DNA from: Haloflavibacter putidus | GTDB taxonomy: Bacteria > Bacteroidota > Bacteroidia > Flavobacteriales > Flavobacteriaceae | Assembly (NCBI RefSeq): GCF_006546625.1 | Contig: NZ_VIAR01000004.1 | Coordinates: 124,001-188,000 of the forward strand | DNA length: 64,000 bases | Direction: 5' to 3' | In this document: in pieces, positions 1 to 64,000 of the stretch | Layout of the letters: the number at the start of each line of letters is the position of its first letter | Numbering within the stretch: the first letter of the stretch is position 1 | Notes under the pieces: generated by a model | The model's database searches: none | Told to the model about the DNA's origin: nothing | Seen by the model: the letters and a program-made list of their open reading frames with translations, nothing else | Program-made: the position numbers and the translations under genes

Positions 1-510
1 GTACTCTGGTCTTACGCTAGTTGCTTCTTTTATGATATTTTGCAGATCGTTATTGTCGGGATGCGTTAATAAAACAGGTTCCGAATTAAAACCAACAGTT
101 TTCAAAAAGTTTTTAAAATCATTTTCTTTATCTGCTATGGTTTCTTCGTGGCGTTTTATCAAATTGCTTTTATAGCTATGCAAGCTAGTAGCGGCAATAA
201 TTCCAGTGAAGACGTGCTCATCGCTATCTTTTAACCTGTAAATATAAAAGCTTGGCTTGTCGTCCTTGATAAAAATATTGTCTTCTCTAAATTCTTGATA
301 CCTGTTTTTTACCAATAAATAACGATCCGGGCCAGAAATTTCTTTATGATATTTATATCCGGGATTAACAATATGCAAAAAAGAAAACGGGTTGTTGTCC
401 AACCGTGCTTCCCTTTCTGCCTGGGTATAATGATGGTATGGCCTAGATGATATAAGACCTACCTTATCTCTTGTAGGTCTTACTGCTCGAAAGGGAAGTA
501 CTTTTGGCAT
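1..510 (-). CDS. DUF1015 family protein, C-terminus cut by window edge
   Basis: About 170 N-terminal residues are visible, read from the ATG at 508-510. The opening MPKVLPFRAVRP, followed by a SSRPYHHYT stretch and NPFSFLHIVNPGYKY, is the typical start of the DUF1015 family (usually about 400 residues), so more than half of the protein lies outside the window. The biochemical role of the family is not established. It is the last visible member of a minus-strand run (oxidoreductase, 3-hydroxyacyl-CoA dehydrogenase, this gene) with only 9 bp between the preceding stop codon and its start, so co-transcription is likely. Family assignment is from sequence pattern; function is unknown. Confidence 0.8.
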   Translation of the reverse strand, partial: MPKVLPFRAVRPTRDKVGLISSRPYHHYTQAEREARLDNNPFSFLHIVNPGYKYHKEISGPDRYLLVKNRYQEFREDNIFIKDDKPSFYIYRLKDSDEHVFTGIIAATSLHSYKSNLIKRHEETIADKENDFKNFLKTVGFNSEPVLLTHPDNNDLQNIIKEATSVRPEY

Positions 511-519
511 ATATAATTA

Positions 520-1407
520 TTATTGAAATTGTGCAGATACTTTTTCTGCTTTTCTACTTTCGCTATAATCGTAAAAACCTTCGCCAGATTTTACGCCTAA
601 CTTTCCTGCTTGCACCATATTTACCAATAATGGGCAGGGCGCATATTTTGGATTTTTAAAGCCGTTGTACATTACTTCCAAAATAGAATGACAAACGTCT
701 AAACCAATAAAATCTGCCAGTTGTAATGGTCCCATTGGGTGCGCCATTCCTAATTTCATTACTGTATCTATTTCTTCTACACCTGCAACCCCATTATAAA
801 GCGTTTCTATAGCTTCGTTAATCATTGGCATTAAAATACGGTTGGCTACAAAGCCTGGATAATCGTTTACCTCTGTTGGAGTTTTTTTGAGTTTTTTAGA
901 AAGTTCCATTATCTTATTGGTAATCTCGTCTGATGTGGTGTAGCCACGTATAATTTCTACCAATTTCATAATAGGCACCGGATTCATAAAATGCATACCT
1001 ATAACTTTTTCTGGTCTTTTGGTTACCGAAGCAATTTTGGTAATGGAAATAGAGCTTGTGTTAGAAGCCAAGATGGTGTCTTCTGAACAAGCTTCATCTA
1101 ACTGTTTAAAAATTTTAAGCTTTAAATCTTCGTTTTCTGTAGCGGCTTCTACTACCAAATCTACGGTTTTCACGCCTTCTTCTATTGTAGTATAGGTGGA
1201 AATGCTGTCTAAGGTTTTGCTTTTATCTTCTTCAGAAATCTTTTCTTTTTTTACCATTCTATCCAAATTTTTGGTAATGGTAGCAATTCCTTTATCGAGG
1301 TTTTCTTGTGAAACGTCTATTAAATTAACCTTGTAACCAAATTGGGCGAAGGTATGTGCAATACCATTCCCCATTGTTCCGGCGCCAATTACAGCAATAT
1401 TTTTCAT
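520..1407 (-). CDS. 3-hydroxybutyryl-CoA (3-hydroxyacyl-CoA) dehydrogenase
   Basis: A soluble NAD-dependent dehydrogenase oxidising 3-hydroxyacyl-CoA to 3-oxoacyl-CoA, as in beta-oxidation or butanoate metabolism. The N-terminus has the Rossmann motif AVIGAGTMGNGIAH. The catalytic His lies in GMHFMNPVPIMKLVEI, and the C-terminal helical domain contains NRILMPMINEA and MGPLQLADFIGLDVC. The length of 295 residues is normal for the short single-domain family (about 280-300). I start at the ATG at 1405-1407 (MKNIAVIG); an in-frame ATG three codons upstream adds only MIN. It lies 24 bp after the Gfo/Idh gene and 9 bp before the DUF1015 gene, suggesting one operon. Confidence 0.93.
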   Translation of the reverse strand: MKNIAVIGAGTMGNGIAHTFAQFGYKVNLIDVSQENLDKGIATITKNLDRMVKKEKISEEDKSKTLDSISTYTTIEEGVKTVDLVVEAATENEDLKLKIFKQLDEACSEDTILASNTSSISITKIASVTKRPEKVIGMHFMNPVPIMKLVEIIRGYTTSDEITNKIMELSKKLKKTPTEVNDYPGFVANRILMPMINEAIETLYNGVAGVEEIDTVMKLGMAHPMGPLQLADFIGLDVCHSILEVMYNGFKNPKYAPCPLLVNMVQAGKLGVKSGEGFYDYSESRKAEKVSAQFQ

Positions 1408-1431
1408 ATTTATCAATTTAAAATTTATAAA

Positions 1432-2397
1432 TTATTCGTCAAAACTTTTTATTACCAATTTAGCTACCCTAAGCGCCTCTGTTGCTTGCTCAAGTGTAAC
1501 TATTGGCGTAGTATCGTGATTAATAGCATCTGCAAATGTTTCTAATTCTTCTAAAATAGCGTTGTTAGCATTTACATCTGGATTATCAAAATATATTTGT
1601 TTTTTTATACCTTCTGCATTTTGCAATATCATATCAAAATCACCGGGATTTTCTGGTGCATCTTTCATTTTTACTACTTCACAGTTTTTCTCTAAGAAAT
1701 CTACAGAAATATAAGCGTCTCTTTGAAAAAATCTAGCTTTACGCATTTGCTTTAAGGAAATTCTACTAGCAGTAAGGTTAGCAACACAGCCATTTTCAAA
1801 TTCTATACGAGCGTTTGCAATATCTGGAGTTGCACTAATTACCGAAACCCCGCTGGCATTTACTTTTTTCACCTTAGATTTTACCACGCTCAAAACGGCA
1901 TCAATATCATGTATCATTAAGTCTAAAACTACGGGAACATCTGTACCACGCGGATTGAACTCTGCCAATCTATGCGCTTCTATAAACATAGGTTGGTCTA
2001 TTTTTTTGGTTACCGCTTGAAAAGCCGGATTAAAACGCTCTACGTGCCCAACTTGACCTTTAATATTTTTTTCTTTTGCCAATTGGGTTAGTTCTACGGC
2101 TTCTTCTACCGTATTGGTAATTGGTTTTTCTATAAAAACATGTTTACCTGCCAGAATGGTTTTTTTAGCAGTTTTAAAGTGCGATAGGGTAGGAGTAACA
2201 ATGTCTATAACATCTACTTGGTTTATTAACTCATCTAATTCCGCAAAGCGTTTATAGCCAAATTCTTTATTTACAATATTAGCATTTTGATCATCTGGAT
2301 CGTAAAAACCTATCAAGTTGTACTTGGGAGATTGCTTTAATAATTTTAAATGAATTTTTCCTAAATGACCTGCGCCTAAAACTCCTACTTTTAGCAT
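1432..2397 (-). CDS. Gfo/Idh/MocA family oxidoreductase
   Basis: A NAD(P)-dependent sugar or inositol-type dehydrogenase of the GFO/IDH/MocA family; the substrate cannot be read from sequence. The N-terminal Rossmann fold shows VGVLGAGHLGKIHLKLL, followed by the family EKPITNTVEEAVEL motif (EKP lysine) and the HVERFNPAF segment of the substrate domain. The length of about 321 residues fits. I choose the ATG at 2395-2397 because MLKVGVLGAG matches family starts; the longer in-frame start adds six residues. It is the first gene of the minus-strand run leading into the 3-hydroxyacyl-CoA dehydrogenase. Confidence 0.9.
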   Translation of the reverse strand: MLKVGVLGAGHLGKIHLKLLKQSPKYNLIGFYDPDDQNANIVNKEFGYKRFAELDELINQVDVIDIVTPTLSHFKTAKKTILAGKHVFIEKPITNTVEEAVELTQLAKEKNIKGQVGHVERFNPAFQAVTKKIDQPMFIEAHRLAEFNPRGTDVPVVLDLMIHDIDAVLSVVKSKVKKVNASGVSVISATPDIANARIEFENGCVANLTASRISLKQMRKARFFQRDAYISVDFLEKNCEVVKMKDAPENPGDFDMILQNAEGIKKQIYFDNPDVNANNAILEELETFADAINHDTTPIVTLEQATEALRVAKLVIKSFDE

Positions 2398-2513
2398 ATT
2401 TTGTTCGTTTACCACAAAAATACTATTTCTTTTAAAAACGCTATAAAAATTTGAGCATAATAGTCTGTTAGATTACAAACCTTAACAGATGTTTGCTATA
2501 AAAATAGGCGTGC

Positions 2514-2714
2514 TTATTCTTGCAGGTTTCTAATGCTAACGTAAATACCAACCAAAACGCCAATGGCGATAAACAATCCTAGAATTACGGTGGGATAGGT
2601 AAATAAATTTTGCCCAACCAAATCTGCTTGTTGTAGATCTCTTTGTAGAAAATAATTGAAAAGCAATAATCCCAACAAAGCTAGTACCAAAAGGAAACTA
2701 AAAATTTTTTTCAT
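2514..2714 (-). CDS. small two-helix membrane protein
   Basis: Sixty-six residues, not recognised as a named family. The sequence predicts two transmembrane segments: residues about 4-24 (FSFLLVLALLGLLLFNYF) and about 42-60 (VILGLFIAIGVLVGIYVSI), separated by a short polar loop containing LQQADLVGQNLF. The ATG and an AT-rich upstream region give a clean start. It stands alone between the oxidoreductase operon and the two-component genes, with gaps of about 115 and 177 bp. Likely a real small inner-membrane protein, since the reading frame is hydrophobic in a coherent pattern; the role is unknown. Confidence 0.6.
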   Translation of the reverse strand: MKKIFSFLLVLALLGLLLFNYFLQRDLQQADLVGQNLFTYPTVILGLFIAIGVLVGIYVSIRNLQE

Positions 2715-2891
2715 AATAATTGCTTTAAACTTGGGAGATAGTTAGTCTATTTCTTTTGGCAAGATACACACTTTTTTAGCTTAATGGAATACAGATGAGC
2801 TGTAAAAATTACGTAGGATGCGTAATGCAGTTATTTGATATACAGTGTCTTTATAAGGTATTTTTAGGGGTGTTTTTATACGAAACTACAC

Positions 2892-3542
2892 TTATACTTC
2901 ATAATATAAATGCAGCATATATTGGTGGCGTTTTGCCCATAGCATAAGGTTATCGCTCTCTAAATCTAATTCTAATTTGGCAATTATATTAGAACGGTGT
3001 TTCTGTACCGTACGTACCGAAATTTGAAGTTTCTTAGCAATTTGTTTTGAATTGAGTTCTTGTGCCAAAAGAAGTAAGATATTTTGTTCGCTTTGGCTTA
3101 AGAATTTTAAATAATTATACTGTTTTTTAGCGTCTTCTATAAAGCTTGTATTTAGAGTGCTAGAAAGAAAAAATTTATCTTCTAGCATACTTTTTATAGC
3201 TTTTTCTATTTCAGCAAAAGGGTCGTCTTTAAGCAGGTAACCGTTAATCTCTAATAGCTTGGCTTTAATATAAAAACTTTTTTCTTTGTGGTAGGTTAAA
3301 ATTGCATATTTGGTATTATTTAATTCAGATTTAGCCTTTTTTATTACCTCGAAACCATCTAAATAAGGCATTTCTACATCTAAGAAACAAAGCTCCGGTT
3401 TATGCTTAATTATTTTTTGGAAAGCATCTAAACCGTTGCTGGCTGTTATAATAGAAGTATAACCGCACTCGTCAAATTCCATTAGTAAACCTCTTAGTAG
3501 CATTGGGTGGTCGTCGGCAATTAAAATCTTTTTATCCTTCAT
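2892..3542 (-). CDS. NarL/LuxR-type response regulator
   Basis: A two-component response regulator, 216 residues. The receiver domain (about 1-120) has the acidic pair D10-D11 (IADDHP) and the phospho-acceptor D55 in LCFLDVEMPYLDGF. The C-terminal LuxR-type helix-turn-helix (about 148-205) reads LSQSEQNILLLLAQELNSKQ then SVRTVQKHRSNI. It overlaps the end of the upstream kinase gene by 11 bp, so the two are translationally linked and form a cognate pair. Being of HisKA_3/NarL type it probably binds DNA as a dimer after phosphorylation. Target genes cannot be inferred. Confidence 0.93.
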   Translation of the reverse strand: MKDKKILIADDHPMLLRGLLMEFDECGYTSIITASNGLDAFQKIIKHKPELCFLDVEMPYLDGFEVIKKAKSELNNTKYAILTYHKEKSFYIKAKLLEINGYLLKDDPFAEIEKAIKSMLEDKFFLSSTLNTSFIEDAKKQYNYLKFLSQSEQNILLLLAQELNSKQIAKKLQISVRTVQKHRSNIIAKLELDLESDNLMLWAKRHQYMLHLYYEV

Positions 3543-5562
3543 TATTCTTACTGAATTTGAGCGCGATTATTGTTCCATTTTGACTGCTTTTAATGTTAAA
3601 AGCAGCTTTTAAAATTTTTGCGCGTTGACGTAATGTTTTTAAGCCAAAACTTTTAGAGCTTTTTAATTTTTCTGCAACGTCAAAACCATTTCCGTTGTCA
3701 TTGTAAATTATTTTAATCTTTTTGTTCTTTTGTTTTATTTTAATTTTTACGGCACTTGCTTGTGCATGCTTTATCGTATTGTGCAAACATTCTTGTAAAA
3801 ATCTGTAAATATTTAGACTTTGTTTCTCGTTTAAATTTGTTTTTAAATTCATCTGTAAGTCAATGGTAAGCGCAGTAGACTCTTCTGTTTTTCCTACTAG
3901 ATCTTCTATAGCGTCTACCAAACCAAAACGTTTCAAGCTCGGCGGATAGATATTGCGAGTAATTTCTCTAAGCGAATGTATGCTACCGGAAATTGCTTTG
4001 GTTAAAAAATCATCGTTTAGATTTTCTGTGCGTTTTTTTATTAAAATAAGTTCTTGTCCTAAACTATCATGCAAATTTCCTGCAATGGCAAGGCGTTCTT
4101 TTTCGCGTTCTTCTAACAATGCTTGAGCAAATAATTCGTGTATGGTCTTTTCTTTTTTAATTTTTTGACGTTTAAAAAAGAAATAGATTAAGCTAATTCC
4201 TAAAATACCAAGTAAGCCTATTAACCAATTTAATTTACGTTGATTCAGGTTTTTTAAATCTAAAATCTGAATTTGCGCATTTTTTGTCTTTATAATTTGG
4301 TCTTTTTCCTTCGATTCAAATACACTTTGGTAATAGGCCAGACTTTTTAATTTTTTATCGCTTTCTATAGAGTCTTTTAAAATTGAATAACGCTCAAAGT
4401 GGGTAAAAGCTGCAATAGGTTGGTTTATATCTTTGTATAATTTACCCAGTTTTTTTTGTGCGTTTACGATAGTTTCATAATCACTTGCTTGTTTTGCTTC
4501 TTCTAGTCTTTTATACAATAAATTAATTGCATAGTTGTAACGCTTTTCTACAATAGATTTGTTTATTAATGTCTCTTGCAAATACCCGCGGGTAAACTTG
4601 TTCTTGGGGTCGTAATTTTTATAAAAAAGGTCTAAGTATTTTTTAGCTTTTTTTGGGTATTGGTTTTCATAATATTTAGAAGCGAAAACCAAATAAATCA
4701 CTGGTACGGTAAACTCTACCCGATTCGATTCTTTGGCATACATCAATGCTTTTTCCAGGTTTTCTTCAAAACCTTTAAAATTGTTTTGTTTATATAAATC
4801 TATAGATTTGTTTAAAAAAATAGAAGCCAATTGGGCATTGGTGCTATAGTCTAACCTTAAAATTTTTTGGCGTTGGTCTTCCGCTTTAGCGAAAAAATCA
4901 TATTTGCTAAAAAGCAACGAAAGTTCGTGTTTTGCCGCTACGTAATTAAAGGTGTCTTTACTGGTTTTAAAAAACTTTATAGACTTTTGTAAATCTTTAA
5001 CCGCTTTTACCAATTCTCCTTTCTTACTATAGGCTGCAGCTCTATATTGGTTGGTTAAGGTTGCCATTCTTTTTTTACCAAGCTTTTCAAAATATCTCTC
5101 TGCCTGGTTATAATCTGTAATGGCTTTGTTATTTTGGTTAGAAAAAAAATATGCATCGCCACGATATAAATAAAGCATGGCCTCTTGGTATGGCCAATTT
5201 ATCGCGTCTTGAAACTCTAAAATAGCATTGGCATACGGAATTCCTTTTTCCGGTTCTCCTGTAATATTGTTATAATAATAAACTATGGAAACTGTTTGAT
5301 AGGCCGTGCGCGTATACTTTTTTAATTCCAAACCCAATTCTACACATTTGGTAGCAATATTTTCGTAAGAAGCGTCGAAGTTATTATTCTCCGTAAGTAT
5401 AGCGAGCGTGTCTAGTAGCTTAAAACGTTCTGGAGCGGCAGTGGTTTTTTGCAGTTTCTCTTTAAAAAAACGTATATCTTTTTCTATGTTAGATTGGGCT
5501 ACACTCCAACCAAAGGAGAAGAGTAATAAACTAAAAGATAAAAAAAATTTGTTTTTTAGCAT
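3532..5562 (-). CDS. TPR-repeat sensor histidine kinase (HisKA_3 type)
   Basis: A membrane-bound sensor kinase of 676 residues. It has an N-terminal signal peptide (FFLSFSLLLFSFGWSVAQS), a long periplasmic region of tetratricopeptide-like helices (about 30-420), one transmembrane segment near 441-462 (LNWLIGLLGILGISLIYFFF), the HisKA_3 dimerisation box with phospho-acceptor H498 in AGNLHDSLGQE, and a C-terminal HATPase with YNDNGNGFDV and SFGLKTLRQRAKIL. This architecture is common in Flavobacteriia. It overlaps and precedes its LuxR-type partner regulator. The ligand sensed by the TPR region is unknown. It is divergent from pcm across a 206-bp spacer. Confidence 0.93.
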   Translation of the reverse strand: MLKNKFFLSFSLLLFSFGWSVAQSNIEKDIRFFKEKLQKTTAAPERFKLLDTLAILTENNNFDASYENIATKCVELGLELKKYTRTAYQTVSIVYYYNNITGEPEKGIPYANAILEFQDAINWPYQEAMLYLYRGDAYFFSNQNNKAITDYNQAERYFEKLGKKRMATLTNQYRAAAYSKKGELVKAVKDLQKSIKFFKTSKDTFNYVAAKHELSLLFSKYDFFAKAEDQRQKILRLDYSTNAQLASIFLNKSIDLYKQNNFKGFEENLEKALMYAKESNRVEFTVPVIYLVFASKYYENQYPKKAKKYLDLFYKNYDPKNKFTRGYLQETLINKSIVEKRYNYAINLLYKRLEEAKQASDYETIVNAQKKLGKLYKDINQPIAAFTHFERYSILKDSIESDKKLKSLAYYQSVFESKEKDQIIKTKNAQIQILDLKNLNQRKLNWLIGLLGILGISLIYFFFKRQKIKKEKTIHELFAQALLEEREKERLAIAGNLHDSLGQELILIKKRTENLNDDFLTKAISGSIHSLREITRNIYPPSLKRFGLVDAIEDLVGKTEESTALTIDLQMNLKTNLNEKQSLNIYRFLQECLHNTIKHAQASAVKIKIKQKNKKIKIIYNDNGNGFDVAEKLKSSKSFGLKTLRQRAKILKAAFNIKSSQNGTIIALKFSKNNEG

Positions 5563-5768
5563 CGATAAAAATTAGATTATAGCGCTTAAAGAATGCTAAG
5601 TTAAAAAATTATCTTAAAATACGCCCTAAATTAACTTATAAATATCTGAGCGTCAAAAGGCTGTAAATCTGTTTAAAGTAAATTTTGTTCGATAAAAAGA
5701 TTGTTTTTATTTAGCTTTAGGAAGGATGAAAAGCTTTACGTATTTTTGAATTTTAAAAGCTATAGGTT

Positions 5769-6410
5769 GTGAAAGATACATTTAGACAGCAAGGCAAACG
5801 CCAGCTATTGGTAGAGACTATAAAAGAAAAAGGCATACAAGACGAAGCGGTTTTAAATGCAATTGGCGCTATACCAAGACATTTGTTTATGGATAGTAGT
5901 TTTGAAGATCACGCCTACCAAGATAAAGCTTTTCCTATTGCGGCAGACCAAACTATTTCGCAACCGTTTACCGTAGCTTTCCAAACCGAATTACTTCAAG
6001 TAAAAAAAGGAGAAAAAATACTGGAAGTTGGTACCGGAAGTGGTTACCAAGCTGCGGTTTTATGTGAGCTTGGCGCCAAAGTTTATACCATAGAGCGCCA
6101 ACAAGAATTGTACAAAAAAACCAAACGCTTTTTAGACGATTTGGGTTACAGAATTAAACACGGCACTTTTGGAGATGGTTATAAAGGCATGCCGGCCTAT
6201 GCGCCGTTCGATAAAATTGTGGTTACCGCCGGCGCGCCATACGTGCCAAAAGCTTTAATGGCGCAATTAAAAGTGGGCGGCAGAATGGTTATTCCTGTAG
6301 GAAAAGAAAACCAAACCATGACCTTATTTATACGTAAATCTGAAAAAGAGTTCGAAAAGAAAAAATTTGGTGCTTTTAGATTTGTGCCGTTGTTAAAAGA
6401 TAAAAATTAA
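5769..6410 (+). CDS. pcm: protein-L-isoaspartate O-methyltransferase
   Basis: A SAM-dependent enzyme that methylates L-isoaspartyl residues in age-damaged proteins, starting their repair; cytoplasmic. Seen: KAFPIAADQTISQPFTVAFQ, the SAM-binding motif ILEVGTGSGYQAAVL, and the C-terminal KVGGRMVIPVG. At 213 residues it is the normal size. The start is a GTG at 5769 (MKDTFRQQGKR), which fits the family N-terminus; no better in-frame ATG lies upstream. A TATTTTTG box at 5741-5748 matches the flavobacterial -7 consensus, but I see no -33 TTG at the right distance. The stop codon shares bases with the stop of the convergent DUF5686 gene. Confidence 0.95.
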   Translation: MKDTFRQQGKRQLLVETIKEKGIQDEAVLNAIGAIPRHLFMDSSFEDHAYQDKAFPIAADQTISQPFTVAFQTELLQVKKGEKILEVGTGSGYQAAVLCELGAKVYTIERQQELYKKTKRFLDDLGYRIKHGTFGDGYKGMPAYAPFDKIVVTAGAPYVPKALMAQLKVGGRMVIPVGKENQTMTLFIRKSEKEFEKKKFGAFRFVPLLKDKN

Positions 6411-8869
6411 AAGCTTAAAAATGCACCAAGCATAAACCCATTGTCTTGCCAGCCGTCTTGGTAAGACAAAGCATACTCAAATCTTAGAATCCTAAATTTT
6501 CCTATTCCAATATTGCTCAAACCAACCGAATATTCGGAATATGGTTTATCGTTTTGAAGCCATAAAGAATGATTGGACAAGAATAAATTAAAATTTAGCT
6601 TATTTATCAGTGGTATCTTGTTTAAAATATAACCCCTAAAATTATGTTCGGCGTGCAATTGGGCATAATTTTCGTTGGTGCTATATTTATAATACGGCAT
6701 CAAATTAAATTGGTTTACCTGTTCAGATAATTTTAAATGGGTTTGGTTACCTTTAAAATGCTTATAATCTAAAAAAGCACTTTTTTTGGCGTTTGCAAAA
6801 GTACCGGCATTTAAGTAATAACGTAGGTTTCCTTTATTTTGTAAGCTTATTTCTTGTTGTAAAGAAGCGCTAAAAAAATTGTAGTTATAGTTTTCTTCAC
6901 TTGCTGCAAAACCTTTTTTATACTGTAGTAAAAGTTTTGGATAATCTTTGTTTAGGGCGTTGTATTTCCCGTCCGGATAGGTATAATATTCTTGCCCAAA
7001 ATTTATCTCTGCCCGCAAATTTAATTCTACCAAATTGTGCTTTTTAAAAGAAGCTAAAGTTTCTTCGTTTGGCGCTAACGGATTGTTGGCCGTATATTCT
7101 GCTTCGTCTTCTATAATATCTTGGTTATTAAACAACGGTTTTCTCTCTTGGTAAGTCACTTTTCCGTGTAAACGAAAACCGTTAAAAATTTCTTCTTCAT
7201 AAGCCACTTGAGCAAAAGTACGCTCGTAAATTTTATAATAATTTTTATCAAATAATAACGAGGCTGCAGTACTTACAAAAGCTGTAATTGGCTTTGTGTT
7301 ATTTATTTGTCGCGTTTCTACGCCACCCCGTAAACTTAATTTTGCTTTACTGAAATTATTAAATTTTCTGCGGAAGCCAAGTGTTCCGCGTAAGCGTTCT
7401 TCGGCTAAACCGTAATTTACGCTGCCACCAATTTCCCAAAACCTTTGTTGGTTTTCTTCCCAATTTATAAAGCTTGCATTTAGATCTGCATTCCAACCTT
7501 GCACGGTATTAAACCGAATGGTATTAATTGGCGCTTCTACCCGAAATGCTTGCTTTTTAAAGCTGTTTTGATAGCTGTAACCAAAAAGCACATCGGTAAA
7601 TTTAAACTTATTTCTCTTCCGGTCTACAGAATCTTTGTAGGTTTTAGAATTTCTGATTTCTTGTATGCTGTCTTTACGGATATAATCGTTGCTTTCTTCT
7701 TGCGTAAGCGGAATTGGGCGTTTATTTTTCCAAAACACAGAGTCTTTTTTATTGGCATTTTCCGTAAAGTTTAAAATTTCTTTACTGAAACTGTTCGGTT
7801 CAAAATTTGGGTTAAAATTATAATCTTTATAAACCGCCAGGAACCTTCCGCTGCCGCTAATACCAAAAATATCCCAAGTAAAATCTACAGTTTGCGAGAG
7901 TTTTACCCAGAAATTATATTTTTTAGAAAATGTAAAATTTTGCCGAAAAGTTAGGGTGTTTATCGGCGGAATTTGCGTGGCTTTGCCGGTGGTGCTAAGT
8001 TCTATTCCGTAAAGCTCCCAAGAGTCTTCTACAATATAAATATGCCCGGAAAAAACCTTATCGTTTTCGCGTTTGGGAACTACTTTTATTTTATTTATAA
8101 GGTGCTTATTGTCATCATAAAAAACGCCTTCTAGGGTATAGGTGTAGTAATTAAAGGCATAATCTGCAATGGGCGAAACCAAATCTGCATTTACCGGAAT
8201 AACGTTTTTGTAAAAAGAAAAGTTGGCGTCTTTTGCGCTGTTAAGGCTAAAACCATTGTCGTTACCGCTTACTTTAGATGCGATAATGGTTTCGTGAAAA
8301 TTATTGGGTGCTTTAAATTTAATTTTAGAAGTAGTTTCAGAAAGATAAACTATACCGCTTCTAGTAGAATCTAAACTGCCGCCCAAATCGCCTACTTCCT
8401 GGCCTAAGATTTTTTCTGGGGCATTTTCAATTTTCCATAATCCGCGTGAATAGAAATTGGCTTTATAAGCGTCTATTTTTGCCAAGTTTTTTTTGCGGTT
8501 GGCAATGGCGTTTTTAATAACGCGGTTTGCCGGATTCTTTTCTGCAGAAACTACTACTTCTTCTAAGCTGGTAGAAGCTTCTTTTAGTTCTACATTTAAA
8601 GTTTTGGGAGTGTTTTTAAAATGTACTTTTTTTTCTTTGGTTTGGTAACCCAAATACTGAAAAACCAGTATTTTTTCTCCGTTTTCTTCAAGTTCTAATT
8701 CATAAAAACCATTCTGGTTGCTGGTAGTGCCCTTAAAATTTTCTTTAATATAAATATTTACATACGGCAGAGGCTCGCCGTTGGTGTTGGTTACTTTTCC
8801 TTTTATTTGCGCATTGGAAAAAGCGGTATAAAGTATAAAAACAAAAATAAAGCTATACCGAAACCACAT
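6407..8869 (-). CDS. DUF5686 / carboxypeptidase-like regulatory domain outer-membrane protein
   Basis: An 820-residue envelope protein. A signal peptide (SFIFVFILYTAFSNAQ) precedes a CarboxypepD_reg-like beta-sandwich at about 22-105 (IKGKVTNTNGEPLPYVNIYI, then EEVVVSAEKNP as in TonB-linked receptors). The long remainder matches the DUF5686 pattern of alternating beta-strands and ends in a hydrophobic strand with terminal F (MLGAFLSF), typical of an outer-membrane barrel. No plug domain is evident, so it is not a standard TonB-dependent receptor. The substrate is unknown. The stop overlaps that of pcm by 4 bp (TTAA serves both strands). It lies 6 bp after smpB and is probably co-transcribed with it. 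Confidence 0.85.
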   Translation of the reverse strand: MWFRYSFIFVFILYTAFSNAQIKGKVTNTNGEPLPYVNIYIKENFKGTTSNQNGFYELELEENGEKILVFQYLGYQTKEKKVHFKNTPKTLNVELKEASTSLEEVVVSAEKNPANRVIKNAIANRKKNLAKIDAYKANFYSRGLWKIENAPEKILGQEVGDLGGSLDSTRSGIVYLSETTSKIKFKAPNNFHETIIASKVSGNDNGFSLNSAKDANFSFYKNVIPVNADLVSPIADYAFNYYTYTLEGVFYDDNKHLINKIKVVPKRENDKVFSGHIYIVEDSWELYGIELSTTGKATQIPPINTLTFRQNFTFSKKYNFWVKLSQTVDFTWDIFGISGSGRFLAVYKDYNFNPNFEPNSFSKEILNFTENANKKDSVFWKNKRPIPLTQEESNDYIRKDSIQEIRNSKTYKDSVDRKRNKFKFTDVLFGYSYQNSFKKQAFRVEAPINTIRFNTVQGWNADLNASFINWEENQQRFWEIGGSVNYGLAEERLRGTLGFRRKFNNFSKAKLSLRGGVETRQINNTKPITAFVSTAASLLFDKNYYKIYERTFAQVAYEEEIFNGFRLHGKVTYQERKPLFNNQDIIEDEAEYTANNPLAPNEETLASFKKHNLVELNLRAEINFGQEYYTYPDGKYNALNKDYPKLLLQYKKGFAASEENYNYNFFSASLQQEISLQNKGNLRYYLNAGTFANAKKSAFLDYKHFKGNQTHLKLSEQVNQFNLMPYYKYSTNENYAQLHAEHNFRGYILNKIPLINKLNFNLFLSNHSLWLQNDKPYSEYSVGLSNIGIGKFRILRFEYALSYQDGWQDNGFMLGAFLSF

Positions 8870-8875
8870 CTTTTT

Positions 8876-9334
8876 CTAATTATATTCCTTTTTTATACGG
8901 TCTAAACGGCGTTTGCTCTCGCGATCTTTTATGGTTTCGCGTTTGTCATGTACTTTTTTTCCTTTTGCCAATCCAATTACAAGTTTGGCAAGGCCGCGAT
9001 CGTTTATAAACAACCGTAGAGGAATAATAGTTAAACCAGATTGGGTTACTTGCTTTTCTAATTTGCGTAATTCTTTTTTGTTGAGTAAAAGTTTACGTTC
9101 TGTTTTTGGGTTATGGTTAAAATGCGTAGCGTGCGAATATTCTTCTACGTGCATATTTATTACGTAAAGCTCGCCTCTGTGAAACTCGCAAAAACTCTCT
9201 GCAATACCGGCTTTTCCTTGGCGGATAGATTTAATCTCTGTGCCGGCAAGTTTTATTCCCGCGGTATATTTGTCTAATATTTCATAATTAAACCGCGCTT
9301 TTCTATTTTTTATATTGATTTTATTTTTATTCAT
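8876..9334 (-). CDS. smpB: SsrA-binding protein SmpB
   Basis: Binds tmRNA and brings it to stalled ribosomes in trans-translation. Seen: the N-terminal [34 protein letters not shown], the oligonucleotide-binding [19 protein letters not shown], and the basic C-terminal tail [15 protein letters not shown]. At 152 residues it has the usual length. It sits between the cysH-like gene upstream (30-bp gap) and the DUF5686 gene downstream (6-bp gap) on the minus strand. The tmRNA gene itself is not in the window. Confidence 0.97.
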
Positions 9335-9364
9335 AAAAATAAATTGCTGCTTCTAGATTATTTA

Positions 9365-10057
9365 CTACAAATGTAAGCCACATTCTGTTTTTGGACTATT
9401 GTTCCAACGTCCCGAACGATCTTCTCCGGGCACCGTGCAATGCGTGCAACCAATAGAATTATAACCTTCTGCCACCAAAGGATGAAAAGGTAAATTGTGT
9501 TTTGCAATATAATTATCACGTTCTTCTTTGCTAACGTCTACCAGCGGATAAAATTTTAAAATATCGCCGCGCTCTTCAAAAATATCTAAACTAGCTCTAT
9601 GGTCGCTTTGCCACTTCATTAATCCGGAAACCCAAACATTGTGCAATTTTTTTACTTTTTCTAAAGGTTGCACTTTATTTACGGAACAACAAAAATCTGG
9701 ATTGGTTTTCCAGGTTTGATTTTTTGTGGTAAAATCGTGCTCTTCTTTGGGCGCTCTAATAGATTTTACTTTTAATCCATACTGTTTTTCTAATTGATTT
9801 TTATAGGCCAAGGTGTCTTTAAAATGATAACCGGTATCTATAAATATAACTTCTTGGTTTTGATTTATATCAGAAAACAGTTTTAATAAAAATGCTGAGG
9901 TGGCCGCAAAACTGCTAGTTAACATAATCTCGGTTTCCTCAAAATCTTTGTATAAGTTTTGTATACGTTGGCAAGGTGTTAAAGGTTTGTAACGTTTATT
10001 AAGCTGTTCAATTTGACTGGAAGAAAAGCGGCGTTTGGTAATAACCAGTTCTTGCAT
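9365..10057 (-). CDS. cysH: APS/PAPS reductase (assimilatory, iron-sulfur type)
   Basis: Reduces activated sulfate (APS or PAPS) to sulfite in assimilatory sulfur metabolism. The PP-loop-like start MLTSSFAATSAFLLKL is followed by FIDTGYHFKDTL. The paired cysteines FCCSVNKVQPL and the GCTHCTVPGEDRSGRW motif together supply the four cysteines of a 4Fe-4S cluster, pointing to the APS-preferring class. The catalytic cysteine is in the terminal ECGLHL. At 230 residues it is full length. No cysD, cysN or sulfite reductase gene is adjacent, so the pathway is split. Substrate preference is inferred from the cysteine pattern. Confidence 0.92.
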   Translation of the reverse strand: MQELVITKRRFSSSQIEQLNKRYKPLTPCQRIQNLYKDFEETEIMLTSSFAATSAFLLKLFSDINQNQEVIFIDTGYHFKDTLAYKNQLEKQYGLKVKSIRAPKEEHDFTTKNQTWKTNPDFCCSVNKVQPLEKVKKLHNVWVSGLMKWQSDHRASLDIFEERGDILKFYPLVDVSKEERDNYIAKHNLPFHPLVAEGYNSIGCTHCTVPGEDRSGRWNNSPKTECGLHL

Positions 10058-10103
10058 AAAGCGATTGTTTTAAAATCTAAAGTTAAACAATTTTGGGATT
10101 TTT

Positions 10104-10352
10104 TTAGGTTTTAGATGGTTTTTTTGGCGGCATAGGACCACGCAAATGAATTATAAGCCCGTCTAAGAAATTCCGTAAAAATTGATCGCCACATTCCATA
10201 TACTTAGGATGGTCTTCTTTTCTGAAAATTGCACCCAATTCGGCTTTGCTTACTTTAAAATCTACCAGTTCAAAAATTTTAATAATATCGTCATCACGCA
10301 ATTTATGCGCTACTCGTAATTTTTTGAAAATATCGTTGTTTGTTAATCCCAT
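10104..10352 (-). CDS. DUF1456 family protein, single-repeat form
   Basis: An 82-residue protein with the DUF1456 (YehS-like) pattern: TNNDIFKKLRVAHKLRDDDI, then FKVSKAELGAIFRKEDHPKY, then FLRNFLDGLIIHLRG. The E. coli relative is about 156 residues and carries two copies of this unit; here only one is present, so it is half-length. The function of the family is not known. It lies 31 bp downstream of the DUF2254 gene and 46 bp upstream of cysH on the same strand. A clean stop and basic tail (PPKKPSKT) argue against truncation by frameshift. Confidence 0.75.
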   Translation of the reverse strand: MGLTNNDIFKKLRVAHKLRDDDIIKIFELVDFKVSKAELGAIFRKEDHPKYMECGDQFLRNFLDGLIIHLRGPMPPKKPSKT

Positions 10353-10383
10353 AATTGTTTTGTGTGTTCACAAAAATACTATT

Positions 10384-11700
10384 TTAATCGCGTTTATCCG
10401 GTAGACTTTTGTAAAGTTCTTCTATACGTTTTCTGTCTCCAGAATTATTTATACTAGCCATAGCGTCTTCTTTTAAGAGTTTTGCCTCGTTTACTAAACT
10501 ATTGTGGTAGATTTTGTTGGGAGTTTGCTGCAACAGTAAATATTTTAACATAGTAAATAGTTTTTGCACGCAGGTCATGTCGTGTTTGCAGTAATTACGA
10601 TAACTCAGCATTACTTGGTAAAGCAATTCTTTAAAATTTACGGTATTTATATAGATTAAAGATTGGTGGTCGCTTGATAAAATAGTATCATCGTTTTTTT
10701 GCATTCGTATAGCAAATAACTCGGTTAAATAATCTATTGTGTTAATAGCCGTTCCTGGATCGTTGATGCCCGGAGACATTGCTTTAACACCAATTTCGGT
10801 TATTTGTTTGAAGGCTAATGCATAATTATCTTCTACAAATTCGCCTCTAGAGAAGTTAAAATTCGATAAAATATTGGAGACCATATCATCGTCTATCTTC
10901 TTATTTACTTTAATAAGTGGTATGCCCTTTAAAACAAATATTCCTGGTATAGGTAAAACTCTTATTTTTAAATCGTTTTCTAGACAAATGTTCTTTAGGT
11001 TAACACTGGTAAAAGTTTGCAAATAACCGGTTTCTTGACTATAATAGTTTTGCCAATTTTCTGTTTCCGGAAAGCTCGGAGCTTCCTCATTTTCGCGGTC
11101 TATTATGCCCTGCAAACGTCTTTTAGCCTTGGTGTAAATGTTATCTAAAATGTTGTTCACCTGAATAGATTGCGAGATAGAATGTATAAAATATAAAAAA
11201 GCAAAAAAGCATAACACTGTTAAGATTATACCTAGAAGAACAGAAAAACCCGGTAATTGATACTTGTCATCTTCTCTAGGGTTAATGCCAACTAAAGTAA
11301 AAGTGTTATAAAGAATTGTAGCTAAGTACAGCCCTAAAACATATTGGTGGTTACGTTTAGAAATAAGTCCCGGCAAAACCCGAGGAGAGAAATTGCTGGC
11401 GGCTTGGTTAAGCAAAACCATTACCATAGAAAAACTAAACACCATAATAGAAATAATGCCGCCAGTTAAAAAGCTAAGCAAGGTTTTTGCTGTGTCTGCA
11501 TTGTTTATAACTAACTCCGGCACTTGTTCTATAATAATAGTAGAGATGCCTTTTTTCTCAAGAAAGAGCATTAGCATAGCAAAATTAAAGCCCATAAAGC
11601 TTAGAAAAGCTGGGTAAAAAGCAATATTACCTTCTATGCTATGAAAAAAGCTGAGAAATTTATGGTAAAGTGTTTTCATCGGTTGGTTTGTAACGGACAA
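10384..11700 (-). CDS. DUF2254 family membrane protein
   Basis: 438 residues with an N-terminal membrane half and a soluble C-terminal half. Hydrophobic segments: about 29-46 (FYPAFLSFMGFNFAMLML), about 75-95 (FLTGGIISIMVFSFSMVMVL), about 122-142 and about 155-175. The signature LNQAASNFSPRVLPG and the later MSPGINDPGTAINTIDYL are characteristic of DUF2254. Function is not established; it is presumed inner-membrane. The start at 11700 puts seven residues before MKTLYHKFLSFF, and the ATG of that Met is a possible alternative. It begins the minus-strand run continuing with DUF1456 and cysH. Confidence 0.85.
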   Translation of the reverse strand: MSVTNQPMKTLYHKFLSFFHSIEGNIAFYPAFLSFMGFNFAMLMLFLEKKGISTIIIEQVPELVINNADTAKTLLSFLTGGIISIMVFSFSMVMVLLNQAASNFSPRVLPGLISKRNHQYVLGLYLATILYNTFTLVGINPREDDKYQLPGFSVLLGIILTVLCFFAFLYFIHSISQSIQVNNILDNIYTKAKRRLQGIIDRENEEAPSFPETENWQNYYSQETGYLQTFTSVNLKNICLENDLKIRVLPIPGIFVLKGIPLIKVNKKIDDDMVSNILSNFNFSRGEFVEDNYALAFKQITEIGVKAMSPGINDPGTAINTIDYLTELFAIRMQKNDDTILSSDHQSLIYINTVNFKELLYQVMLSYRNYCKHDMTCVQKLFTMLKYLLLQQTPNKIYHNSLVNEAKLLKEDAMASINNSGDRKRIEELYKSLPDKRD

Positions 11701-11877
11701 ATTACTAAGATTATTTATGATAGAAATCTTTTATCATAAAAATTTTATATAGATTTTTTGACAAAAAGGCAGTATGTTTTAGCTCTAAAGCGACAAAAAG
11801 TCATAAAGTTAGGATTGGTATTTAAATTGCTATTGAGTTAGTGAACTTGAAAACAATAACATAAAAATATAAACATT

Positions 11878-12315
11878 ATGAGCTTAGTAAAAAGAACAAA
11901 CAATTGGTTACCAAACATTTTTGACGATATGTTTAATAATGATTGGATGGATGAAAACTCTAATTTAGGAAATCTTGGTATAAATGTACCGGCGGTAAAT
12001 ATTCACGAAAGTGAAGACGCTTTTAAAGTAGATGTTGCTGCGCCCGGTAAAACAAAAGGAGATTTTAATATTGAGTTAGACAACAATGTGTTAACTATTT
12101 CTGCGGAAGAAAAGACCGAGAATACAGAAGAGGAAAAAGGAAAAATAACTCGTAGAGAGTTTAGTTTTAGTAAATTTAAAAGAGCCTTTACCTTACCCGA
12201 TACGGTAGAAAATAACGAGATTTCTGCCAATTACGAAAATGGGGTGTTAACAATTAATTTGCCTAAAAAAGAAGAGGCAAAAGTGCAAGCCAAACGAATG
12301 ATTGAGATTTCATAA
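11878..12315 (+). CDS. Hsp20/alpha-crystallin small heat-shock protein
   Basis: An ATP-independent holdase chaperone. 145 residues: a short N-terminal arm (NNWLPNIFDDMFNNDWMD), then the alpha-crystallin domain (about 38-138) with VPAVNIHESEDAFKVDVAAP, NVLTISAEEK and the conserved strand ENGVLTINLPKKEE. The ATG at 11878 follows an A-rich leader (aacataaaaatataaac) typical of flavobacterial starts. It is monocistronic, with a 177-bp AT-rich upstream spacer and a large hairpin 36 bp after the stop. I could not find a clear TANNTTTG box, so regulation (for example heat-shock sigma control) is not readable. Confidence 0.95.
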   Translation: MSLVKRTNNWLPNIFDDMFNNDWMDENSNLGNLGINVPAVNIHESEDAFKVDVAAPGKTKGDFNIELDNNVLTISAEEKTENTEEEKGKITRREFSFSKFKRAFTLPDTVENNEISANYENGVLTINLPKKEEAKVQAKRMIEIS

Positions 12316-12621
12316 GAGTAGTTAGTTGAATTAGTTAATTGGCTTAACACGAAAAGAGGTTGTCCTAAAGCTGTATAAAGACTGAATTTTTCAGAATTTG
12401 CAGCGGTTTAAGACAACCTCTTTTCCTATTAGCTAAACTAATCATTTACAATAATTTGTTTATTGAACTATTGATTTTACAACTACAAACGAAGAAATAG
12501 CATAGTAAGCGACTTTCTAAATAAAACATTGGCTAATTAAAGCTGAACTAAGCTGGTTTATTATAAGAATTAAAAGCTTCTAGTTACTTTATTGGTAGTG
12601 TATTTTTGAGAATTCTTTAAA
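12316..12621. other. intergenic spacer between convergent genes
   Basis: 306 bp between the convergent hsp20 and acyltransferase genes. It contains the nested hairpin described separately at 12352-12424. The rest is AT-rich with no open reading frame that I would support. Confidence 0.7.
12352..12424. terminator. large nested hairpin, probable bidirectional terminator
   Basis: The left arm 12352-12369 (AAAAGAGGTTGTCCTAAA) pairs with 12407-12424 (TTTAAGACAACCTCTTTT), 18 bp with a single G-T wobble. Inside lie two further stems: GCTG 12370-12373 with CAGC 12401-12404, and CTGAA 12382-12386 with TTCAG 12390-12394. The A-run before and T-run after suit termination of both hsp20 and the convergent acyltransferase. 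The branched structure is larger than needed for a terminator, so a small structured RNA or short mobile repeat is possible. Confidence 0.65.
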
Positions 12622-13506
12622 CTAGAGGTTCGTCGGTTTGGTATGCTTCCAGCGTTTATGTGTCCATAAATAATACTCGGGTTGCTGGCGTATTTGTTTT
12701 TCTAGCTGGTTAAAAAAAGCTTCTGTGATTGCTGGTTCTTCAAAATCTTTGGGGTTTTCTGTTAAAGGAATAAAAGATGCCTCATAAAACCCTCTTTTTA
12801 CCTTTTTTACTTTTAGATAGAGTACGGCAAAATCGAGTTTTTTCGCCATCATTTCCGGACCTGTAAAAACCGGGGTTTCTAGGTTCATAAAAGAAATCCA
12901 AGCTTTTATCCGGTTTTTTTTTGGCGATTGATCTGCAATCATATAGTAATTTGCCTTTTGGTTGTTTTTCTTATTTCTAACCATGGTAGGAATTACTTCT
13001 TTACTGCTAATTAAAGTAGTTCCCAAATTGGCGCGTATTTTCTTAATAAGCTTATCAAAGTAGGGATTTCTTATTTTTTTATAAACCGCATAACTTTTGT
13101 TTTGGGTTTTATAAAAATTAATAGCTGTTGCCCACTCATAACTGGCATAATGCCCACAAACTACAATTATTCCCGGATGTGTTTTTTCTAAGTCTTTAAA
13201 AACATCCATATTGGTGTAAACAAAACGTTTCTTTAATTGTTTATGCGAAATAGAAAGGGTTTTTATCATTTCTAAAAACATATCGCATAAATGCCTATAA
13301 AAGGCTTTTTCTATTTTTTTTAGTTCTTGTTTATTTTTATTGGGCAATGCTCGCTGCAAATTGCTTTTAACTACTTTTTTACGGTAACCTTTTATGCGGT
13401 AAAGCAAGATGTAGGTGAAATCTGCAACCAAATAAAATAAAGGAAATGGTAATTTAGAAACCACCCATAAAAAGGGATAACTAAGGTAAAAAGACAGTTT
13501 TTTCAT
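12622..13506 (-). CDS. lysophospholipid acyltransferase family (LpxL/HtrB-like), copy 2
   Basis: A membrane-associated acyltransferase of the lipid A biosynthesis late-acyltransferase family, or a related ornithine-lipid/phospholipid acyltransferase. The N-terminal anchor is LSFYLSYPFLWVVSKLPFPL. The HX4E catalytic motif is GHYASYEW. Further blocks are YYMIADQSPKK and the C-terminal EYYLWTHKRWKH. I start at ATG 13504-13506 (MKKLSFY); the longer frame adds MRFKLY. It is 294 residues and follows its paralogue with a 57-bp gap. The two proteins match along their length, showing a tandem duplication. Lipid substrate is inferred only. Confidence 0.88.
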   Translation of the reverse strand: MKKLSFYLSYPFLWVVSKLPFPLFYLVADFTYILLYRIKGYRKKVVKSNLQRALPNKNKQELKKIEKAFYRHLCDMFLEMIKTLSISHKQLKKRFVYTNMDVFKDLEKTHPGIIVVCGHYASYEWATAINFYKTQNKSYAVYKKIRNPYFDKLIKKIRANLGTTLISSKEVIPTMVRNKKNNQKANYYMIADQSPKKNRIKAWISFMNLETPVFTGPEMMAKKLDFAVLYLKVKKVKRGFYEASFIPLTENPKDFEEPAITEAFFNQLEKQIRQQPEYYLWTHKRWKHTKPTNL

Positions 13507-13563
13507 ATACAGCTTAAAACGCAAATATAACTTTTAATACATATTTTACTAAAATTGTAGATT

Positions 13564-14439
13564 TTAATTTAAACTGTGTTTCCAGCGCTTATGTGTCCAC
13601 AAATAAAACTCCGGCTTCTTGTTAATCTGTTTTTCTAAATATTCAAAAAACTTATCGGTAATAGCATAATCAGGATATTCTTTGGGATTATCTGCCAGCG
13701 GTATAAAAGAGGCTTCATAATACCCGCGTTTTACTTTTTCTATGTGTAGGTAAGTAACTGCCAAATCTAAGCGTTTGGCAAGGCTTTCGCTTCCCACAAA
13801 AACCGGTACTTTTTTGCCCATAAAATAGCGTTGGTACTTGCTCTTGCCCGCTTTTGGTGCTTGGTCGGCAATCATTCCGTAACTACCTAACTCATTTTTA
13901 AAGTTATTTTGCACCATGGTTTTTGCTACCGTTTTGGCATTGAGTAAAGTGGCATTGTACCTTCCGCGTATTTTTTTAATAAGACGATCAAAATACTTGT
14001 TTTTAATTCTTTTGTAGGCACCATAAGTTTTATAGGTTATTCCGTAAAAAGGTAAAGCAACTATCCACTCGTAACTGGCATAATGCCCTAACATTATAAT
14101 ATAACTTTTGTTTAAGCTTTCTAATCGTTTTATTTCTTGCGGATTTTTTATCACAAACCGCTTTTTTAAGGCCTTATTAGAAATAGAGAGCGTTTTTATC
14201 ATTTCCAGAAAAATATCGCAGAAATGTTTATAGAATTTTTTTCTTATTTGTAAAAGTTCTTTCTCGCTCTTTTGAGGAAAAGCCATTTGCAAATGTTCTA
14301 GCACTACTGTTTTTCTATAACCCAAAACATGATACACCACAACATAAATAACGTCTGAAAGTGCGTAAAGCAACCTAAACGGTAATATAGAAATAAGCCA
14401 TATTACCGGATAAAGCAATAAGAAACCTAATCTTTGCAT
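13564..14439 (-). CDS. lysophospholipid acyltransferase family (LpxL/HtrB-like), copy 1
   Basis: 291 residues, paralogue of the next gene downstream. N-terminal anchor LGFLLLYPVIWLISILPFRL, the YRKTVVLEHLQMAFPQKSEK block, catalytic HX4E in GHYASYEW, GMIADQAPKAGKSKY, and the C-terminal PEFYLWTHKRWKHS. It transfers an acyl chain to a lysolipid or lipid A precursor at the inner membrane. The proposed promoter (TTG at 14486-14488, 19-nt gap, TATCTTTG at 14459-14466 on the minus strand) overlaps the -7 box facing rhomboid on the other strand. Function at the family level is secure, substrate is not. Confidence 0.88.
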   Translation of the reverse strand: MQRLGFLLLYPVIWLISILPFRLLYALSDVIYVVVYHVLGYRKTVVLEHLQMAFPQKSEKELLQIRKKFYKHFCDIFLEMIKTLSISNKALKKRFVIKNPQEIKRLESLNKSYIIMLGHYASYEWIVALPFYGITYKTYGAYKRIKNKYFDRLIKKIRGRYNATLLNAKTVAKTMVQNNFKNELGSYGMIADQAPKAGKSKYQRYFMGKKVPVFVGSESLAKRLDLAVTYLHIEKVKRGYYEASFIPLADNPKEYPDYAITDKFFEYLEKQINKKPEFYLWTHKRWKHSLN

Positions 14440-14458
14440 TCGGGAAGAAAATTTTTGA

Positions 14459-14488
14459 CAAAGATATGCTATATTTGAGCGTTTACAA
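14459..14488 (-). promoter_or_regulatory. flavobacterial-type promoter for acyltransferase pair
   Basis: On the minus strand TTG (14486-14488) is followed after 19 nt by TATCTTTG (14459-14466), matching the TTG-N(17-23)-TANNTTTG consensus; the start codon is 20 nt beyond the -7 box. On the plus strand TATATTTG at 14470-14477 faces the rhomboid gene but lacks a well-spaced TTG. The two overlap, so expression of the divergent genes may interfere. Confidence 0.5.
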
Positions 14489-14497
14489 ATCTACTTT

Positions 14498-15145
14498 ATG
14501 GCAAACATAGAATTGGTTACTATTATAATTATTGCGGTTAATGCCTTGTTTTCTCTAAAAGGTTTTAACGACCGACTTTTTTTTGAAAAATACAAATTTA
14601 ACATCGCGGCTATAAAAGGCGGACAACAAATAAGAATGTTGTCTTCTGGGTTTTTACATGTAGATATTACGCATCTATTTGTAAATATGCTTACGCTGTA
14701 TTTTTTTGCAAATGTAGTTTTATACAATGTGGGTACGCTTGGTTTTTTTGTAATTTACTTTGGTAGTTTGGTGTTAGGTAACCTGTTTTCTTTTTACTTT
14801 CATAAAGACGAACCGCATTATACGGCAGTTGGTGCCAGTGGTGCGGTTATGGGAATTTTATATTCGGCTATTTTGCTTAATCCGGATATGATGCTGGGGT
14901 TGTTTTTCTTTATTCCTATTCCTGCTTATCTTTTTGGAATTGGTTATTTGCTTTATTCTATTTATGGAATGAAAAAACGCTTGGGCAACATTGGTCACGA
15001 TGCGCATTTTGGTGGTGCAATGGGTGGTTATTTTATTACCCTTATTTTAAATCCGTCTTTGTTTACCGAACATTTATTGATGGTTGTCTTGCTTATAATT
15101 CCTATAATTCTACTTTTTGTATTAAAGAAAACCGGGCAGATTTAA
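14498..15145 (+). CDS. rhomboid family intramembrane serine protease
   Basis: A 215-residue inner-membrane protease of six predicted transmembrane helices. Catalytic serine in GASGAVMGILYS, catalytic histidine in GHDAHFGGAMGGYF, and the oxyanion/loop-1 histidine-asparagine motif HLFVNMLTLYFFA. These are the defining rhomboid motifs. The N-terminus MANIELVTIIIIAVNALFS forms the first helix. It cleaves single-pass membrane proteins; native substrates are unknown. A -7-like TATATTTG lies at 14470-14477, 20 bp upstream. It is followed by the SIMPL gene on the same strand after 51 bp. Confidence 0.93.
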   Translation: MANIELVTIIIIAVNALFSLKGFNDRLFFEKYKFNIAAIKGGQQIRMLSSGFLHVDITHLFVNMLTLYFFANVVLYNVGTLGFFVIYFGSLVLGNLFSFYFHKDEPHYTAVGASGAVMGILYSAILLNPDMMLGLFFFIPIPAYLFGIGYLLYSIYGMKKRLGNIGHDAHFGGAMGGYFITLILNPSLFTEHLLMVVLLIIPIILLFVLKKTGQI

Positions 15146-15196
15146 AAGTTTGGTACTTTTATTGAAAGTTTAAATAGAACTTAAAAACAAAAAAAT

Positions 15197-15889
15197 ATGA
15201 AAAAAGCAGGAATTTTAATCGCGTTATTTTTAGTAAGTATAGGCGTTTCTGCCCAAAATAAAACAGACCGACCGGGAATTAGCGTCAACGGAATTGGCAT
15301 TGTAAACGTAACGCCAGATCAGGTTTTAATAAATGTTGGAGTATCGCACGAAGGCGATACCGCCAAAGAGGTAAAAAATAAAACCGATAAAGATATAGAT
15401 GCTGTTTTAAATTTTTTGAAAACAGAAAAAATAGCTTCCAAAAACATAAAAACAGAATATCTTAATCTTAATAAACGCTACGACCACAGCTCAAAAAGTG
15501 ATCGTTTTTATGCTTCGCAAAGTATTTCTATAAAGTTAGAAGATATTACTAAGTACGAAACTGTTATAAGCGGTTTAATGCAATCTGGTATTAATCGTAT
15601 AAACGGTGTCGCGTTTGAATCTTCTAAAATAGAATTGTATAAAACCCAAGCCCGTAAAAAAGCCATTCAAAATGCAAGGGAGAAAGCAGAAACTTATGCT
15701 GACGCCTTGCAACAAGAAGTAGGCAAAGCATTCCGCGTAAGCGAAATGAATAACTATAATGGCGGTTCGCCGGTTTATAAAGCTATGCAAATGGAAGCAA
15801 ATAGCAGCAGCGGAAATCAACGAAATACGTTGGCAGTAGGCGAGATGGAAATAAAAGTAGAAATAGCGGTAAGTTTTATTCTGCGTTAA
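15197..15889 (+). CDS. SIMPL (DUF541) domain periplasmic protein
   Basis: 230 residues with a signal peptide (AGILIALFLVSIGVSAQ) and a SIMPL/DUF541 domain covering most of the mature protein: ISVNGIGIVNVTPDQVLINV, the heptad-like KEVKNKTDKDIDAVLNFLK, and the characteristic ARKKAIQNAREKAETYADAL near the C-terminus. Proteins of this family (E. coli YggE, Brucella BP26) are periplasmic and can form ring oligomers; a role in oxidative stress has been reported for YggE. No precise function can be read here. A perfect hairpin terminator follows at 15909-15948. Confidence 0.9.
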   Translation: MKKAGILIALFLVSIGVSAQNKTDRPGISVNGIGIVNVTPDQVLINVGVSHEGDTAKEVKNKTDKDIDAVLNFLKTEKIASKNIKTEYLNLNKRYDHSSKSDRFYASQSISIKLEDITKYETVISGLMQSGINRINGVAFESSKIELYKTQARKKAIQNAREKAETYADALQQEVGKAFRVSEMNNYNGGSPVYKAMQMEANSSSGNQRNTLAVGEMEIKVEIAVSFILR

Positions 15890-15908
15890 AAAATAAAAAT
15901 CATTCAAT

Positions 15909-15948
15909 AAAAAAAGCTGTTTCTGAAATTTCAGAAACAGCTTTTTTT
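15909..15948. terminator. bidirectional intrinsic terminator
   Basis: A perfect 20-bp inverted repeat: AAAAAAAGCTGTTTCTGAAA followed directly by its complement, with A-run and T-run ends. It lies 20 bp after the SIMPL stop and 22 bp after the stop of the convergent TlpA-like gene, so it can serve both. Confidence 0.9.
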
Positions 15949-15970
15949 ATTTAGTGCAAAGAAGAGCTTT

Positions 15971-17095
15971 TTAGGCTTTCTCTAATAATTCTTTTACTTT
16001 GTTTTCTAAAGCATCACCTCTTAAATCTTTTGCTACTATCACGCCATTTTCATCTAAAATATACGTAGCAGGAATAGAACGAATGCCGTATTGAGAAGCA
16101 ATTGGTCCTTTCCAGTATTGTAAGTGCGAAATTTGTGGCCAGGTTAAACCATCGTCTTCAATAGCTTTAATCCATTTGTCTTTAGCATTATTTTTGTCTA
16201 AAGAAACACCAATAATGTTTAAACCTTTGTCGTGGTACTTGTTATAAAGTTTAACAATATTAGGATTTTCTACCCTACAAGGTTTACACCAAGAAGCCCA
16301 AAAATCTACAATGGTTACTTCGCCCATTACATCTTCCAGAGCAATTTCTTTTCCTTCTGGATTAGGTCCAGAAAAGCTTGGCGCTTTACTGCCAACTGCA
16401 GTAGCGGAAACCTTGTCTAATGCTTCTTTAATTTGTTTGCCTAACGAAGTGTTTTTTACATTATCGCTAAGGCCGCTGTACAAATCTTTAATTTCGTTAG
16501 AAGGAATACTTTTAGAGTTTAACATATCTGAAAGTGCTAAAAGAGAAACCAAAGAGTTTGGATTGTTTTCTATAACCTCTTTGCGCTTTTGCATACTTTC
16601 ATCCTGAATTTTGCTTTGCTCGGCTCTTGCTTCTTGCATAACCTTTGGGTCTTTTAGCATTTCTGGATTGCTGTATTTTTGACTTAAAGCACGCATTTTG
16701 TTGGCGTCTTCTTCTAAAACGCTTACGTATTTGTTAAAAACCTCGTTGTTCTCGCCACCATTTACTTTAGAAGCGCGCAAGCTGTCTTTATAAACTTTAG
16801 CTGTTAAATCTTCATTTTCGTTTATAAACAACATATTGCCTTGTACGTTTTCTATACGTAGAAAGTTAAGCGTTTGAAAATCTACTGTTGGTAAATCTAT
16901 CGTAAATTTATTTTGGTTTACACTTACAGTGTCTATTACTTCAGGACTACCTTTATCGCCCAATACAGAAAGATATACTTGGGTGCCATCTTCTACATTT
17001 AAGGTTGTAGCAGTAAGTTGTGGACCGTCACTATTATTTTTTTCTTGACAAGAAAAGGCTATGAAGGCCAAAAAAAGAATACTTAATTTTTTCAT
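15971..17095 (-). CDS. TlpA-family thiol-disulfide lipoprotein with DUF4369-like N-terminus
   Basis: An envelope redox protein. The N-terminus MKKLSILFLAFIAFSCQEKN is a lipoprotein signal with the cysteine at residue 17. The following 200 residues resemble the DUF4369 beta-domain found fused to thioredoxins in Bacteroidetes. The C-terminal thioredoxin fold (about 235-374) carries the active site WASWCKPCRVENPN and the cis-proline segment RSIPATYILDENG. The start at 17093-17095 is chosen over a longer frame because it begins the signal peptide. It likely reduces or repairs periplasmic disulfides or supports cytochrome maturation. It is convergent with the SIMPL gene. Confidence 0.9.
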   Translation of the reverse strand: MKKLSILFLAFIAFSCQEKNNSDGPQLTATTLNVEDGTQVYLSVLGDKGSPEVIDTVSVNQNKFTIDLPTVDFQTLNFLRIENVQGNMLFINENEDLTAKVYKDSLRASKVNGGENNEVFNKYVSVLEEDANKMRALSQKYSNPEMLKDPKVMQEARAEQSKIQDESMQKRKEVIENNPNSLVSLLALSDMLNSKSIPSNEIKDLYSGLSDNVKNTSLGKQIKEALDKVSATAVGSKAPSFSGPNPEGKEIALEDVMGEVTIVDFWASWCKPCRVENPNIVKLYNKYHDKGLNIIGVSLDKNNAKDKWIKAIEDDGLTWPQISHLQYWKGPIASQYGIRSIPATYILDENGVIVAKDLRGDALENKVKELLEKA

Positions 17096-17238
17096 TTTTG
17101 GTTTAAATTTAATTGCAAAAATAAATAACTTGTATGGCATTGCCTACCTAAAAATCTAAAATATTGTTAATTTTGCCGCAAATAGAATAAAGAAGCTTTG
17201 TAAGCTTTATTTTGCTATCTTAATAAGGTAAGGTATAT

Positions 17239-19608
17239 ATGTTTGAGATTGAAAAAGATTTTCCGTTTAAAATTGAAATAAGTTTTAAAAAAGTTATTGA
17301 AGCGTATCAAAAACGAGCGCAAGAAGAAACAACGCCAATTGCAAAAAAGTATTTGGAAGAGATCTTAATCTATATAGGAGATTACCCTAAGTTGGTAGAT
17401 GGCATAGACTCTAAAAAAGAACTGGAAAAGCATAAAGAACCTATTGGCATATTGCTAGACGATCTTTTTCCTAATGTACTTACCAACAACGAGATTAAAG
17501 CCGCTTCTATCCCGCAATCTAATTTGATATTTAATTCGTCTAAGCGTTTTGATGAAATTTTAAAAGATGCCGGCGACGATTTTGAACTTAGCATCCGTAA
17601 CCAAAATCAAGATTCTAATTATGTTTATGCGTGTTTACTTATTTTAAATCATTATTACGAGTTTGAAATAGATTTTACACGTCCGCTGTATTTTGATATT
17701 CCTGATAAACAGGGAATTATGAAACATTACAGACTCTCTGTAAACGCAGACTTTGTAGAGTTTGAACCTTCCGATAAGGCAGTAGAGATAAGCAAAAAAG
17801 ATTTGGGACGTTTGCTGCAAAACACAAACAATGTAGATTTATGGCGAGAGAAATTTCCGCCGCAGAGCTGGACATTTAAAGGTTTTTTAATTTTAAATCT
17901 TACAGATGTTACAGTAGACGATGGTATTTCAGATCTAAAAACGCAGCTTATAAGTAACAATGTACCAGATAAAGATAATGTAAACTACCTAACAGAGATT
18001 TTTCGATCTATATATAAAATAAGCGATTTACGCGTGGGCTTTTCTATGTTTAACGAAAAGGAAGGCTTGCTTTACAAAATGAACAAAGGCGAGATAAATA
18101 GCTTTATTTTAGACGGCGATGATGTGCGCGATTGTAAAAAAGTGTTTTGCGAAAAATCTTACGAAAATTTAGTAAAAGAGCATAAATATTTTTCTATTGC
18201 CAGTGTAGAAGATTATGCTTTACGGAAAGAAAACAATTTACTTTCTGAAAATTTATTGGCCAAAGAAGTCAAAAGTTGCATTTTGGCTCCAATGGTTAAA
18301 AATAACGAATTATTGGCTGTTTTAGAATTGGTTTCTTATCGTAAAAACGAATTAAACAGCATTAATGCCGTAAAATTAGACGACATTATACCTTATATTG
18401 TAACGGCAGTAGAACGCTACCAATCTGAGTTTGAAAATCGTATAAAAGCGGTAATCCAAAGCGAATGTACTTCTATTCATCCAAGTGTTTTATGGGTTTT
18501 TGAAGAAGAAGCCAAGCGTTATATAAAAGATTTAGAAGTAGACGGCGTTTCCAGCTTTAGAGATATTGCTTTTAAAGATGTATATCCGCTTTACGGCCAA
18601 ATAGATATTGTAGGATCATCAGACGAGCGTAACTCTGCCATACAACGCGATTTGCTCAAACAATTAAAAATGATTATTGGCATTATCGATAAAGCTTACG
18701 AGCTGGAAGAATTGCCAATTTACGATCAAGTAAAATTTAGAATTAGAGAGTTTCGTAAAAGTTTAAAAGAAAATCTAAACGCATCTAGTGAGCAGCGTAT
18801 TATAAATTTCATCTTTAAGGAAATTAATCCTTTAATTGAGCATCTTAGAAATCAAACACCGGCTTTAAACGAGCTTTTAAAAGAATACGAAGCTTGTTTA
18901 GATAGTGAAAGTGGTGTGATTTATCACCATCGTAAAAATTATGATGATAGTGTACAGCGTATAAACCGTACTTTGGCGCGTTTTATAGATAGAAAACAAG
19001 TAGATGCACAAAAAATATATCCGCATTATTTTGAACGTTATAAAACAGATGGTGTAGACCATAACATATATATTGGCGAAGAAATGACGCGCAAGCCATT
19101 TAGTATAGTTTATTTGTACAATTTACGTTTGTGGCAATTACAAATAATGTGCGAAATGGAAAATAAATTTTACCATTTGCAAGAAGGCATGCCATTAACT
19201 TTAGATGCAGCTTCGCTAATTTTGGTTTTTAATTCTACATTATCTATTCGTTACCGTATGGATGAGAAAAAGTTTGATGTAGATGGCACGTATAACGCGC
19301 GTTATGAAATTATTAAAAAAAGAATTGATAAAGCCTATATAAAAAATACCGAAGAGCGCGTTACACAAAAAGGAAAAATAGCCATTATCTATTCGCAAAA
19401 AGCAGATGAAAGAGAGTATTTGCGCTACATAAAATATTTACAAAGTAAAAAATACCTTGGTGAAAATGTAGAGTTGGTAGAATTAGAAGACGTGCAAGGC
19501 GTTATTGGCTTAAAAGCAATTCGTGTAAATGTTCTTTACCACGCAGAAACGGGCGATAATCAGCAAAAAACTTTTACCTACGAAGATTTAATGAAAGAAT
19601 TACATTAA
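17239..19608 (+). CDS. GAF-domain protein of unknown function
   Basis: A soluble 789-residue protein. A GAF-like segment lies at about 250-395 (NYLTEIFRSIYKISDLRVGF, then CILAPMVKNNELLAVLELVS, then IIPYIVTAVERYQ). The rest is helical, with no kinase, cyclase or phosphodiesterase motif that I recognise. GAF domains bind small molecules including cyclic nucleotides, so a sensory role is likely but the ligand is unknown. There is no signal peptide or membrane segment. The stop overlaps by 9 bp the end of the convergent HD-PycTM gene. The start is ATG at 17239, 143 bp from the divergent TlpA-like lipoprotein. Confidence 0.75.
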   Translation: MFEIEKDFPFKIEISFKKVIEAYQKRAQEETTPIAKKYLEEILIYIGDYPKLVDGIDSKKELEKHKEPIGILLDDLFPNVLTNNEIKAASIPQSNLIFNSSKRFDEILKDAGDDFELSIRNQNQDSNYVYACLLILNHYYEFEIDFTRPLYFDIPDKQGIMKHYRLSVNADFVEFEPSDKAVEISKKDLGRLLQNTNNVDLWREKFPPQSWTFKGFLILNLTDVTVDDGISDLKTQLISNNVPDKDNVNYLTEIFRSIYKISDLRVGFSMFNEKEGLLYKMNKGEINSFILDGDDVRDCKKVFCEKSYENLVKEHKYFSIASVEDYALRKENNLLSENLLAKEVKSCILAPMVKNNELLAVLELVSYRKNELNSINAVKLDDIIPYIVTAVERYQSEFENRIKAVIQSECTSIHPSVLWVFEEEAKRYIKDLEVDGVSSFRDIAFKDVYPLYGQIDIVGSSDERNSAIQRDLLKQLKMIIGIIDKAYELEELPIYDQVKFRIREFRKSLKENLNASSEQRIINFIFKEINPLIEHLRNQTPALNELLKEYEACLDSESGVIYHHRKNYDDSVQRINRTLARFIDRKQVDAQKIYPHYFERYKTDGVDHNIYIGEEMTRKPFSIVYLYNLRLWQLQIMCEMENKFYHLQEGMPLTLDAASLILVFNSTLSIRYRMDEKKFDVDGTYNARYEIIKKRIDKAYIKNTEERVTQKGKIAIIYSQKADEREYLRYIKYLQSKKYLGENVELVELEDVQGVIGLKAIRVNVLYHAETGDNQQKTFTYEDLMKELH

Positions 19609-20802
19609 CGCAAAGGCCACAACAAAACTAACCACCGAAATAATTATACCGGTCATAAAAATAGTGTAAGTCCAACGTAAAATTTTATACTTTCTGTGCA
19701 AGACTACACCTAAGAGATACAAATCTTTCGTGAGCGATTCGTAGATATAATCGTTGTCTTTTAAAATCTCGTTCATTGCCCAGTTGTACTGATCAAAAGG
19801 CATTTTATGAAAATTGCCAAAAAACAAGATGTTTACTTCGCGCTTTTTTACTTGCTCTCGCGTAAACTCGCCACTGGTTACATTAGGTCGCGTAGACATT
19901 ATAGATAATATTATAGAAGCAACGCTAAAGCAAACCAAAATTAATGTAGGAATAATTAAATGCTTGTTAGAGTCTGCATCTAATTTAGGAATAATATTAG
20001 CCAAGGCCAACGAGATAATAATGGCATTTACAGAAAGCAAAATGTTGGCTTTGGTGTCTGCAATATCACTCAATTTAATATGATTCCGTAAAGTGGTTCT
20101 ATACAAAGTTTGTACACCACGATCTGGATTTTCACTTTTATATTTTGCTTTTAACTTTGCCTTGGTTTCTTCTTTCTCAAATTTTTTACGTTGCTTTTTT
20201 TGTTTTTCCAATAAGAGTAAAAGATTTTCATCTTTTTTAGGTTTCCATTCTTTTGTAGCATAATCGCTATAAAAATGGTGCTCTTCTGTAAACATACGTA
20301 TGTTTTCATTAATCCATTCGTATGGACTATAAAAAGCTATATTGTTTAATTTGAGCTCTTGCCGTAAAAACTCTGTAGTGTCTTCAAAATAATCTTTGGC
20401 TAGATGGCCGGAGTCAGCATCTTTTATTATTTCTTCTAATTTTGTATTTGGTTCAGCGTTTACTTTAGTAGCCAGGATACAATTTTTAACCTGTTCTATA
20501 ACATCTGGTTCTTCGTTATTTTCTTCCAAAAAAGCTGTAGCAATTTTTACACTTTCTTCTTCGTGACCTTTGGCTTTTTTTGTGTAACCCGTGTCGTGAA
20601 GCCAAGCAGAGAGCAGTAAGACCTTTTCCTCTTTAACATTAATTTGAGAATTTTCAATTAATTCTTTAGTATTTTTAACCACACGTTGTGTATGGTTATA
20701 ATTATGATAGATAAAGGTATTGTCTAGTTTTTCTTTAAATAAATCAAGTACAAATGTATCTACCTTTTCTAAGGCTTCACTCTGTAGTATATCGCTGCTC
20801 AT
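19600..20802 (-). CDS. HD-domain phosphohydrolase fused to Pycsar-effector-type membrane domain (DUF5706)
   Basis: 400 residues. The N-terminal HD domain (about 15-200) shows YHNYNHTQRVV, the metal pair H69-D70 in LSAWLHDTGY, and KDADSGHLA. A basic coiled coil (about 200-230) leads to a C-terminal membrane domain with LSDIADTKANILLSVNAII, a second helix LIIPTLILVCFSVASIILSI and a final helix near 378-398. The DTKAN membrane signature is that of the Pycsar effector (PycTM/DUF5706) family, in which cyclic nucleotides trigger membrane damage during phage infection. No nucleotide cyclase gene is in the window, so defence function is not shown. It is divergent from the metallophosphoesterase-barrel gene by 57 bp. 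Confidence 0.82.
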   Translation of the reverse strand: MSSDILQSEALEKVDTFVLDLFKEKLDNTFIYHNYNHTQRVVKNTKELIENSQINVKEEKVLLLSAWLHDTGYTKKAKGHEEESVKIATAFLEENNEEPDVIEQVKNCILATKVNAEPNTKLEEIIKDADSGHLAKDYFEDTTEFLRQELKLNNIAFYSPYEWINENIRMFTEEHHFYSDYATKEWKPKKDENLLLLLEKQKKQRKKFEKEETKAKLKAKYKSENPDRGVQTLYRTTLRNHIKLSDIADTKANILLSVNAIIISLALANIIPKLDADSNKHLIIPTLILVCFSVASIILSIMSTRPNVTSGEFTREQVKKREVNILFFGNFHKMPFDQYNWAMNEILKDNDYIYESLTKDLYLLGVVLHRKYKILRWTYTIFMTGIIISVVSFVVAFALM

Positions 20803-20859
20803 AAAAATAACGCTTTATTTAATGCCAAAGTACAAAAAATCGGGTTCCAAAATATCTAT

Positions 20860-23800
20860 ATGAAAAAAAATAACATACTTCTAACACTTCTAATAACCGC
20901 AATTATAACTGGTTGTGCAAGTTATAAAGTTAAAATAAGAGATGGGGAAGCTACAAAAAATTTTGATTATCCTTATCAGAAAAAATTAGATAAACGTTTT
21001 TTGGTTATAGGAGATGCTGGTTATTCTAAACCCGGTGGCTCTTCTGCCGGTTTACAGGCATTTAAACATTTTGTAGATTCTATAGAAACCCAAAATGCAA
21101 TGGTTATTTTTCCTGGAGATAATATTTATCCTGTAGGAATGCCAAGCAAAGACGACCCCGGACGAGCACAAGCAGAATATAGAATTGATGCACAATTAGA
21201 CGCGTTAGAAAATTTTGATGGAAACGTACTTTTTATTCCGGGTAACCACGATTGGTATGACAATGGTATAAACGGTTTAGAAGAACAACGCGACTATATA
21301 GCAAAATACTTAAAAGACGATAATATTTGGGAACCAACACCCGGTTGTGGTTTAAATATAAAAGATCTTTCAGAAGATATTACCATGATCGTTCTTGACT
21401 CGCAATGGTATTTAACCAACTGGAATAAACATCCAACCGTTAATGATGATTGTCCCGAAAGAAAAACACGAGAATCTGTTTTAGAAGAGCTGGAAACAGA
21501 ATTAAAAAAAAGCCAGAACAAAACGGTAATTATTGCAGTACATCACCCGTTATATACCAACGGCGTGCACGGTGGTAACTATCATTTTGATAGGCATTTA
21601 TATCCTTCACAAAAGAAAATTCCCTTGCCAATTTTAGGTTCTTTGGCTATGTTAATTCGTACCACCGGTGGTGTTTCTATTCAAGATGCGCAAAACAAAA
21701 AATACAAAGAAATGGTGCAACGCCTAGAAGCCATTTCGGCACCTTACAATCGCGTGGTTTATATTTCTGGGCACGAACATAACTTACAATATATTATTCA
21801 TGATAGCGTACACCAAATAATTTCTGGTTCCGGCTCTAAAGAAACTTTTGCTAGTTTGCGTGATGATGGCGTTTTTGCCTATTCCAAGCAAGGTTTTGCT
21901 GTTTACGATGTTTTTAAAGACGGTTCTTCCTGGGTAAGTTACTACGGAAGCATAAATAACAAACCAAAATTGCTGTTTCAAACAGAAGTTTTTAGCGGAC
22001 CAAAAACCTATGATTTAAGTAAATTACCAGATGTTTACAAAATGCCAGAAATTGTAGAAGCATCTATTTACGAACCCCAAAAAGCAGAAAAGGGAGCGTT
22101 ATACGAAAGTGTTTGGGGTGACCATTACAGAGACCTTTACGGAAAAAAAATACAAGCAAAAGTTGCTATTTTAGATACTTTATATGGCGGGTTGGAAGTT
22201 ATGCGCGCCGGCGGAGGACACCAAACAAAATCTTTGCGTGTAAAAGACAGTTTGGGTAGAGAATACAACATTAGAGCTTTAAAGAAAAGTGCGCTTCAAT
22301 TTATTCAAACCGTTGCTTTTAAAGATAAATACGTGCACAATAAATTTGAAAATACAGTAGCAGAAAATGCTGTTCAAGATTTTTATACAGCTTCACACCC
22401 GTATGCGTTCTTGAGTATTCCGGTACTTTCAGAAGCGGTAAATTTATACCATACCAATCCCGAAATTATTTATTTACCTAAACAAAAAGCTTTAGGGAAG
22501 TACAATCAGAATTATGGCGATGAATTGTATATGATTGTCCAGCGCCCCGAAGAAAACTGGTTAGAATACGAAGATTTTGGCTCACCCAATCACGATATTC
22601 AAAGCACGGCCGGTATGTTTGATCGTCTTCGTCGGGATGAAAAATATTCTGTAGACGAAGCAGAATATATAAAAGCAAGGGTTTTTGATATGTTAATAGG
22701 AGATTGGGACAGGCATAAAGACCAATGGCGCTGGGCAGAATTTGAAGATGCTTCTGGGAAACGAATTTTTAAACCCATACCACGCGATAGAGACCAAGTC
22801 TTTTCTAATTTTGATGGTGCATTTTTTGCAACCTTGCGGGGTCTAACAGGCTTTGGGAAGCAATTTGGTAAATATGATGAAAAGCTTCCGGGCATTGCTT
22901 GGTTTAACTCTGCCGGCAGAGGTTTAGACCGCGCGTTAATTCAGAATAAAGGAAAAGAAGAGTGGATTAAACAAGCAAAATTTATTCAGCAAAATATTAC
23001 CGATGAGGTTATAGAAAAGGCTTTTACAAAACTACCCCCAGAAATACATGAATCTTCTAAAGATATCATCAAAAAATTAAAAGGAAGAAGAGATAATATT
23101 GTAAAAATTGCCGAAAGATATTACGATAATTTCGCAAAACTAGCTATTGTTACCGCCACAGATAAAGACGATTTTCTAGATGTAACACGTTTACCGGATG
23201 GTAAAACCAATATAAAAATCTGGCGTAATAAAAAAGGAAAACGTAAAGATTTGGTAAGCGATAAAACCTACTTAAAAGAAGAATCCAAAGAAATATGGCT
23301 TTACGGTTTAGATGATGACGATACGTTTACCGTAAAAAAAGAAATTGGGGCCAACAATTATATATTTATGCGAATTATTGGAGGGCAAAACAATGATATT
23401 TATAAAATTGAAGATCCAAAAAAACTAAAAATATACGATCATAAATCTAAACCAAATACCTTTACGGAAGCCGGAAAAGCCAAGTTGCGTTTGTCTGATA
23501 ATTATGAACAAAATGTGTACGATAAAGACAAGCGCATTTTTAGTACCAGCGCAGTTATACCGGGTATTGGCTACAATCCAGACGATGGTTTTAAAATAGG
23601 TTTACAAGCGGTTTTTACCAACAATGGTTTTAAGCGCAATCCGTTTACTTCGCAACATCGTTTTAAAGCTGGTTATTATTTTGCTACAGATGGATATGAC
23701 TTAAGTTACCGGGGCGAGTTTGCCAGAATTTTAGGAAGTTTTAACCTAGTAGTAGGCGCTAATTTTACTAGCTATAATTTTTCTCAAAACTTTTTTGGTT

Positions 23801-24594
23801 ACGGTAATGAAACAAGTAATCCAGAAAATGCTTTAGGTTACTCTATGGATTATAACCGGGTGAAAATTAGTCATATTGGTGCCAATGCCGGTTTTGTGCA
23901 AGAAACAGATTATGGTAGTACATTTGAGTTTATGGGCTCTTTTAAAAGTGTAGAAGTAGAAGAAACCCCCGGAAGGTTTATCACTGACAATTACAGTATA
24001 GCAAATACAGATTTTCACCAGCGAAAATATTTCTTTGGAGTAGAAGGAGCCTACCAATACGAAAGTTACGACGATATATTAAATCCTACTCAGGGAATGA
24101 ATTTTCGTTTTGCCCTTGGCGGAAAATTAAATACTAAGAATACGGAGTCTTACTATGGTTATATTAAACCTTCGTTAGAATTTTATAACGCACTTATAAG
24201 AAGTAGAAAACTGGTTTTACGGTCACAAGTACAAGCCCAATTTAACCTGGGTGACGATTATGAGTTTTATCAGGCTGCAGTGTTAGGGGGTAATTCTGGT
24301 TTACGCGGATTTAGAAAAGAGCGATTTGCCGGAAAATCTGCACTTGCTTTTAGCGGCGATTTGCGCTACAGTTTAGGAAATATTAAAACAGCATTTTTAC
24401 CTTTTCAAGTTGGTGTATTTGCGGGAGGAGATTTGGGTAAAGTCTGGATGCCAAACGAAGATAGTAGTCGTTGGCATAACGATTACGGTGGTGGTATCTG
24501 GATAAATTCCGCGGAAGCGATAAATGGTACTTTTAGCTTATTCAACAGTACAGAAGGTTTACGTTTTAGCTTTGGGTTTGGTTTCCGATTCTAA
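20860..24594 (+). CDS. lipoprotein with metallophosphoesterase domain and Omp85-like barrel
   Basis: 1244 residues. A lipoprotein signal ends in ITGCASYKVK (Cys19). A calcineurin-like metallophosphoesterase occupies about 45-330, with VIGDAGYS, FPGDNIYP, IPGNHDWYDNG, VHHPLYTNG and SGHEHNLQ supplying the two-metal ligands. A middle region of unassigned fold contains MLIGDWDRHKDQWRWAEF. The C-terminal 300 residues form a beta-rich barrel with GGNSGLRGFRKERF, the (L/V)RGF motif of Omp85/BamA-type surface antigens, ending in FSFGFGFRF. It is probably an outer-membrane phosphatase. A 57-bp divergent spacer separates it from the HD-PycTM gene. Confidence 0.88.
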   Translation: MKKNNILLTLLITAIITGCASYKVKIRDGEATKNFDYPYQKKLDKRFLVIGDAGYSKPGGSSAGLQAFKHFVDSIETQNAMVIFPGDNIYPVGMPSKDDPGRAQAEYRIDAQLDALENFDGNVLFIPGNHDWYDNGINGLEEQRDYIAKYLKDDNIWEPTPGCGLNIKDLSEDITMIVLDSQWYLTNWNKHPTVNDDCPERKTRESVLEELETELKKSQNKTVIIAVHHPLYTNGVHGGNYHFDRHLYPSQKKIPLPILGSLAMLIRTTGGVSIQDAQNKKYKEMVQRLEAISAPYNRVVYISGHEHNLQYIIHDSVHQIISGSGSKETFASLRDDGVFAYSKQGFAVYDVFKDGSSWVSYYGSINNKPKLLFQTEVFSGPKTYDLSKLPDVYKMPEIVEASIYEPQKAEKGALYESVWGDHYRDLYGKKIQAKVAILDTLYGGLEVMRAGGGHQTKSLRVKDSLGREYNIRALKKSALQFIQTVAFKDKYVHNKFENTVAENAVQDFYTASHPYAFLSIPVLSEAVNLYHTNPEIIYLPKQKALGKYNQNYGDELYMIVQRPEENWLEYEDFGSPNHDIQSTAGMFDRLRRDEKYSVDEAEYIKARVFDMLIGDWDRHKDQWRWAEFEDASGKRIFKPIPRDRDQVFSNFDGAFFATLRGLTGFGKQFGKYDEKLPGIAWFNSAGRGLDRALIQNKGKEEWIKQAKFIQQNITDEVIEKAFTKLPPEIHESSKDIIKKLKGRRDNIVKIAERYYDNFAKLAIVTATDKDDFLDVTRLPDGKTNIKIWRNKKGKRKDLVSDKTYLKEESKEIWLYGLDDDDTFTVKKEIGANNYIFMRIIGGQNNDIYKIEDPKKLKIYDHKSKPNTFTEAGKAKLRLSDNYEQNVYDKDKRIFSTSAVIPGIGYNPDDGFKIGLQAVFTNNGFKRNPFTSQHRFKAGYYFATDGYDLSYRGEFARILGSFNLVVGANFTSYNFSQNFFGYGNETSNPENALGYSMDYNRVKISHIGANAGFVQETDYGSTFEFMGSFKSVEVEETPGRFITDNYSIANTDFHQRKYFFGVEGAYQYESYDDILNPTQGMNFRFALGGKLNTKNTESYYGYIKPSLEFYNALIRSRKLVLRSQVQAQFNLGDDYEFYQAAVLGGNSGLRGFRKERFAGKSALAFSGDLRYSLGNIKTAFLPFQVGVFAGGDLGKVWMPNEDSSRWHNDYGGGIWINSAEAINGTFSLFNSTEGLRFSFGFGFRF

Positions 24595-24685
24595 TCGAAA
24601 AATTAATGTAAAGATTCCGTGGGGATAGGAAAAAATTTAAATAAAATATCCTTGGATTAAGTAAAACAAGAAGCAGTAAAATAGC

Positions 24686-25627
24686 TTACTTATTCTGTGT
24701 TTTTTTGGAAATGTTAATGGTTTCGGTCTTTAATTGATTTTTACCAAAATCTAAGGTTCTAATTGGAAATGGAATATTGATATCGTTTTCATCAAAAGTT
24801 TTTTTGATGGCTAATATTGCTTCGTGTTTAGCAAACAAAATGTCTCGTTGTTTGCTAACATCTGTCCAAAAGCGAATTACAAAATTTATAGAACTGTCTC
24901 CAAATTCTGTATAGGCAAATTCTACTTTTTCTTCACCTTGCGGAGAAAATTTGTCTTGAACTGCTTTTAGAGCTAACTTTTGCACCTTGGGTAGATCACT
25001 TTCATAACCCACTCCAACCTCTAAGAAAACTCTAGATCTTTGCGTGCGCGAATAATTCTTAAAAGTATCTTCTACAATTTTAGAGTTGGGAATTACCACA
25101 TGATTATTGTCCGACTCTTTTATAACAATATTACGTAAATTTACTTCTAAAACTTCACCCGCATAACCGTTGGTTTCTACCCAATCTCCTATGCGTATTT
25201 CGGGCAGAAAGCTTAAAATAATACCGGAGACGGTATTGTTTAAAGTTCCTTGCACGGCAAAACCAACCGCCAAACCTAAGACACCTGCCGCTCCTAGAAC
25301 AGAGGTGAGCATTTTATCTAGGTTTAAGATATCTAAGGCCACAAAGAAACCTATACCTATAATAATTACTTTTATAATCTTAATTATAATGAACCTAACC
25401 GAGTGTTGAATATGACGGTGAATTAATATCCGGTTAAGTAATTTCCCGATGTATTTAGCAATAACTATAAAAAGTATAAAGACTAGTATGGCCAAAATAA
25501 AATTTGGCAGATTGAGTACAATCGAGTCTACCCAACCTGCCATTTTATCCCATAAACCTTTAATAGAATCTGAAAGGTTAAAGGGTTCTGTTTCTGTATC
25601 CTTCTGTATTAAGAGGAAGTTTACCAT
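24686..25627 (-). CDS. MscS-family small-conductance mechanosensitive channel
   Basis: 313 residues. Three membrane helices: about 37-60 (LPNFILAILVFILFIVIAKY), about 80-100 (FIIIKIIKVIIIGIGFFVAL), and the pore-lining glycine/alanine-rich helix GAAGVLGLAVGFAVQGTL. The beta-domain follows with IRIGDWVETNGYAGEV, and the C-terminal alpha/beta domain ends near NINIPFPIRTLDF. It opens under membrane tension to release solutes on osmotic downshock. Its ATG (25625-25627) directly abuts the TAG stop of dps with no gap, so the two are translated from one message. Confidence 0.94.
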   Translation of the reverse strand: MVNFLLIQKDTETEPFNLSDSIKGLWDKMAGWVDSIVLNLPNFILAILVFILFIVIAKYIGKLLNRILIHRHIQHSVRFIIIKIIKVIIIGIGFFVALDILNLDKMLTSVLGAAGVLGLAVGFAVQGTLNNTVSGIILSFLPEIRIGDWVETNGYAGEVLEVNLRNIVIKESDNNHVVIPNSKIVEDTFKNYSRTQRSRVFLEVGVGYESDLPKVQKLALKAVQDKFSPQGEEKVEFAYTEFGDSSINFVIRFWTDVSKQRDILFAKHEAILAIKKTFDENDINIPFPIRTLDFGKNQLKTETINISKKTQNK

Positions 25628-26116
25628 CTATTTTTGATGTGTTTCTTTGGTTTTCATAACCCAAGCATCCAACATCCAACTTGTTTTTTCTAATTCTCTA
25701 ATGTAAGCACCAATTAAATCTATGGTTCCTTCATCTTGACCTTCATCTGCGATGTTTACAACTTTTCGCATTTGTTGTAATAATCCTTTATGGTCTTTTA
25801 ACAAGGTGTGAACCATTTCTTTATCGGTTAAACCGGATTCTGACTCTTCTAGGTTAGTCATTTTTAAGTAATCACTCAGATTGCTGGTTGGTTCGTGACG
25901 CAAGGTTAAAATACGCTCTGCAATTTCATCTATTTTTAGTTTTGCATCATCGTACATTTCTTCAAATTTTTCATGTAGATAGAAGAAACCTTTTCCTATC
26001 ACATTCCAATGGAAATTACGCAACTTTTGGTAATATAAATGGTAATCGGCTAAAAGTATGTTTAATTCGTCTACAGTCTTGCCAGTTTTTCCTTTATCTA
26101 AATCTAAATAGCTCAT
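25628..26116 (-). CDS. dps: Dps-type DNA-starvation/ferritin-like protein
   Basis: A 162-residue mini-ferritin that oxidises iron with peroxide and protects DNA. Ferroxidase-site signature: YYQKLRNFHWNVIGKGFFYL (His of HWNV) and the DEIAERILTLRHEP segment with its Asp/Glu ligands. The length is normal for Dps. A promoter with TTG at 26177-26179, 20-nt spacing and TATTTTTG at 26149-26156 lies 33 bp upstream of the ATG. The gene is followed immediately, without any spacer, by mscS, pairing oxidative and osmotic protection in one transcript. Confidence 0.95.
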   Translation of the reverse strand: MSYLDLDKGKTGKTVDELNILLADYHLYYQKLRNFHWNVIGKGFFYLHEKFEEMYDDAKLKIDEIAERILTLRHEPTSNLSDYLKMTNLEESESGLTDKEMVHTLLKDHKGLLQQMRKVVNIADEGQDEGTIDLIGAYIRELEKTSWMLDAWVMKTKETHQK

Positions 26117-26148
26117 AGTTTTTATTTATTGTTTTTAAAATTTCTATT

Positions 26149-26179
26149 CAAAAATACAATAGTATTGCAGTTTTTCCAA
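26149..26179 (-). promoter_or_regulatory. flavobacterial-type promoter for dps-mscS
   Basis: Minus strand: TTG (26177-26179), a 20-nt spacer, then TATTTTTG (26149-26156), a full match to TTG-N(17-23)-TANNTTTG. The dps ATG begins 33 bp downstream of the -7 box, giving a plausible short leader. Confidence 0.6.
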
Positions 26180-26218
26180 GTTTTAAACGGTCTTTAATAT
26201 AACTTTAACGACTGCATT

Positions 26219-26524
26219 TTACTGGGTATCACGTTGCAACTTTTTTAAGATGGTTCTAGAAATTTGTCCGCTATACGCGCCATAAGCATCGGTCAAAAGA
26301 CCTTTTGAGCCATTGGAAGTAGTAATGGCATAAAGCACCGAATTATCGGCAGGGTTGCTCATACCTTCAAACCGAAAAACACGATCTACCTCAAACTCAT
26401 CTGCCGTGTAGCGTTTTTTCTCTTCTTTATCTTCCAAATATTCGTCAATAAGGTTAAAATCTTTGGTGTAACCTTCATTTTTTAATTTTTCAATTGCTTC
26501 AGACAATGTTCCGTAATTTTTCAT
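26219..26524 (-). CDS. small conserved protein, sometimes labelled phosphoribosylpyrophosphate synthetase
   Basis: 101 residues from the ATG at 26522-26524 (MKNYGTLSEAIEKLKNEGY). A longer frame to 26557 adds an unlikely N-terminus. Similar small Bacteroidetes proteins often carry the name phosphoribosylpyrophosphate synthetase in databases, but this one is far too short and has no PRPP-synthase motif, so the label should not be trusted. Visible blocks: LSEAIEKLKNEGYTKDFNLI, RFEGMSNPADNSVLYAI, and a C-terminal GLLTDAYGAYSG. No membrane segment or signal. Monocistronic by spacing, 102 bp from dps. Confidence 0.7.
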   Translation of the reverse strand: MKNYGTLSEAIEKLKNEGYTKDFNLIDEYLEDKEEKKRYTADEFEVDRVFRFEGMSNPADNSVLYAITTSNGSKGLLTDAYGAYSGQISRTILKKLQRDTQ

Positions 26525-26603
26525 GGTAATAGTTTTTATTGAAAATACTATCTTCAACCAATTTTCACAAATAAAAATTCTGCTTTAATATAAGTTTAAC
26601 CCT

Positions 26604-26747
26604 TCAATCTTCTTGGTTTTTGTCTTTTTTGTTCCAAGAAAACAAGCCTAACGGAAAAACGAACAATAAAAAGAAAAACTGGCCGGTAACCAAGCCGTAA
26701 ATGGTTATTAATGCTGCTATTATATATAATAGGTAAGAAAGCTTCAT
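26604..26747 (-). CDS. 47-residue small membrane protein
   Basis: A short frame from the ATG at 26745-26747 to TGA at 26604-26606. It encodes two hydrophobic stretches (YLLYIIAALITIYGLVTGQF and FFLLFVFPLGLFSW) ending in a charged tail KKDKNQED. Its start lies 1 bp after the stop of the DCC-family gene, so it is well placed for coupled translation. The coherent two-helix pattern, lysine-rich cytoplasmic tail and tight operon spacing support a real gene. The family is not recognised. Confidence 0.5.
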   Translation of the reverse strand: MKLSYLLYIIAALITIYGLVTGQFFFLLFVFPLGLFSWNKKDKNQED

Positions 26748-26748
26748 T

Positions 26749-27222
26749 CTAAAAATTCAGTAATAAAAAGAGAAATAAAACTACTAAGAAAAGATAGAAT
26801 ATCCAATAATGTTTTAGCTTCCGCGGATTGTCGCCAAGGGCAAATTTGGTTAGCTTAAAATAAAAAGAACGGTTCTTGGCAATATGATTATAAGTGTGTT
26901 TGCTAACTTTTTTAAATAGTTGGCTACTTTCAAATAAATTGTACCAAAATTTATTGCCGGCATACCACAAACTGCGGTAAGCAGAATTAGGACCGTTATA
27001 AACCTTGCCATTTGGCTCTATTAATTTACTCGCTTTTTTAAATTCTTTTAACGGAATGTCCTCAAGAAATCTGGCTATTTCTTGGTAGGTTTTATATGCT
27101 ATTTTATCTCCTGTCTTTAATTGCCAGCGTGTTTTCCAAAATTTGCAAAATCCACAGTCGCCATCCCAAACCAAAATAGGTCTTTGGGGTTTGAAGCTGG
27201 TTTGTTTAATTTCTTTATACAT
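26749..27222 (-). CDS. DCC-family thiol-disulfide oxidoreductase (DUF393)
   Basis: 157 residues with the DUF393 signature VWDGDCGFCKFWKTRW near the N-terminus, where the DxDCxxC pair is the predicted redox centre. Further family positions are YKTYQEIARFL and NGPNSAYRSLWYAG. The C-terminus ends in a hydrophobic helix (HYWIFYLFLVVLFLFLLLNF), suggesting membrane attachment. It is thought to act as a thiol-disulfide oxidoreductase; the partner is unknown. The neighbouring 47-residue membrane protein begins 1 bp after its stop. It is divergent from the M1 peptidase gene. Confidence 0.87.
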   Translation of the reverse strand: MYKEIKQTSFKPQRPILVWDGDCGFCKFWKTRWQLKTGDKIAYKTYQEIARFLEDIPLKEFKKASKLIEPNGKVYNGPNSAYRSLWYAGNKFWYNLFESSQLFKKVSKHTYNHIAKNRSFYFKLTKFALGDNPRKLKHYWIFYLFLVVLFLFLLLNF

Positions 27223-27320
27223 AAGACTGTAGAAGTTCTAGTTTTTTTTATTATGTAAAATTAACATATTTTACACTAGATTTTTAAAAAATAGTATCTT
27301 TATCAAAAAATCAATACCCT

Positions 27321-29243
27321 ATGAAACAGTTCTTTTGGATTTTACTTTTATTTCCAATATTATCCGTAGCACAAGAATCTACGACTACCAATATTGCTCG
27401 TAACGAAGCCAAGGTCGCACAAAAGAAACTATTTTTTCAAGCCAACCCGGCTACTAGCAATTACGATGTACTTTACCAACGTTTAGACTTAGAAGTAGAT
27501 CCGGCGCAAGCCTATATTTCCGGAGAGGTTACTTCTCATTTTGAAGCTAAAGAAGCTATGAGTCAAGTGGTTTTTGATTTGACCGATAATATGAATGTGC
27601 TTCAAATTACTAAAAACGGCAATGCTTTAAATTTTCAGCATAACAACGATGCAATCACCATAGATTTACCGCAAACCTTGACAGCCGGAAGTGTAGATAG
27701 TCTAACTGTTTCGTATGCCGGCAATCCTGTAAGTTCTGGTTTTGGCTCATTTGAGCAAACTTCGCATAACGGAAACGATATAATTTGGACGCTTTCTGAG
27801 CCTTACGGTGCCAAAGCTTGGTGGCCGTGCAAACAAGATTTAAACGATAAAGTAGACAGTATAGATGTTTATCTTACTTATCCTAAATTTAATTCTAATA
27901 ACCAAGAGAATATTGCGGTTGCCAACGGTTTGCAGCAAAGCGAAACTACAAATGCCAACCAAAAAACCACACATTATAAGCACAATTACCCTATTCCTGC
28001 CTATTTGGTTGCAATTGCAGTTACTAATTATGCGGTTTATCAGGAACAAGTTGCCAATAACGGTAATCCTTTTCCGGTGGTAAATTATGTATATCCGGAA
28101 GATTTAAATGAGGCTCAATCCTCCACGTCGGTTACCGAAGGAATTATGAATCTCTTTATAGATAAATTTGGTAATTATCCTTACGAAAATGAAAAATACG
28201 GTCATGCCCAATTTGGTTGGGGTGGTGGTATGGAGCATAGCACCGTAAGCTTTATGGGTAATTTCTCTAGAAGTCTTATCGCACATGAATTAGGTCACCA
28301 ATGGTTTGGAAACAAAGTTACTTGTGGCAGCTGGCAAGACATTTGGCTCAACGAGGGTTTTGCTAGTTATATGCAAGGCATGGTAATTGAAGAATTTGAC
28401 GGCCAAAACAATTTTGCTAACTGGCGCGAAGGTGAGATATTTTATATTAGTTTCTTTCCTGGTGGTTCAGTTTATGTGCCGGAAGAAGATTTAGACAATG
28501 TAAACCGTATTTTTAGCAGCCGACTTTCGTACAGTAAAGGAGGAATGGTTTTGCATATGTTACGCAAAAAACTGGGCGATACAGATTTCTTTCAATCGTT
28601 ACAAAATTACTTAAATAATCCTGATTTGGCTTATGGTTTTGCCACAACACCAGATTTAATTGCCGAAATGGAGTCCCAAAGTAATTTAGATTTACAAGAA
28701 TTCTTTAACGATTGGATTTATGGTGAAGGTTATCCTATTTTTGATCTGCAATGGAATCAAAACCAAAACAACACGGTTTTTATTACACTAGACCAAGAGC
28801 AAAGTCACCCGTCTGTAGACTTTTTTGAAATTGGCGTGCCAGTTAGATTAATAGGAGAAAACCAAGAATTGGATATGGTTTTAGAGCACTCCGAAAATAA
28901 CCAAAGTTTTAGTATAGACGCAGGTTTTGAAGTTACTGAAATTCTTTTAAATCCTAATTATGATATTATTACCAGAAATGCCAATGTTACTTTAGACACA
29001 ACAATAGTAGACTTTACGGAATTGCAACTCTATCCAAATCCGGTTACAGCTGGTATATTTTATATTAGAAAACCATCGCATTTAGAAATAAGTAACCTAA
29101 CTATATATAATGTATCCGGCCAGCAAGTAAAGCGCGTGAATTATTCCGATACCATCTCTATGGAAGGTTTAAGCAGTGGGGTATATTTTGTAGAGTTAGA
29201 AACCAATCAAGGTAAAATAAGCGAAAAGGTAATTTTAAAATAA
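27321..29243 (+). CDS. secreted M1-family aminopeptidase with T9SS sorting domain
   Basis: 640 residues. A signal peptide (FFWILLLFPILSVAQ), an N-terminal beta-domain, then the gluzincin catalytic domain with substrate-binding WGGGMEHSTVSFMG and zinc motif HELGHQWFGN followed by the distal glutamate in WLNEGFASYM. The C-terminal 75 residues are a type A T9SS sorting domain: LQLYPNPVTAGIFYI, then SGVYFVELETNQGKISEKVI. The protein is therefore exported by the gliding-linked type IX system and is either released or surface-bound. It digests peptides from their N-termini. A strong terminator follows. Confidence 0.95.
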   Translation: MKQFFWILLLFPILSVAQESTTTNIARNEAKVAQKKLFFQANPATSNYDVLYQRLDLEVDPAQAYISGEVTSHFEAKEAMSQVVFDLTDNMNVLQITKNGNALNFQHNNDAITIDLPQTLTAGSVDSLTVSYAGNPVSSGFGSFEQTSHNGNDIIWTLSEPYGAKAWWPCKQDLNDKVDSIDVYLTYPKFNSNNQENIAVANGLQQSETTNANQKTTHYKHNYPIPAYLVAIAVTNYAVYQEQVANNGNPFPVVNYVYPEDLNEAQSSTSVTEGIMNLFIDKFGNYPYENEKYGHAQFGWGGGMEHSTVSFMGNFSRSLIAHELGHQWFGNKVTCGSWQDIWLNEGFASYMQGMVIEEFDGQNNFANWREGEIFYISFFPGGSVYVPEEDLDNVNRIFSSRLSYSKGGMVLHMLRKKLGDTDFFQSLQNYLNNPDLAYGFATTPDLIAEMESQSNLDLQEFFNDWIYGEGYPIFDLQWNQNQNNTVFITLDQEQSHPSVDFFEIGVPVRLIGENQELDMVLEHSENNQSFSIDAGFEVTEILLNPNYDIITRNANVTLDTTIVDFTELQLYPNPVTAGIFYIRKPSHLEISNLTIYNVSGQQVKRVNYSDTISMEGLSSGVYFVELETNQGKISEKVILK

Positions 29244-29270
29244 ATAGTTTTAGGAAGATTTTCTAAAAAC

Positions 29271-29307
29271 AAAAAGGCTTTTTGATAAATTTCAAAAAGC
29301 CTTTTTT
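29271..29307. terminator. intrinsic terminator after M1 peptidase, also facing dnaN
   Basis: A perfect 15-bp stem: AAAAAGGCTTTTTGA at 29271-29285 pairs with 29292-29306, loop TAAATT, followed by a T-run. Its A-run/T-run symmetry lets it act on both the plus-strand peptidase and the minus-strand dnaN. Confidence 0.9.
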
Positions 29308-29374
29308 ATATACTTTAAAAGCGTAAACTTGTTGGCGTTTGCCTAATAAATTTTTTAAACGGTAATTTTCTTTC

Positions 29375-30493
29375 TTAATTATTCAGCATTACCGGCATTA
29401 CCAACATTGTTACTTTTTCGCCTTCGTCTAAGCCGTCTTTTGGCGTTAAAATTCCTGCGCGGTTTGGCATACTCATTTCCAATTGCACGTTATTAGCGTT
29501 TAGATTATTAAGCATTTCCGTAAGGAAACGTGAATTAAAGCCAATTTGCATATCGTCGCCTTGATAATCGCAAGTTAAGCGCTCTTCTGCTTTGTTGCTG
29601 TAATCTACATCTTCTGCAGAAATATTAAGTTCTGCTCCGGCAATTTTTAATTTTACCTGGTGGGTAGTTTTATTAGAAAATATAGAAACCCTTTTAACCG
29701 AGTTTAAAAACTGCGTACGATCTATACTAAGTACATTCGGGTTTTCTTTTGGTATTACCGCTTCATAATTTGGATATTTCCCGTCTATTAATCGGCAAGT
29801 AAGTTGCGTGTCGTCAAAAGTAAATTTTGCATTAGACTCATTATACTCAATAAGCACTTCGCTATCGCTGCCGGATAAAATACCTTTTAAAAGATTAAGA
29901 GGTTTTTTAGGCATAATAAAATCAGCTGCTTGCGTGGTGGTTACATCCTCTCTAGAGTATTTTACCAATTTATGTGCATCTGTAGCAACAAAAGTCAAAC
30001 CTTCTTGCGAAAACTGAAAAAATACCCCGCTCATTACCGGGCGTAAATCATCGTTACCAGATGCAAAAATTGTTTTATTTATAGCCGTGGCCAAAACATC
30101 TGCAGGAATAACCGTGCTATTTGGTTCTTCCAATTCTACCGCATTAGGAAACTCTTCGCCATCTGCATAAGCAAGTGCATACTTACCGTAACTGGAGCTT
30201 AATTCAATCGTATTGTTTTCTTCTACCACAAAGGTTAAAGGCTGCTCCGGAAAGGTTTTTAAGGTATCCAGCAAAAGTTTTGCTGGTACCGCAATACTGC
30301 CTTCAGAGTCAGATTCTACTTCCAAAACTGCAGACATTGTAGTTTCTAAATCAGATGCAGAAACTTTTAATTTGTCTTGGTTTAATTCAAACAAAAAATT
30401 GTCTAAGATAGGAAGCGTGTTGTTATTGTTGATTACCCCACCTAAAATTTGGAGTTGTTTTAGCAAATAGGAGCTGGATACAATAAATTTCAT
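29375..30493 (-). CDS. dnaN: DNA polymerase III beta subunit (sliding clamp)
   Basis: A 372-residue clamp that tethers the replicative polymerase. Three repeated beta-clamp domains: MKFIVSSSYLLKQLQILGGV at the start, FIMPKKPLNLLKGILSG at the second domain boundary, and the C-terminal signature NAVQLEM-like block ending LVMPVMLNN. Length and start are those of the family. A promoter (TTG-N22-TATATTTG, 30526-30558) lies just upstream. It is not next to dnaA or recF here, as is usual in Bacteroidetes. It is downstream of gldG on the same strand, 146 bp away, with its own promoter. Confidence 0.97.
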   Translation of the reverse strand: MKFIVSSSYLLKQLQILGGVINNNNTLPILDNFLFELNQDKLKVSASDLETTMSAVLEVESDSEGSIAVPAKLLLDTLKTFPEQPLTFVVEENNTIELSSSYGKYALAYADGEEFPNAVELEEPNSTVIPADVLATAINKTIFASGNDDLRPVMSGVFFQFSQEGLTFVATDAHKLVKYSREDVTTTQAADFIMPKKPLNLLKGILSGSDSEVLIEYNESNAKFTFDDTQLTCRLIDGKYPNYEAVIPKENPNVLSIDRTQFLNSVKRVSIFSNKTTHQVKLKIAGAELNISAEDVDYSNKAEERLTCDYQGDDMQIGFNSRFLTEMLNNLNANNVQLEMSMPNRAGILTPKDGLDEGEKVTMLVMPVMLNN

Positions 30494-30525
30494 AATTTAT
30501 GTTTTGGTACATTCTATAAGGATTA

Positions 30526-30558
30526 CAAATATATTTTATTACTTTAGATTTGTTTCAA
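30526..30558 (-). promoter_or_regulatory. flavobacterial-type promoter for dnaN
   Basis: Minus strand: TTG (30556-30558), 22-nt spacer, TATATTTG (30526-30533), a full match to the Bacteroidetes TTG-N(17-23)-TANNTTTG consensus. The dnaN ATG is 33 bp further on. Confidence 0.6.
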
Positions 30559-30639
30559 TTTTTTCAAATATTTTAAACACCTTACCAAATATTTAAGAAA
30601 ACACAAGAATTTCACTTTGTACTTTACGGAAATTTGGAC

Positions 30640-32316
30640 TTAGCGCCGGTATTTGTATTTTCGGTAGTTTACAAATCCTACAGCAAAAATGCCCAACAAC
30701 AGCAAAGGCGCAAGAATATTTAATAATTGCCAAAATAATTTTTCTTGTTGTAATTTTTCATTATCTAGAAATGCAATTTTTATTTTTTTAGAACGTAAAT
30801 CTAATAAACCGGTATCGTCTAACAAATAATTGGTAGCGTTTACCAAAAACTCTTTATTGCCATAAGTGGTGCCGGTATAGCGATCAAAACCCAATGGTTG
30901 GGGTTGGTTTTTTCTAAACTCATTTTTAATAACATTTCCATCAGAAATTACCAGCATTTTAGTTTTTTTACCTTGGTCTAAATTCTTGGAGGCTTCAAAG
31001 GGTTTAATTCTGTTTTTATAGACAGATGTAAACTCACCTTCCAGCAAAACCGCTAAAGCTTGCGACCCGTTGCGGTATTCTTCGGGCTTTGGTTTTTCGT
31101 TTATTATATCTAAACTTATGGGTTTTGGCGTGCCTTCAATTTTAGTGTATTTTGAGCTGGAAAGTAAAATAGTCTTCTTTATGCTATTTTTTAACGTATC
31201 TATCGGGTTGGCAAAATCAAATTTTACGGCTTCAACGTTATTAGTAATAGGGTGTTTTTCCTGTGGAAGCGCTAACGGAGAGTAAAACCAAGGATACGGA
31301 TTAAATTGCGTTTGCTCCCCACTGCCCGAAGCTAATACAATGGGAGCAGAGTTAATATCGTTTACCAAACTGGGTTGTATGCGCAGGCCGTATTTAAAGA
31401 AAAAATCTTCTAAATTTAAGCTTTGCGGAAATGCCAAAGCGGTGTTAGATGCACTTGTAAACAAGCTGTCTTTATCTATTTTTACCTTTTCTGTAAGCCA
31501 TAAAGCTTTCCCGCCTTGCATTAAATATTGATCTAAAACATACTTTTCTTTTTCGGTATAGGCATGGGTTGGTCTAGCTTCTAAAATCAAGTCGTATTCG
31601 TTAAGCTGATCTAGTGTTTTTTGCGCTTGCGTTGCTACGGAATCTAATGTAAATGGCGCGATGTAATAATAATCTTTAATAGCCTGAATAAAATCTGCAA
31701 TATAAGCATCTGGGTATTCGCCATTGCCGCGCATTACAGCAATTTTTTTGTTTTTGCCTTGCAGCAGTTTTTTAAAACCGTCTGCAAAAGTATATTCTAA
31801 ACTTTGTACAGAGCTGTTTACAATCTCTTCGTTAGAGTCGCCTATATTTTTTGTCATTAGCTTTATAGAAACTTCTTTGTCTCCATAACTTGCCACCGCC
31901 CAAGGAAAAAGCATGCTCTCACTCATTTTGCCGTTTTCATAAACGTTTAAAACTTCGGGTGTCATACCGGCTTGGTAAAATCTTTGAGCTACTTGGTTAG
32001 CGTTTTCGCCTTTTTCTAACGGATTTATAAATTGAAATTTAACCACAGAATTATAGGCGCTAAATTCTTCTAAAAGGTAACGCGTTTCGTTTTGCAAACG
32101 TTTGTATTCCGAAGGGAAATCGCCTTTTAAATAAACTTCTATAACCAGCGGTTGTTCGGCGGCAGCCAAAATATCTTTTGCCGGTTTAGAAAGCGTATAC
32201 CGGTTATTTTGGGTAAGGTCTATTCTGGTAAAATAAAAAGAGGCCAAAACATTCAGTAGAATAATACCTAAAAGTATACCTAGTAAATTTATGCTATGCG
32301 AGTTTTGTTTTTTCAT
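30640..32316 (-). CDS. gldG: gliding motility ABC transporter auxiliary protein GldG
   Basis: 558 residues. An N-terminal helix (INLLGILLGIILLNVLASFY) is followed by a large extracytoplasmic ABC-transporter-auxiliary domain (YTLSKPAKDILAAAEQPLVI, then KKIAVMRGNGEYPDAYIADF and QGGKALWLTEKV), then a C-terminal transmembrane helix (ILAPLLLLGIFAVGFVNY). With GldA and GldF it forms an ABC transporter associated with gliding in Flavobacterium. It overlaps gldF by 4 bp (ATGA), showing translational coupling. The ATPase gldA is not in the window. Confidence 0.94.
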   Translation of the reverse strand: MKKQNSHSINLLGILLGIILLNVLASFYFTRIDLTQNNRYTLSKPAKDILAAAEQPLVIEVYLKGDFPSEYKRLQNETRYLLEEFSAYNSVVKFQFINPLEKGENANQVAQRFYQAGMTPEVLNVYENGKMSESMLFPWAVASYGDKEVSIKLMTKNIGDSNEEIVNSSVQSLEYTFADGFKKLLQGKNKKIAVMRGNGEYPDAYIADFIQAIKDYYYIAPFTLDSVATQAQKTLDQLNEYDLILEARPTHAYTEKEKYVLDQYLMQGGKALWLTEKVKIDKDSLFTSASNTALAFPQSLNLEDFFFKYGLRIQPSLVNDINSAPIVLASGSGEQTQFNPYPWFYSPLALPQEKHPITNNVEAVKFDFANPIDTLKNSIKKTILLSSSKYTKIEGTPKPISLDIINEKPKPEEYRNGSQALAVLLEGEFTSVYKNRIKPFEASKNLDQGKKTKMLVISDGNVIKNEFRKNQPQPLGFDRYTGTTYGNKEFLVNATNYLLDDTGLLDLRSKKIKIAFLDNEKLQQEKLFWQLLNILAPLLLLGIFAVGFVNYRKYKYRR

Positions 32317-33044
32317 GCAATGGCTTTCTGCAGTTTAAACTTGGTAAGGTATAAAAATAGAAAACTTACGCTTAGAAAGTAAATAATATCGCGCGTATCT
32401 ATAACTCCTCTACTTATACTTTTATAATGAAAATTAATACCTAAATATTCTAAAGCATAGGTTTCTGAACCAAAAAGAGCGATAGAACTCAAACCTTCAA
32501 AACCAAAATAGAGCAGAAAACAGCCAAGCACAGCAAGTATAAATGCCACAATTTGATTTTGCGAAAATGTAGAGGCAAAAACGCCAATAGCGGTATAAAT
32601 TGCTGCCAAAAAAAACAAACCTAAATAAGAGCCTAAGGTAGCACCATAATCTAAAGAGTCTCCTGTTTTGCTTAACGCGGAAATAGTATAAACGTATAAA
32701 ATTGTAGGAAGTAAAGCCAAAATTACCAATGTCAAAGCGCCAAAATATTTACCTAAAACCAATTGCCAACGCGTTAAGGGTTTTGTATACAATAATTCTA
32801 AAGTACCCTGCTTTTTTTCTTCCGAAAAGCTTCGCATGGTGATGGCAGGAATAAGAAAAATAAAAATCCACGGGGCAATTAAAAAGAAAGGCGATAAATT
32901 GGCAAAACCATAATCTAAAATATTAAAATCTCCTTTAAACACCCAGATAAAAAGTCCGTTAACCAACAGAAAAATACCAATAACCAAATAGCCTATTGGC
33001 GAAGAAAAAAAAGCGTTTATTTCTTTTTGTAAAATTGCTCTCAT
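32313..33044 (-). CDS. gldF: gliding motility ABC transporter permease GldF
   Basis: 243 residues, six predicted membrane helices, of the ABC-2 type permease family. MRAILQKEINAFFSSPIGYL is the conserved start. The cytosolic signature MRSFSEEKKQGTLELLYTKP and TRWQLVLGKYFGALTLVILA are typical of ABC-2 permeases, and the final YFLSVSFLFLYLTKFKLQ closes the protein. It pairs with GldG (4-bp overlap downstream) and is preceded directly (no gap) by the ABM-family gene. Assignment as GldF rests on the GldG neighbour as well as sequence. Confidence 0.93.
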   Translation of the reverse strand: MRAILQKEINAFFSSPIGYLVIGIFLLVNGLFIWVFKGDFNILDYGFANLSPFFLIAPWIFIFLIPAITMRSFSEEKKQGTLELLYTKPLTRWQLVLGKYFGALTLVILALLPTILYVYTISALSKTGDSLDYGATLGSYLGLFFLAAIYTAIGVFASTFSQNQIVAFILAVLGCFLLYFGFEGLSSIALFGSETYALEYLGINFHYKSISRGVIDTRDIIYFLSVSFLFLYLTKFKLQKAIA

Positions 33045-33341
33045 CTACTTTAAGGTGACTTTTTTATCTACGCTCCAAGCTTCGGCGCGTTGACTGAATT
33101 TCTGTTTGGTTTCTTTCCAAGTGGCTTTAAAAAGCGCTGAGTTCCGGTAGTTTTCAAGAGATTGCTCGTTATCCCAATAACTGTAAGTAAAAAATATTTC
33201 GGGTGTATTTCTGTCTTGGTAGAGCTCTAAAAATTTACAACCTTCAAAATTGCGAATTAAATTTTTTTTAGCGTCAAACATTTTTTGAAAACTCGCTATT
33301 TCTTCCGTTTTAAACGTCATTTTTACTATTCTAACCAGCAT
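33045..33341 (-). CDS. antibiotic biosynthesis monooxygenase (ABM) domain protein
   Basis: 98 residues with the dimeric ferredoxin-like ABM fold: MLVRIVKMTFKTEEIASFQK, CKFLELYQDRNTPEIFFTYS and NYRNSALFKATWKETKQKFS. Small ABM proteins range from quinol monooxygenases to heme-degrading enzymes and many have no known activity. I see no heme-binding NWxxE motif, so none of these is claimed. Its ATG overlaps the TAA stop of the SAM hydroxide adenosyltransferase by one base (TAATG), and gldF follows directly, so it belongs to that operon. Confidence 0.85.
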   Translation of the reverse strand: MLVRIVKMTFKTEEIASFQKMFDAKKNLIRNFEGCKFLELYQDRNTPEIFFTYSYWDNEQSLENYRNSALFKATWKETKQKFSQRAEAWSVDKKVTLK

Positions 33342-34171
33342 TATTCAAATTTTATTGTTACAGAATCCATTAACTTTAATCCAAATAGAGTAGAAGCGCT
33401 ACCGTGGGTTTTGGGGTTGCTTTTATAAATTGCCAACTCAATATAATTGGAAGCGTTAAAAATAGCCAATTTTTTGCCTTCTTCCTCGCGATTTTCCTTA
33501 GGAGTTTCAAAATTAATGGCATCGCTGTACGATTCATATATTTTGTTGAAACCAACAGCTCGGGCATTCATTGCAAAGTTTCTACCTTTGCCTACGCTTT
33601 CAAATAATTTTCTAGAAATATTGGTAACCACATTACCATAACTGTCAACATACATTACATAACCAACAATTTGGTTTTGGTCTTGGTTTACGAAAGGCTC
33701 AAATTCTTTTATTTGTTTAATTTCAGGAATGGTTTTTCCTATTACCTCTAAAGTGCCACCGCGTTTTATGTGGGCAGCTACTTTTACAAAAATATCTAAT
33801 ACCGGAAAATTGGTTTCTACCGCGTTATGAATGTTTATTTCTACAATTTTTTCCGGTTTAATTTCAGACGCGATTAAAGACATTATACCGTTGTTGGCAC
33901 AAATAAAATAATGATCATCTAATAAAATGGCTATATGCTTGTTTTCTGGGGTAATTTCTGAGTCTACCCCAATAATATGAATAGTACCTTTAGGGAAACT
34001 ATCGTAGGCGTTTTTAATAATATAAGCCGCCTCTGTAATATGAAAAGGCGAAACCTCGTGTGAAATATCTACAATGCTGGCAGTCTGCAACTCACTTAAA
34101 ATAGCACCTTTAACAGCACCAACAGAGGGGTCTTTGAGTCCAAAATCTGTTGTTAAGGTGATTATCGCCAT
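33341..34171 (-). CDS. SAM hydroxide adenosyltransferase (DUF62 family)
   Basis: 276 residues of the SAM-dependent hydrolase/halogenase family. Members of the non-halogenase branch split S-adenosylmethionine with water to adenosine and methionine. Seen: TLTTDFGLKDPSVGAVKGAI with the conserved Asp, IVDISHEVSPFHITEAAYII, VDSEITPENKHIAI, CANNGIMSL, and YVDSYGNVVTNISR in the C-terminal domain. It is the first gene of the minus-strand operon ABM-gldF-gldG and divergent from phoH. Its biological purpose in this operon is unclear. Confidence 0.9.
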   Translation of the reverse strand: MAIITLTTDFGLKDPSVGAVKGAILSELQTASIVDISHEVSPFHITEAAYIIKNAYDSFPKGTIHIIGVDSEITPENKHIAILLDDHYFICANNGIMSLIASEIKPEKIVEINIHNAVETNFPVLDIFVKVAAHIKRGGTLEVIGKTIPEIKQIKEFEPFVNQDQNQIVGYVMYVDSYGNVVTNISRKLFESVGKGRNFAMNARAVGFNKIYESYSDAINFETPKENREEEGKKLAIFNASNYIELAIYKSNPKTHGSASTLFGLKLMDSVTIKFE

Positions 34172-34191
34172 AAATTTAAGTGTTAAAGATT

Positions 34192-34225
34192 TTGTGAGTT
34201 TAGAAATTAATTTTCTTTAAATTTG
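34192..34225 (+). promoter_or_regulatory. flavobacterial-type promoter for phoH-purC
   Basis: TTG at 34192-34194, 23-nt spacer, TAAATTTG at 34218-34225, matching TTG-N(17-23)-TANNTTTG. It lies 43 bp before the phoH start codon in the divergent spacer. Confidence 0.55.
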
Positions 34226-34268
34226 TAGTGCGAATTTAAAGATAAATCATTAATTAACATACTAGCTT

Positions 34269-35222
34269 TTGAACGAACTTACTATAGAACTTTCTGAAAT
34301 TAACCCAAGAGAATTTTTTGGGCAACAAAATGCTAACATAGAACTGGTTAAAAAATATTTCCCTAAGCTAAAATTAGTAGCTAGGGGAAATAAAATAAAA
34401 GCTTTTGGAGAAGAAGAGGCTCTAGAAGAGTTTGATAAACGTTTAGCAATGCTGATGGAGCATTTTTCAAAATTCAATAAATTAGACCAAAATAGTATCG
34501 AGCGTGTTTTGACCAGTGAAACAAAAGCAGATTACGAAACTTCTAAAGAAAGTGGTGATGTACTGTTGCACGGCGTAAACGGCAGGCTTATAAAAGCGCA
34601 AACCGCCAACCAACGCAAATTGGTAGAGTTGGTAAAAGATAACGATATGGTTTTTGCCGTTGGGCCCGCAGGAACCGGAAAAACCTACACCAGCGTGGCT
34701 TTGGCTGTAAAAGCGCTTAAAGAAAAGCAGGTAAGACGTATAATTTTGACCCGGCCGGCAGTAGAAGCAGGAGAAAATCTTGGTTTTTTACCGGGAGATT
34801 TAAAAGAAAAATTAGACCCCTATATGCAGCCGCTTTACGACGCTTTACGCGATATGATTCCGCACGAAAGATTAGAAGCTTATATAGAAAAAGGCGTAAT
34901 ACAAATTGCACCAATGGCCTTTATGCGTGGTCGTACCTTAGATAATGCTTTTGTTATTTTAGATGAAGCCCAAAATACTTCGCACGCGCAAATGAAAATG
35001 TTTCTGACCAGAATGGGAAAACACGCCAAATTTATAATAACCGGCGACCCCGGACAGGTAGATTTGCCAAAACGCACTATTTCGGGACTTAAAGAAGCGC
35101 TTTTAGTCTTAAAAAATGTAAAAGGAATTGGTGTAATTACCTTAGACGATAAAGACGTAATTAGGCATAAATTGGTTAAAAAAGTAATTCACGCCTATAA
35201 AGAAATAGAAAATCAAAAATAA
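34269..35222 (+). CDS. phoH: PhoH-family ATPase
   Basis: 317-residue cytoplasmic ATPase. The N-terminus [20 protein letters not shown] is followed by a small KH-like region, then Walker [15 protein letters not shown], the [20 protein letters not shown] block and Walker [11 protein letters not shown]. These are the PhoH/YbeZ hallmarks. YbeZ partners the rRNA maturation factor YbeY, so a role in RNA metabolism is likely but not shown. The start codon is TTG at 34269, which fits the family N-terminus; no upstream ATG exists in frame. purC follows after 4 bp. Confidence 0.94.
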
Positions 35223-35226
35223 AACC

Positions 35227-36171
35227 ATGCAAACTTTATTAGCAACTAACTACCAATTTCCCGGACAGAAAAATTATTACAAAGGTAAAGTGCGGGAAGT
35301 GTATACGTTGGAAAACGAACGTTTACTAATGGTGGCAACCGACAGATTGAGTGCCTTTGATGTTATTTTGCCAAAAGGCATTCCGTATAAAGGACAAATT
35401 TTAAACCAGATTGCTACCAAAATGATGCGCGATACTCAAGATTTGGTGCCCAATTGGTTAGAAGCTACGCCAGATCCAAATGTGGCAGTTGGTAAAAGTT
35501 GCGAGCCTTTTAAAGTAGAAATGGTAATTAGAGGCTATTTGGCCGGTCACGCTGCAAGAGAATACAAAGCGGGAAAACGCGAATTGTGCGGCGTAAAACT
35601 GCCGGAAGGTTTAAAGGAAAACGACCAATTACCGCAACCAATTATTACCCCGGCAACCAAAGCAGAACAAGGCGACCACGACGAAGATATTTCTAGGGGA
35701 GATATTATAAAACGCCAAATTGTGCCGGAAGAAGAATATAAAGTTTTAGAAGATTATACCCAAAAACTTTTTGCACGCGGAACCGAAATTGCCGCTTCCC
35801 GCGGATTGATTTTAGTAGATACCAAATACGAATTTGGTAAAACCCAAGATGGCGAAATCGTGTTGATAGACGAAATACACACTCCGGATTCTTCACGTTA
35901 TTTTTATGCAGACGGTTATGAAGAAAGACAAAAAACCGGCGAAAAACAAAAACAACTCTCCAAAGAGTTTGTACGCGAATGGTTGTTAGAAAATGGTTTT
36001 CAAGGCAAGGAAAGACAGCAAATTCCCGAAATGTCGGCAGCTTTTGTAAGCTCTGTTTCTAAGCGTTACATCGAGTTATACGAAAAAATTACCGGCGAAG
36101 AATTTAAAAAAGCGCCTATTGAAAATATAGAAAAACGTATTGAAGAAAATGTGTTGGAGTTTTTGGGGTAA
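35227..36171 (+). CDS. purC: phosphoribosylaminoimidazole-succinocarboxamide synthase (SAICAR synthetase)
   Basis: A 314-residue ATP-dependent ligase that joins aspartate to CAIR in purine biosynthesis. Key blocks: [60 protein letters not shown], and [21 protein letters not shown] with the following HTPDSSRYF. The length is that of the larger (yeast-like) PurC type. It starts 4 bp after the phoH stop and is presumably transcribed with it. No other pur genes are present, and no purine riboswitch is visible. Confidence 0.97.
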
Positions 36172-36186
36172 TTTTAAATAAAAACG

Positions 36187-36576
36187 CTACTCCCTTAAAA
36201 CCTTAGCAATATCTTCTGGGTCTAGCATAGTTTCTGTTCTAAATTTTGTGGTATAATCGCGATCGAGTACAATTACCCTATAATTGCTGTTTTCTTTTTG
36301 CCATTGTTTATAATCGCCAAAATTGATGGGCTCTTGGTTTTGGTCGCGGTAAATGGCTTGAATTCCGTTTGGGGTAATTAAAAACGGCCGTATATTGTTC
36401 TGATCAAAAAAATCGCGATTATTTTTAAAAATATCCATTTGTTTTTGTACGGCGGGTGTGTTTTTATCTGCCGCTACCATAATTACAAAACCGGGACTGC
36501 TTTTTAAAATAATTTTTTCTTGCGCTTGCACAAAATTGCCAAGACTTAAACAAAGTAATAGAATAAAAGTTCGCAT
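36187..36576 (-). CDS. secreted DUF4174-like protein
   Basis: 129 residues with a signal peptide (FILLLCLSLGNFVQAQ). The mature part (KSSPGFVIMVAADKNTPAVQ, NNRDFFDQNNIRPFLITPNG, VIVLDRDYTTKFRTETMLDP) resembles the thioredoxin-like DUF4174 family, though no CxxC is present. I am only moderately sure of the family. It is convergent with purC (15-bp gap) and lies 2 bp after the topoisomerase IB gene on the same strand, so it is likely co-transcribed with it. Confidence 0.6.
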   Translation of the reverse strand: MRTFILLLCLSLGNFVQAQEKIILKSSPGFVIMVAADKNTPAVQKQMDIFKNNRDFFDQNNIRPFLITPNGIQAIYRDQNQEPINFGDYKQWQKENSNYRVIVLDRDYTTKFRTETMLDPEDIAKVLRE

Positions 36577-36578
36577 AA

Positions 36579-37670
36579 CTATTCGGGTTTTAAGGTTATT
36601 TTATAATTTTTCATCAATTCTAAAAGTATTTTCTCTGTGTTAGAGAAGTTTGGGATTTCTTTTTTGGTGGCTTGTTTATCTACTTTATCAAAATATTCTT
36701 GAATGCTACCATCTTTATAATGTTCGGTTATCACCGGATGCACATAATAACTTCTACAAACCGAGCGGGTGTTTCCTAAAGCTTCGGCGGCTTCGTCTAA
36801 AGCGCTAATTATATTTTTGTCTTGTTGTTTTTCACCATCGGTATACCCTAAATCGCGCAGGCTTTCAAAATAAATTTTGGTAGCTGCCCAGGTTCTAAAA
36901 TCTTTAGCCGAGTAAAATTCGCCACAAATATTTTGAATGTATTCGTTTATCATTCCGCTGTCTATACATTCTTTATCGCCTTTGTCGTCATAGTATTTAA
37001 ACAATTCCCATCCGGGTATTTCTTCGCATTCATTTACCAGCTCAATAAGTTCTTGATCGTTTATTTGTATAGAATGTTCTTTGCCTTTTTTACCAATAAA
37101 ATTAAAGGTCAAAATATCTTCGCCAATATCTACGTGCCGCGAGCGTAACGTGCTTAAGCCATAAGTTTGGTTCTTTTTTGCATAATAATGGTTGCCAATA
37201 CGTATATGTGTTTCTTCCATAAGTCTTACTACCAAAGCCAAAACTTTTTCTTTTGGCATTCCTTCTAATTGAAGATCTTTATCTACTTGCTGTCTAATTT
37301 GCGGTAATTTTTTTCCGAAAGAAGCCATTTTAAAAAACTTGGTTTGGTTTTTAAACTTTGACCAAAGCTTGTGGTACAAATAGACTTTTCGTTCTTTGTC
37401 GTCGCGGCCAACTACTTGCAAGTGGCCATTTTCTAAATGGGTAATTAAAACTTCTTTCCAAGCCGGCGGAATAACCAATTTCTTAATGCGGCTTAAGGCT
37501 TTTTTATTGGTTATTTTGTTGCCGTTTTTATCGGTGTAATAAAAACCGCGACCGTGTTTATGGCGTTTTATGCTCAGGTCTTTTTCTTTTACATATACCA
37601 AATTGGCCAAGGCTGCAAACTCGTCCGGTTTCTGGGTTATTTCTTCAATTTTTTTGGTAGTAATATGCAT
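36579..37670 (-). CDS. DNA topoisomerase IB (poxvirus/bacterial type)
   Basis: A 363-residue type IB topoisomerase that relaxes supercoils through a 3'-phosphotyrosyl intermediate. The N-terminal domain carries KRHKHGRGFYYTDKNGNKIT. The catalytic domain has MEETHIRIGNHYYAKKNQTY (first Arg), FNFIGKKGKEHSIQI, the KDFRTWAATKIYFE block, and catalytic Tyr in SVCRSYYVHPVITE. These are the characteristic residues. Bacterial TopIB enzymes are scattered among stress-tolerant species. The upstream spacer is long (587 bp) and repeat-bearing. Confidence 0.94.
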   Translation of the reverse strand: MHITTKKIEEITQKPDEFAALANLVYVKEKDLSIKRHKHGRGFYYTDKNGNKITNKKALSRIKKLVIPPAWKEVLITHLENGHLQVVGRDDKERKVYLYHKLWSKFKNQTKFFKMASFGKKLPQIRQQVDKDLQLEGMPKEKVLALVVRLMEETHIRIGNHYYAKKNQTYGLSTLRSRHVDIGEDILTFNFIGKKGKEHSIQINDQELIELVNECEEIPGWELFKYYDDKGDKECIDSGMINEYIQNICGEFYSAKDFRTWAATKIYFESLRDLGYTDGEKQQDKNIISALDEAAEALGNTRSVCRSYYVHPVITEHYKDGSIQEYFDKVDKQATKKEIPNFSNTEKILLELMKNYKITLKPE

Positions 37671-38257
37671 TCGTATTTCTTTTCTTTAAAAATACAGGTT
37701 CGTACTTCAATAAAATACTAAGAAAAAGTGAATTTTGTTTAAATTCCAATAAATTAATAGTTTTTAAAATGTTGTTGAAGTCTTTTTGTTAAATAATTAG
37801 CTTTCCGCGGAAGCGAATTAATATGTACAATTGATAAAGTAAGCGTACTAAAAACCTTTGGCCATTTATCAAAAGTTGAAATAGCAAATTGTAAAGCGGT
37901 TATTCGTGAAGCTTACGTAGATTAAAATTTTACTGTACTTTTCTATTTCTCTAAAGAAAATTTCTACCTTTTATACGTAATATTCTTTGCGTTTATATAG
38001 AGATGGTATACGTTTACCACGCCATAACCACGCTATAACCACGCTATAACCACGCTATAACCACGCTATAATTAGGCTTTAAATTAGGCTGATCCTAAGC
38101 TTTGCTACCAAAAAGAATATAATTCAATAGAAATTGCGTTATAATCTATAAAAAATTAAAACAGCCGTTTTTCTTCCGTAAAGAAAAAAGTAAAAATGAT
38201 AAAAGTCATAGTAGGTTTTTTTATAATACAGCAATTTTGTATTCTAAATTTACAGAT
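37671..38257. other. long intergenic region with 11-bp minisatellite
   Basis: 587 bp between divergent topoisomerase IB and porin genes. It contains the GC-rich palindromic motif CTTTCCGCGGAAGCG at 37801-37815, five 11-bp tandem repeats at 38017-38071, and the dispersed 10-mer TTCCGTAAAG at 38174-38183. No reading frame of interest was found. Promoters for both neighbours must lie here but none is clear. Confidence 0.6.
38017..38071. repeat. five tandem copies of an 11-bp unit
   Basis: The unit CCACGCTATAA is repeated at 38017, 38028, 38039, 38050 and 38061; the first copy has C in place of T at position 7. Helical-turn periodicity (11 bp) could array a protein on one face of the DNA. There are no spacers, so it is not a CRISPR. 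Confidence 0.9.
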
Positions 38258-39517
38258 ATGAAGGTTTTAAAACTTCTTTTTTCGCTTGCTTTCTTTTTAT
38301 TTATTACAACTAGCTATGCGCAATTTACGATAGACGCCGAGTTGCGTCCCAGGGTAGAATATCGGCACGGGTATAAAACCTTATTTCCAGATAATGCAGA
38401 TCCCAGCGTTTTTGTTTCGCAACGGTCGCGGTTAAACTTCGGTTATAAAACAGAGAAATTACATTTGTATATAAGTCCGCAAGATGTGCGGGTTTGGGGA
38501 GATGTACCACAACTAAACGTCGCAGATAACCACGGTTTTTCGTTGCACCAAGCCTGGGGAGAAGTTTTTATAGATACTACTTTTTCTGTAAAAGTGGGTC
38601 GACAAGAAATAGCTTATGACGACCAACGTATTTTTGGTAGTGTAAACTGGGCGCAACAAGGTAGAAGTCACGATGCCGCAATTGTAAAGTGGCAAAAAGA
38701 GACCGCAAAAGTACATTTGGGCGCTGCCTATAATCAAGAAAAAGAAACGCTAACCGGCAATATATTGTACGCTAATGCAAGCACCTATAAAAGTTTACAA
38801 TTTTTATGGATGCATAAAGATTGGAAAAATTTTAACGCCAGTTTTTTATTTTTAAATAACGGTTTTCAAGCTTTAGGAGTCGAAGAAGAAGATGCAGAAA
38901 CCCGCTACAGTCAAACCACGGGAGTGCATTTAAATTATAAAATTAACGATCTTAAATTTACTTCTAATTTATATTACCAATTTGGGAACGATATAAATAA
39001 CAACGATTTATCTGCTTATTTGCTGGCTTTAGAAGCACATTATACGGTTAACGACAATCTCGGTTTTAAGTTAGGCGGCGAGTTGCAAAGCGGTAACGAT
39101 TATGGTGCTCCGGCAAACGGAGAGAATAATGCATTTACGCCCCTTTATGGCACTAACCACAAGTTTAACGGCTTTATGGATTACTATTATGTAGGGAACC
39201 ATATGCATAGTGTTGGTTTAACAGACCTTTATGCAAGTATAAATTATAAATTAAATCCTAAATCTGCTATCAATTTAGATTTGCACCAGTTTTTCGCTTC
39301 CGCGGAATTAGACGAAGAACTTTCAAAAAATTTAGGTACCGAAATAGATTTGGTATTCGCGCACAAAATAAATAAAATGGTTAGCCTGAAAGCCGGTTAT
39401 TCCCATTATTTCGAAACCGAAGCAACAGAATTATTGAAAAATAACTTTGACGGTAATACCAACAACTGGGCGTGGGTAATGCTTATTATTAAGCCGGAAT
39501 TGTTTGTTAGTAAGTAG
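38258..39517 (+). CDS. alginate-export-type outer-membrane porin
   Basis: 419 residues from ATG 38258, which begins a signal peptide (VLKLLFSLAFFLFITTSYAQ); a TTG seven codons earlier is less likely. The mature protein is an all-beta barrel with TIDAELRPRVEYRHGYKTLF, VFVSQRSRLNFGYKTEKLHL, and VKVGRQEIAYDDQRIFGSVN, features of the alginate_exp family. Such proteins are outer-membrane channels. Alginate itself is not proven: no alginate-synthesis or lyase gene is beside it. The next gene is a processive glycosyltransferase, 529 bp downstream. Confidence 0.83.
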   Translation: MKVLKLLFSLAFFLFITTSYAQFTIDAELRPRVEYRHGYKTLFPDNADPSVFVSQRSRLNFGYKTEKLHLYISPQDVRVWGDVPQLNVADNHGFSLHQAWGEVFIDTTFSVKVGRQEIAYDDQRIFGSVNWAQQGRSHDAAIVKWQKETAKVHLGAAYNQEKETLTGNILYANASTYKSLQFLWMHKDWKNFNASFLFLNNGFQALGVEEEDAETRYSQTTGVHLNYKINDLKFTSNLYYQFGNDINNNDLSAYLLALEAHYTVNDNLGFKLGGELQSGNDYGAPANGENNAFTPLYGTNHKFNGFMDYYYVGNHMHSVGLTDLYASINYKLNPKSAINLDLHQFFASAELDEELSKNLGTEIDLVFAHKINKMVSLKAGYSHYFETEATELLKNNFDGNTNNWAWVMLIIKPELFVSK

Positions 39518-39601
39518 TAGTTAGTAAGTAGTATTGAGTAGTTAGTATTGAGTATTGAGTATTGAGTATGCTTTATGCCTTAAGCATTAAGCAATAAGCA
39601 G

Positions 39602-39686
39602 GAGAGATTTCTCAGTCGTTCCTTCATCGAAATGACAGTAGATAGTTTTGTTTTGGAAATGTCATTTCGACGAAAGGAGAAATCTT
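39602..39686. repeat. dispersed inverted-repeat element, complete copy
   Basis: The left arm begins GAGAGATTTCTCAGTCGTTC at 39602 and runs to CGAAATGAC ending 39635. The right arm at 39661-39686 starts GTCATTTCGACGAAAGGAGA and ends AATCTT. The arms pair imperfectly around a 25-nt centre. This resembles short repeats commonly found between genes in Bacteroidetes genomes. Confidence 0.75.
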
Positions 39687-39750
39687 CTTCCGAGTGCGGA
39701 TAGACAATAATCAATAGTCAATAAGCAATAAGCAATAAGCTATAATCAAT

Positions 39751-39790
39751 AAGCAGGAGAGATTTCTCAGTCGTTCCTCCATCGTAATGA
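39751..39790. repeat. second, truncated copy of the left arm
   Basis: From AAGCAGGAGAGATTTCTCAG onward it repeats 39595-39634 with two or three substitutions and then diverges; no right arm follows. Confidence 0.75.
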
Positions 39791-40046
39791 TGCTAAGAAT
39801 TTTTTTTACGCTATCGCGTGCTTACAGCACACAGCCTAAAGCTTACAGCTGATAAATGCCTTGTTAATTTTTTAAGAATTACAGCGCTTTAACGTGTTTT
39901 TGGGAAGCAAAAATCTACATAGTGTGGCGTTTTTCTACACAAAGAATTGCGATAATTTTTCAAAAGGCTTGCTTATCAAGCAATAACCAGCATGGCACTA
40001 AAATTGGTTTTTCTAGTATAAAAAAATAAACGTTAAGTTTTATACT

Positions 40047-41435
40047 ATGAAAATTATAAATTCAGAATTTACTAACCTGCAAGAAACTCCTACATCTAAT
40101 AAAACCCTAATTTTGGTTGGGACTTTTTTATTGCTCTTGGGAGCAGTTTTTGCAACCTACTTTTTTTACCCTTATTTTGAAGCTATTCATTTAGAACGAA
40201 TGCAAAGCGTTTGGGGTAAAGCCTTGCGTTATGGTGGCCTTGCATTGCTTGGCGTGCATATTTCTTTTCTGTTATATGTTTTTGTGCTTTACCTGCGTTA
40301 CAAACTCGTAAATCCGGTAGAAGATAAAAATCTTCCTTTTTGTACGGTAATTGTTCCGGCTTATAACGAAGGCGAATTAGTATGGAAAACCTTAACCAGT
40401 TTGGCAGAGAGTGATTATCCGGAAGATAAGATACAACTTATTGCCATAGACGATGGCAGTAAAGACGATACTTGGGAGTGGATGCTTAAAGCAAAAAGAG
40501 AATTGGGCAACCGACTTGCTATTTACCAACAACCAAAAAACAAAGGAAAAAGACACGCCCTTTACAGAGGTTTCCATTTAGCTACCGGCGAAGTTTTTAT
40601 AACCGTAGACAGCGATTCTATTGTAAAGAAAAATACTTTACGCAATATGGTAAGTCCGTTTGTTGGCAACGCCAATTGTGGCGCTGTTGCAGGAAACGTA
40701 AGGGTTTTAAACACCAAAAAAGCGCTTATACCACGTATGCTAAATGTAAGTTTTGCGTTTAGTTTTGAGTTTGTACGTTCTGCACAAAGTGTTTTAGGAT
40801 CTGTTTTATGTACGCCGGGTGCTTTAGCCGCTTACCGAAAAGAAGCCGTAATGAATTGTCTACCAGAATGGATAAACCAAACTTTTAACGGGCAACCTTC
40901 AGATATTGGCGAAGACCGCGCAATGACCAATATGATTTTAAAACAAGGTTATAATGTTTTATTTCAGCGTAATGCTTTGGTTTATACCAATATTCCGGAA
41001 CGCTATAAAAACTTGTACAAAATGTTTATTCGGTGGGAAAGAAGTAACGTACGCGAAAATATTGCTATGAGTAAATTTGCTTTTAAAAACTTTAGAAAGG
41101 GTTCAAAAACCGGTACGCGAATTTTATTACTAAATCAGTGGCTAAAAATCTTATTGGCTTATCCGTTAGTTTTGCTAATGCTTACCTTTATAATAACTTA
41201 TCCGCTGCTTTTTATAAGCTCTTCGTTAATCAGTATTTTGGTTTTTTCCAGTATTCAAGCTTTGTTTTATGCCAAGAAACACGATAATTGGTCAGAGTCT
41301 TTTTGGGCATATCCGTACAGTTTGTTTTATACTTTTACCCTTTTCTGGATAACACCTTATGCAATTGCCACTGCCAGTAAAAGTGGATGGTTAACCAGAG
41401 AGTTGCCGGTAGAAAAGCTTAAAAAAGTAGCATAG
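40047..41435 (+). CDS. processive family 2 glycosyltransferase (PNAG/hyaluronan-synthase-like)
   Basis: A 462-residue membrane enzyme. Two N-terminal helices (about 20-40 and 68-90), a GT-A catalytic domain, and two or three C-terminal helices (about 370-440). Motifs: TVIVPAYNEGELVWKTL, the nucleotide-binding DDGSKDDTW, the metal-binding VDSDS, the acceptor GEDRAMTN, and the (Q/R)xxRW-type IRWERSNVREN for processivity. This set is that of enzymes making beta-linked polysaccharides such as poly-N-acetylglucosamine or hyaluronan. The product is unknown. A porin gene lies upstream and may take part in export; this is inference. A strong terminator follows. Confidence 0.88.
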   Translation: MKIINSEFTNLQETPTSNKTLILVGTFLLLLGAVFATYFFYPYFEAIHLERMQSVWGKALRYGGLALLGVHISFLLYVFVLYLRYKLVNPVEDKNLPFCTVIVPAYNEGELVWKTLTSLAESDYPEDKIQLIAIDDGSKDDTWEWMLKAKRELGNRLAIYQQPKNKGKRHALYRGFHLATGEVFITVDSDSIVKKNTLRNMVSPFVGNANCGAVAGNVRVLNTKKALIPRMLNVSFAFSFEFVRSAQSVLGSVLCTPGALAAYRKEAVMNCLPEWINQTFNGQPSDIGEDRAMTNMILKQGYNVLFQRNALVYTNIPERYKNLYKMFIRWERSNVRENIAMSKFAFKNFRKGSKTGTRILLLNQWLKILLAYPLVLLMLTFIITYPLLFISSSLISILVFSSIQALFYAKKHDNWSESFWAYPYSLFYTFTLFWITPYAIATASKSGWLTRELPVEKLKKVA

Positions 41436-41458
41436 GAGTTAAAATTATAATTTTCTAA

Positions 41459-41499
41459 AAAAAACCGTCTTTATCGTTAAATCGAAAAGACGGTTTTTT
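41459..41499 (+). terminator. intrinsic terminator after glycosyltransferase
   Basis: AAAAAACCGTCTTT (41459-41472) pairs perfectly with AAAGACGGTTTTTT (41486-41499) across a 13-nt loop, 23 bp after the stop codon. Confidence 0.9.
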
Positions 41500-42104
41500 A
41501 GTGACCTGAGTTTAGCTTAAGTTTTTTCAAAAAAAATGACACAATAATCGGAATTACGCTTTAAGGAATCAAAAAAAGACGTTTTTTCTTAGGTATTATT
41601 TGAATTCTATTTTAAATAAATTTAATAATTCTAAATTTTCTTTTTTGCATCGCCCAAAAAAGAAATAAAAAAGTCTAGGTTTATTTTAACCTTCTTGAAA
41701 AACATAAAAAACCTTATTTTGTGGATGGCAACCGCTTCGCTGGGTCATCCTCCGTTGCCAGCCGCTGCGGTTTTTCTGGATTTACAGCGAAGCCTACAAG
41801 TAGAATAAAAATCATTCAAGTCATTTATCGTGTTTTTGGCATTTCTTCGTTTGAGGCAAAAACCGCAAACTTTCTCACCACCGCGCTCTTCACTATTTTA
41901 AGTATACAGAACTTAAAATTAGCGTTTAGCCGTTTCCAAGGCTTTAAAACTTCTTTACGGAAAAACTTTAGCCGGCAGTACCCTTCTGTTATTCTCTGGG
42001 ACGAACGTTACTTTCCTTAAATTAAGAAAAAAGCTTTTTGGAGTTTTAAATTTAAGAAATTGCTTGTTTTTATAATTGCTTTTTTTCTTCCGAAAAGGGG
42101 AGAA
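41500..42104. other. intergenic region with dispersed-repeat remnants
   Basis: 605 bp between convergent glycosyltransferase and mqo genes. It holds GACGTTTTTTCTTAGGTATT at about 41578, a GC-rich patch at 41720-41780 (GATGGCAACCGCTTCGCTGG), and CCAAGGCTTTAAAACTTC running into CTTTACGGAA (41953-41962). The first and last have counterparts in the same order at 59113-59195. A 99-codon frame at 41721-42020 crosses these repeats and is not credible as a gene. Confidence 0.6.
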
Positions 42105-43628
42105 TTATAGGTTTTTCATCGTTTCTGAAAACTCGCAAATACCTAAAACTTCGGAGCATTGGTATTGTAGCTTTTTAAATTCTTTTTCGTTTTCTTGTAT
42201 GTCTTTATTCCAAAACGGAATCATTTCATCCAATTTTTCCTTCCAAGCTTTGCTTTTTGCTTTTTCCGGAAAGGCAAAATGAAGCAATGTTACCATTATA
42301 TTTACCGCAACAGATGCCCCGGGAGACGCCCCTAATAAAGCCGTAATGGCGCCGTCTTTACTGTGAACTACTTCGGTACCAAATTCTAACGTGCCGCCTT
42401 GCTCTTCGTCTTTTTTTATAATTTGTACCCGCTGGCCGGCAACTTTTAGTTCCCAATCGTCGCTTTTGGCATCTTTTATAAAAGTACGTAACTCTTCCAT
42501 TCTGTCTTCATGGTTCATTTTTACCTGACCTACCAAATATTTGGTAAGCGGGAGGTTATGCCAAAAAACGCCCCACATCGCCGGGATATTTTCAAAATTA
42601 ACCGATTTGAAAAGATCTAAATACGAACCTTCTTTTAAAAATTTGGTGCTAAAGCCGGCAAAGGGGCCAAAAAGTAATTCTTTCTTTCCTTTTATATAGC
42701 GCGTGTCTAAGTGTGGTGTAGACATTGGCGGAGCATCGGGACCGGCTTTACTGTAAACCTTGGCGTGATGCTGTTTTATTACATCCCTATTTTTACATAT
42801 AAGCCATTGGCCGCTTACTGGAAAGCCACCGTATTGGTTTTTCTCTTCTATTTCTACTTTTTGCAGCAAAGGTAAAGCTCCGCCGCCGGCACCAATAAAA
42901 ACGTGGGTAGCATCGCAGTAAAACTTCTCGTTGGTATCTAAATTTTTTATTTCGGCAAGCCAATCTACGCCTTCTGCCGGATCTATATCTTCTACTTCAA
43001 AACCGGTATGTACGGGGGTGTCAAACTCTTCTTCTAAAATTTTAAATAATTTTTTAGTAAGCAGTCCAAAATTGACTTCGGTGCCCATTTCCATTCTTGT
43101 ACCGGCCATTGGGGTTTTGTCATTTTCACGTCCTTCCATAATTAATGGAAACCATTTTTTTAAAGTTTTAAAATCTTCCGAAAACTCCATTTCTTCAAAT
43201 TGCGAATATTGCTTCATTTTTTCTACTCTTTTCCGTAAAAAATCTACGTCTTCTTTTCCGCTAACCCAACTATGATGTGGTACAGCATGAATAAAAGCTT
43301 GCTCGGTTAAATAGCCTTGTTTAACCAAATAAGACCAAAACTGTTTCGATTGCTCAAATTGTTTAAAAACTTCTAAAGCTTTGGTTACGTCAATAGAGCC
43401 ATCTTTTTTTTGTGGCGTATAATTTAATTCGCATAAAGCAGAATGCCCCGTTCCGGCATTATTCCAAGCACCAGAACTTTCTAAAGCAACTTTGTCTAAA
43501 CGCTCTAAAATAAGAATGTTTAAATTGGCATCTATAAGTTTTAGCATAAGTGCTAGAGTGGCACTCATAATTCCGCCACCAACGCAAACCAGGTCGTATT
43601 CTTTTTCTAATTGTATAGTTTTAGGCAT
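42105..43628 (-). CDS. mqo: malate:quinone oxidoreductase
   Basis: A 507-residue FAD enzyme at the inner membrane that oxidises malate to oxaloacetate and feeds electrons to the quinone pool. FAD-binding start LVCVGGGIMSATLALMLKLI, then ERLDKVALESSGAWNNAGTG, HVFIGAGGGALPLLQKV, and the C-terminal GASPGASVAVNIMV. These match Mqo closely and the length is normal. A candidate promoter on the minus strand has TTG followed after about 16 nt by TATTTTTC, one base from consensus. It replaces NAD-dependent malate dehydrogenase or works beside it. Confidence 0.96.
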   Translation of the reverse strand: MPKTIQLEKEYDLVCVGGGIMSATLALMLKLIDANLNILILERLDKVALESSGAWNNAGTGHSALCELNYTPQKKDGSIDVTKALEVFKQFEQSKQFWSYLVKQGYLTEQAFIHAVPHHSWVSGKEDVDFLRKRVEKMKQYSQFEEMEFSEDFKTLKKWFPLIMEGRENDKTPMAGTRMEMGTEVNFGLLTKKLFKILEEEFDTPVHTGFEVEDIDPAEGVDWLAEIKNLDTNEKFYCDATHVFIGAGGGALPLLQKVEIEEKNQYGGFPVSGQWLICKNRDVIKQHHAKVYSKAGPDAPPMSTPHLDTRYIKGKKELLFGPFAGFSTKFLKEGSYLDLFKSVNFENIPAMWGVFWHNLPLTKYLVGQVKMNHEDRMEELRTFIKDAKSDDWELKVAGQRVQIIKKDEEQGGTLEFGTEVVHSKDGAITALLGASPGASVAVNIMVTLLHFAFPEKAKSKAWKEKLDEMIPFWNKDIQENEKEFKKLQYQCSEVLGICEFSETMKNL

Positions 43629-43983
43629 AATAAAATCTTTTATCTTACAAGGTAGAAAAATACCGGCGTTTCTGCTGTCAAAGAATTATTAAAATAAGGG
43701 TTGGTAAATTGCCTGCTTGGTTGTTGTATTGGCTTGTCGATGTATTGGCGGGTTAATTTTTAATCTTTGATTGGTTAATTAGAAAATGACTATAAGCTAT
43801 TTGTAATATGCTTTTTTCGCTTTCGCGGAATTTTTATATGCTTCCCGCAACCCGAAAATATTTAATAATAGAAGCTTGCGGCTTATTGCATCAAGCGGTT
43901 ATATTTAAAGACTTCTTTCCGGAAAGATTCGGAAAAATCTTTATCTTAGGAGTTCTTTGTATTTTTAAAATTTAGCTGTTAGC
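43629..43983. other. intergenic region upstream of mqo and hemerythrin genes
   Basis: 355 bp between divergent genes. It contains one copy of the palindromic GC-rich motif (CGCTTTCGCGGAATT near 43817) and otherwise AT-rich sequence. No gene or RNA was recognised. Confidence 0.5.
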
Positions 43984-44448
43984 ATGACTAAAAACACCAA
44001 ACGTGATCAAGGCTTGGAGCCGGTAAGTGAAGAACATTATGCATTTTTATTTTTTGGTTGGAAAATAAGCGAAGGCTTGCGCAACAATGTAGATACTAAG
44101 CGTTTAAAAGCTTATGCAGATTGGTTTAAAGAAAACTATATCGAGCCACATTTTGAGATTGAGACAAAATATGTTTTTCCTATTCTTGGTCTAAAAAATG
44201 TACGGGTAAAAAAAGCCTTGGCCAACCACAGACGTTTGCTAAGATTGTTTAATGAAACGGAAGATATCTATCGGGCTTTAAATAGAATAGAGGAGGAGAT
44301 TGGCAGGTATATTCGGTTTGAGGAGCGAGTTTTATATAACGAGATACAAAAAGCAGCCAGCGACCAACAATTGGAAGAAATTGAAAAACAACACCAAAAA
44401 ATGAATTTTACAGAAGAAGAATGGGACGATCAATTTTGGAAATCGTAA
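43984..44448 (+). CDS. hemerythrin HHE-domain protein
   Basis: A 154-residue four-helix protein. Metal-ligand candidates in order: EEHYAFLFFGWKISEGL, EPHFEIETKYVFPILGL (H and E), NHRRLLRLF, FEERVLYNEI and EKQHQKMNF. The spacing of His/Glu residues fits a hemerythrin-like di-iron site. Such proteins bind oxygen or react with nitric oxide and peroxide. It stands alone on the plus strand at the edge of a group of stress genes. The exact activity is not readable. Confidence 0.8.
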   Translation: MTKNTKRDQGLEPVSEEHYAFLFFGWKISEGLRNNVDTKRLKAYADWFKENYIEPHFEIETKYVFPILGLKNVRVKKALANHRRLLRLFNETEDIYRALNRIEEEIGRYIRFEERVLYNEIQKAASDQQLEEIEKQHQKMNFTEEEWDDQFWKS

Positions 44449-44611
44449 AATATATCTTATAAAATTATAAACACTTAAAATATTTCGCTTATCAGTGATT
44501 TACAGAATTTCCGTAAAGCATAAAATAATGGTCTTTAATTTTTTTTGCTGGTAATTTTTTTGAGAGACCGTTGTTAATATTATTTAATTAAGCAGTTAAA
44601 ACTTGTGTTTT

Positions 44612-44932
44612 TTAGTTTAAGTAAGCGGCGCAAGCTTCTGCACATTTTCTACAGGTTTCTGCACATTTTTGGCAGTGGTCGTGTTTGTGTTGTTCGCATT
44701 CTTTGGCGCATTCTTGACAAATTTCATGGCATTGTTGTACCATTTTTCTTACATCTTTATAACCATAACTGAGTAGTTGAGCGGTTGCGTTACAAATGCT
44801 GGCACAAATTTGATCTGTATTGATGCAGCTCGTCATTTTCTCTACATTTTCTTCTCCTAAGCACGCCGCCGCGCAATAATTACAGTGTGCTACACAATTG
44901 TATAAGTCGGTTATTAAATCGTTGTTTTTCAT
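44612..44932 (-). CDS. cysteine-rich four-helix-bundle copper-binding protein (DUF326/Csp-like)
   Basis: 106 residues with 15 or more cysteines arranged in CxxxC steps along helices: NCVAHCNYCAAACLG, CINTDQICASICNATA, QCHEICQECAKECEQH, HCQKCAETCRKCAEACA. This is the DUF326/copper storage protein pattern, where thiols lining a four-helix bundle hold many Cu(I) ions. No signal peptide, so cytosolic. The start is MKNNDLITDLYNC. It is followed upstream on the same strand by the Rho-N-like small protein (17-bp gap). A role in copper buffering is inferred. Confidence 0.9.
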   Translation of the reverse strand: MKNNDLITDLYNCVAHCNYCAAACLGEENVEKMTSCINTDQICASICNATAQLLSYGYKDVRKMVQQCHEICQECAKECEQHKHDHCQKCAETCRKCAEACAAYLN

Positions 44933-44949
44933 AGTATTTGTTATTAAAA

Positions 44950-45198
44950 TTAATGGTTTCGTAGTTCTTTAATCAATTCGTGTTTATCCATTTTAGAGTA
45001 CCCCTCAATTCCAATTTCTTTGGCTTTTTGGTTAAGTTCTTTTTTGGTACGTTTTTCGTATTTTTCGGCTTTTCCGCCTTTTTTGCCGGAGTTGCTCTGG
45101 TTGGCAATTCTAGCAGCTTTTTCTTTGCTCATTCCTTTATCGCGCAACTCTTCGTACTGCTCATCATTTTTAATTTGATTTCCGTGATCCTTCGCCAT
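44950..45198 (-). CDS. small basic protein with Rho N-terminal-like domain (DUF7218-type)
   Basis: 82 residues, highly charged. The N-terminal half (NDEQYEELRDKGMSKEKAAR, then IANQSNSGKKGGKAEKYEKR) resembles small stress-related proteins of Bacteroidetes. The C-terminal half (KKELNQKAKEIGIEGYSKMD, then KHELIKELRNH) is a helix-extended-helix SAP/Rho-N-like nucleic-acid-binding motif. It probably binds DNA or RNA. It precedes the copper-protein gene by 17 bp, forming a two-gene unit. Confidence 0.75.
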   Translation of the reverse strand: MAKDHGNQIKNDEQYEELRDKGMSKEKAARIANQSNSGKKGGKAEKYEKRTKKELNQKAKEIGIEGYSKMDKHELIKELRNH

Positions 45199-45774
45199 AG
45201 TTTTAGTTTTTAAAAGATTTATGAATTAAAATTACAAAAAGGTATTTATTCAGGGTGTTTAGAATTCGTTAATAAATAACTTATAAAGTTATAAAATAAA
45301 TCAGTTTTTTTTTAAAATAAATTTACTTAACATAAAAAATGCATAGTTTTTAGGTGTTTAATCTGAATATTACTGTATGCCTATTTTAAATGCATATTTA
45401 TATTTATCCTTTTTTGGTAGCAATAAATGTTGTCTGTTTTTTTAATAGTCGAAAAAATAAGGTTTAAGCCGGTTGATTTGCTAAAAATCCTGCTTACGAA
45501 TTTCCAGCAGAGATTCAAGCTAATTTTAATAAAAAATTCTGTAAGAATAGAGTTTTTATCTTATCATCTGGTTGTGCTTTCCGGAAGGTTTTGAAAATAA
45601 GAGTTACTTATAGGAAAATTATACGATATATATATATAAACACTAAACATTTTTACAGATTCTTTAAAGTGTATAGTTAAAGTAATTATAAATAGCAAAA
45701 ACTAAATTTTTAAAAATATATCTTTAAGAATATAGACGTTAACTAACAGCTTTAGACTAATAAAAAATTAGCCA
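45199..45774. other. long AT-rich intergenic region
   Basis: 576 bp between divergent genes. It is strongly AT-rich, including a run of alternating AT near 45628-45640. I found no reading frame, tRNA or clear hairpin. A length this great between divergent stress genes suggests regulatory sites, but no consensus TTG-TANNTTTG promoter was found by eye. Confidence 0.5.
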
Positions 45775-46224
45775 ATGATCTTTTTAAAAATTATTCTAGG
45801 AAGTATCTGTGCAACTACGATAATGACTGTATTTAGTTATATATATGAAGAAATGAATAAAGGAATGTTTAAGGAACCGCAGCTTTTAAATTTTTTGGTA
45901 AGAAATTCTTCTTTATCATTTTTTCCGCGCCGTAGCCACATATTGGGGTGGGGTCTTCATTATTCAATTGGTTTGGTTTTCGCTATTGGCTTTGAATTAT
46001 TGCTCTTTTATCAAATTATTAATTTTTCTGTGGGGCGAGCTTTAATTTTTGGTTTTGTTATAGGGATTATTGGTATCATTGGGTGGAATATTATGTTTCG
46101 TTTATCTAAAAAACCAGAAGCTTTTAACAGCATTCCTTTTTATAGACATATTTTAATAGCTCATTTACTTTTTGGTGTGATTCTCGGCTTATTCTATAAA
46201 CTTTGGAATATATATATTATATAA
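45775..46224 (+). CDS. four-helix membrane protein of unknown function
   Basis: 149 residues, four predicted membrane helices: about 1-22 (FLKIILGSICATTIMTVFSY), about 60-80 (GLHYSIGLVFAIGFELLLFY), about 87-107 (ALIFGFVIGIIGIIGWNIMF) and about 127-147 (HILIAHLLFGVILGLFYKL). A polar loop contains SLSFFPRRSHILGWG. No named family is recognised. It stands 232 bp upstream of ku on the same strand, but probably as a separate transcript. Confidence 0.65.
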   Translation: MIFLKIILGSICATTIMTVFSYIYEEMNKGMFKEPQLLNFLVRNSSLSFFPRRSHILGWGLHYSIGLVFAIGFELLLFYQIINFSVGRALIFGFVIGIIGIIGWNIMFRLSKKPEAFNSIPFYRHILIAHLLFGVILGLFYKLWNIYII

Positions 46225-46456
46225 AAAAAAGATCAATAATTTTTCATAATATACGTTTTCGACAAAGACACCTAAAGGTTTAAAGCTTTAGATTCTTAGT
46301 TGATGCAGTAGAAAGTCAATATTTTTTAAAAATTTAAAAACAGCCCAAGGAGATATGTTTTGTTCTATCTTCCCACTACATTCTCGCTTAGGGACGGGAA
46401 CAAAAACTCAAACTCCAAGTGATAAAAACTAATTACATAAAATAAATAAAAGTAGT

Positions 46457-47233
46457 ATGCGATCAATTTGGAATGGTTCTATAAGTTTTGGTTTAGTATC
46501 TATTCCCGTTAAATTATACTCGGGTTCAGAAAGCCATAAATTAGATTTGGATATGCTGGATAAAAAAGATAATGCACGTATTCGGTATAAACGGGTTAAT
46601 GAAGAAACAGGAAAAGAAGTAAAGTGGGAAAACATCGTAAAAGGTTTTAAAAAAGAGGATGCTTATGTGGTTTTGGAAAAAGAAGATTTTGACAAGGCCA
46701 ATATGAAAAAAAGTAAAACCATAGACATAGAAGAATTTATAGCAGAAGAGGAGGTTGCCGATGTACTTTTTAAAAAACCCTATTTTGTAGAACCTCAAAA
46801 AGATGCCGGAAAATCATATAATCTTTTACGTAAAGCTTTAAAGAAAACCGGCAAATTGGGAGTAGCTACCTTTGTAATGCGCCAAAAAGAACATTTAAGT
46901 TTAATTGGCGTGTATAAAAATATTTTGGTTTTGCACGTTATTCGGTTTGCCGACGAAATTAGAAATCCATCCGATTTAAAAGTGCCCAAAACTAAAGTGG
47001 CTAAAAAAGAAGTAGATATGGCCATTTCGCTTATTGAACAATATACTACAGATTTTAGTTTTAAAAAATTTAAAGACCATTATAACGACCAATTGATGGC
47101 GATAATTAACTCTAAAGCCAGTGGTAAAAAGGCAAAAGTAGATAGCTATAAAGAAAATGAACCTACCGGTGCAGAAGACCTTATGGCAAAGCTAAAAGCA
47201 AGTTTAAATAAAAAGAAGGAAAAAGCCTCCTAA
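46457..47233 (+). CDS. ku: bacterial Ku protein (non-homologous end joining)
   Basis: A 258-residue homodimeric ring that binds DNA double-strand ends and recruits LigD. Seen: MRSIWNGSISFGLVSIPVKL (the classic start), LDMLDKKDNARIRYKRVNEE, KKPYFVEPQKDAGKSYNLLR, GVATFVMRQKEHL and a lysine-rich C-terminal tail (MAKLKASLNKKKEKAS) that helps bind DNA and ligase. ligD starts 2 bp after its stop, so the two form the complete bacterial NHEJ operon. Confidence 0.97.
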   Translation: MRSIWNGSISFGLVSIPVKLYSGSESHKLDLDMLDKKDNARIRYKRVNEETGKEVKWENIVKGFKKEDAYVVLEKEDFDKANMKKSKTIDIEEFIAEEEVADVLFKKPYFVEPQKDAGKSYNLLRKALKKTGKLGVATFVMRQKEHLSLIGVYKNILVLHVIRFADEIRNPSDLKVPKTKVAKKEVDMAISLIEQYTTDFSFKKFKDHYNDQLMAIINSKASGKKAKVDSYKENEPTGAEDLMAKLKASLNKKKEKAS

Positions 47234-47235
47234 GC

Positions 47236-49659
47236 ATGAGCTTACAAGAATATTCCGAAAAAAGAAATTTTAATCAGACTCCGGAGCCTAAAGCTAAGCT
47301 AAACAAGAGCAATTCTTTGCGCTTTGTAGTGCAGCGGCATAAGGCTAGAAGTTTACATTACGATTTGCGTTTGGAGATAAACGGGGTTTTAAAAAGCTGG
47401 GCTATACCAAAAGGACCTTCTATGAATCCTGACGATAAACGCTTGGCTATAGCTACAGAAGATCATCCGGTAGAATACTTAAGGTTTGAAGGCGTGATAC
47501 CTAAAGGAAACTATGGTGCGGGCAAGATGCAAATATGGGATAAAGGTTTGTACGATACTTTGCAAAAAGAAAAAAAAGCACTTTTAGAGGATTATCGTCA
47601 GGGAAATTTAAAAATTGAACTTTACGGAAGTAAGCTTAAAGGAGCCTTCGCCTTAGTTCGTACCAATAATAGTGAGAACGATAAGCAATGGCTGCTGATT
47701 AAAAAAAAAGATAAATACGCAACAAACTTATTTTATGATGCAGAGACTTTTGTAGGGAAGAAAACTTCTACTAAAAAAGGAAAAACTATACAATTAAACC
47801 CCGAAAAACCAATAAAACCAATGTTGGCCGGGACGGCAACTAAAATTTTTAATCATCCAGACTGGATTTACGAACTCAAATGGGACGGTTACCGAATGTT
47901 GGCAAATATAAACCATGGTGAAGTAAGTTTGTATTCGCGCAACGGGATTTCTTACAAAAGCCAATACCCTTCTTTGGTAGATGATTTAGAGCAAATTCCG
48001 CATACAGCTATTTTAGACGGAGAAGTGGTGGTGGTAGATAAAAAGGGAATTTCAGATTTTCAGGCTATGCAAAATTATTCTGAAAAGACAAAAGGAGAAC
48101 TACGATATTATGTTTTTGATATGCTTTTTTTAAATGGACACAGCATGTTAAATCTACCACTAAAAGACCGTAAAAGTTTACTCCCGGAACTTTTAGAAGA
48201 CGCGAAGCATATTTTTTATTGCGATCATGTTGAAGGCATGGGAAGTGCTTTTTATAAAAAAGCTATAGATGCAGGTATGGAAGGGGTATTGGCAAAAAAA
48301 GCCGACTCTTCCTATAGCGTGGGAAGCCGCTCTGAAAATTGGTTAAAAATAAAAACTGTAGAAAGTCGGGAAGCCATTATTTGCGGGTACACTGCTTCCC
48401 ATAAAGCTGTTTTTGGTTCATTGATACTTGGCATGTATGTAGAGCAAAAGCTTACTTATATTGGTAATTGCGGTACCGGTTTTTCTTATAGAATACAGCA
48501 AAATTTACTGCAAAAATTCCAAGCATTGGAGACAGAAAATAGTCCTTTTAACCAAAATATAAACTTAAAAGGAAGAAAAGCCCATTGGATAGAACCTTTA
48601 CTTATTTGTGAAGTAATTTATTCTGAAATTATCAAAAAAGGATTATTGCGACACCCTGTTTTTAAAGGTCTTCGGGAAGATAAAAACACAACCGAGATAG
48701 GACCTGAAAAGAAAATTGCAAAAAAAGAAAAGATACCAGTTGCAAGCTCTAAAAAATCTGAGACCCTCGAAATTGACGGACATCCGGTACCTTTTTCCAA
48801 TTTAGAGAAAGTATATTGGCCAGAATCCGGATTAAAGAAATACGATATTATAGATTATTATTTAAAAATAGCAGAAACTATTCTTCCGTACCTAAAAAAC
48901 CGGCCTCAAAACCTACATAGACATCCTAACGGAATTGAACAGCAAAGTTTTTACCAAAAAGATAATGAAAATCTGCCTTTTTGGATAGCTACTAAAAACC
49001 TATATTCTACTTCTTCCCAAAAAGAAATAAACTACTTGTTATGTCAAAATAAAGCAAGTTTGTTATATATGGCTAATTTAGGCTGTATTGAGTTGCACCC
49101 ATGGAATTCGAAAGTTGGTAGTTTAACAAAGCCAGATTATACGGTAATCGATTTAGACCCTTCTGAAAAAAATAACTTTACGGAAGTTCTTGAAGTGACT
49201 TTGGCGGCAAAAGAAGTTCTAAGCAAAGCCAAGGTAGATGCTTATTGTAAAACTTCCGGTTCTAAAGGTATTCATATTTATATACCACTGGGAGCAAAGT
49301 ATACGTATAAACAAGCGAGAGATTTTACGAAGTTACTTTGTTATTACATTCAAAATAAACTTCCTGGACTTACCACTTTAGAGCGCAGTAAAAAAAATAG
49401 GAAAAACCGGATATATTTAGATTACTTACAGAACCGAAAGGGACAAAGCCTTGCCAGCGCTTACTGTGTAAGACCCAAAAAATACGCCCCGGTTTCTACG
49501 CCTGTAAGCTGGAAAGAGATAGAAAAAGGCTTTGCAATAACAGATTTTACGGTACATAACCTTCCTAAACGTATAGAGAAAAAAGGAGATATTTTTAAAC
49601 CTATTTTAGGACAAGGGATAAGTATAGAAAAGGCTCTAGAGTATTTAGAATCTAAATAA
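47236..49659 (+). CDS. ligD: DNA ligase D (3'-phosphoesterase, ligase, polymerase)
   Basis: An 807-residue multifunctional NHEJ ligase. Domains in order: 3'-phosphoesterase (about 25-165; FVVQRHKARSLHYDLRLEIN), ATP-dependent ligase (about 190-490; catalytic K215 in ELKWDGYRM, EGVLAKKADSSYSVG), and a C-terminal primase-polymerase (about 515-790; VIDLDPSEKN with the metal aspartates, KTSGSKGIHIYIPL). The PE-Lig-Pol order is that of Pseudomonas LigD. It is coupled to ku by a 2-bp gap. It repairs double-strand breaks in non-dividing or desiccated cells. Confidence 0.97.
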   Translation: MSLQEYSEKRNFNQTPEPKAKLNKSNSLRFVVQRHKARSLHYDLRLEINGVLKSWAIPKGPSMNPDDKRLAIATEDHPVEYLRFEGVIPKGNYGAGKMQIWDKGLYDTLQKEKKALLEDYRQGNLKIELYGSKLKGAFALVRTNNSENDKQWLLIKKKDKYATNLFYDAETFVGKKTSTKKGKTIQLNPEKPIKPMLAGTATKIFNHPDWIYELKWDGYRMLANINHGEVSLYSRNGISYKSQYPSLVDDLEQIPHTAILDGEVVVVDKKGISDFQAMQNYSEKTKGELRYYVFDMLFLNGHSMLNLPLKDRKSLLPELLEDAKHIFYCDHVEGMGSAFYKKAIDAGMEGVLAKKADSSYSVGSRSENWLKIKTVESREAIICGYTASHKAVFGSLILGMYVEQKLTYIGNCGTGFSYRIQQNLLQKFQALETENSPFNQNINLKGRKAHWIEPLLICEVIYSEIIKKGLLRHPVFKGLREDKNTTEIGPEKKIAKKEKIPVASSKKSETLEIDGHPVPFSNLEKVYWPESGLKKYDIIDYYLKIAETILPYLKNRPQNLHRHPNGIEQQSFYQKDNENLPFWIATKNLYSTSSQKEINYLLCQNKASLLYMANLGCIELHPWNSKVGSLTKPDYTVIDLDPSEKNNFTEVLEVTLAAKEVLSKAKVDAYCKTSGSKGIHIYIPLGAKYTYKQARDFTKLLCYYIQNKLPGLTTLERSKKNRKNRIYLDYLQNRKGQSLASAYCVRPKKYAPVSTPVSWKEIEKGFAITDFTVHNLPKRIEKKGDIFKPILGQGISIEKALEYLESK

Positions 49660-49732
49660 GCATAATATTCAATCGGTTACAGTTAGTATTTGATAGACTT
49701 TGCGTTACTAGATAATTGTAGCAGATATGCTT

Positions 49733-49764
49733 AAAAAAACACCTCCGGAACGGACCGAAGGTGT
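49733..49764 (-). terminator. intrinsic terminator of katE
   Basis: Arms at 49739-49748 (ACACCTCCGG) and 49755-49764 (CCGAAGGTGT) pair with one mismatch over a 6-nt loop. On the minus strand the stem is followed by TTTTTTT, 40 bp beyond the katE stop. Confidence 0.8.
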
Positions 49765-49803
49765 ATAATAAATTTCGAAATTGAGTTTGCGTACTCTGGT
49801 AAT

Positions 49804-51942
49804 CTAAGCCGGGATTTTTTTTGCTTTTTCTTCGCGCTCCCAATTTCTATGCTTGGCTATACCTTCAATAAATTTTTGTGGATTTTTATTGATAAAAACA
49901 CAAGCATCCTCTTTAAATTCCTTTCCGTAAGTGGCGTCTAATAATTGTTCTCCTTCTTTACTTACGGCAATAGCTTTACAATGTTTTAGCGCTTCATTAA
50001 TAAATTTTTTCGCTTTAGCTTCTTCTAACAAAGCATTTACACTTTTTTCGCCTCCCGGAACGAAGACGGCATCGAAAAGCACGCTTTCTGTAGTTAGTAA
50101 TGCTGCATCAACCTGATGTTCTTTTCCTTTGTCACATTTTACCGTTCCGCCATGAGTGGCCAACAACTGAATTACTGCTCCTTTTTCTTCTAAAGCTTCT
50201 TTCATTTCCATCAAGGCTTTACCGTCAAATCCATCGCTTACCAATACTGCAATTTTTCTACTTGTAATACGATCTGTTTTTAAATGAGTTTGACTTAAGG
50301 CTTCTGATTTTTCTAAATAATTCTTTTTTTCTTTTGGCTGGTGTTTCTCGACATCAGCATCTGCACCAATAGCTTGGTTTACCGGATTTTCTATTTCGGA
50401 AGGAATTTCCATACCTAAACTTTCGGATACTTTTTGGGCTAGATCCTTATCTATTTGTGAAATTAAATAGAGCATTCTTTTTTTTATGTGGTCGTATGTG
50501 CATTTACCAATTTCAAAAGCATAAGCAGCTGCCAAATGTTCCTTTTCCCAATCTTGAAGACTGCGGTAAAATAAAGCCGGTTGACTATAATGATCGCTAA
50601 AACTTTCACTTCTTTCTCGTACTTTTTTTGCATCTACTCGTTCTTCATAAGAAGTAAAACCTCCTTCGGCCATTTTGGCTAGATGCGGACATCCGCCACC
50701 AATTGAGTTTGGAAAATAAGCTGTTTTTCCTTTATTAATAGTCATACGCATATGCGCATCCCGTTGGTTATTATGTACTTCATTAACGGGGCGATTAATA
50801 GGAATTTCGTGAAAATTGGGACTTCCTAACCGCGATAACTGGGTGTCTGTATACGAAAAAAGGCGCCCTTGTAATAACGGGTCATTGGTAAAATCTATTC
50901 CGGGAACCAAATGACCGGGATGAAAAGCCACTTGTTCAGTTTCCGCAAAGAAATTATCGGGATTTCTGTTTAAGGTCATTTTTCCTATCCTTTTAACAGG
51001 AACCATTTCTTCCGGAATTAATTTAGTAGGATCTAATAAATCAAAATCAAATTTATGCTCATCTTCTTCCGGTACAATTTGAAAACCTAATTCCCACTCC
51101 GGATATTGTCCTGCCTCAATAGCATCCCATAAATCACGGCGATGAAAATCACTGTCGGCTCCATGAATTTTTACTGCTTCGTCCCAAGTAATAGAATGGA
51201 CGCCCAGCAAAGGTTTCCAATGAAATTTTACAAAATGCGATTTCCCTTCTTCGTTAATGAGGCGGAAAGTATGAATTCCAAAACCTTCCATCATTCTAAA
51301 ACTTCTTGGAATTGCCCGATCACTCATAAGCCAAATTTGGTTATGAAGCGTCTCTGGGGTGTGTGAAACAAAATCATAAAATGTGTCATGAGCAGATGCT
51401 GCTTGCGGAATTTCTCTGTTGGGTTCCGGTTTAACCGAATGAATAAGATCTGGAAATTTCATAGCATCTTGGATAAAAAATATGGGCATATTATTGCCAA
51501 CTAAATCAAAAACACCTTCTTCTGTATAGAATTTTGTAGCAAAACCTCGCACGTCTCTTGCCAAATCTGCCGAACCTTTACTTCCGGCTACCGTTGAAAA
51601 ACGAACAAAAACAGGGGTTTTTCTCGAAGTATCTGTAAAAATTCCGGCTTTGGTGTATTTTTCTTGACTTTCGTAAAGTTCAAAATGCCCGTGGGCTCCG
51701 CTTCCGCGAGCATGCACAATACGCTCAGGAATACGCTCGTGATCAAAATGGGTGATTTTCTCTCTTAGAATAAAATCTTCTAATAAGGTGGCGCCGCGTT
51801 CTCCAGCTTTAAGAGAATTATTGGTGTCATTTACTTTTAGCCCTTGATTAGTGGTCATAGATTGGTCTTTCCCGTCTTCTTTATTCTTTTGTAAATCTTC
51901 TGACTTGGAAGTAGAATTGTCGTTTTGTTTAGGTTTACTCAT
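49804..51942 (-). CDS. katE: large-subunit catalase HPII with C-terminal DJ-1/PfpI-like domain
   Basis: A 712-residue clade 2 catalase. The catalytic His is in [15 protein letters not shown], the Asn in [20 protein letters not shown], and the proximal heme Tyr in [19 protein letters not shown]. After about residue 565 a flavodoxin/class I amidotransferase-like domain follows ([37 protein letters not shown]), as in E. coli KatE. The long charged N-terminal arm (residues 1-50) stabilises the tetramer in relatives. It removes hydrogen peroxide in stationary phase. It is convergent with ligD and has its own terminator. Confidence 0.96.
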
Positions 51943-52357
51943 AGCTTTCTGTTTTTTAATAAAGTCTTTAAATTTAAGTAAATTAATTCGAAATTATTAT
52001 GGATAGAAAGTTTCTTTAGTGTTAAAAAAATATATTTTTCGCTTATAAGTACTTTTTTAAAAAATACAAACACAGGTCTTCCCCTGGTTACTATTTAGAA
52101 AAAATCATAACTATTCTAATGCAGTTTTAAAGAAAATTTGTTTTGCCATCTATTACTAAAATGCAGAATTTAAATAAGTTGGCTAACAGGGCTACAATAC
52201 CGGGAAGATAGAAAATAGAATTACAAAACCAATTATACCTGCGTAGTGATTTACAATAGCTTTAAAGAAAAATTGTTTACTTATAACCGGTGGTTTAGTC
52301 GGTTCATTACAATTAAAATTTTAACTTTATAGCAAATAATATTTCCAATCTAAATCA
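51943..52357. other. intergenic region between katE and the restriction-modification gene
   Basis: 415 bp between divergent genes. AT-rich, no reading frame or hairpin of note. A TAATTTCG box on the minus strand near 52000 is one base off the -7 consensus for katE but lacks a TTG partner. Confidence 0.45.
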
Positions 52358-55300
52358 ATGGCATTATTTCAAACTTCGGTTTTAAAAAAGTACCTTAAAA
52401 CACAAGATCAAGACCAGATTAATAAAGCGTATAAAAAGTTTAGCAACTACTTTTTAAATCTGTCTATTCAAGAAAATATCAAGAGTTCTAAAGAAGAAGA
52501 GTACCAAGGTATTTTTCTAACAGAGCTTTTTGTAAAGGTTTTAGGCTATACGATGAAACCTAATATAGATTTTAATTTGGTGGCAGAATATAAAAACCAA
52601 ACCAATTCGCGTAAAGCAGATGGCGCAATTTTAAAAGAAGATTTAGCCATAGGCGTTATAGAACTTAAAGGTGCCAATACCAAAGATTTAGAAAGTATTC
52701 GTAAACAGGCTTTTGACTATAAAGCTAATCAAAAAGGATGTAAATATGTAATTACTTCCAACTTCGAAAAACTACGGTTTTATATTAACGATGCAACCGA
52801 GTTTTTAGAGTTTGATCTTTTCGGTTTAACCGAAGAAAAATTTGCATTACTCTATTTATGTCTGCAAAAAGAAAATGTAGTAAACAATATTCCATTAGAA
52901 ATAAAGGAAGCTTCTTTGGTAGAAGAAAACCAGATTACCAAAGGTTTTTACAAAGATTATTCTGTTTTTAAACGCGAGTTGTACCGCGATTTGGTGCGCA
53001 ATAATGCTAAAAATTTAAAAGCAATTCGTAAAAATGAATTGCTTAAAGAAATTGAAGAAACAGCTACGCTTAACGCGGAAATTGCTCGCTTAGAGAAAAA
53101 CGTAAAACTTACATTATTTAAGAAGTCGCAAAAACTTATAGACCGCTTTCTATTTATCTTCTTTGCCGAAGATCGCGGACTTTTACCGCCTAATGCTATT
53201 TTACAAATTATAGAAGATTGGCACAAACTTAAAGACCTAGATGTAAACCAACCACTTTATGAGCGGTTTAAACTCTATTTTAATTACTTAGATACCGGAA
53301 GAAAAGGCACCGACACAAAAGCAGAAATCTTTGCTTATAACGGTGGACTTTTTAAACCGGATGCTATTTTAGATTTACTGGAAATTAACGATGAGTTGCT
53401 CTATAAACATACTTCCCAACTTTCCAGCTATGATTTTGAAAGCCAAGTAGACGTTAATATTTTAGGACATATTTTTGAAAATTCGCTAAACGAAATAGAA
53501 AGTGTAAGCGCAGAAATTGAAGGCGAAAATTTTGAAAAACAAAAAAGCAAACGTAAAAAAGATGGCGTTTTTTATACGCCCAAATACATTACCAAATATA
53601 TTGTAGAAAATACCATAGGTAAACTTTGTCAAGAAAAGAAAAGCGAGCTTAATTTTCACGAAGAAGATTATTTTGAAGTAAAAAAAGGCACAAGAACTGC
53701 CACCAAAAAGAAACTTATAGCAACCTTAGATACATATCGCGATTGGCTGTTGCAACTCACTATCTGCGATCCGGCTTGCGGCTCTGGCGCGTTTCTAAAC
53801 CAAGCATTAGAATTTTTAATCGCAGAACACGCCTATATAGATGAGCTTAAAGCAAAGGTTTTGGGCGGTGCCATTGTGTTTAGTGATATAGAAAACACCA
53901 TTTTAGAAAACAATATTTATGGCGTAGATATTAACGAAGAAAGCGTAGAAATTGCCAAGCTTTCTTTATGGTTACGAACCGCACAACCGCGTAGAAAATT
54001 AAACGATTTGAGCAGCAATATTAAATGCGGAAATTCTTTAATAGAAGATAAAAGCGTTGCTGGCGATAAAGCTTTTAAATGGGGAAAAGAATTTCCGGCG
54101 GTTTTTAAAGAAAAAAACAAAAAAGCCTATCATATTACCACAGCCATTCACGACAGCCGAACTTCTGCCAGAATGGAAGAATATGAGGTGCGTAAACGTC
54201 GGGATTTTGGAACCAATCCTTATCCCAATATTGTTTATTTTACTCCCGAAGACGATTTTGTGATTACCAAAACTTTAAAAGAAATTGTAGAAGAAGATAA
54301 CCTCCTTGTTTTGGCTTACAATATTTGCGGCGATCACATTCATTTATTGCTAGTGTGTGAACTTGATGAAATACCGCGCATCATGCAAAAAATAAAAGCA
54401 GTAACCTCAAAGAATGTCCGTATTGCACGGGAGCGTAGTACACACAATACAAGGGAGCATGCTCCCTTGCAGGGTACATACCTGCAGAATGCTCCTTTGC
54501 GACCTGCAGGTAATACAACAAGGGAGTATGATGCACGTAATACAAGAGAGCAAGATGCACGCAATACAAGGGAGCAAGATGCACGCAATACAAGGGAGCA
54601 AGATGCACACAATACAAGGGAGCATGCTCCCTTGCGACATGTAGAATTGCGACGTGCTCCCTTGCAGGATACAAACCTGCAGCATGCTCCTTTGCGGAAA
54701 GTAAAGAAGAAAAACAAACCGTTGTGGCAACAAAAATACAGCGCACCAAAAGAGATCACAAGTACAGAACAACTCACCAACACGCTGAACTACATTAAAG
54801 GCAACCGCAGCAAACACGAATTAGAACCGCATCCTAAAAAAACGCAGGAATTAATTCATGGTATGCTTTGCACGTACACCGAAGCTTTTAAACCAGAATA
54901 CACCGGCGGTTTTGATGTGGTAATTGGGAATCCGCCTTATTTGAGAAAACAAGGACTGGTTGAGCATTATCCTAAAATGGTAGAATACTATGAGCAAAAC
55001 TTCATTTCGGCAACTTCAAATTATGATATTTATGCGCTTTTTATGGAGCGTTCTTACGGGTTAATTAATCAATATGGAATAACTTCTTTTATCTTACCAC
55101 ATAAATTTTTAATAGCAGATTTTGGTTTGGGAATTCGGAAATTCTTCAAGGAAAAAACTGCCGTAAATAATCTAGTACATTTTGGCTCTGAGATTGTCTT
55201 TACGGAAGCAGCCACTTATACTTGTATTATAGATTTAACCAAAACCAGAAAAGAAAAGTTACGCTTTAAAAAACTAAAACCCGAACAGTTATTTGACCCG

Positions 55301-56479
55301 TTTGTTTGGGAAAGTATGAAATACGAAAAACTAACTACCAAAAACTGGGATTTACAAAGTGAAGAAGTTGTAGAAATCATTGAGAAATTAGAAAAGCAAC
55401 CCCAAACTATTGATAGTGTTTTTGATAAAATTTTTCAAGGTATCGCTACAAGTTTAGACGCAGTCTATGTCTTTCAAGGCGAAGAATACGGTAATTTCAT
55501 AAAAGGCTATAACGAAAAATACGATTATCATTTCGAAATTGAAAAAGAAATGGTTAAACCTATTTTTGGTGGAAGAGATATTTTTAAATACGATATACCT
55601 GAAATATCGAATTATGTAATTTTTCCTTACATATTGAGTGGTGATGAATCCACACCAATGGATGAGAGCTACATAAAAAAGAATCTTCCAAAAGCATATG
55701 CTTATTTAAAGCATTTTGAAAAAGAAATTAGAGGAAGAGAACGCGGACGAATGGATATTGAAGAAGGGTGGTTTTTATATATTTATCCTAAAAACCTACC
55801 TTATTTTCAAAACCCGAAAATTATGACTCGAGAAATATCTTTGGGTTGTAATATGACCTATGATGAAAATGGAGAGTTTTATCATAATACTAAGGTCTAT
55901 TCTTTCGTAAAAAAAGACAGTTTTGAAGTAGATGAAAAATACTATTTAGGAATATTAAATTCTAAGGTAATGTGGTTCTTTTTGAAAAATACTGGTTCCG
56001 AATATAGAGGTGGTTACTATGTTTTTAAAACAAACTATTTAAAACCTTTCCCGTTACCGGAAATTTCTTCAAACGCCCAAGAAATAATTAACTTAGTCAA
56101 TGAAATTTTAGCCCAAAATAAAGATTTTTCAAGCAAAACAGAAAAATTCCAAAACTACTTATTATCCCAATATCCGGTAGAAAAACTCTCTAAAAAACTA
56201 CAAAACTGGCACGAGTTAGATTTTGGCGATTTTATTAAAGAGCTCAACAAAGCCATTAATAAAGAAAACCGCGCAAGACGTAAAAATGAGCAATCGGAAA
56301 TCCCAAAACTCACCAAAAAAAACGAGTTTGAATGGATGGAGCTATTTGAAGACAACAAGAAAAAAGCGGTTGAACTACAAACCGAAATAAACCGTATAGA
56401 TAACCAAATAGACCAAATGGTTTATGAGTTGTATGGCTTAACGGAAGAGGAGATAAAGATTGTGGAAAATACTGACTAG
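52358..56479 (+). CDS. type IIG restriction-modification enzyme (Eco57I-like) with embedded Y1-transposase-like domain
   Basis: A 1373-residue single-chain restriction enzyme and N6-adenine methyltransferase. N-terminal PD-(D/E)XK nuclease: D88 and E102-x-K104 (KADGAI, GVIELKGAN). Methylase motif I begins at D471 (DPACGSGAFLNQAL) and catalytic motif IV is NPPY at 858-861 (GGFDVVIGNPPYLRK). The C-terminal target-recognition region (about 1040-1370) is of TaqI_C type. Between KEFPAVF (ends 583) and GGFDVV (from 850), adjacent in ordinary relatives, lies an insertion of about 266 residues with HUH-nuclease motifs and an in-frame DNA repeat array. The frame is intact, so the protein may be functional. 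It stands alone, with no separate methylase or defence partner nearby. Confidence 0.93.
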   Translation: MALFQTSVLKKYLKTQDQDQINKAYKKFSNYFLNLSIQENIKSSKEEEYQGIFLTELFVKVLGYTMKPNIDFNLVAEYKNQTNSRKADGAILKEDLAIGVIELKGANTKDLESIRKQAFDYKANQKGCKYVITSNFEKLRFYINDATEFLEFDLFGLTEEKFALLYLCLQKENVVNNIPLEIKEASLVEENQITKGFYKDYSVFKRELYRDLVRNNAKNLKAIRKNELLKEIEETATLNAEIARLEKNVKLTLFKKSQKLIDRFLFIFFAEDRGLLPPNAILQIIEDWHKLKDLDVNQPLYERFKLYFNYLDTGRKGTDTKAEIFAYNGGLFKPDAILDLLEINDELLYKHTSQLSSYDFESQVDVNILGHIFENSLNEIESVSAEIEGENFEKQKSKRKKDGVFYTPKYITKYIVENTIGKLCQEKKSELNFHEEDYFEVKKGTRTATKKKLIATLDTYRDWLLQLTICDPACGSGAFLNQALEFLIAEHAYIDELKAKVLGGAIVFSDIENTILENNIYGVDINEESVEIAKLSLWLRTAQPRRKLNDLSSNIKCGNSLIEDKSVAGDKAFKWGKEFPAVFKEKNKKAYHITTAIHDSRTSARMEEYEVRKRRDFGTNPYPNIVYFTPEDDFVITKTLKEIVEEDNLLVLAYNICGDHIHLLLVCELDEIPRIMQKIKAVTSKNVRIARERSTHNTREHAPLQGTYLQNAPLRPAGNTTREYDARNTREQDARNTREQDARNTREQDAHNTREHAPLRHVELRRAPLQDTNLQHAPLRKVKKKNKPLWQQKYSAPKEITSTEQLTNTLNYIKGNRSKHELEPHPKKTQELIHGMLCTYTEAFKPEYTGGFDVVIGNPPYLRKQGLVEHYPKMVEYYEQNFISATSNYDIYALFMERSYGLINQYGITSFILPHKFLIADFGLGIRKFFKEKTAVNNLVHFGSEIVFTEAATYTCIIDLTKTRKEKLRFKKLKPEQLFDPFVWESMKYEKLTTKNWDLQSEEVVEIIEKLEKQPQTIDSVFDKIFQGIATSLDAVYVFQGEEYGNFIKGYNEKYDYHFEIEKEMVKPIFGGRDIFKYDIPEISNYVIFPYILSGDESTPMDESYIKKNLPKAYAYLKHFEKEIRGRERGRMDIEEGWFLYIYPKNLPYFQNPKIMTREISLGCNMTYDENGEFYHNTKVYSFVKKDSFEVDEKYYLGILNSKVMWFFLKNTGSEYRGGYYVFKTNYLKPFPLPEISSNAQEIINLVNEILAQNKDFSSKTEKFQNYLLSQYPVEKLSKKLQNWHELDFGDFIKELNKAINKENRARRKNEQSEIPKLTKKNEFEWMELFEDNKKKAVELQTEINRIDNQIDQMVYELYGLTEEEIKIVENTD
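54095..54105. repeat. left copy of 11-bp direct repeat flanking the inserted domain
   Basis: CCGGCGGTTTT, identical to 54903-54913. The two copies are read in different codon phases (PAVF here, GGF at the right) and are 808 bp apart start to start. Confidence 0.7.
54107..54904 (+). mobile_element. IS200/REP-associated (Y1, HUH) transposase-like domain inserted in frame
   Basis: Codons 584-849 of the restriction-modification gene. The segment reads like a small REP-associated tyrosine transposase: YHITTAIHDSRTSARM (from Y591), LAYNICGDHIHLLLV with the HUH pair H660 and H662, RIMQKIKAVTSK, then after the repeat array KNKPLWQQKYSAPKEITSTE and LNYIKGNRSKHEL with Tyr812 as a candidate nucleophile. 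Without the roughly 93-residue array it is about 173 residues, the size of a compact transposase of this type. An 11-bp direct repeat lies at both edges. No start or stop codon separates it from the host gene. Confidence 0.75.
54442..54690. repeat. in-frame array of REP-like palindromes and 24-bp tandem repeats
   Basis: Two perfect 20-bp palindromes CAAGGGAGCATGCTCCCTTG lie at 54450-54469 and 54615-54634. Between them are four 24-bp direct repeats (54530-54625) encoding the octapeptide DARNTREQ with small variations. Partial copies of the palindromes (GCTCCTTTGCG, GTGCTCCCTTGCAGGA) and a CAGG-CCTG hairpin repeat on both sides. The whole array keeps the reading frame of the host gene and interrupts the Y1-like domain between its HUH half and its C-terminal helix. 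Confidence 0.9.
54903..54913. repeat. right copy of 11-bp direct repeat flanking the inserted domain
   Basis: CCGGCGGTTTT, identical to 54095-54105, at the point where the canonical methylase sequence (GGFDVVIGNPPY) resumes. Confidence 0.7.
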
Positions 56480-56490
56480 CAAATATGTAA

Positions 56491-56585
56491 CAGGACACTT
56501 TAGTGCTCTGCTTCTTTAATGGGTGGTCTTTAACAAGGTACTTTAGTGCCTTGTCTGTGTTGTAACAAGGTACTTTAATGCCTTG
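56491..56585. repeat. three REP-like hairpins downstream of the restriction-modification gene
   Basis: CAAGGTACTTTAGTGCCTTG (56534-56553) and CAAGGTACTTTAATGCCTTG (56566-56585) form a 32-bp-period tandem; a diverged relative CAGGACACTTTAGTGCTCTG is at 56491-56510. The CAAGG and CCTTG arms are the same as in the palindromes inside the gene. Confidence 0.85.
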
Positions 56586-56922
56586 TCTAGGAAAAGAGAT
56601 TTGTGGTTCTTTTTGCGTTATTTTACTGAAAAAATGCTTTGGGGATAACTCATAGATACTCCATAGATACCTCATAGATAGTTCACCAAAACCCGTCTAT
56701 AAAACCAAAAGAACTTTTTGCGTTATTTTTGGCTTATTAAATTCAATTTTCCTTTCTATTGCCTTGTAAATTTTTCAATCAGAAAACTTAGGTCGATTTA
56801 AGGTTAGCGGGCAAAAGAATCACAACGCCTGTTATCAAAAAATCTGCGTAAAGAAAAGATTCAGAATACCTCTGCTGCTTAATTCGAGTAATCGTTAATT
56901 GATAAATAAGAAGACCTTCCTA

Positions 56923-56943
56923 CAAGGTACTTGTAGTGCCTTG
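56923..56943. repeat. fourth REP-like hairpin
   Basis: A 21-nt hairpin with CAAGGTACT and AGTGCCTTG arms around TGT, clearly of the same family as 56534-56585. Confidence 0.85.
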
Positions 56944-57035
56944 CCTATTTTGACTAAAAAAGGTGCTTTTAATTGGTTGTAAGATAAATATACTAACAAA
57001 AAAGAACTCGCTAATGCGGAATCTTTTTCCATTAA

Positions 57036-57053
57036 GTCGGGATGACAGGATTT
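57036..57053. repeat. duplication of the tRNA-Pro 3' end (att-like)
   Basis: GTCGGGATGACAGGATTT is identical to 57203-57220, which is the 3' end of tRNA-Pro plus one flanking base. It lies 167 bp away in the same orientation, as would be left by integration and later loss of an element using this tRNA. Confidence 0.75.
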
Positions 57054-57170
57054 TTAGAATCCTAATTACATCCATTGCTGGAAATATAAAAGCTCTGCCA
57101 GCAAAAACTGGCAGCTTTTCTTGTTCAAAAACACACTACAAAGCCAGCTTTGCGTGCTTTTTTAAACAAG

Positions 57171-57196
57171 AAAAGTGATGCTCTCGCATCACTTTT
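57171..57196 (-). terminator. hairpin terminator downstream of tRNA-Pro
   Basis: AAAAGTGATG (57171-57180) pairs perfectly with CATCACTTTT (57187-57196), loop CTCTCG. On the minus strand it follows the tRNA by 7 bp and ends in TTTTCTTGTTT. Confidence 0.75.
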
Positions 57197-57203
57197 ATGC
57201 TTG

Positions 57204-57277
57204 TCGGGATGACAGGATTTGAACCTGCGACCCCACGCCCCCCAGGCGTGTACGCTACCGGACTGCGCTACATCCCG
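57204..57277 (-). tRNA. tRNA-Pro (anticodon GGG)
   Basis: On the minus strand the acceptor arms CGGGATG and CATCCCG pair fully, with discriminator A. The anticodon stem CACGC/GCGTG encloses the loop CTGGGGG, giving anticodon GGG (Pro). The T-arm has GGTTCAAATCC, and the D-arm AGCGCAGTCCGGTAGCG contains the GG pair. 74 nt without an encoded CCA, as is common in Bacteroidetes. Reads CCC/CCT codons. Confidence 0.95.
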
Positions 57278-57688
57278 AATTGTTTTTTAAGATCAAATTC
57301 TTCAATCTTAAACCAGTTATTTTAAAAAAGACTACACTTATTGTAGTGCAGTTTATCCTGAGCTGCGACCCTAGGAGCATGCCTGCATTGAGCGCAGACG
57401 AAATGTCGAAGGGCTACATCCCGAAAATGTTTGAAAGCTTTGCATAAGCTAAAGCTTTGCATAAGCTAAAGCTTACAAGCCTGCAAATATACTTAACTTT
57501 TCTTGTTCTTTACAAAAGAAAAACGAGAAAAAATTGGCTATAATAATAGGCGTAAGATTGTCTAATTTTTTACCGAAAAATTCCTTCCGTAAAGCTAAAA
57601 ACAAAAGATATTAAAGCTTTGCAATTAATTATTTGTTAAAGCTAAATAGGGGTTGAGCGATACGCTTAATTTATACGAAATTTGCAAA
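57278..57688. other. intergenic region with tRNA/repeat relics
   Basis: 411 bp upstream of tRNA-Pro and before the MFS gene. It contains TTTATCCTGAGCTGCGACCC at 57351-57370, then a GAGCGCAGACGAAATGTCGA segment followed by GGGCTACATCCCGAA (57411-57425), which copies the tRNA 5' end. Next come two perfect 17-bp tandem repeats AGCTTTGCATAAGCTAA (57436-57469), and one TTCCGTAAAG (57585-57594). No gene. Confidence 0.6.
57436..57469. repeat. two tandem copies of a 17-bp unit
   Basis: AGCTTTGCATAAGCTAA at 57436-57452 and 57453-57469, with a third partial copy (AGCTT) after. Confidence 0.85.
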
Positions 57689-58912
57689 ATGCATAAATTT
57701 AAAGAGCGTAATAAAAAACGCGAAATTGGTATTTTGTTGGTTTTAGGAACCTTGATTGCCTTGGGTCCTTTTTCTATAGATATGTACTTGCCGGCTTTTG
57801 AAAGTATTGCCCAAGATTTTTCTATTTCCAAATCAGATGTTGGTTTTTCGTTAACTTCTTATTTTATTGGAATAGCCCTAGGGCAATTGCTCTACGGACC
57901 AATAATGGATAAATTTGGTAGAAAAACGCCGCTCTTAGTAGGAATTGTATTGTATATTATAGCGTCTATCGCGTGCTTTTATTCTCCTAATTTATGGTGG
58001 TTGGTAGCGGCCAGGTTTTTTCAAGCTATTGGCGCATCTGCAGGAATGGTAGCTTCTAAAGCAGTGGTGCGAGATGTTTTTCCGCCAGAAGAAGTTTCTC
58101 GCGCTTTATCTTTTTTAATGTTAATTATGGGAGGCGCACCAATAATTGCACCAACGGTTGGTAGCTTATTGGTTACTTATTATAGTTGGCAAGTAATATT
58201 TATTAGCTTGGCAGGCTTAGCTACGCTTATGTTTATTAGCGTAATTAATTTTCTGCCAGAAAGCATAATTCCGGATAAATCTGTAAACCTGCGTACTTCA
58301 AAAGTGATAAAAAACTACGTAGGAATTTTAAAAAATAAAATCTTTCTTTTCTTTTCTTTTGCCGGTAGTTTAACCGTTGGCGCTATGTTTGGCTATATAT
58401 CCAGCGCCCCAATAATATTTATGGATATTTACGATTTATCGGAAACCGAGTTTGGTTGGCTTTTTGGTATGAATGCTGCCGGACTTATTTTTGGTAGCCA
58501 GTTAAACCGCTTTGTTTTAAAACGCTATTCTACTTTTAGAACAACCTATAGTATTGCATATATTTTGGTAGGTTTGGCTATTTTGTTTTTACTGAATAGC
58601 CTATGGAGCGGTAATTTTTATATTACTATTATTTTACTATTTGGAATGCTGTTTTTGTTGGGTTTTCAAAATCCCAATACAACTGCCTTATCGTTATACC
58701 CGTTTACCCGAAGAGCGGGTCGTGCTTCTGCTTTAATTGGTAGTATGAAAATGCTTTTTGGGGCAATAACTTCTTATTTAATAAGCGAATTTACCAATAT
58801 AAGCTTAGTGCCATTGGCACTTACTTTTTTGATCTCACTAGGGCTTTCGCTTGGTTTTTTAATTTGGTTTAGAACAAAAGAAAAACGTTCGGTGGTTTTT
58901 ATAGGAAGATAA
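57689..58912 (+). CDS. Bcr/CflA-type multidrug efflux MFS transporter
   Basis: 407 residues from ATG 57689 (MHKFKERNKKREIGILLVLG); an upstream TTG at 57653 would add twelve residues without family support. Twelve predicted membrane helices. Signatures: GPFSIDMYLPAFESIAQDF in helix 1, GQLLYGPIMDKFGRKTPLLV (the MFS motif A loop), and AAGLIFGSQLN in the second half. The family exports bicyclomycin, sulfonamides and other drugs by proton exchange. The substrate here is unknown. It ends directly at an intrinsic terminator. Confidence 0.92.
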   Translation: MHKFKERNKKREIGILLVLGTLIALGPFSIDMYLPAFESIAQDFSISKSDVGFSLTSYFIGIALGQLLYGPIMDKFGRKTPLLVGIVLYIIASIACFYSPNLWWLVAARFFQAIGASAGMVASKAVVRDVFPPEEVSRALSFLMLIMGGAPIIAPTVGSLLVTYYSWQVIFISLAGLATLMFISVINFLPESIIPDKSVNLRTSKVIKNYVGILKNKIFLFFSFAGSLTVGAMFGYISSAPIIFMDIYDLSETEFGWLFGMNAAGLIFGSQLNRFVLKRYSTFRTTYSIAYILVGLAILFLLNSLWSGNFYITIILLFGMLFLLGFQNPNTTALSLYPFTRRAGRASALIGSMKMLFGAITSYLISEFTNISLVPLALTFLISLGLSLGFLIWFRTKEKRSVVFIGR

Positions 58913-58948
58913 AAAAACGGAGCTAACTTTTAGGTTAGCTCCGTTTTT
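58912..58948 (+). terminator. intrinsic terminator of MFS gene
   Basis: AAAAAACGGAGCTAAC (58912-58927) pairs with GTTAGCTCCGTTTTT (58934-58948), loop TTTTAG. The stem begins at the last base of the stop codon. Confidence 0.92.
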
Positions 58949-59256
58949 GGTTGGTTTTAGTTGGTTAATGAGAATTTAAGCGTGCTAAGAAATTAATTCT
59001 AAAAGATTTAAATTCTTACGTTTTAAAAACATTGTTCATTTTCTTTGCTCGTCCAAAGAAAACCCTTCGGCTTAAGCTCAGGATAAACCAAGCCAAAAGA
59101 AAAGACGCTTTTTCTTAGGTATTTTTTCGCTTCAAGCGAAAAATCGCTAAGCTTTTCCTAAATTTCTTCCAAGGCTTTAGAAATTTTTACGGAAAAGCTC
59201 AGCTATACTAAAGAAAAAGGTTTAACACACTTTCATATTGAATTAAAGTGAAAAAA
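58949..59256. repeat. dispersed repeat relic in convergent spacer
   Basis: 308 bp. TTTTCTTTGCTCGTCCAAAG, CCCTTCGGCTTAAGCTCAGG, GACGCTTTTTCTTAGGTATT (59112-59131), the hairpin TTCGCTTCAAGCGAA, then CCAAGGCTTTAGAAATTT and TTACGGAAAAGCTCAGC. Several of these blocks recur in the same order at 41576-41975, marking two decayed copies of one non-coding element. Confidence 0.6.
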
Positions 59257-61422
59257 CTATTCTTTTATTACTTTAAGCGTTTTGGTGGCGCCGTTTTCTG
59301 CTGTTACTTGCAAGAAATAGCCGCCGGTAGAAAGCGCGCTTAAATCAATGTTTTGAGAAGTGCTTTCTCCCAGATTCTGGAAACTTTTTACTTTACGCCC
59401 TAATAAATCATAAACTGCAATAGCTTTTATGCTAGTTGGGCTTTCTATGTTTATTCTACCCGTAGTTGGGTTAGGATAAGCTTTTAAATTCCGTAAAGCA
59501 TTTACTGCATCTGTAGATAAATTACCGCAAGAAATTGTTGCTTCCCAACCTTGTCCGTTTACATAAGGATCTGATACAAATTTAACGGTTATTGCTCCCG
59601 CAGGATTGCTGGCAATAAAAGTTTCTGGTAAGGTATTTCCTGTTAATTCGCCATTGGTAAATAATTGTGCTTCTGTATCTTCGCCATCATAAACGTATAA
59701 GAAATCGTAGCCATTTTCTAAGTCTAAGGCTGTAAATTCTAAACTTACTTCTTCGTTGGGATTATCTGGATAAAAAGTTTTACTAAACTCTTGGTTGTTT
59801 CCGTAAATACTATTGGTTCCGCCGGTATCTACAAAAATATCGTTCCCACAATAATCGCCATCTGTTAAGAACACTTTTTGTATGCTGCTACCTTGAAAAC
59901 TTCCGGTGCTGCAAATGTTAGAAGCTTCTATAACATAATAGCTATTTGGTGCTAATTGGTCTATACTAACGCTGTTGCTGGAAGTATTAATCCAGTTTCC
60001 TACAAAACTATTAAAAGGTCTTACTCTATACTCCCAATTGGTAGAAATATTATCTACTATATTAAATTCTGCTGTGGTAGTGCCAATGTTGGTTATCTCT
60101 AGATTTTCTATAGAGGCAACACAAGAATTAACGCAATCTGTGCCTAAACAAGCTTTCCCGTTAATTGTATTTTGAATACGTGTAGCCGGCTGACTGCCAA
60201 AGCCATTGTTAAAGTTTATGCCAACGCTACCAACCAAATGGCAATAGCTCATAATTGTGCCGCCGTTTGTAGGAAGTGGGGCATCACAACCTTCGTCATT
60301 ACCAGATTGCGGTCCGCAACCATCTATAGCAGTATTGTCGCCATTCCAAGCACAAGCGTGCGTGTGCGGCGAGCCCAAAGCGTGGCCCATTTCGTGCGTC
60401 ATAGCCATAATTGTCCAAGAGTAAGTTGGTACGTTTTGATAATATTGGCTAATGCCAGAATATGCATAACGGTAAGCACCACATAAACTATTTAAATAAG
60501 CTACACTAGTGGTAGAAGGAGAGTTTACCAAATGGCCTAAATCACCGTTAAAACCTGTTCTGTAGTTGCTAAAGAAATTTAAGTTTTCACTAAAATTAAA
60601 ATCATACGGATCGTCTTCTGTCCATATCAAAACTTCACTCAGGGCTGTATTTACATTATCGTTTTCATATAAAGTAGCAATATTATTATGTACTGCCGTT
60701 AACCAGTTTAAAGTTGCAACTTCGTCTGCGTTGTTGTTCAAATAAGGAGCGTAAGCAACCTCATAGTATACTCGAACACATTTATCTTGGTTGTTGCTTT
60801 GTTTTGCTGCTGTAAGCGAGTTTTCTAAAGTTACATCTTGATTTTCTGGCATAGCATCTACACCGCAATTAAACGGATTTTCTCCAGTTAAATTTGCTTC
60901 GGTATAGCTTAAGAAATCTGTAGAATTTTTAACCTTGGCTACTACCAAGTTTCCCTTTCTTGGGGTAGAGATTATTCCGTAAAGGTTATCTTCAAAAAAA
61001 CTAAATGCAACAAGTGTATTGGTTTTATTTGCTACAATACCACGGTAATAAATACCCGGAGCATAATTTATAGTTTCTTCTGCCTGATTTTTAGCCGCAA
61101 AATCATCGGTTAAAATTTCGGCTTTATATAATTTTACTTCTACGTTGTTATTTTCGTAGGGTACGCTAATAGTTATGGTTTGTGGCTTTTTATAAAGTAA
61201 ACTCGCTAAAGCGCGTTTGTTTAGTTTTAATACATTAGCATCTGTTGCCGTATTGCGGTAAATGCTAGCATCTACTTCGCTATTAATTTCTAAAACAGGA
61301 AAAGTTTTAAAAGCTTTTTTATTCTGTTCTAAACGCAAAATTTCTTGCGCAATTGGTTTGTTATGTTGCGCCATTGCAGCGAAACACAATAAAAAAGTAA
61401 ATAAAGGGAATAGCTTTTTCAT
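59257..61422 (-). CDS. secreted reprolysin-like metalloprotease with FnIII, CUB and T9SS domains
   Basis: 721 residues from ATG 61420-61422, which starts the signal peptide (LFPLFTFLLCFAAMAQ); an upstream start adds MGIKKIKI. After a propeptide, the M12B-type catalytic domain has the metzincin motif MTHEMGHALGSPHTHACAW (HExxHxxGxxH). A fibronectin III domain (about 445-520; IENLEITNIGTTTAEFNIV), a CUB domain (about 528-640; YDFLYVYDGEDTEAQLFTNG) and a type A T9SS sorting domain (LKAYPNPTTGRINIE, STGGYFLQVTAENGATKTLK) follow. It is exported by the type IX system and degrades external protein. Confidence 0.93.
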   Translation of the reverse strand: MKKLFPLFTFLLCFAAMAQHNKPIAQEILRLEQNKKAFKTFPVLEINSEVDASIYRNTATDANVLKLNKRALASLLYKKPQTITISVPYENNNVEVKLYKAEILTDDFAAKNQAEETINYAPGIYYRGIVANKTNTLVAFSFFEDNLYGIISTPRKGNLVVAKVKNSTDFLSYTEANLTGENPFNCGVDAMPENQDVTLENSLTAAKQSNNQDKCVRVYYEVAYAPYLNNNADEVATLNWLTAVHNNIATLYENDNVNTALSEVLIWTEDDPYDFNFSENLNFFSNYRTGFNGDLGHLVNSPSTTSVAYLNSLCGAYRYAYSGISQYYQNVPTYSWTIMAMTHEMGHALGSPHTHACAWNGDNTAIDGCGPQSGNDEGCDAPLPTNGGTIMSYCHLVGSVGINFNNGFGSQPATRIQNTINGKACLGTDCVNSCVASIENLEITNIGTTTAEFNIVDNISTNWEYRVRPFNSFVGNWINTSSNSVSIDQLAPNSYYVIEASNICSTGSFQGSSIQKVFLTDGDYCGNDIFVDTGGTNSIYGNNQEFSKTFYPDNPNEEVSLEFTALDLENGYDFLYVYDGEDTEAQLFTNGELTGNTLPETFIASNPAGAITVKFVSDPYVNGQGWEATISCGNLSTDAVNALRNLKAYPNPTTGRINIESPTSIKAIAVYDLLGRKVKSFQNLGESTSQNIDLSALSTGGYFLQVTAENGATKTLKVIKE

Positions 61423-61620
61423 AATTTTTATTTTTTTGATGCCCAAATATAATTAGAAAGAAACCTTATTGTAACAAAATGTTAATTTTTTTTAAATTTC
61501 ACCGGTAATTTTAACTTTTTTGCGTTCTTGACTTTACGGAAGGATTAAATATGAAAGAGTGTATTTGTTTTGTAAAAAAAACACGATATTAGAGGTGCGT
61601 AATTGTAAATTTACTACGAG

Positions 61621-62247
61621 ATGAAACAAACACTTTCGGAACCTTATTCGTTGATTTTTCAACCAGAATTAATCAAAGAAATCGAAGACGTTGCGGTAAA
61701 AAAAGAAGTAAAAACCGGTGATGTTTTAATTAAAGCCGGAGATTATATACGTTCTATGCCTTTGTTGTTAGAAGGAGCGATTAAAATTTCTAGAAAAGAT
61801 GAAAATGGGTACGAATTGCTGTTGTATTTTTTGGAAAAAGGAGAAACTTGCGCAATGACGCTTACTTGTTGTATGGGGCGTCACCAAAGCGAAATAGAAG
61901 CTGTAGCCGAAACCAATTCGACTATTTTGATGATACCGGTGCAAAAAATGGAAGAGTGGTCTTCTAAATATAAAAGCTGGAGAAACTTTGTGTTTGAAAG
62001 TTACCACGGCAGGTTAATGGAAGTTTTGCAAGCAATAGATTCCATTGCCTTTTCTAAATTAGACGACAGACTTTTAAAATATCTGGAGAACAAACGAAAG
62101 ATAAACCAAAATTCTACAATAAATAGTACGCACCAAGAAATTGCCAGCGATTTAAATTCTTCTAGAGTGGTAATTTCTAGATTACTTAAAAAATTAGAAA
62201 ACAGTGGATTTTTAAAATTGCAACGAAACAGTATAGAACTTCTTTAA
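61621..62247 (+). CDS. Crp/Fnr family transcriptional regulator
   Basis: 208 residues. An N-terminal cyclic-nucleotide-binding-like beta-roll (about 20-130; GDVLIKAGDYIRSMPLLLEG, ISRKDENGYELLLYFLEKGE) and a C-terminal winged helix (about 145-205; INSTHQEIASDLNSSRVVIS). The ETCAMTLTCCMG segment has three cysteines at the position where redox- or sulfide-responsive members carry sensory thiols; this is suggestive only. It precedes the TauE/SafE gene by 53 bp on the same strand and is likely its regulator. Confidence 0.92.
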   Translation: MKQTLSEPYSLIFQPELIKEIEDVAVKKEVKTGDVLIKAGDYIRSMPLLLEGAIKISRKDENGYELLLYFLEKGETCAMTLTCCMGRHQSEIEAVAETNSTILMIPVQKMEEWSSKYKSWRNFVFESYHGRLMEVLQAIDSIAFSKLDDRLLKYLENKRKINQNSTINSTHQEIASDLNSSRVVISRLLKKLENSGFLKLQRNSIELL

Positions 62248-62300
62248 TGAGATCAAAAAACCAAAAATCCTTTTTGGGATATTGAAGCTAAACAAAAAAT

Positions 62301-63107
62301 ATGTTAATAGAAATTCTTGGTTATATAGGCGCATTGCTAATTGGAGTGGTGTTAGGGCTAACCGGTGGCGGCGGTTCTATCTTAACCGTTCCAATTTTTG
62401 TTTACGTTCTTAGTATAGAACCGGTTATTGCTACGGGTTATTCGCTTTTTGTAGTTGGTTTATCATCTTTATTTGGCACTTTTAAAAACCTTAGAAACGG
62501 TATGGTAAATTATAAAGCTGCTCTGCTTTTTGCCATTCCTGCTGTAAGCGCTGTCTTTTTAACCCGCAAATTTCTTATTCCCGCCATTCCCGAAACAATT
62601 GCGCAACTTGGTAAATTTACCTTGCATAAAGATATGGCAATCATGGTATTTTTTGCTGTTTTAATGTTAATTGCTTCGGTGAGTATGATAAAAACCAAAA
62701 AAGAAACTACGTCAAAACAGAAAGCAGAAAAAAAATCTTCTGTAACCAATTATACTTTACTTTTAGTTTTAGGAGCTTTTACCGGATTAATTACCGGCCT
62801 GGTTGGTGCTGGCGGCGGTTTTATAATTGTACCTATTTTAGTTTTACTGGCCAAGCTACCAATGAAAAAAGCTGCAGCTACTTCTTTGTTTATAATCGCT
62901 ATAAACTCGCTTTTAGGTTTTCTTGGCGATGTGACAAATTTTGAAATAGATTGGATCTTCTTACTTAGCTTTTCTGCCATAGCAATAGCAGGTATTTATT
63001 TGGGTATCTATCTTAATAGATTTATTAATGGAAAAAAACTAAAGAAAGCTTTTGGTTGGCTGGTATTGGTAATGGGAATATATATTGTGTGGCGTGAACT
63101 TTTTTAA
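62301..63107 (+). CDS. TauE/SafE family sulfite/anion exporter
   Basis: 268 residues, about eight membrane helices in two repeated halves. The first half starts GYIGALLIGVVLGLTGGGGS, the second GAFTGLITGLVGAGGGFIIV, with the family GxGGG motifs. Members move sulfite, sulfoacetate or other organosulfur anions. Next to a Crp-type regulator and close to DsrE and TlpA genes, a role in sulfur-species export or stress is likely but not shown. Terminated by the hairpin at 63111-63145. Confidence 0.92.
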   Translation: MLIEILGYIGALLIGVVLGLTGGGGSILTVPIFVYVLSIEPVIATGYSLFVVGLSSLFGTFKNLRNGMVNYKAALLFAIPAVSAVFLTRKFLIPAIPETIAQLGKFTLHKDMAIMVFFAVLMLIASVSMIKTKKETTSKQKAEKKSSVTNYTLLLVLGAFTGLITGLVGAGGGFIIVPILVLLAKLPMKKAAATSLFIIAINSLLGFLGDVTNFEIDWIFLLSFSAIAIAGIYLGIYLNRFINGKKLKKAFGWLVLVMGIYIVWRELF

Positions 63108-63110
63108 ACA

Positions 63111-63145
63111 AAAAAGGTGATTGTTAGCAAACAACCACCTTTTTA
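63111..63145. terminator. bidirectional intrinsic terminator
   Basis: AAAAAGGTGATTGTT (63111-63125) pairs with AACAACCACCTTTTT (63130-63144) with one mismatch. It lies 3 bp after the TauE/SafE stop and 16 bp from the stop of the convergent DsrE gene. Confidence 0.87.
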
Positions 63146-63160
63146 TATAAAAAAATAACG

Positions 63161-63565
63161 CTATAAATCTAAGGCGTAATAGCCTTTTTCTTTGAGTTCT
63201 AACAGATAAACAAAAGCATCTTCAACCACTTCAAATTCTTTCGGAATATGTTGTTTTTGTACATCAAATTTCTTTAAAGCAATAGCGCAAGCGCTAAATT
63301 CTATAGCTTTGTGGGTTACTTTATCTAGCCATAGTTTTGTGGTAGAACTTTTATTTAAATCTTGTACGGCTTTTCCGTAAAGAACAATTTTTATTTTGCC
63401 CAGATTTTCTTTTTTATTTGCTGCCAAAGTATTGGCCGTGCCAATTATTGCCGGTACGTAATTAGGATTACCGGTAGATAATACGTAATTCTTTTCTTGA
63501 GCGTTAACGTTGGTAAAAATACTGCTCAAGACTGCTAGGAATGCAATTAGAAAAAACTTTTTCAT
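63161..63565 (-). CDS. secreted DsrE-family protein
   Basis: 134 residues with a signal peptide (KFFLIAFLAVLSSIFTNVNA). The mature part fits the DsrE/DsrF-like fold: NTLAANKKENLGKIKIVLYG, then IEFSACAIALKKFDV with the conserved cysteine, then FEVVEDAFVYLLELKEKGYY. DsrE proteins handle persulfide sulfur; a periplasmic form could trap or relay sulfane sulfur. It follows the TlpA-like gene by 6 bp and is surely co-transcribed with it. Confidence 0.83.
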   Translation of the reverse strand: MKKFFLIAFLAVLSSIFTNVNAQEKNYVLSTGNPNYVPAIIGTANTLAANKKENLGKIKIVLYGKAVQDLNKSSTTKLWLDKVTHKAIEFSACAIALKKFDVQKQHIPKEFEVVEDAFVYLLELKEKGYYALDL

Positions 63566-63571
63566 AATGTG

Positions 63572-64000
63572 TTATTTTAAATTATTGATAAAATTCTTAA
63601 ACTTTTTGGTATCATAATCAGCCATGCCTTTGTGCTCAAAAGCTATATTGCCATTTTTGTCTACAACAAAGGTGGTGGGAATACTGCGACTTTGATAAAC
63701 TCGGGGTAAATTTCCCAAAGTTTTATGTACGTCAAAATCAAACTCTTTACGGCTTTTAAACTTTTTTGCTTTTTCAAAGTTTTTATCTAGCGAAATCATT
63801 AGAAAAACCACGTCCTCATCCTTTTCAAAATGTTCGTGTAAATTATCAATGCTTGGCATTTCTGCTATGCAAGGCGGACACCAGGTTGCCCAAAAGTTTA
63901 TAAATATAACCTTGTCTTTTAAATTGGCCATATCTACTTTATTGCCATTTTGGTCTAGCAATTTAACCTTGTAACTCGCTTTTTTAGCTTTGTTGTCTTC
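63572..64000 (-). CDS. TlpA-like thioredoxin-fold protein, N-terminus cut by window edge
   Basis: 142 C-terminal residues are visible; the frame stays open to base 64000, so the start is outside. Active site FINFWATWCPPCIAEMPSID and cis-proline region YQSRSIPTTFVVDKNG mark a TlpA/ResA-type thiol-disulfide oxidoreductase, normally exported. The upstream visible residues (EDNKAKKASYKVKLLDQNG) suit the linker before the thioredoxin domain. It lies upstream of dsrE on the same strand. Full domain structure cannot be judged. Confidence 0.9.
   Translation of the reverse strand, partial: EDNKAKKASYKVKLLDQNGNKVDMANLKDKVIFINFWATWCPPCIAEMPSIDNLHEHFEKDEDVVFLMISLDKNFEKAKKFKSRKEFDFDVHKTLGNLPRVYQSRSIPTTFVVDKNGNIAFEHKGMADYDTKKFKNFINNLK

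Follow-up and report, generated by a model that had tools for sequence, protein, structure and literature searches.

How does a transposase-like domain come to lie in frame within a restriction-modification (RM) enzyme, and what would it do there? The question is raised by a type IIG gene in the window, by which we mean the whole stretch of 64,000 nucleotides of Haloflavibacter putidus DNA that was analysed. One chain holds a nuclease, a helical spacer, a gamma N6-methyltransferase (MTase) and a recognition domain, which is the type IIG layout, with the nuclease block assigned by alignment only. We take the ADGAIL...ELKG block to be this nuclease; a strict nuclease-motif pattern matched 47 of 66 hosts and was too narrow for use. 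The MTase core has structural matches in CamA, MmeI, M.TaqI and BrxX, and by its predicted function the host enzyme would methylate and probably cut foreign DNA. The sequence-only reading had placed a HUH/Y1 domain in frame inside this enzyme, and that placement holds, as a type IIG MTase fold and a HUH fold are both predicted within one chain. The insert occupies the MTase loop just before motif IV, and the features of the gene are collected in Table 1.

Table 1. Positions in the window of the chimeric gene and its parts
Feature	Position	Strand	Remark
Chimeric type IIG restriction-modification gene, 1373 aa	52358..56479	+	PADLOC REase_MTase_IIG, E 3e-275
Host N-terminal part: nuclease-like region (ADGAIL...VIELKG), helical spacer, MTase motif I (DPACGSGAF)	52358..54106	+	
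Inserted HUH/Y1 (RAYT-like) domain, residues 584-849	54107..54904	+	no counterpart in L016
HUH motif H660-I661-H662	54335..54343	+	both His unchanged across 10 aligned inserts
Perfect 20-bp palindrome CAAGGGAGCATGCTCCCTTG, in frame as TREHAPLQ	54450..54469	.	
24-bp tandem repeat, 4.5 copies, half-palindrome-like units	54518..54624	+	
Second copy of palindrome CAAGGGAGCATGCTCCCTTG	54615..54634	.	
Candidate catalytic tyrosine Y812 in NYIKGNRSKHEL	54791..54793	+	invariant in 10 aligned inserts
MTase motif IV block GGFDVVIGNPPY, immediately 3' of insert	54905..54940	+	
TaqI_C-like target recognition region, residues 1067-1233	55556..56056	+	PF12950, E 7.8e-17

An empty form of the site is seen in the congener Mesonia sp. 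4-133 (L016), whose copy of the gene lacks the insert and is identical to that of the window at 93% of protein positions before the site and 88% after it (88 and 86% for DNA). There EFPTVFAK abuts the motif IV block directly with nothing between, so that the flanking blocks are indeed normally adjacent, as had been supposed, and 49 of the 54 host loci without the domain have this standard spacing; in two the spacing is shorter by seven residues, and in three the junction holds 12–19 additional ones. A further copy, in G053, is 100% identical to L016 and thus probably of the same genome, and the two were counted once. L052 (the second copy of G321), L061 (G299) and L074 (G130), which lack the HUH domain, have short insertions at the same junction, in frame and containing SLRG(G)T(T)KQS. 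They are presumably another dispersed repeat, and this loop thus seems to be a hot spot where repeats enter in frame. That the insert is a normal part of all Eco57I-like enzymes is excluded by the 48 empty hosts placed in the tree. As for the surroundings, the downstream neighbours of L016 are those of the window (tRNA-Pro, MFS) and its upstream DNA is different. In the window the tRNA-Pro gene (57203-57277) adjoins the RM gene, with a perfect 17-bp tandem repeat (2.4 copies) close by at 57434-57474; an Rfam search gave a single hit, to a tRNA. Since the L016 copy has a phage-type integrase-like gene upstream, the tRNA-Pro/RM region may be an island site.

The insert belongs to the HUH/Y1 superfamily, with the HUH and Y1 motifs in order and a Pfam match above the cut-off, and a Y1 transposase fold is predicted for it with 4er8 as the best structural match. 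H77, H79 and Y229 (insert numbering) are invariant together with other residues across 10 aligned inserts, which are as little as 26% identical to that of the window; the alignment leaves aside the frameshifted copy of G047 and that of G822. The proposal that the domain shows the blocks of REP-associated transposases stands for the HUH and Y1 motifs and their order. The curated NCBIfam RAYT model gives the insert 42 bits against a cut-off of 80, and the YIxxNP-type tyrosine block of RAYT/TnpA_REP is absent from the aligned inserts, which have YI..N[RH].KH. Nor are there the mobile near-identical copies of IS200/IS605 elements, the genome having a single copy of the domain. With DH[IVM]H ... 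YIxxNxxKH, unlike the subclasses tabulated in PMC6006769, the inserted domain is a RAYT-like TnpA_Y1 group of its own, and by its motifs it looks complete. Its dN/dS (NG86) is 0.010/0.101 for L032/L033 (about 0.1) and 0.070/1.193 for L031/L032 (about 0.06), both pairs being from the G420/G439/G446 set and the remaining pairs too diverged to judge, and in this one set of close relatives the insert thus evolves under purifying selection. These results bear on whether the domain could be an inert passenger, a relic Y1 domain that is tolerated with its palindromes in an insertion-accepting loop and has no present activity. Three empty hosts with other short in-frame insertions at the junction and the low-complexity linker of the insert in the window would suit such a relic, but invariant HUH and tyrosine residues in 10/10 aligned inserts at this divergence, and dN/dS of about 0.1 or less in two pairs, make it quite improbable.

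Searches of overlapping family, phylum and order genome samples gave 12 fused genomes, all Bacteroidota (G000, G047, G123, G153, G227, G321, G416, G420, G439, G446, G581, G822), and in 12/12 the domain lies directly 5' of GGFDVV, that is, in the same loop and at the same junction. The host gene is present in 56 of 397 family genomes (E 1e-60) and the insert in six of the 397 (E 1e-6), while a profile of five inserts matches 6/395 phylum genomes, the window's own included (E 1e-12). Within the order of G420, 19 of 128 genomes match at E 1e-8. Four of these are strong, all fused and one of them new (G822); the 15 weak ones hold 22 matches of 36–51 bits, which are free-standing proteins of 179–224 aa and once a copy with stops. 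In a tree of Y1 proteins with a weak base and long branches meeting, the fused domains separate from 19 of these 22 and from 11 other Y1 proteins of the same genomes. No strong match outside a type IIG gene was found in the family, phylum and order searches, and no match to the insert among plasmids (E 1e-8), phages (E 1e-5, with the insert of L019 as query) or viral contigs. Three of the 12 fused genes are broken (G047, G321, G446), the type IIG copy of G446 being split into two frames.

The same junction in 12 independent genomes, mostly in one open frame, already refutes a chimeric assembly or gene-calling artefact, for which no support was found and which has practically no chance of being correct. 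A Y1 or RAYT domain inside an RM enzyme appears in no title or opening abstract among the literature matches listed. The distribution also speaks to a defence effector, in which the HUH domain would let the RM enzyme attack phage or plasmid DNA that is single-stranded or folded into hairpins, as an additional nuclease, and the hairpins would be side products. We regard this as rather unlikely: in its favour, the domain is conserved and in the genomes searched is found only inside the RM enzyme, but most hosts do without it (6/56 host-bearing family genomes have it), no PADLOC model matches the insert at E 0.1, and the domain carries hairpins as a REPtron does.

A single capture, as the sequence-only reading had it, gives way to recurrent insertion at one position. 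On a host tree of 59 N-terminal parts (11 filled and 48 empty, without G822, seven duplicate loci and six loci missed by the pattern) the presence of the insert needs eight gains or losses, and a single clade is rejected (p-AU 2e-7). The search for homologues with the same insertion further revealed that insert and host phylogenies conflict. L017 and L021 have hosts that are 89% identical and inserts that are only 50% identical, whereas L017 and L019 have inserts at 70% and hosts at 61%. In AU tests, for which the groups were picked after the identities were known, the insert data reject the pair L017+L021 (p 0.0037) and the host data reject the insert's grouping of the window with L017, L019 and L020 (p 3.7e-7); in both trees L034 sits on a very long branch. 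The host-tree test and this conflict reject vertical inheritance of one fusion, and since the trees disagree the domain has been exchanged between hosts. Insertion at one position in 12 genomes, its presence/absence polymorphism and the tree conflict are direct observations, and because relatives gain, lose and exchange it, the insertion looks like a genuine molecular lodger that had not been described before, rather than a single accident.

Two comparisons indicate how the exchange may proceed. Between L017 and L021 DNA similarity falls at the insert start and remains low through the recognition domain, so the insert can travel with the recognition domain; between the window and L016 the change is confined to the insert, which can therefore also be exchanged independently. 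Such exchange could come about by recombination between the MTase motifs conserved on either side of the insert. That the domain jumped in by its own transposition found no backing at the junctions: those of the window share CCGGCGGTTTT (11 bp), a word without counterpart in 8/9 other inserts tested, and those of L031 share 10 bp. As the other eight of 10 inserts share only 5–7 bp and the word is absent at the site in L016, we treat it as chance and reject a target duplication. Homologous recombination through the MTase motifs explains the data as well as transposition. L032 and L033 (G420, G446) resemble each other as far as motif IV, carry unrelated recognition domains after it and agree once more beyond these, which is a recent specificity swap. 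Insert-specific gene conversion between the two is not claimed, since the tract of low divergence already begins in the host part.

The CAAGG hairpins, which had been pointed out beside the domain, are a companion feature of it. A CAAGG..CCTTG palindrome with arms of 9–10 bp lies within 11 of the 12 inserts and in 0/48 empty host loci, with a core that varies (GGAGCATGCTCC in the window, G321 and G047; GGGCTTAAGCCC in G153 and G123; GGGTTTAAACCC in G416); the insert of G581 has a different palindrome and no CAAGG one. Six of the 12 fused genes have another copy beyond the recognition domain, either still inside the gene or shortly after it. Copies stand just downstream of the gene in G420, G439 and G446, and elsewhere in the genome in G000 and G123. 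The insert thus resembles RAYT/TnpA_REP in having cognate palindromes both within or close to its own gene and at other places in the genome. Of the 11 copies in the window's genome, nine are not in the chimeric gene; G123 has four such copies, three of which have arms of at least 9. None of these 13 falls within an ORF of 80 aa or longer, and two congeners have no intergenic CAAGG palindromes. Among 339 family genomes the palindrome is present in 6/6 fused and 8/333 unfused ones (Fisher p 1.5e-9), an association that is partly circular because most copies lie in the gene itself; with outside-gene copies only, it is 2/6 against 8/333 (p 0.011). This co-occurrence is, again, observed directly. 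The GTAG foot of classical REPs is present at 0/12 intergenic copies and, within 8 nt, at 2/32 of all copies. At one orthologous intergenic site (L116), G053 and G273 are both without the hairpin, with flanks too diverged for a clean insertion to be read.

Some CAAGG hairpins of the window's genome (L117:1860-2140, L119:1990-2110) lie inside a longer dispersed repeat, whose flanks resemble one another on either side of the hairpin and which may be a MITE-like element. The same genome has a free-standing RAYT (L002:1306-1959, + strand) with NHFH and YIINNP blocks, by its motifs of the subclass 2.4 type, and with an in-gene repeat of its own, RTGELQFAPT. By eye the in-gene repeats differ, and L002 was rejected as source of the CAAGG hairpins.

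Hairpins on both sides of a recognition domain raise the idea of a specificity shuffler, in which they and the HUH domain would promote recognition domain exchange. The second palindrome in half of the fused genes and the L032/L033 swap agree with this, but the other 6/12 lack a second copy past the recognition domain and the 3' breakpoint of L032/L033 falls about 300 bp short of the hairpin. Moreover, recognition domains are swapped among type IIG and type I enzymes without any HUH domain, and we find the idea very improbable.

The reading that we prefer, at a probability of roughly 0.6, is a REPtron-like unit of HUH enzyme domain and hairpins, nested in frame in an RM gene, whose domain is active, spreads hairpins and is passed between hosts. 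By analogy with TnpA_REP, the domain would be an endonuclease for single-stranded DNA that would bind a single-stranded hairpin and cleave and rejoin it via a phosphotyrosine, and would thereby spread hairpins in some genomes. Its passage from host to host would rely chiefly on homologous recombination at the conserved motifs that flank it, the RM gene serving as its vehicle, and the loop it occupies would be tolerant enough to leave the host enzyme active. Against this REPtron-like unit we count the partly circular association of hairpins with fusion, the three broken genes, the deviating palindrome of G581, the missing GTAG foot, the second RAYT (L002) and the low insert divergence of L032/L033 as part of a tract beginning in the host part. 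Possible, though doubtful, is a HUH group that lives only as an in-frame type IIG lodger at one loop, with hairpins in its own coding sequence and homing-like passage (a "HUH intein without splicing"), and that may drive specificity exchange where hairpins flank the recognition domain.

Type IIG enzymes (Eco57I, MmeI and BrxX/PglX kin) resemble the whole host protein, but none of the CamA, MmeI, M.TaqI and BrxX structures is described with a HUH domain in this loop, and the 48 empty relatives in the tree have none. Inteins are likewise in-frame lodgers at a conserved position. Rickettsia palindromic elements are in-frame palindromes in coding genes (PMC3733652); unlike in both cases, the lodger here is a HUH enzyme domain. 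Among HUH enzymes, RAYT subclass 2.4 shares the fold, and, like the palindromes that PMC6006769 describes as inserted in frame between its HUH and Y blocks, those of the insert lie in frame between these blocks with intergenic copies elsewhere. The insert differs in residing in an RM enzyme, in lacking the GTAG foot and in its motifs (DH[IVM]H and YIxxNxxKH against NH[IFV]H and YIxNNP). TnpA_Y1 subclass 1.2, according to the same paper, has DH[IV]H and a YIKNQKEHH block resembling the YIxxNRxKHEL of the insert, and is found in Bacteroidetes without typical REPs, but its proteins are free-standing; members assigned by motif (L128-L132) branch apart from the fused group.

According to the introduction of PMC8266576, TnpA_REP is a domesticated transposase that mostly occurs as a single copy, shows no sign of moving, and spreads hairpins in a manner yet to be explained. 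The insert, in contrast, is a related domain with presence/absence polymorphism at a site that can be compared in nearly identical genes, and hairpins track it. It offers a natural system for how HUH enzymes and palindromes co-evolve and spread, in which it may also be tested whether a restriction enzyme is able to edit single-stranded DNA as well. The survey that classified this superfamily removed proteins longer than expected, regarding them as fusions or annotation errors (PMC6006769), and such chimeras may thus have been passed over. An unrelated Y1 fusion is found in G153 (L185:789-2258, - strand), where an open frame of 490 aa has a RAYT-like protein (NHFH) at its N-terminus, followed by a second enzyme. 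This second part we take to be a whole coproporphyrinogen III oxidase (HemF).
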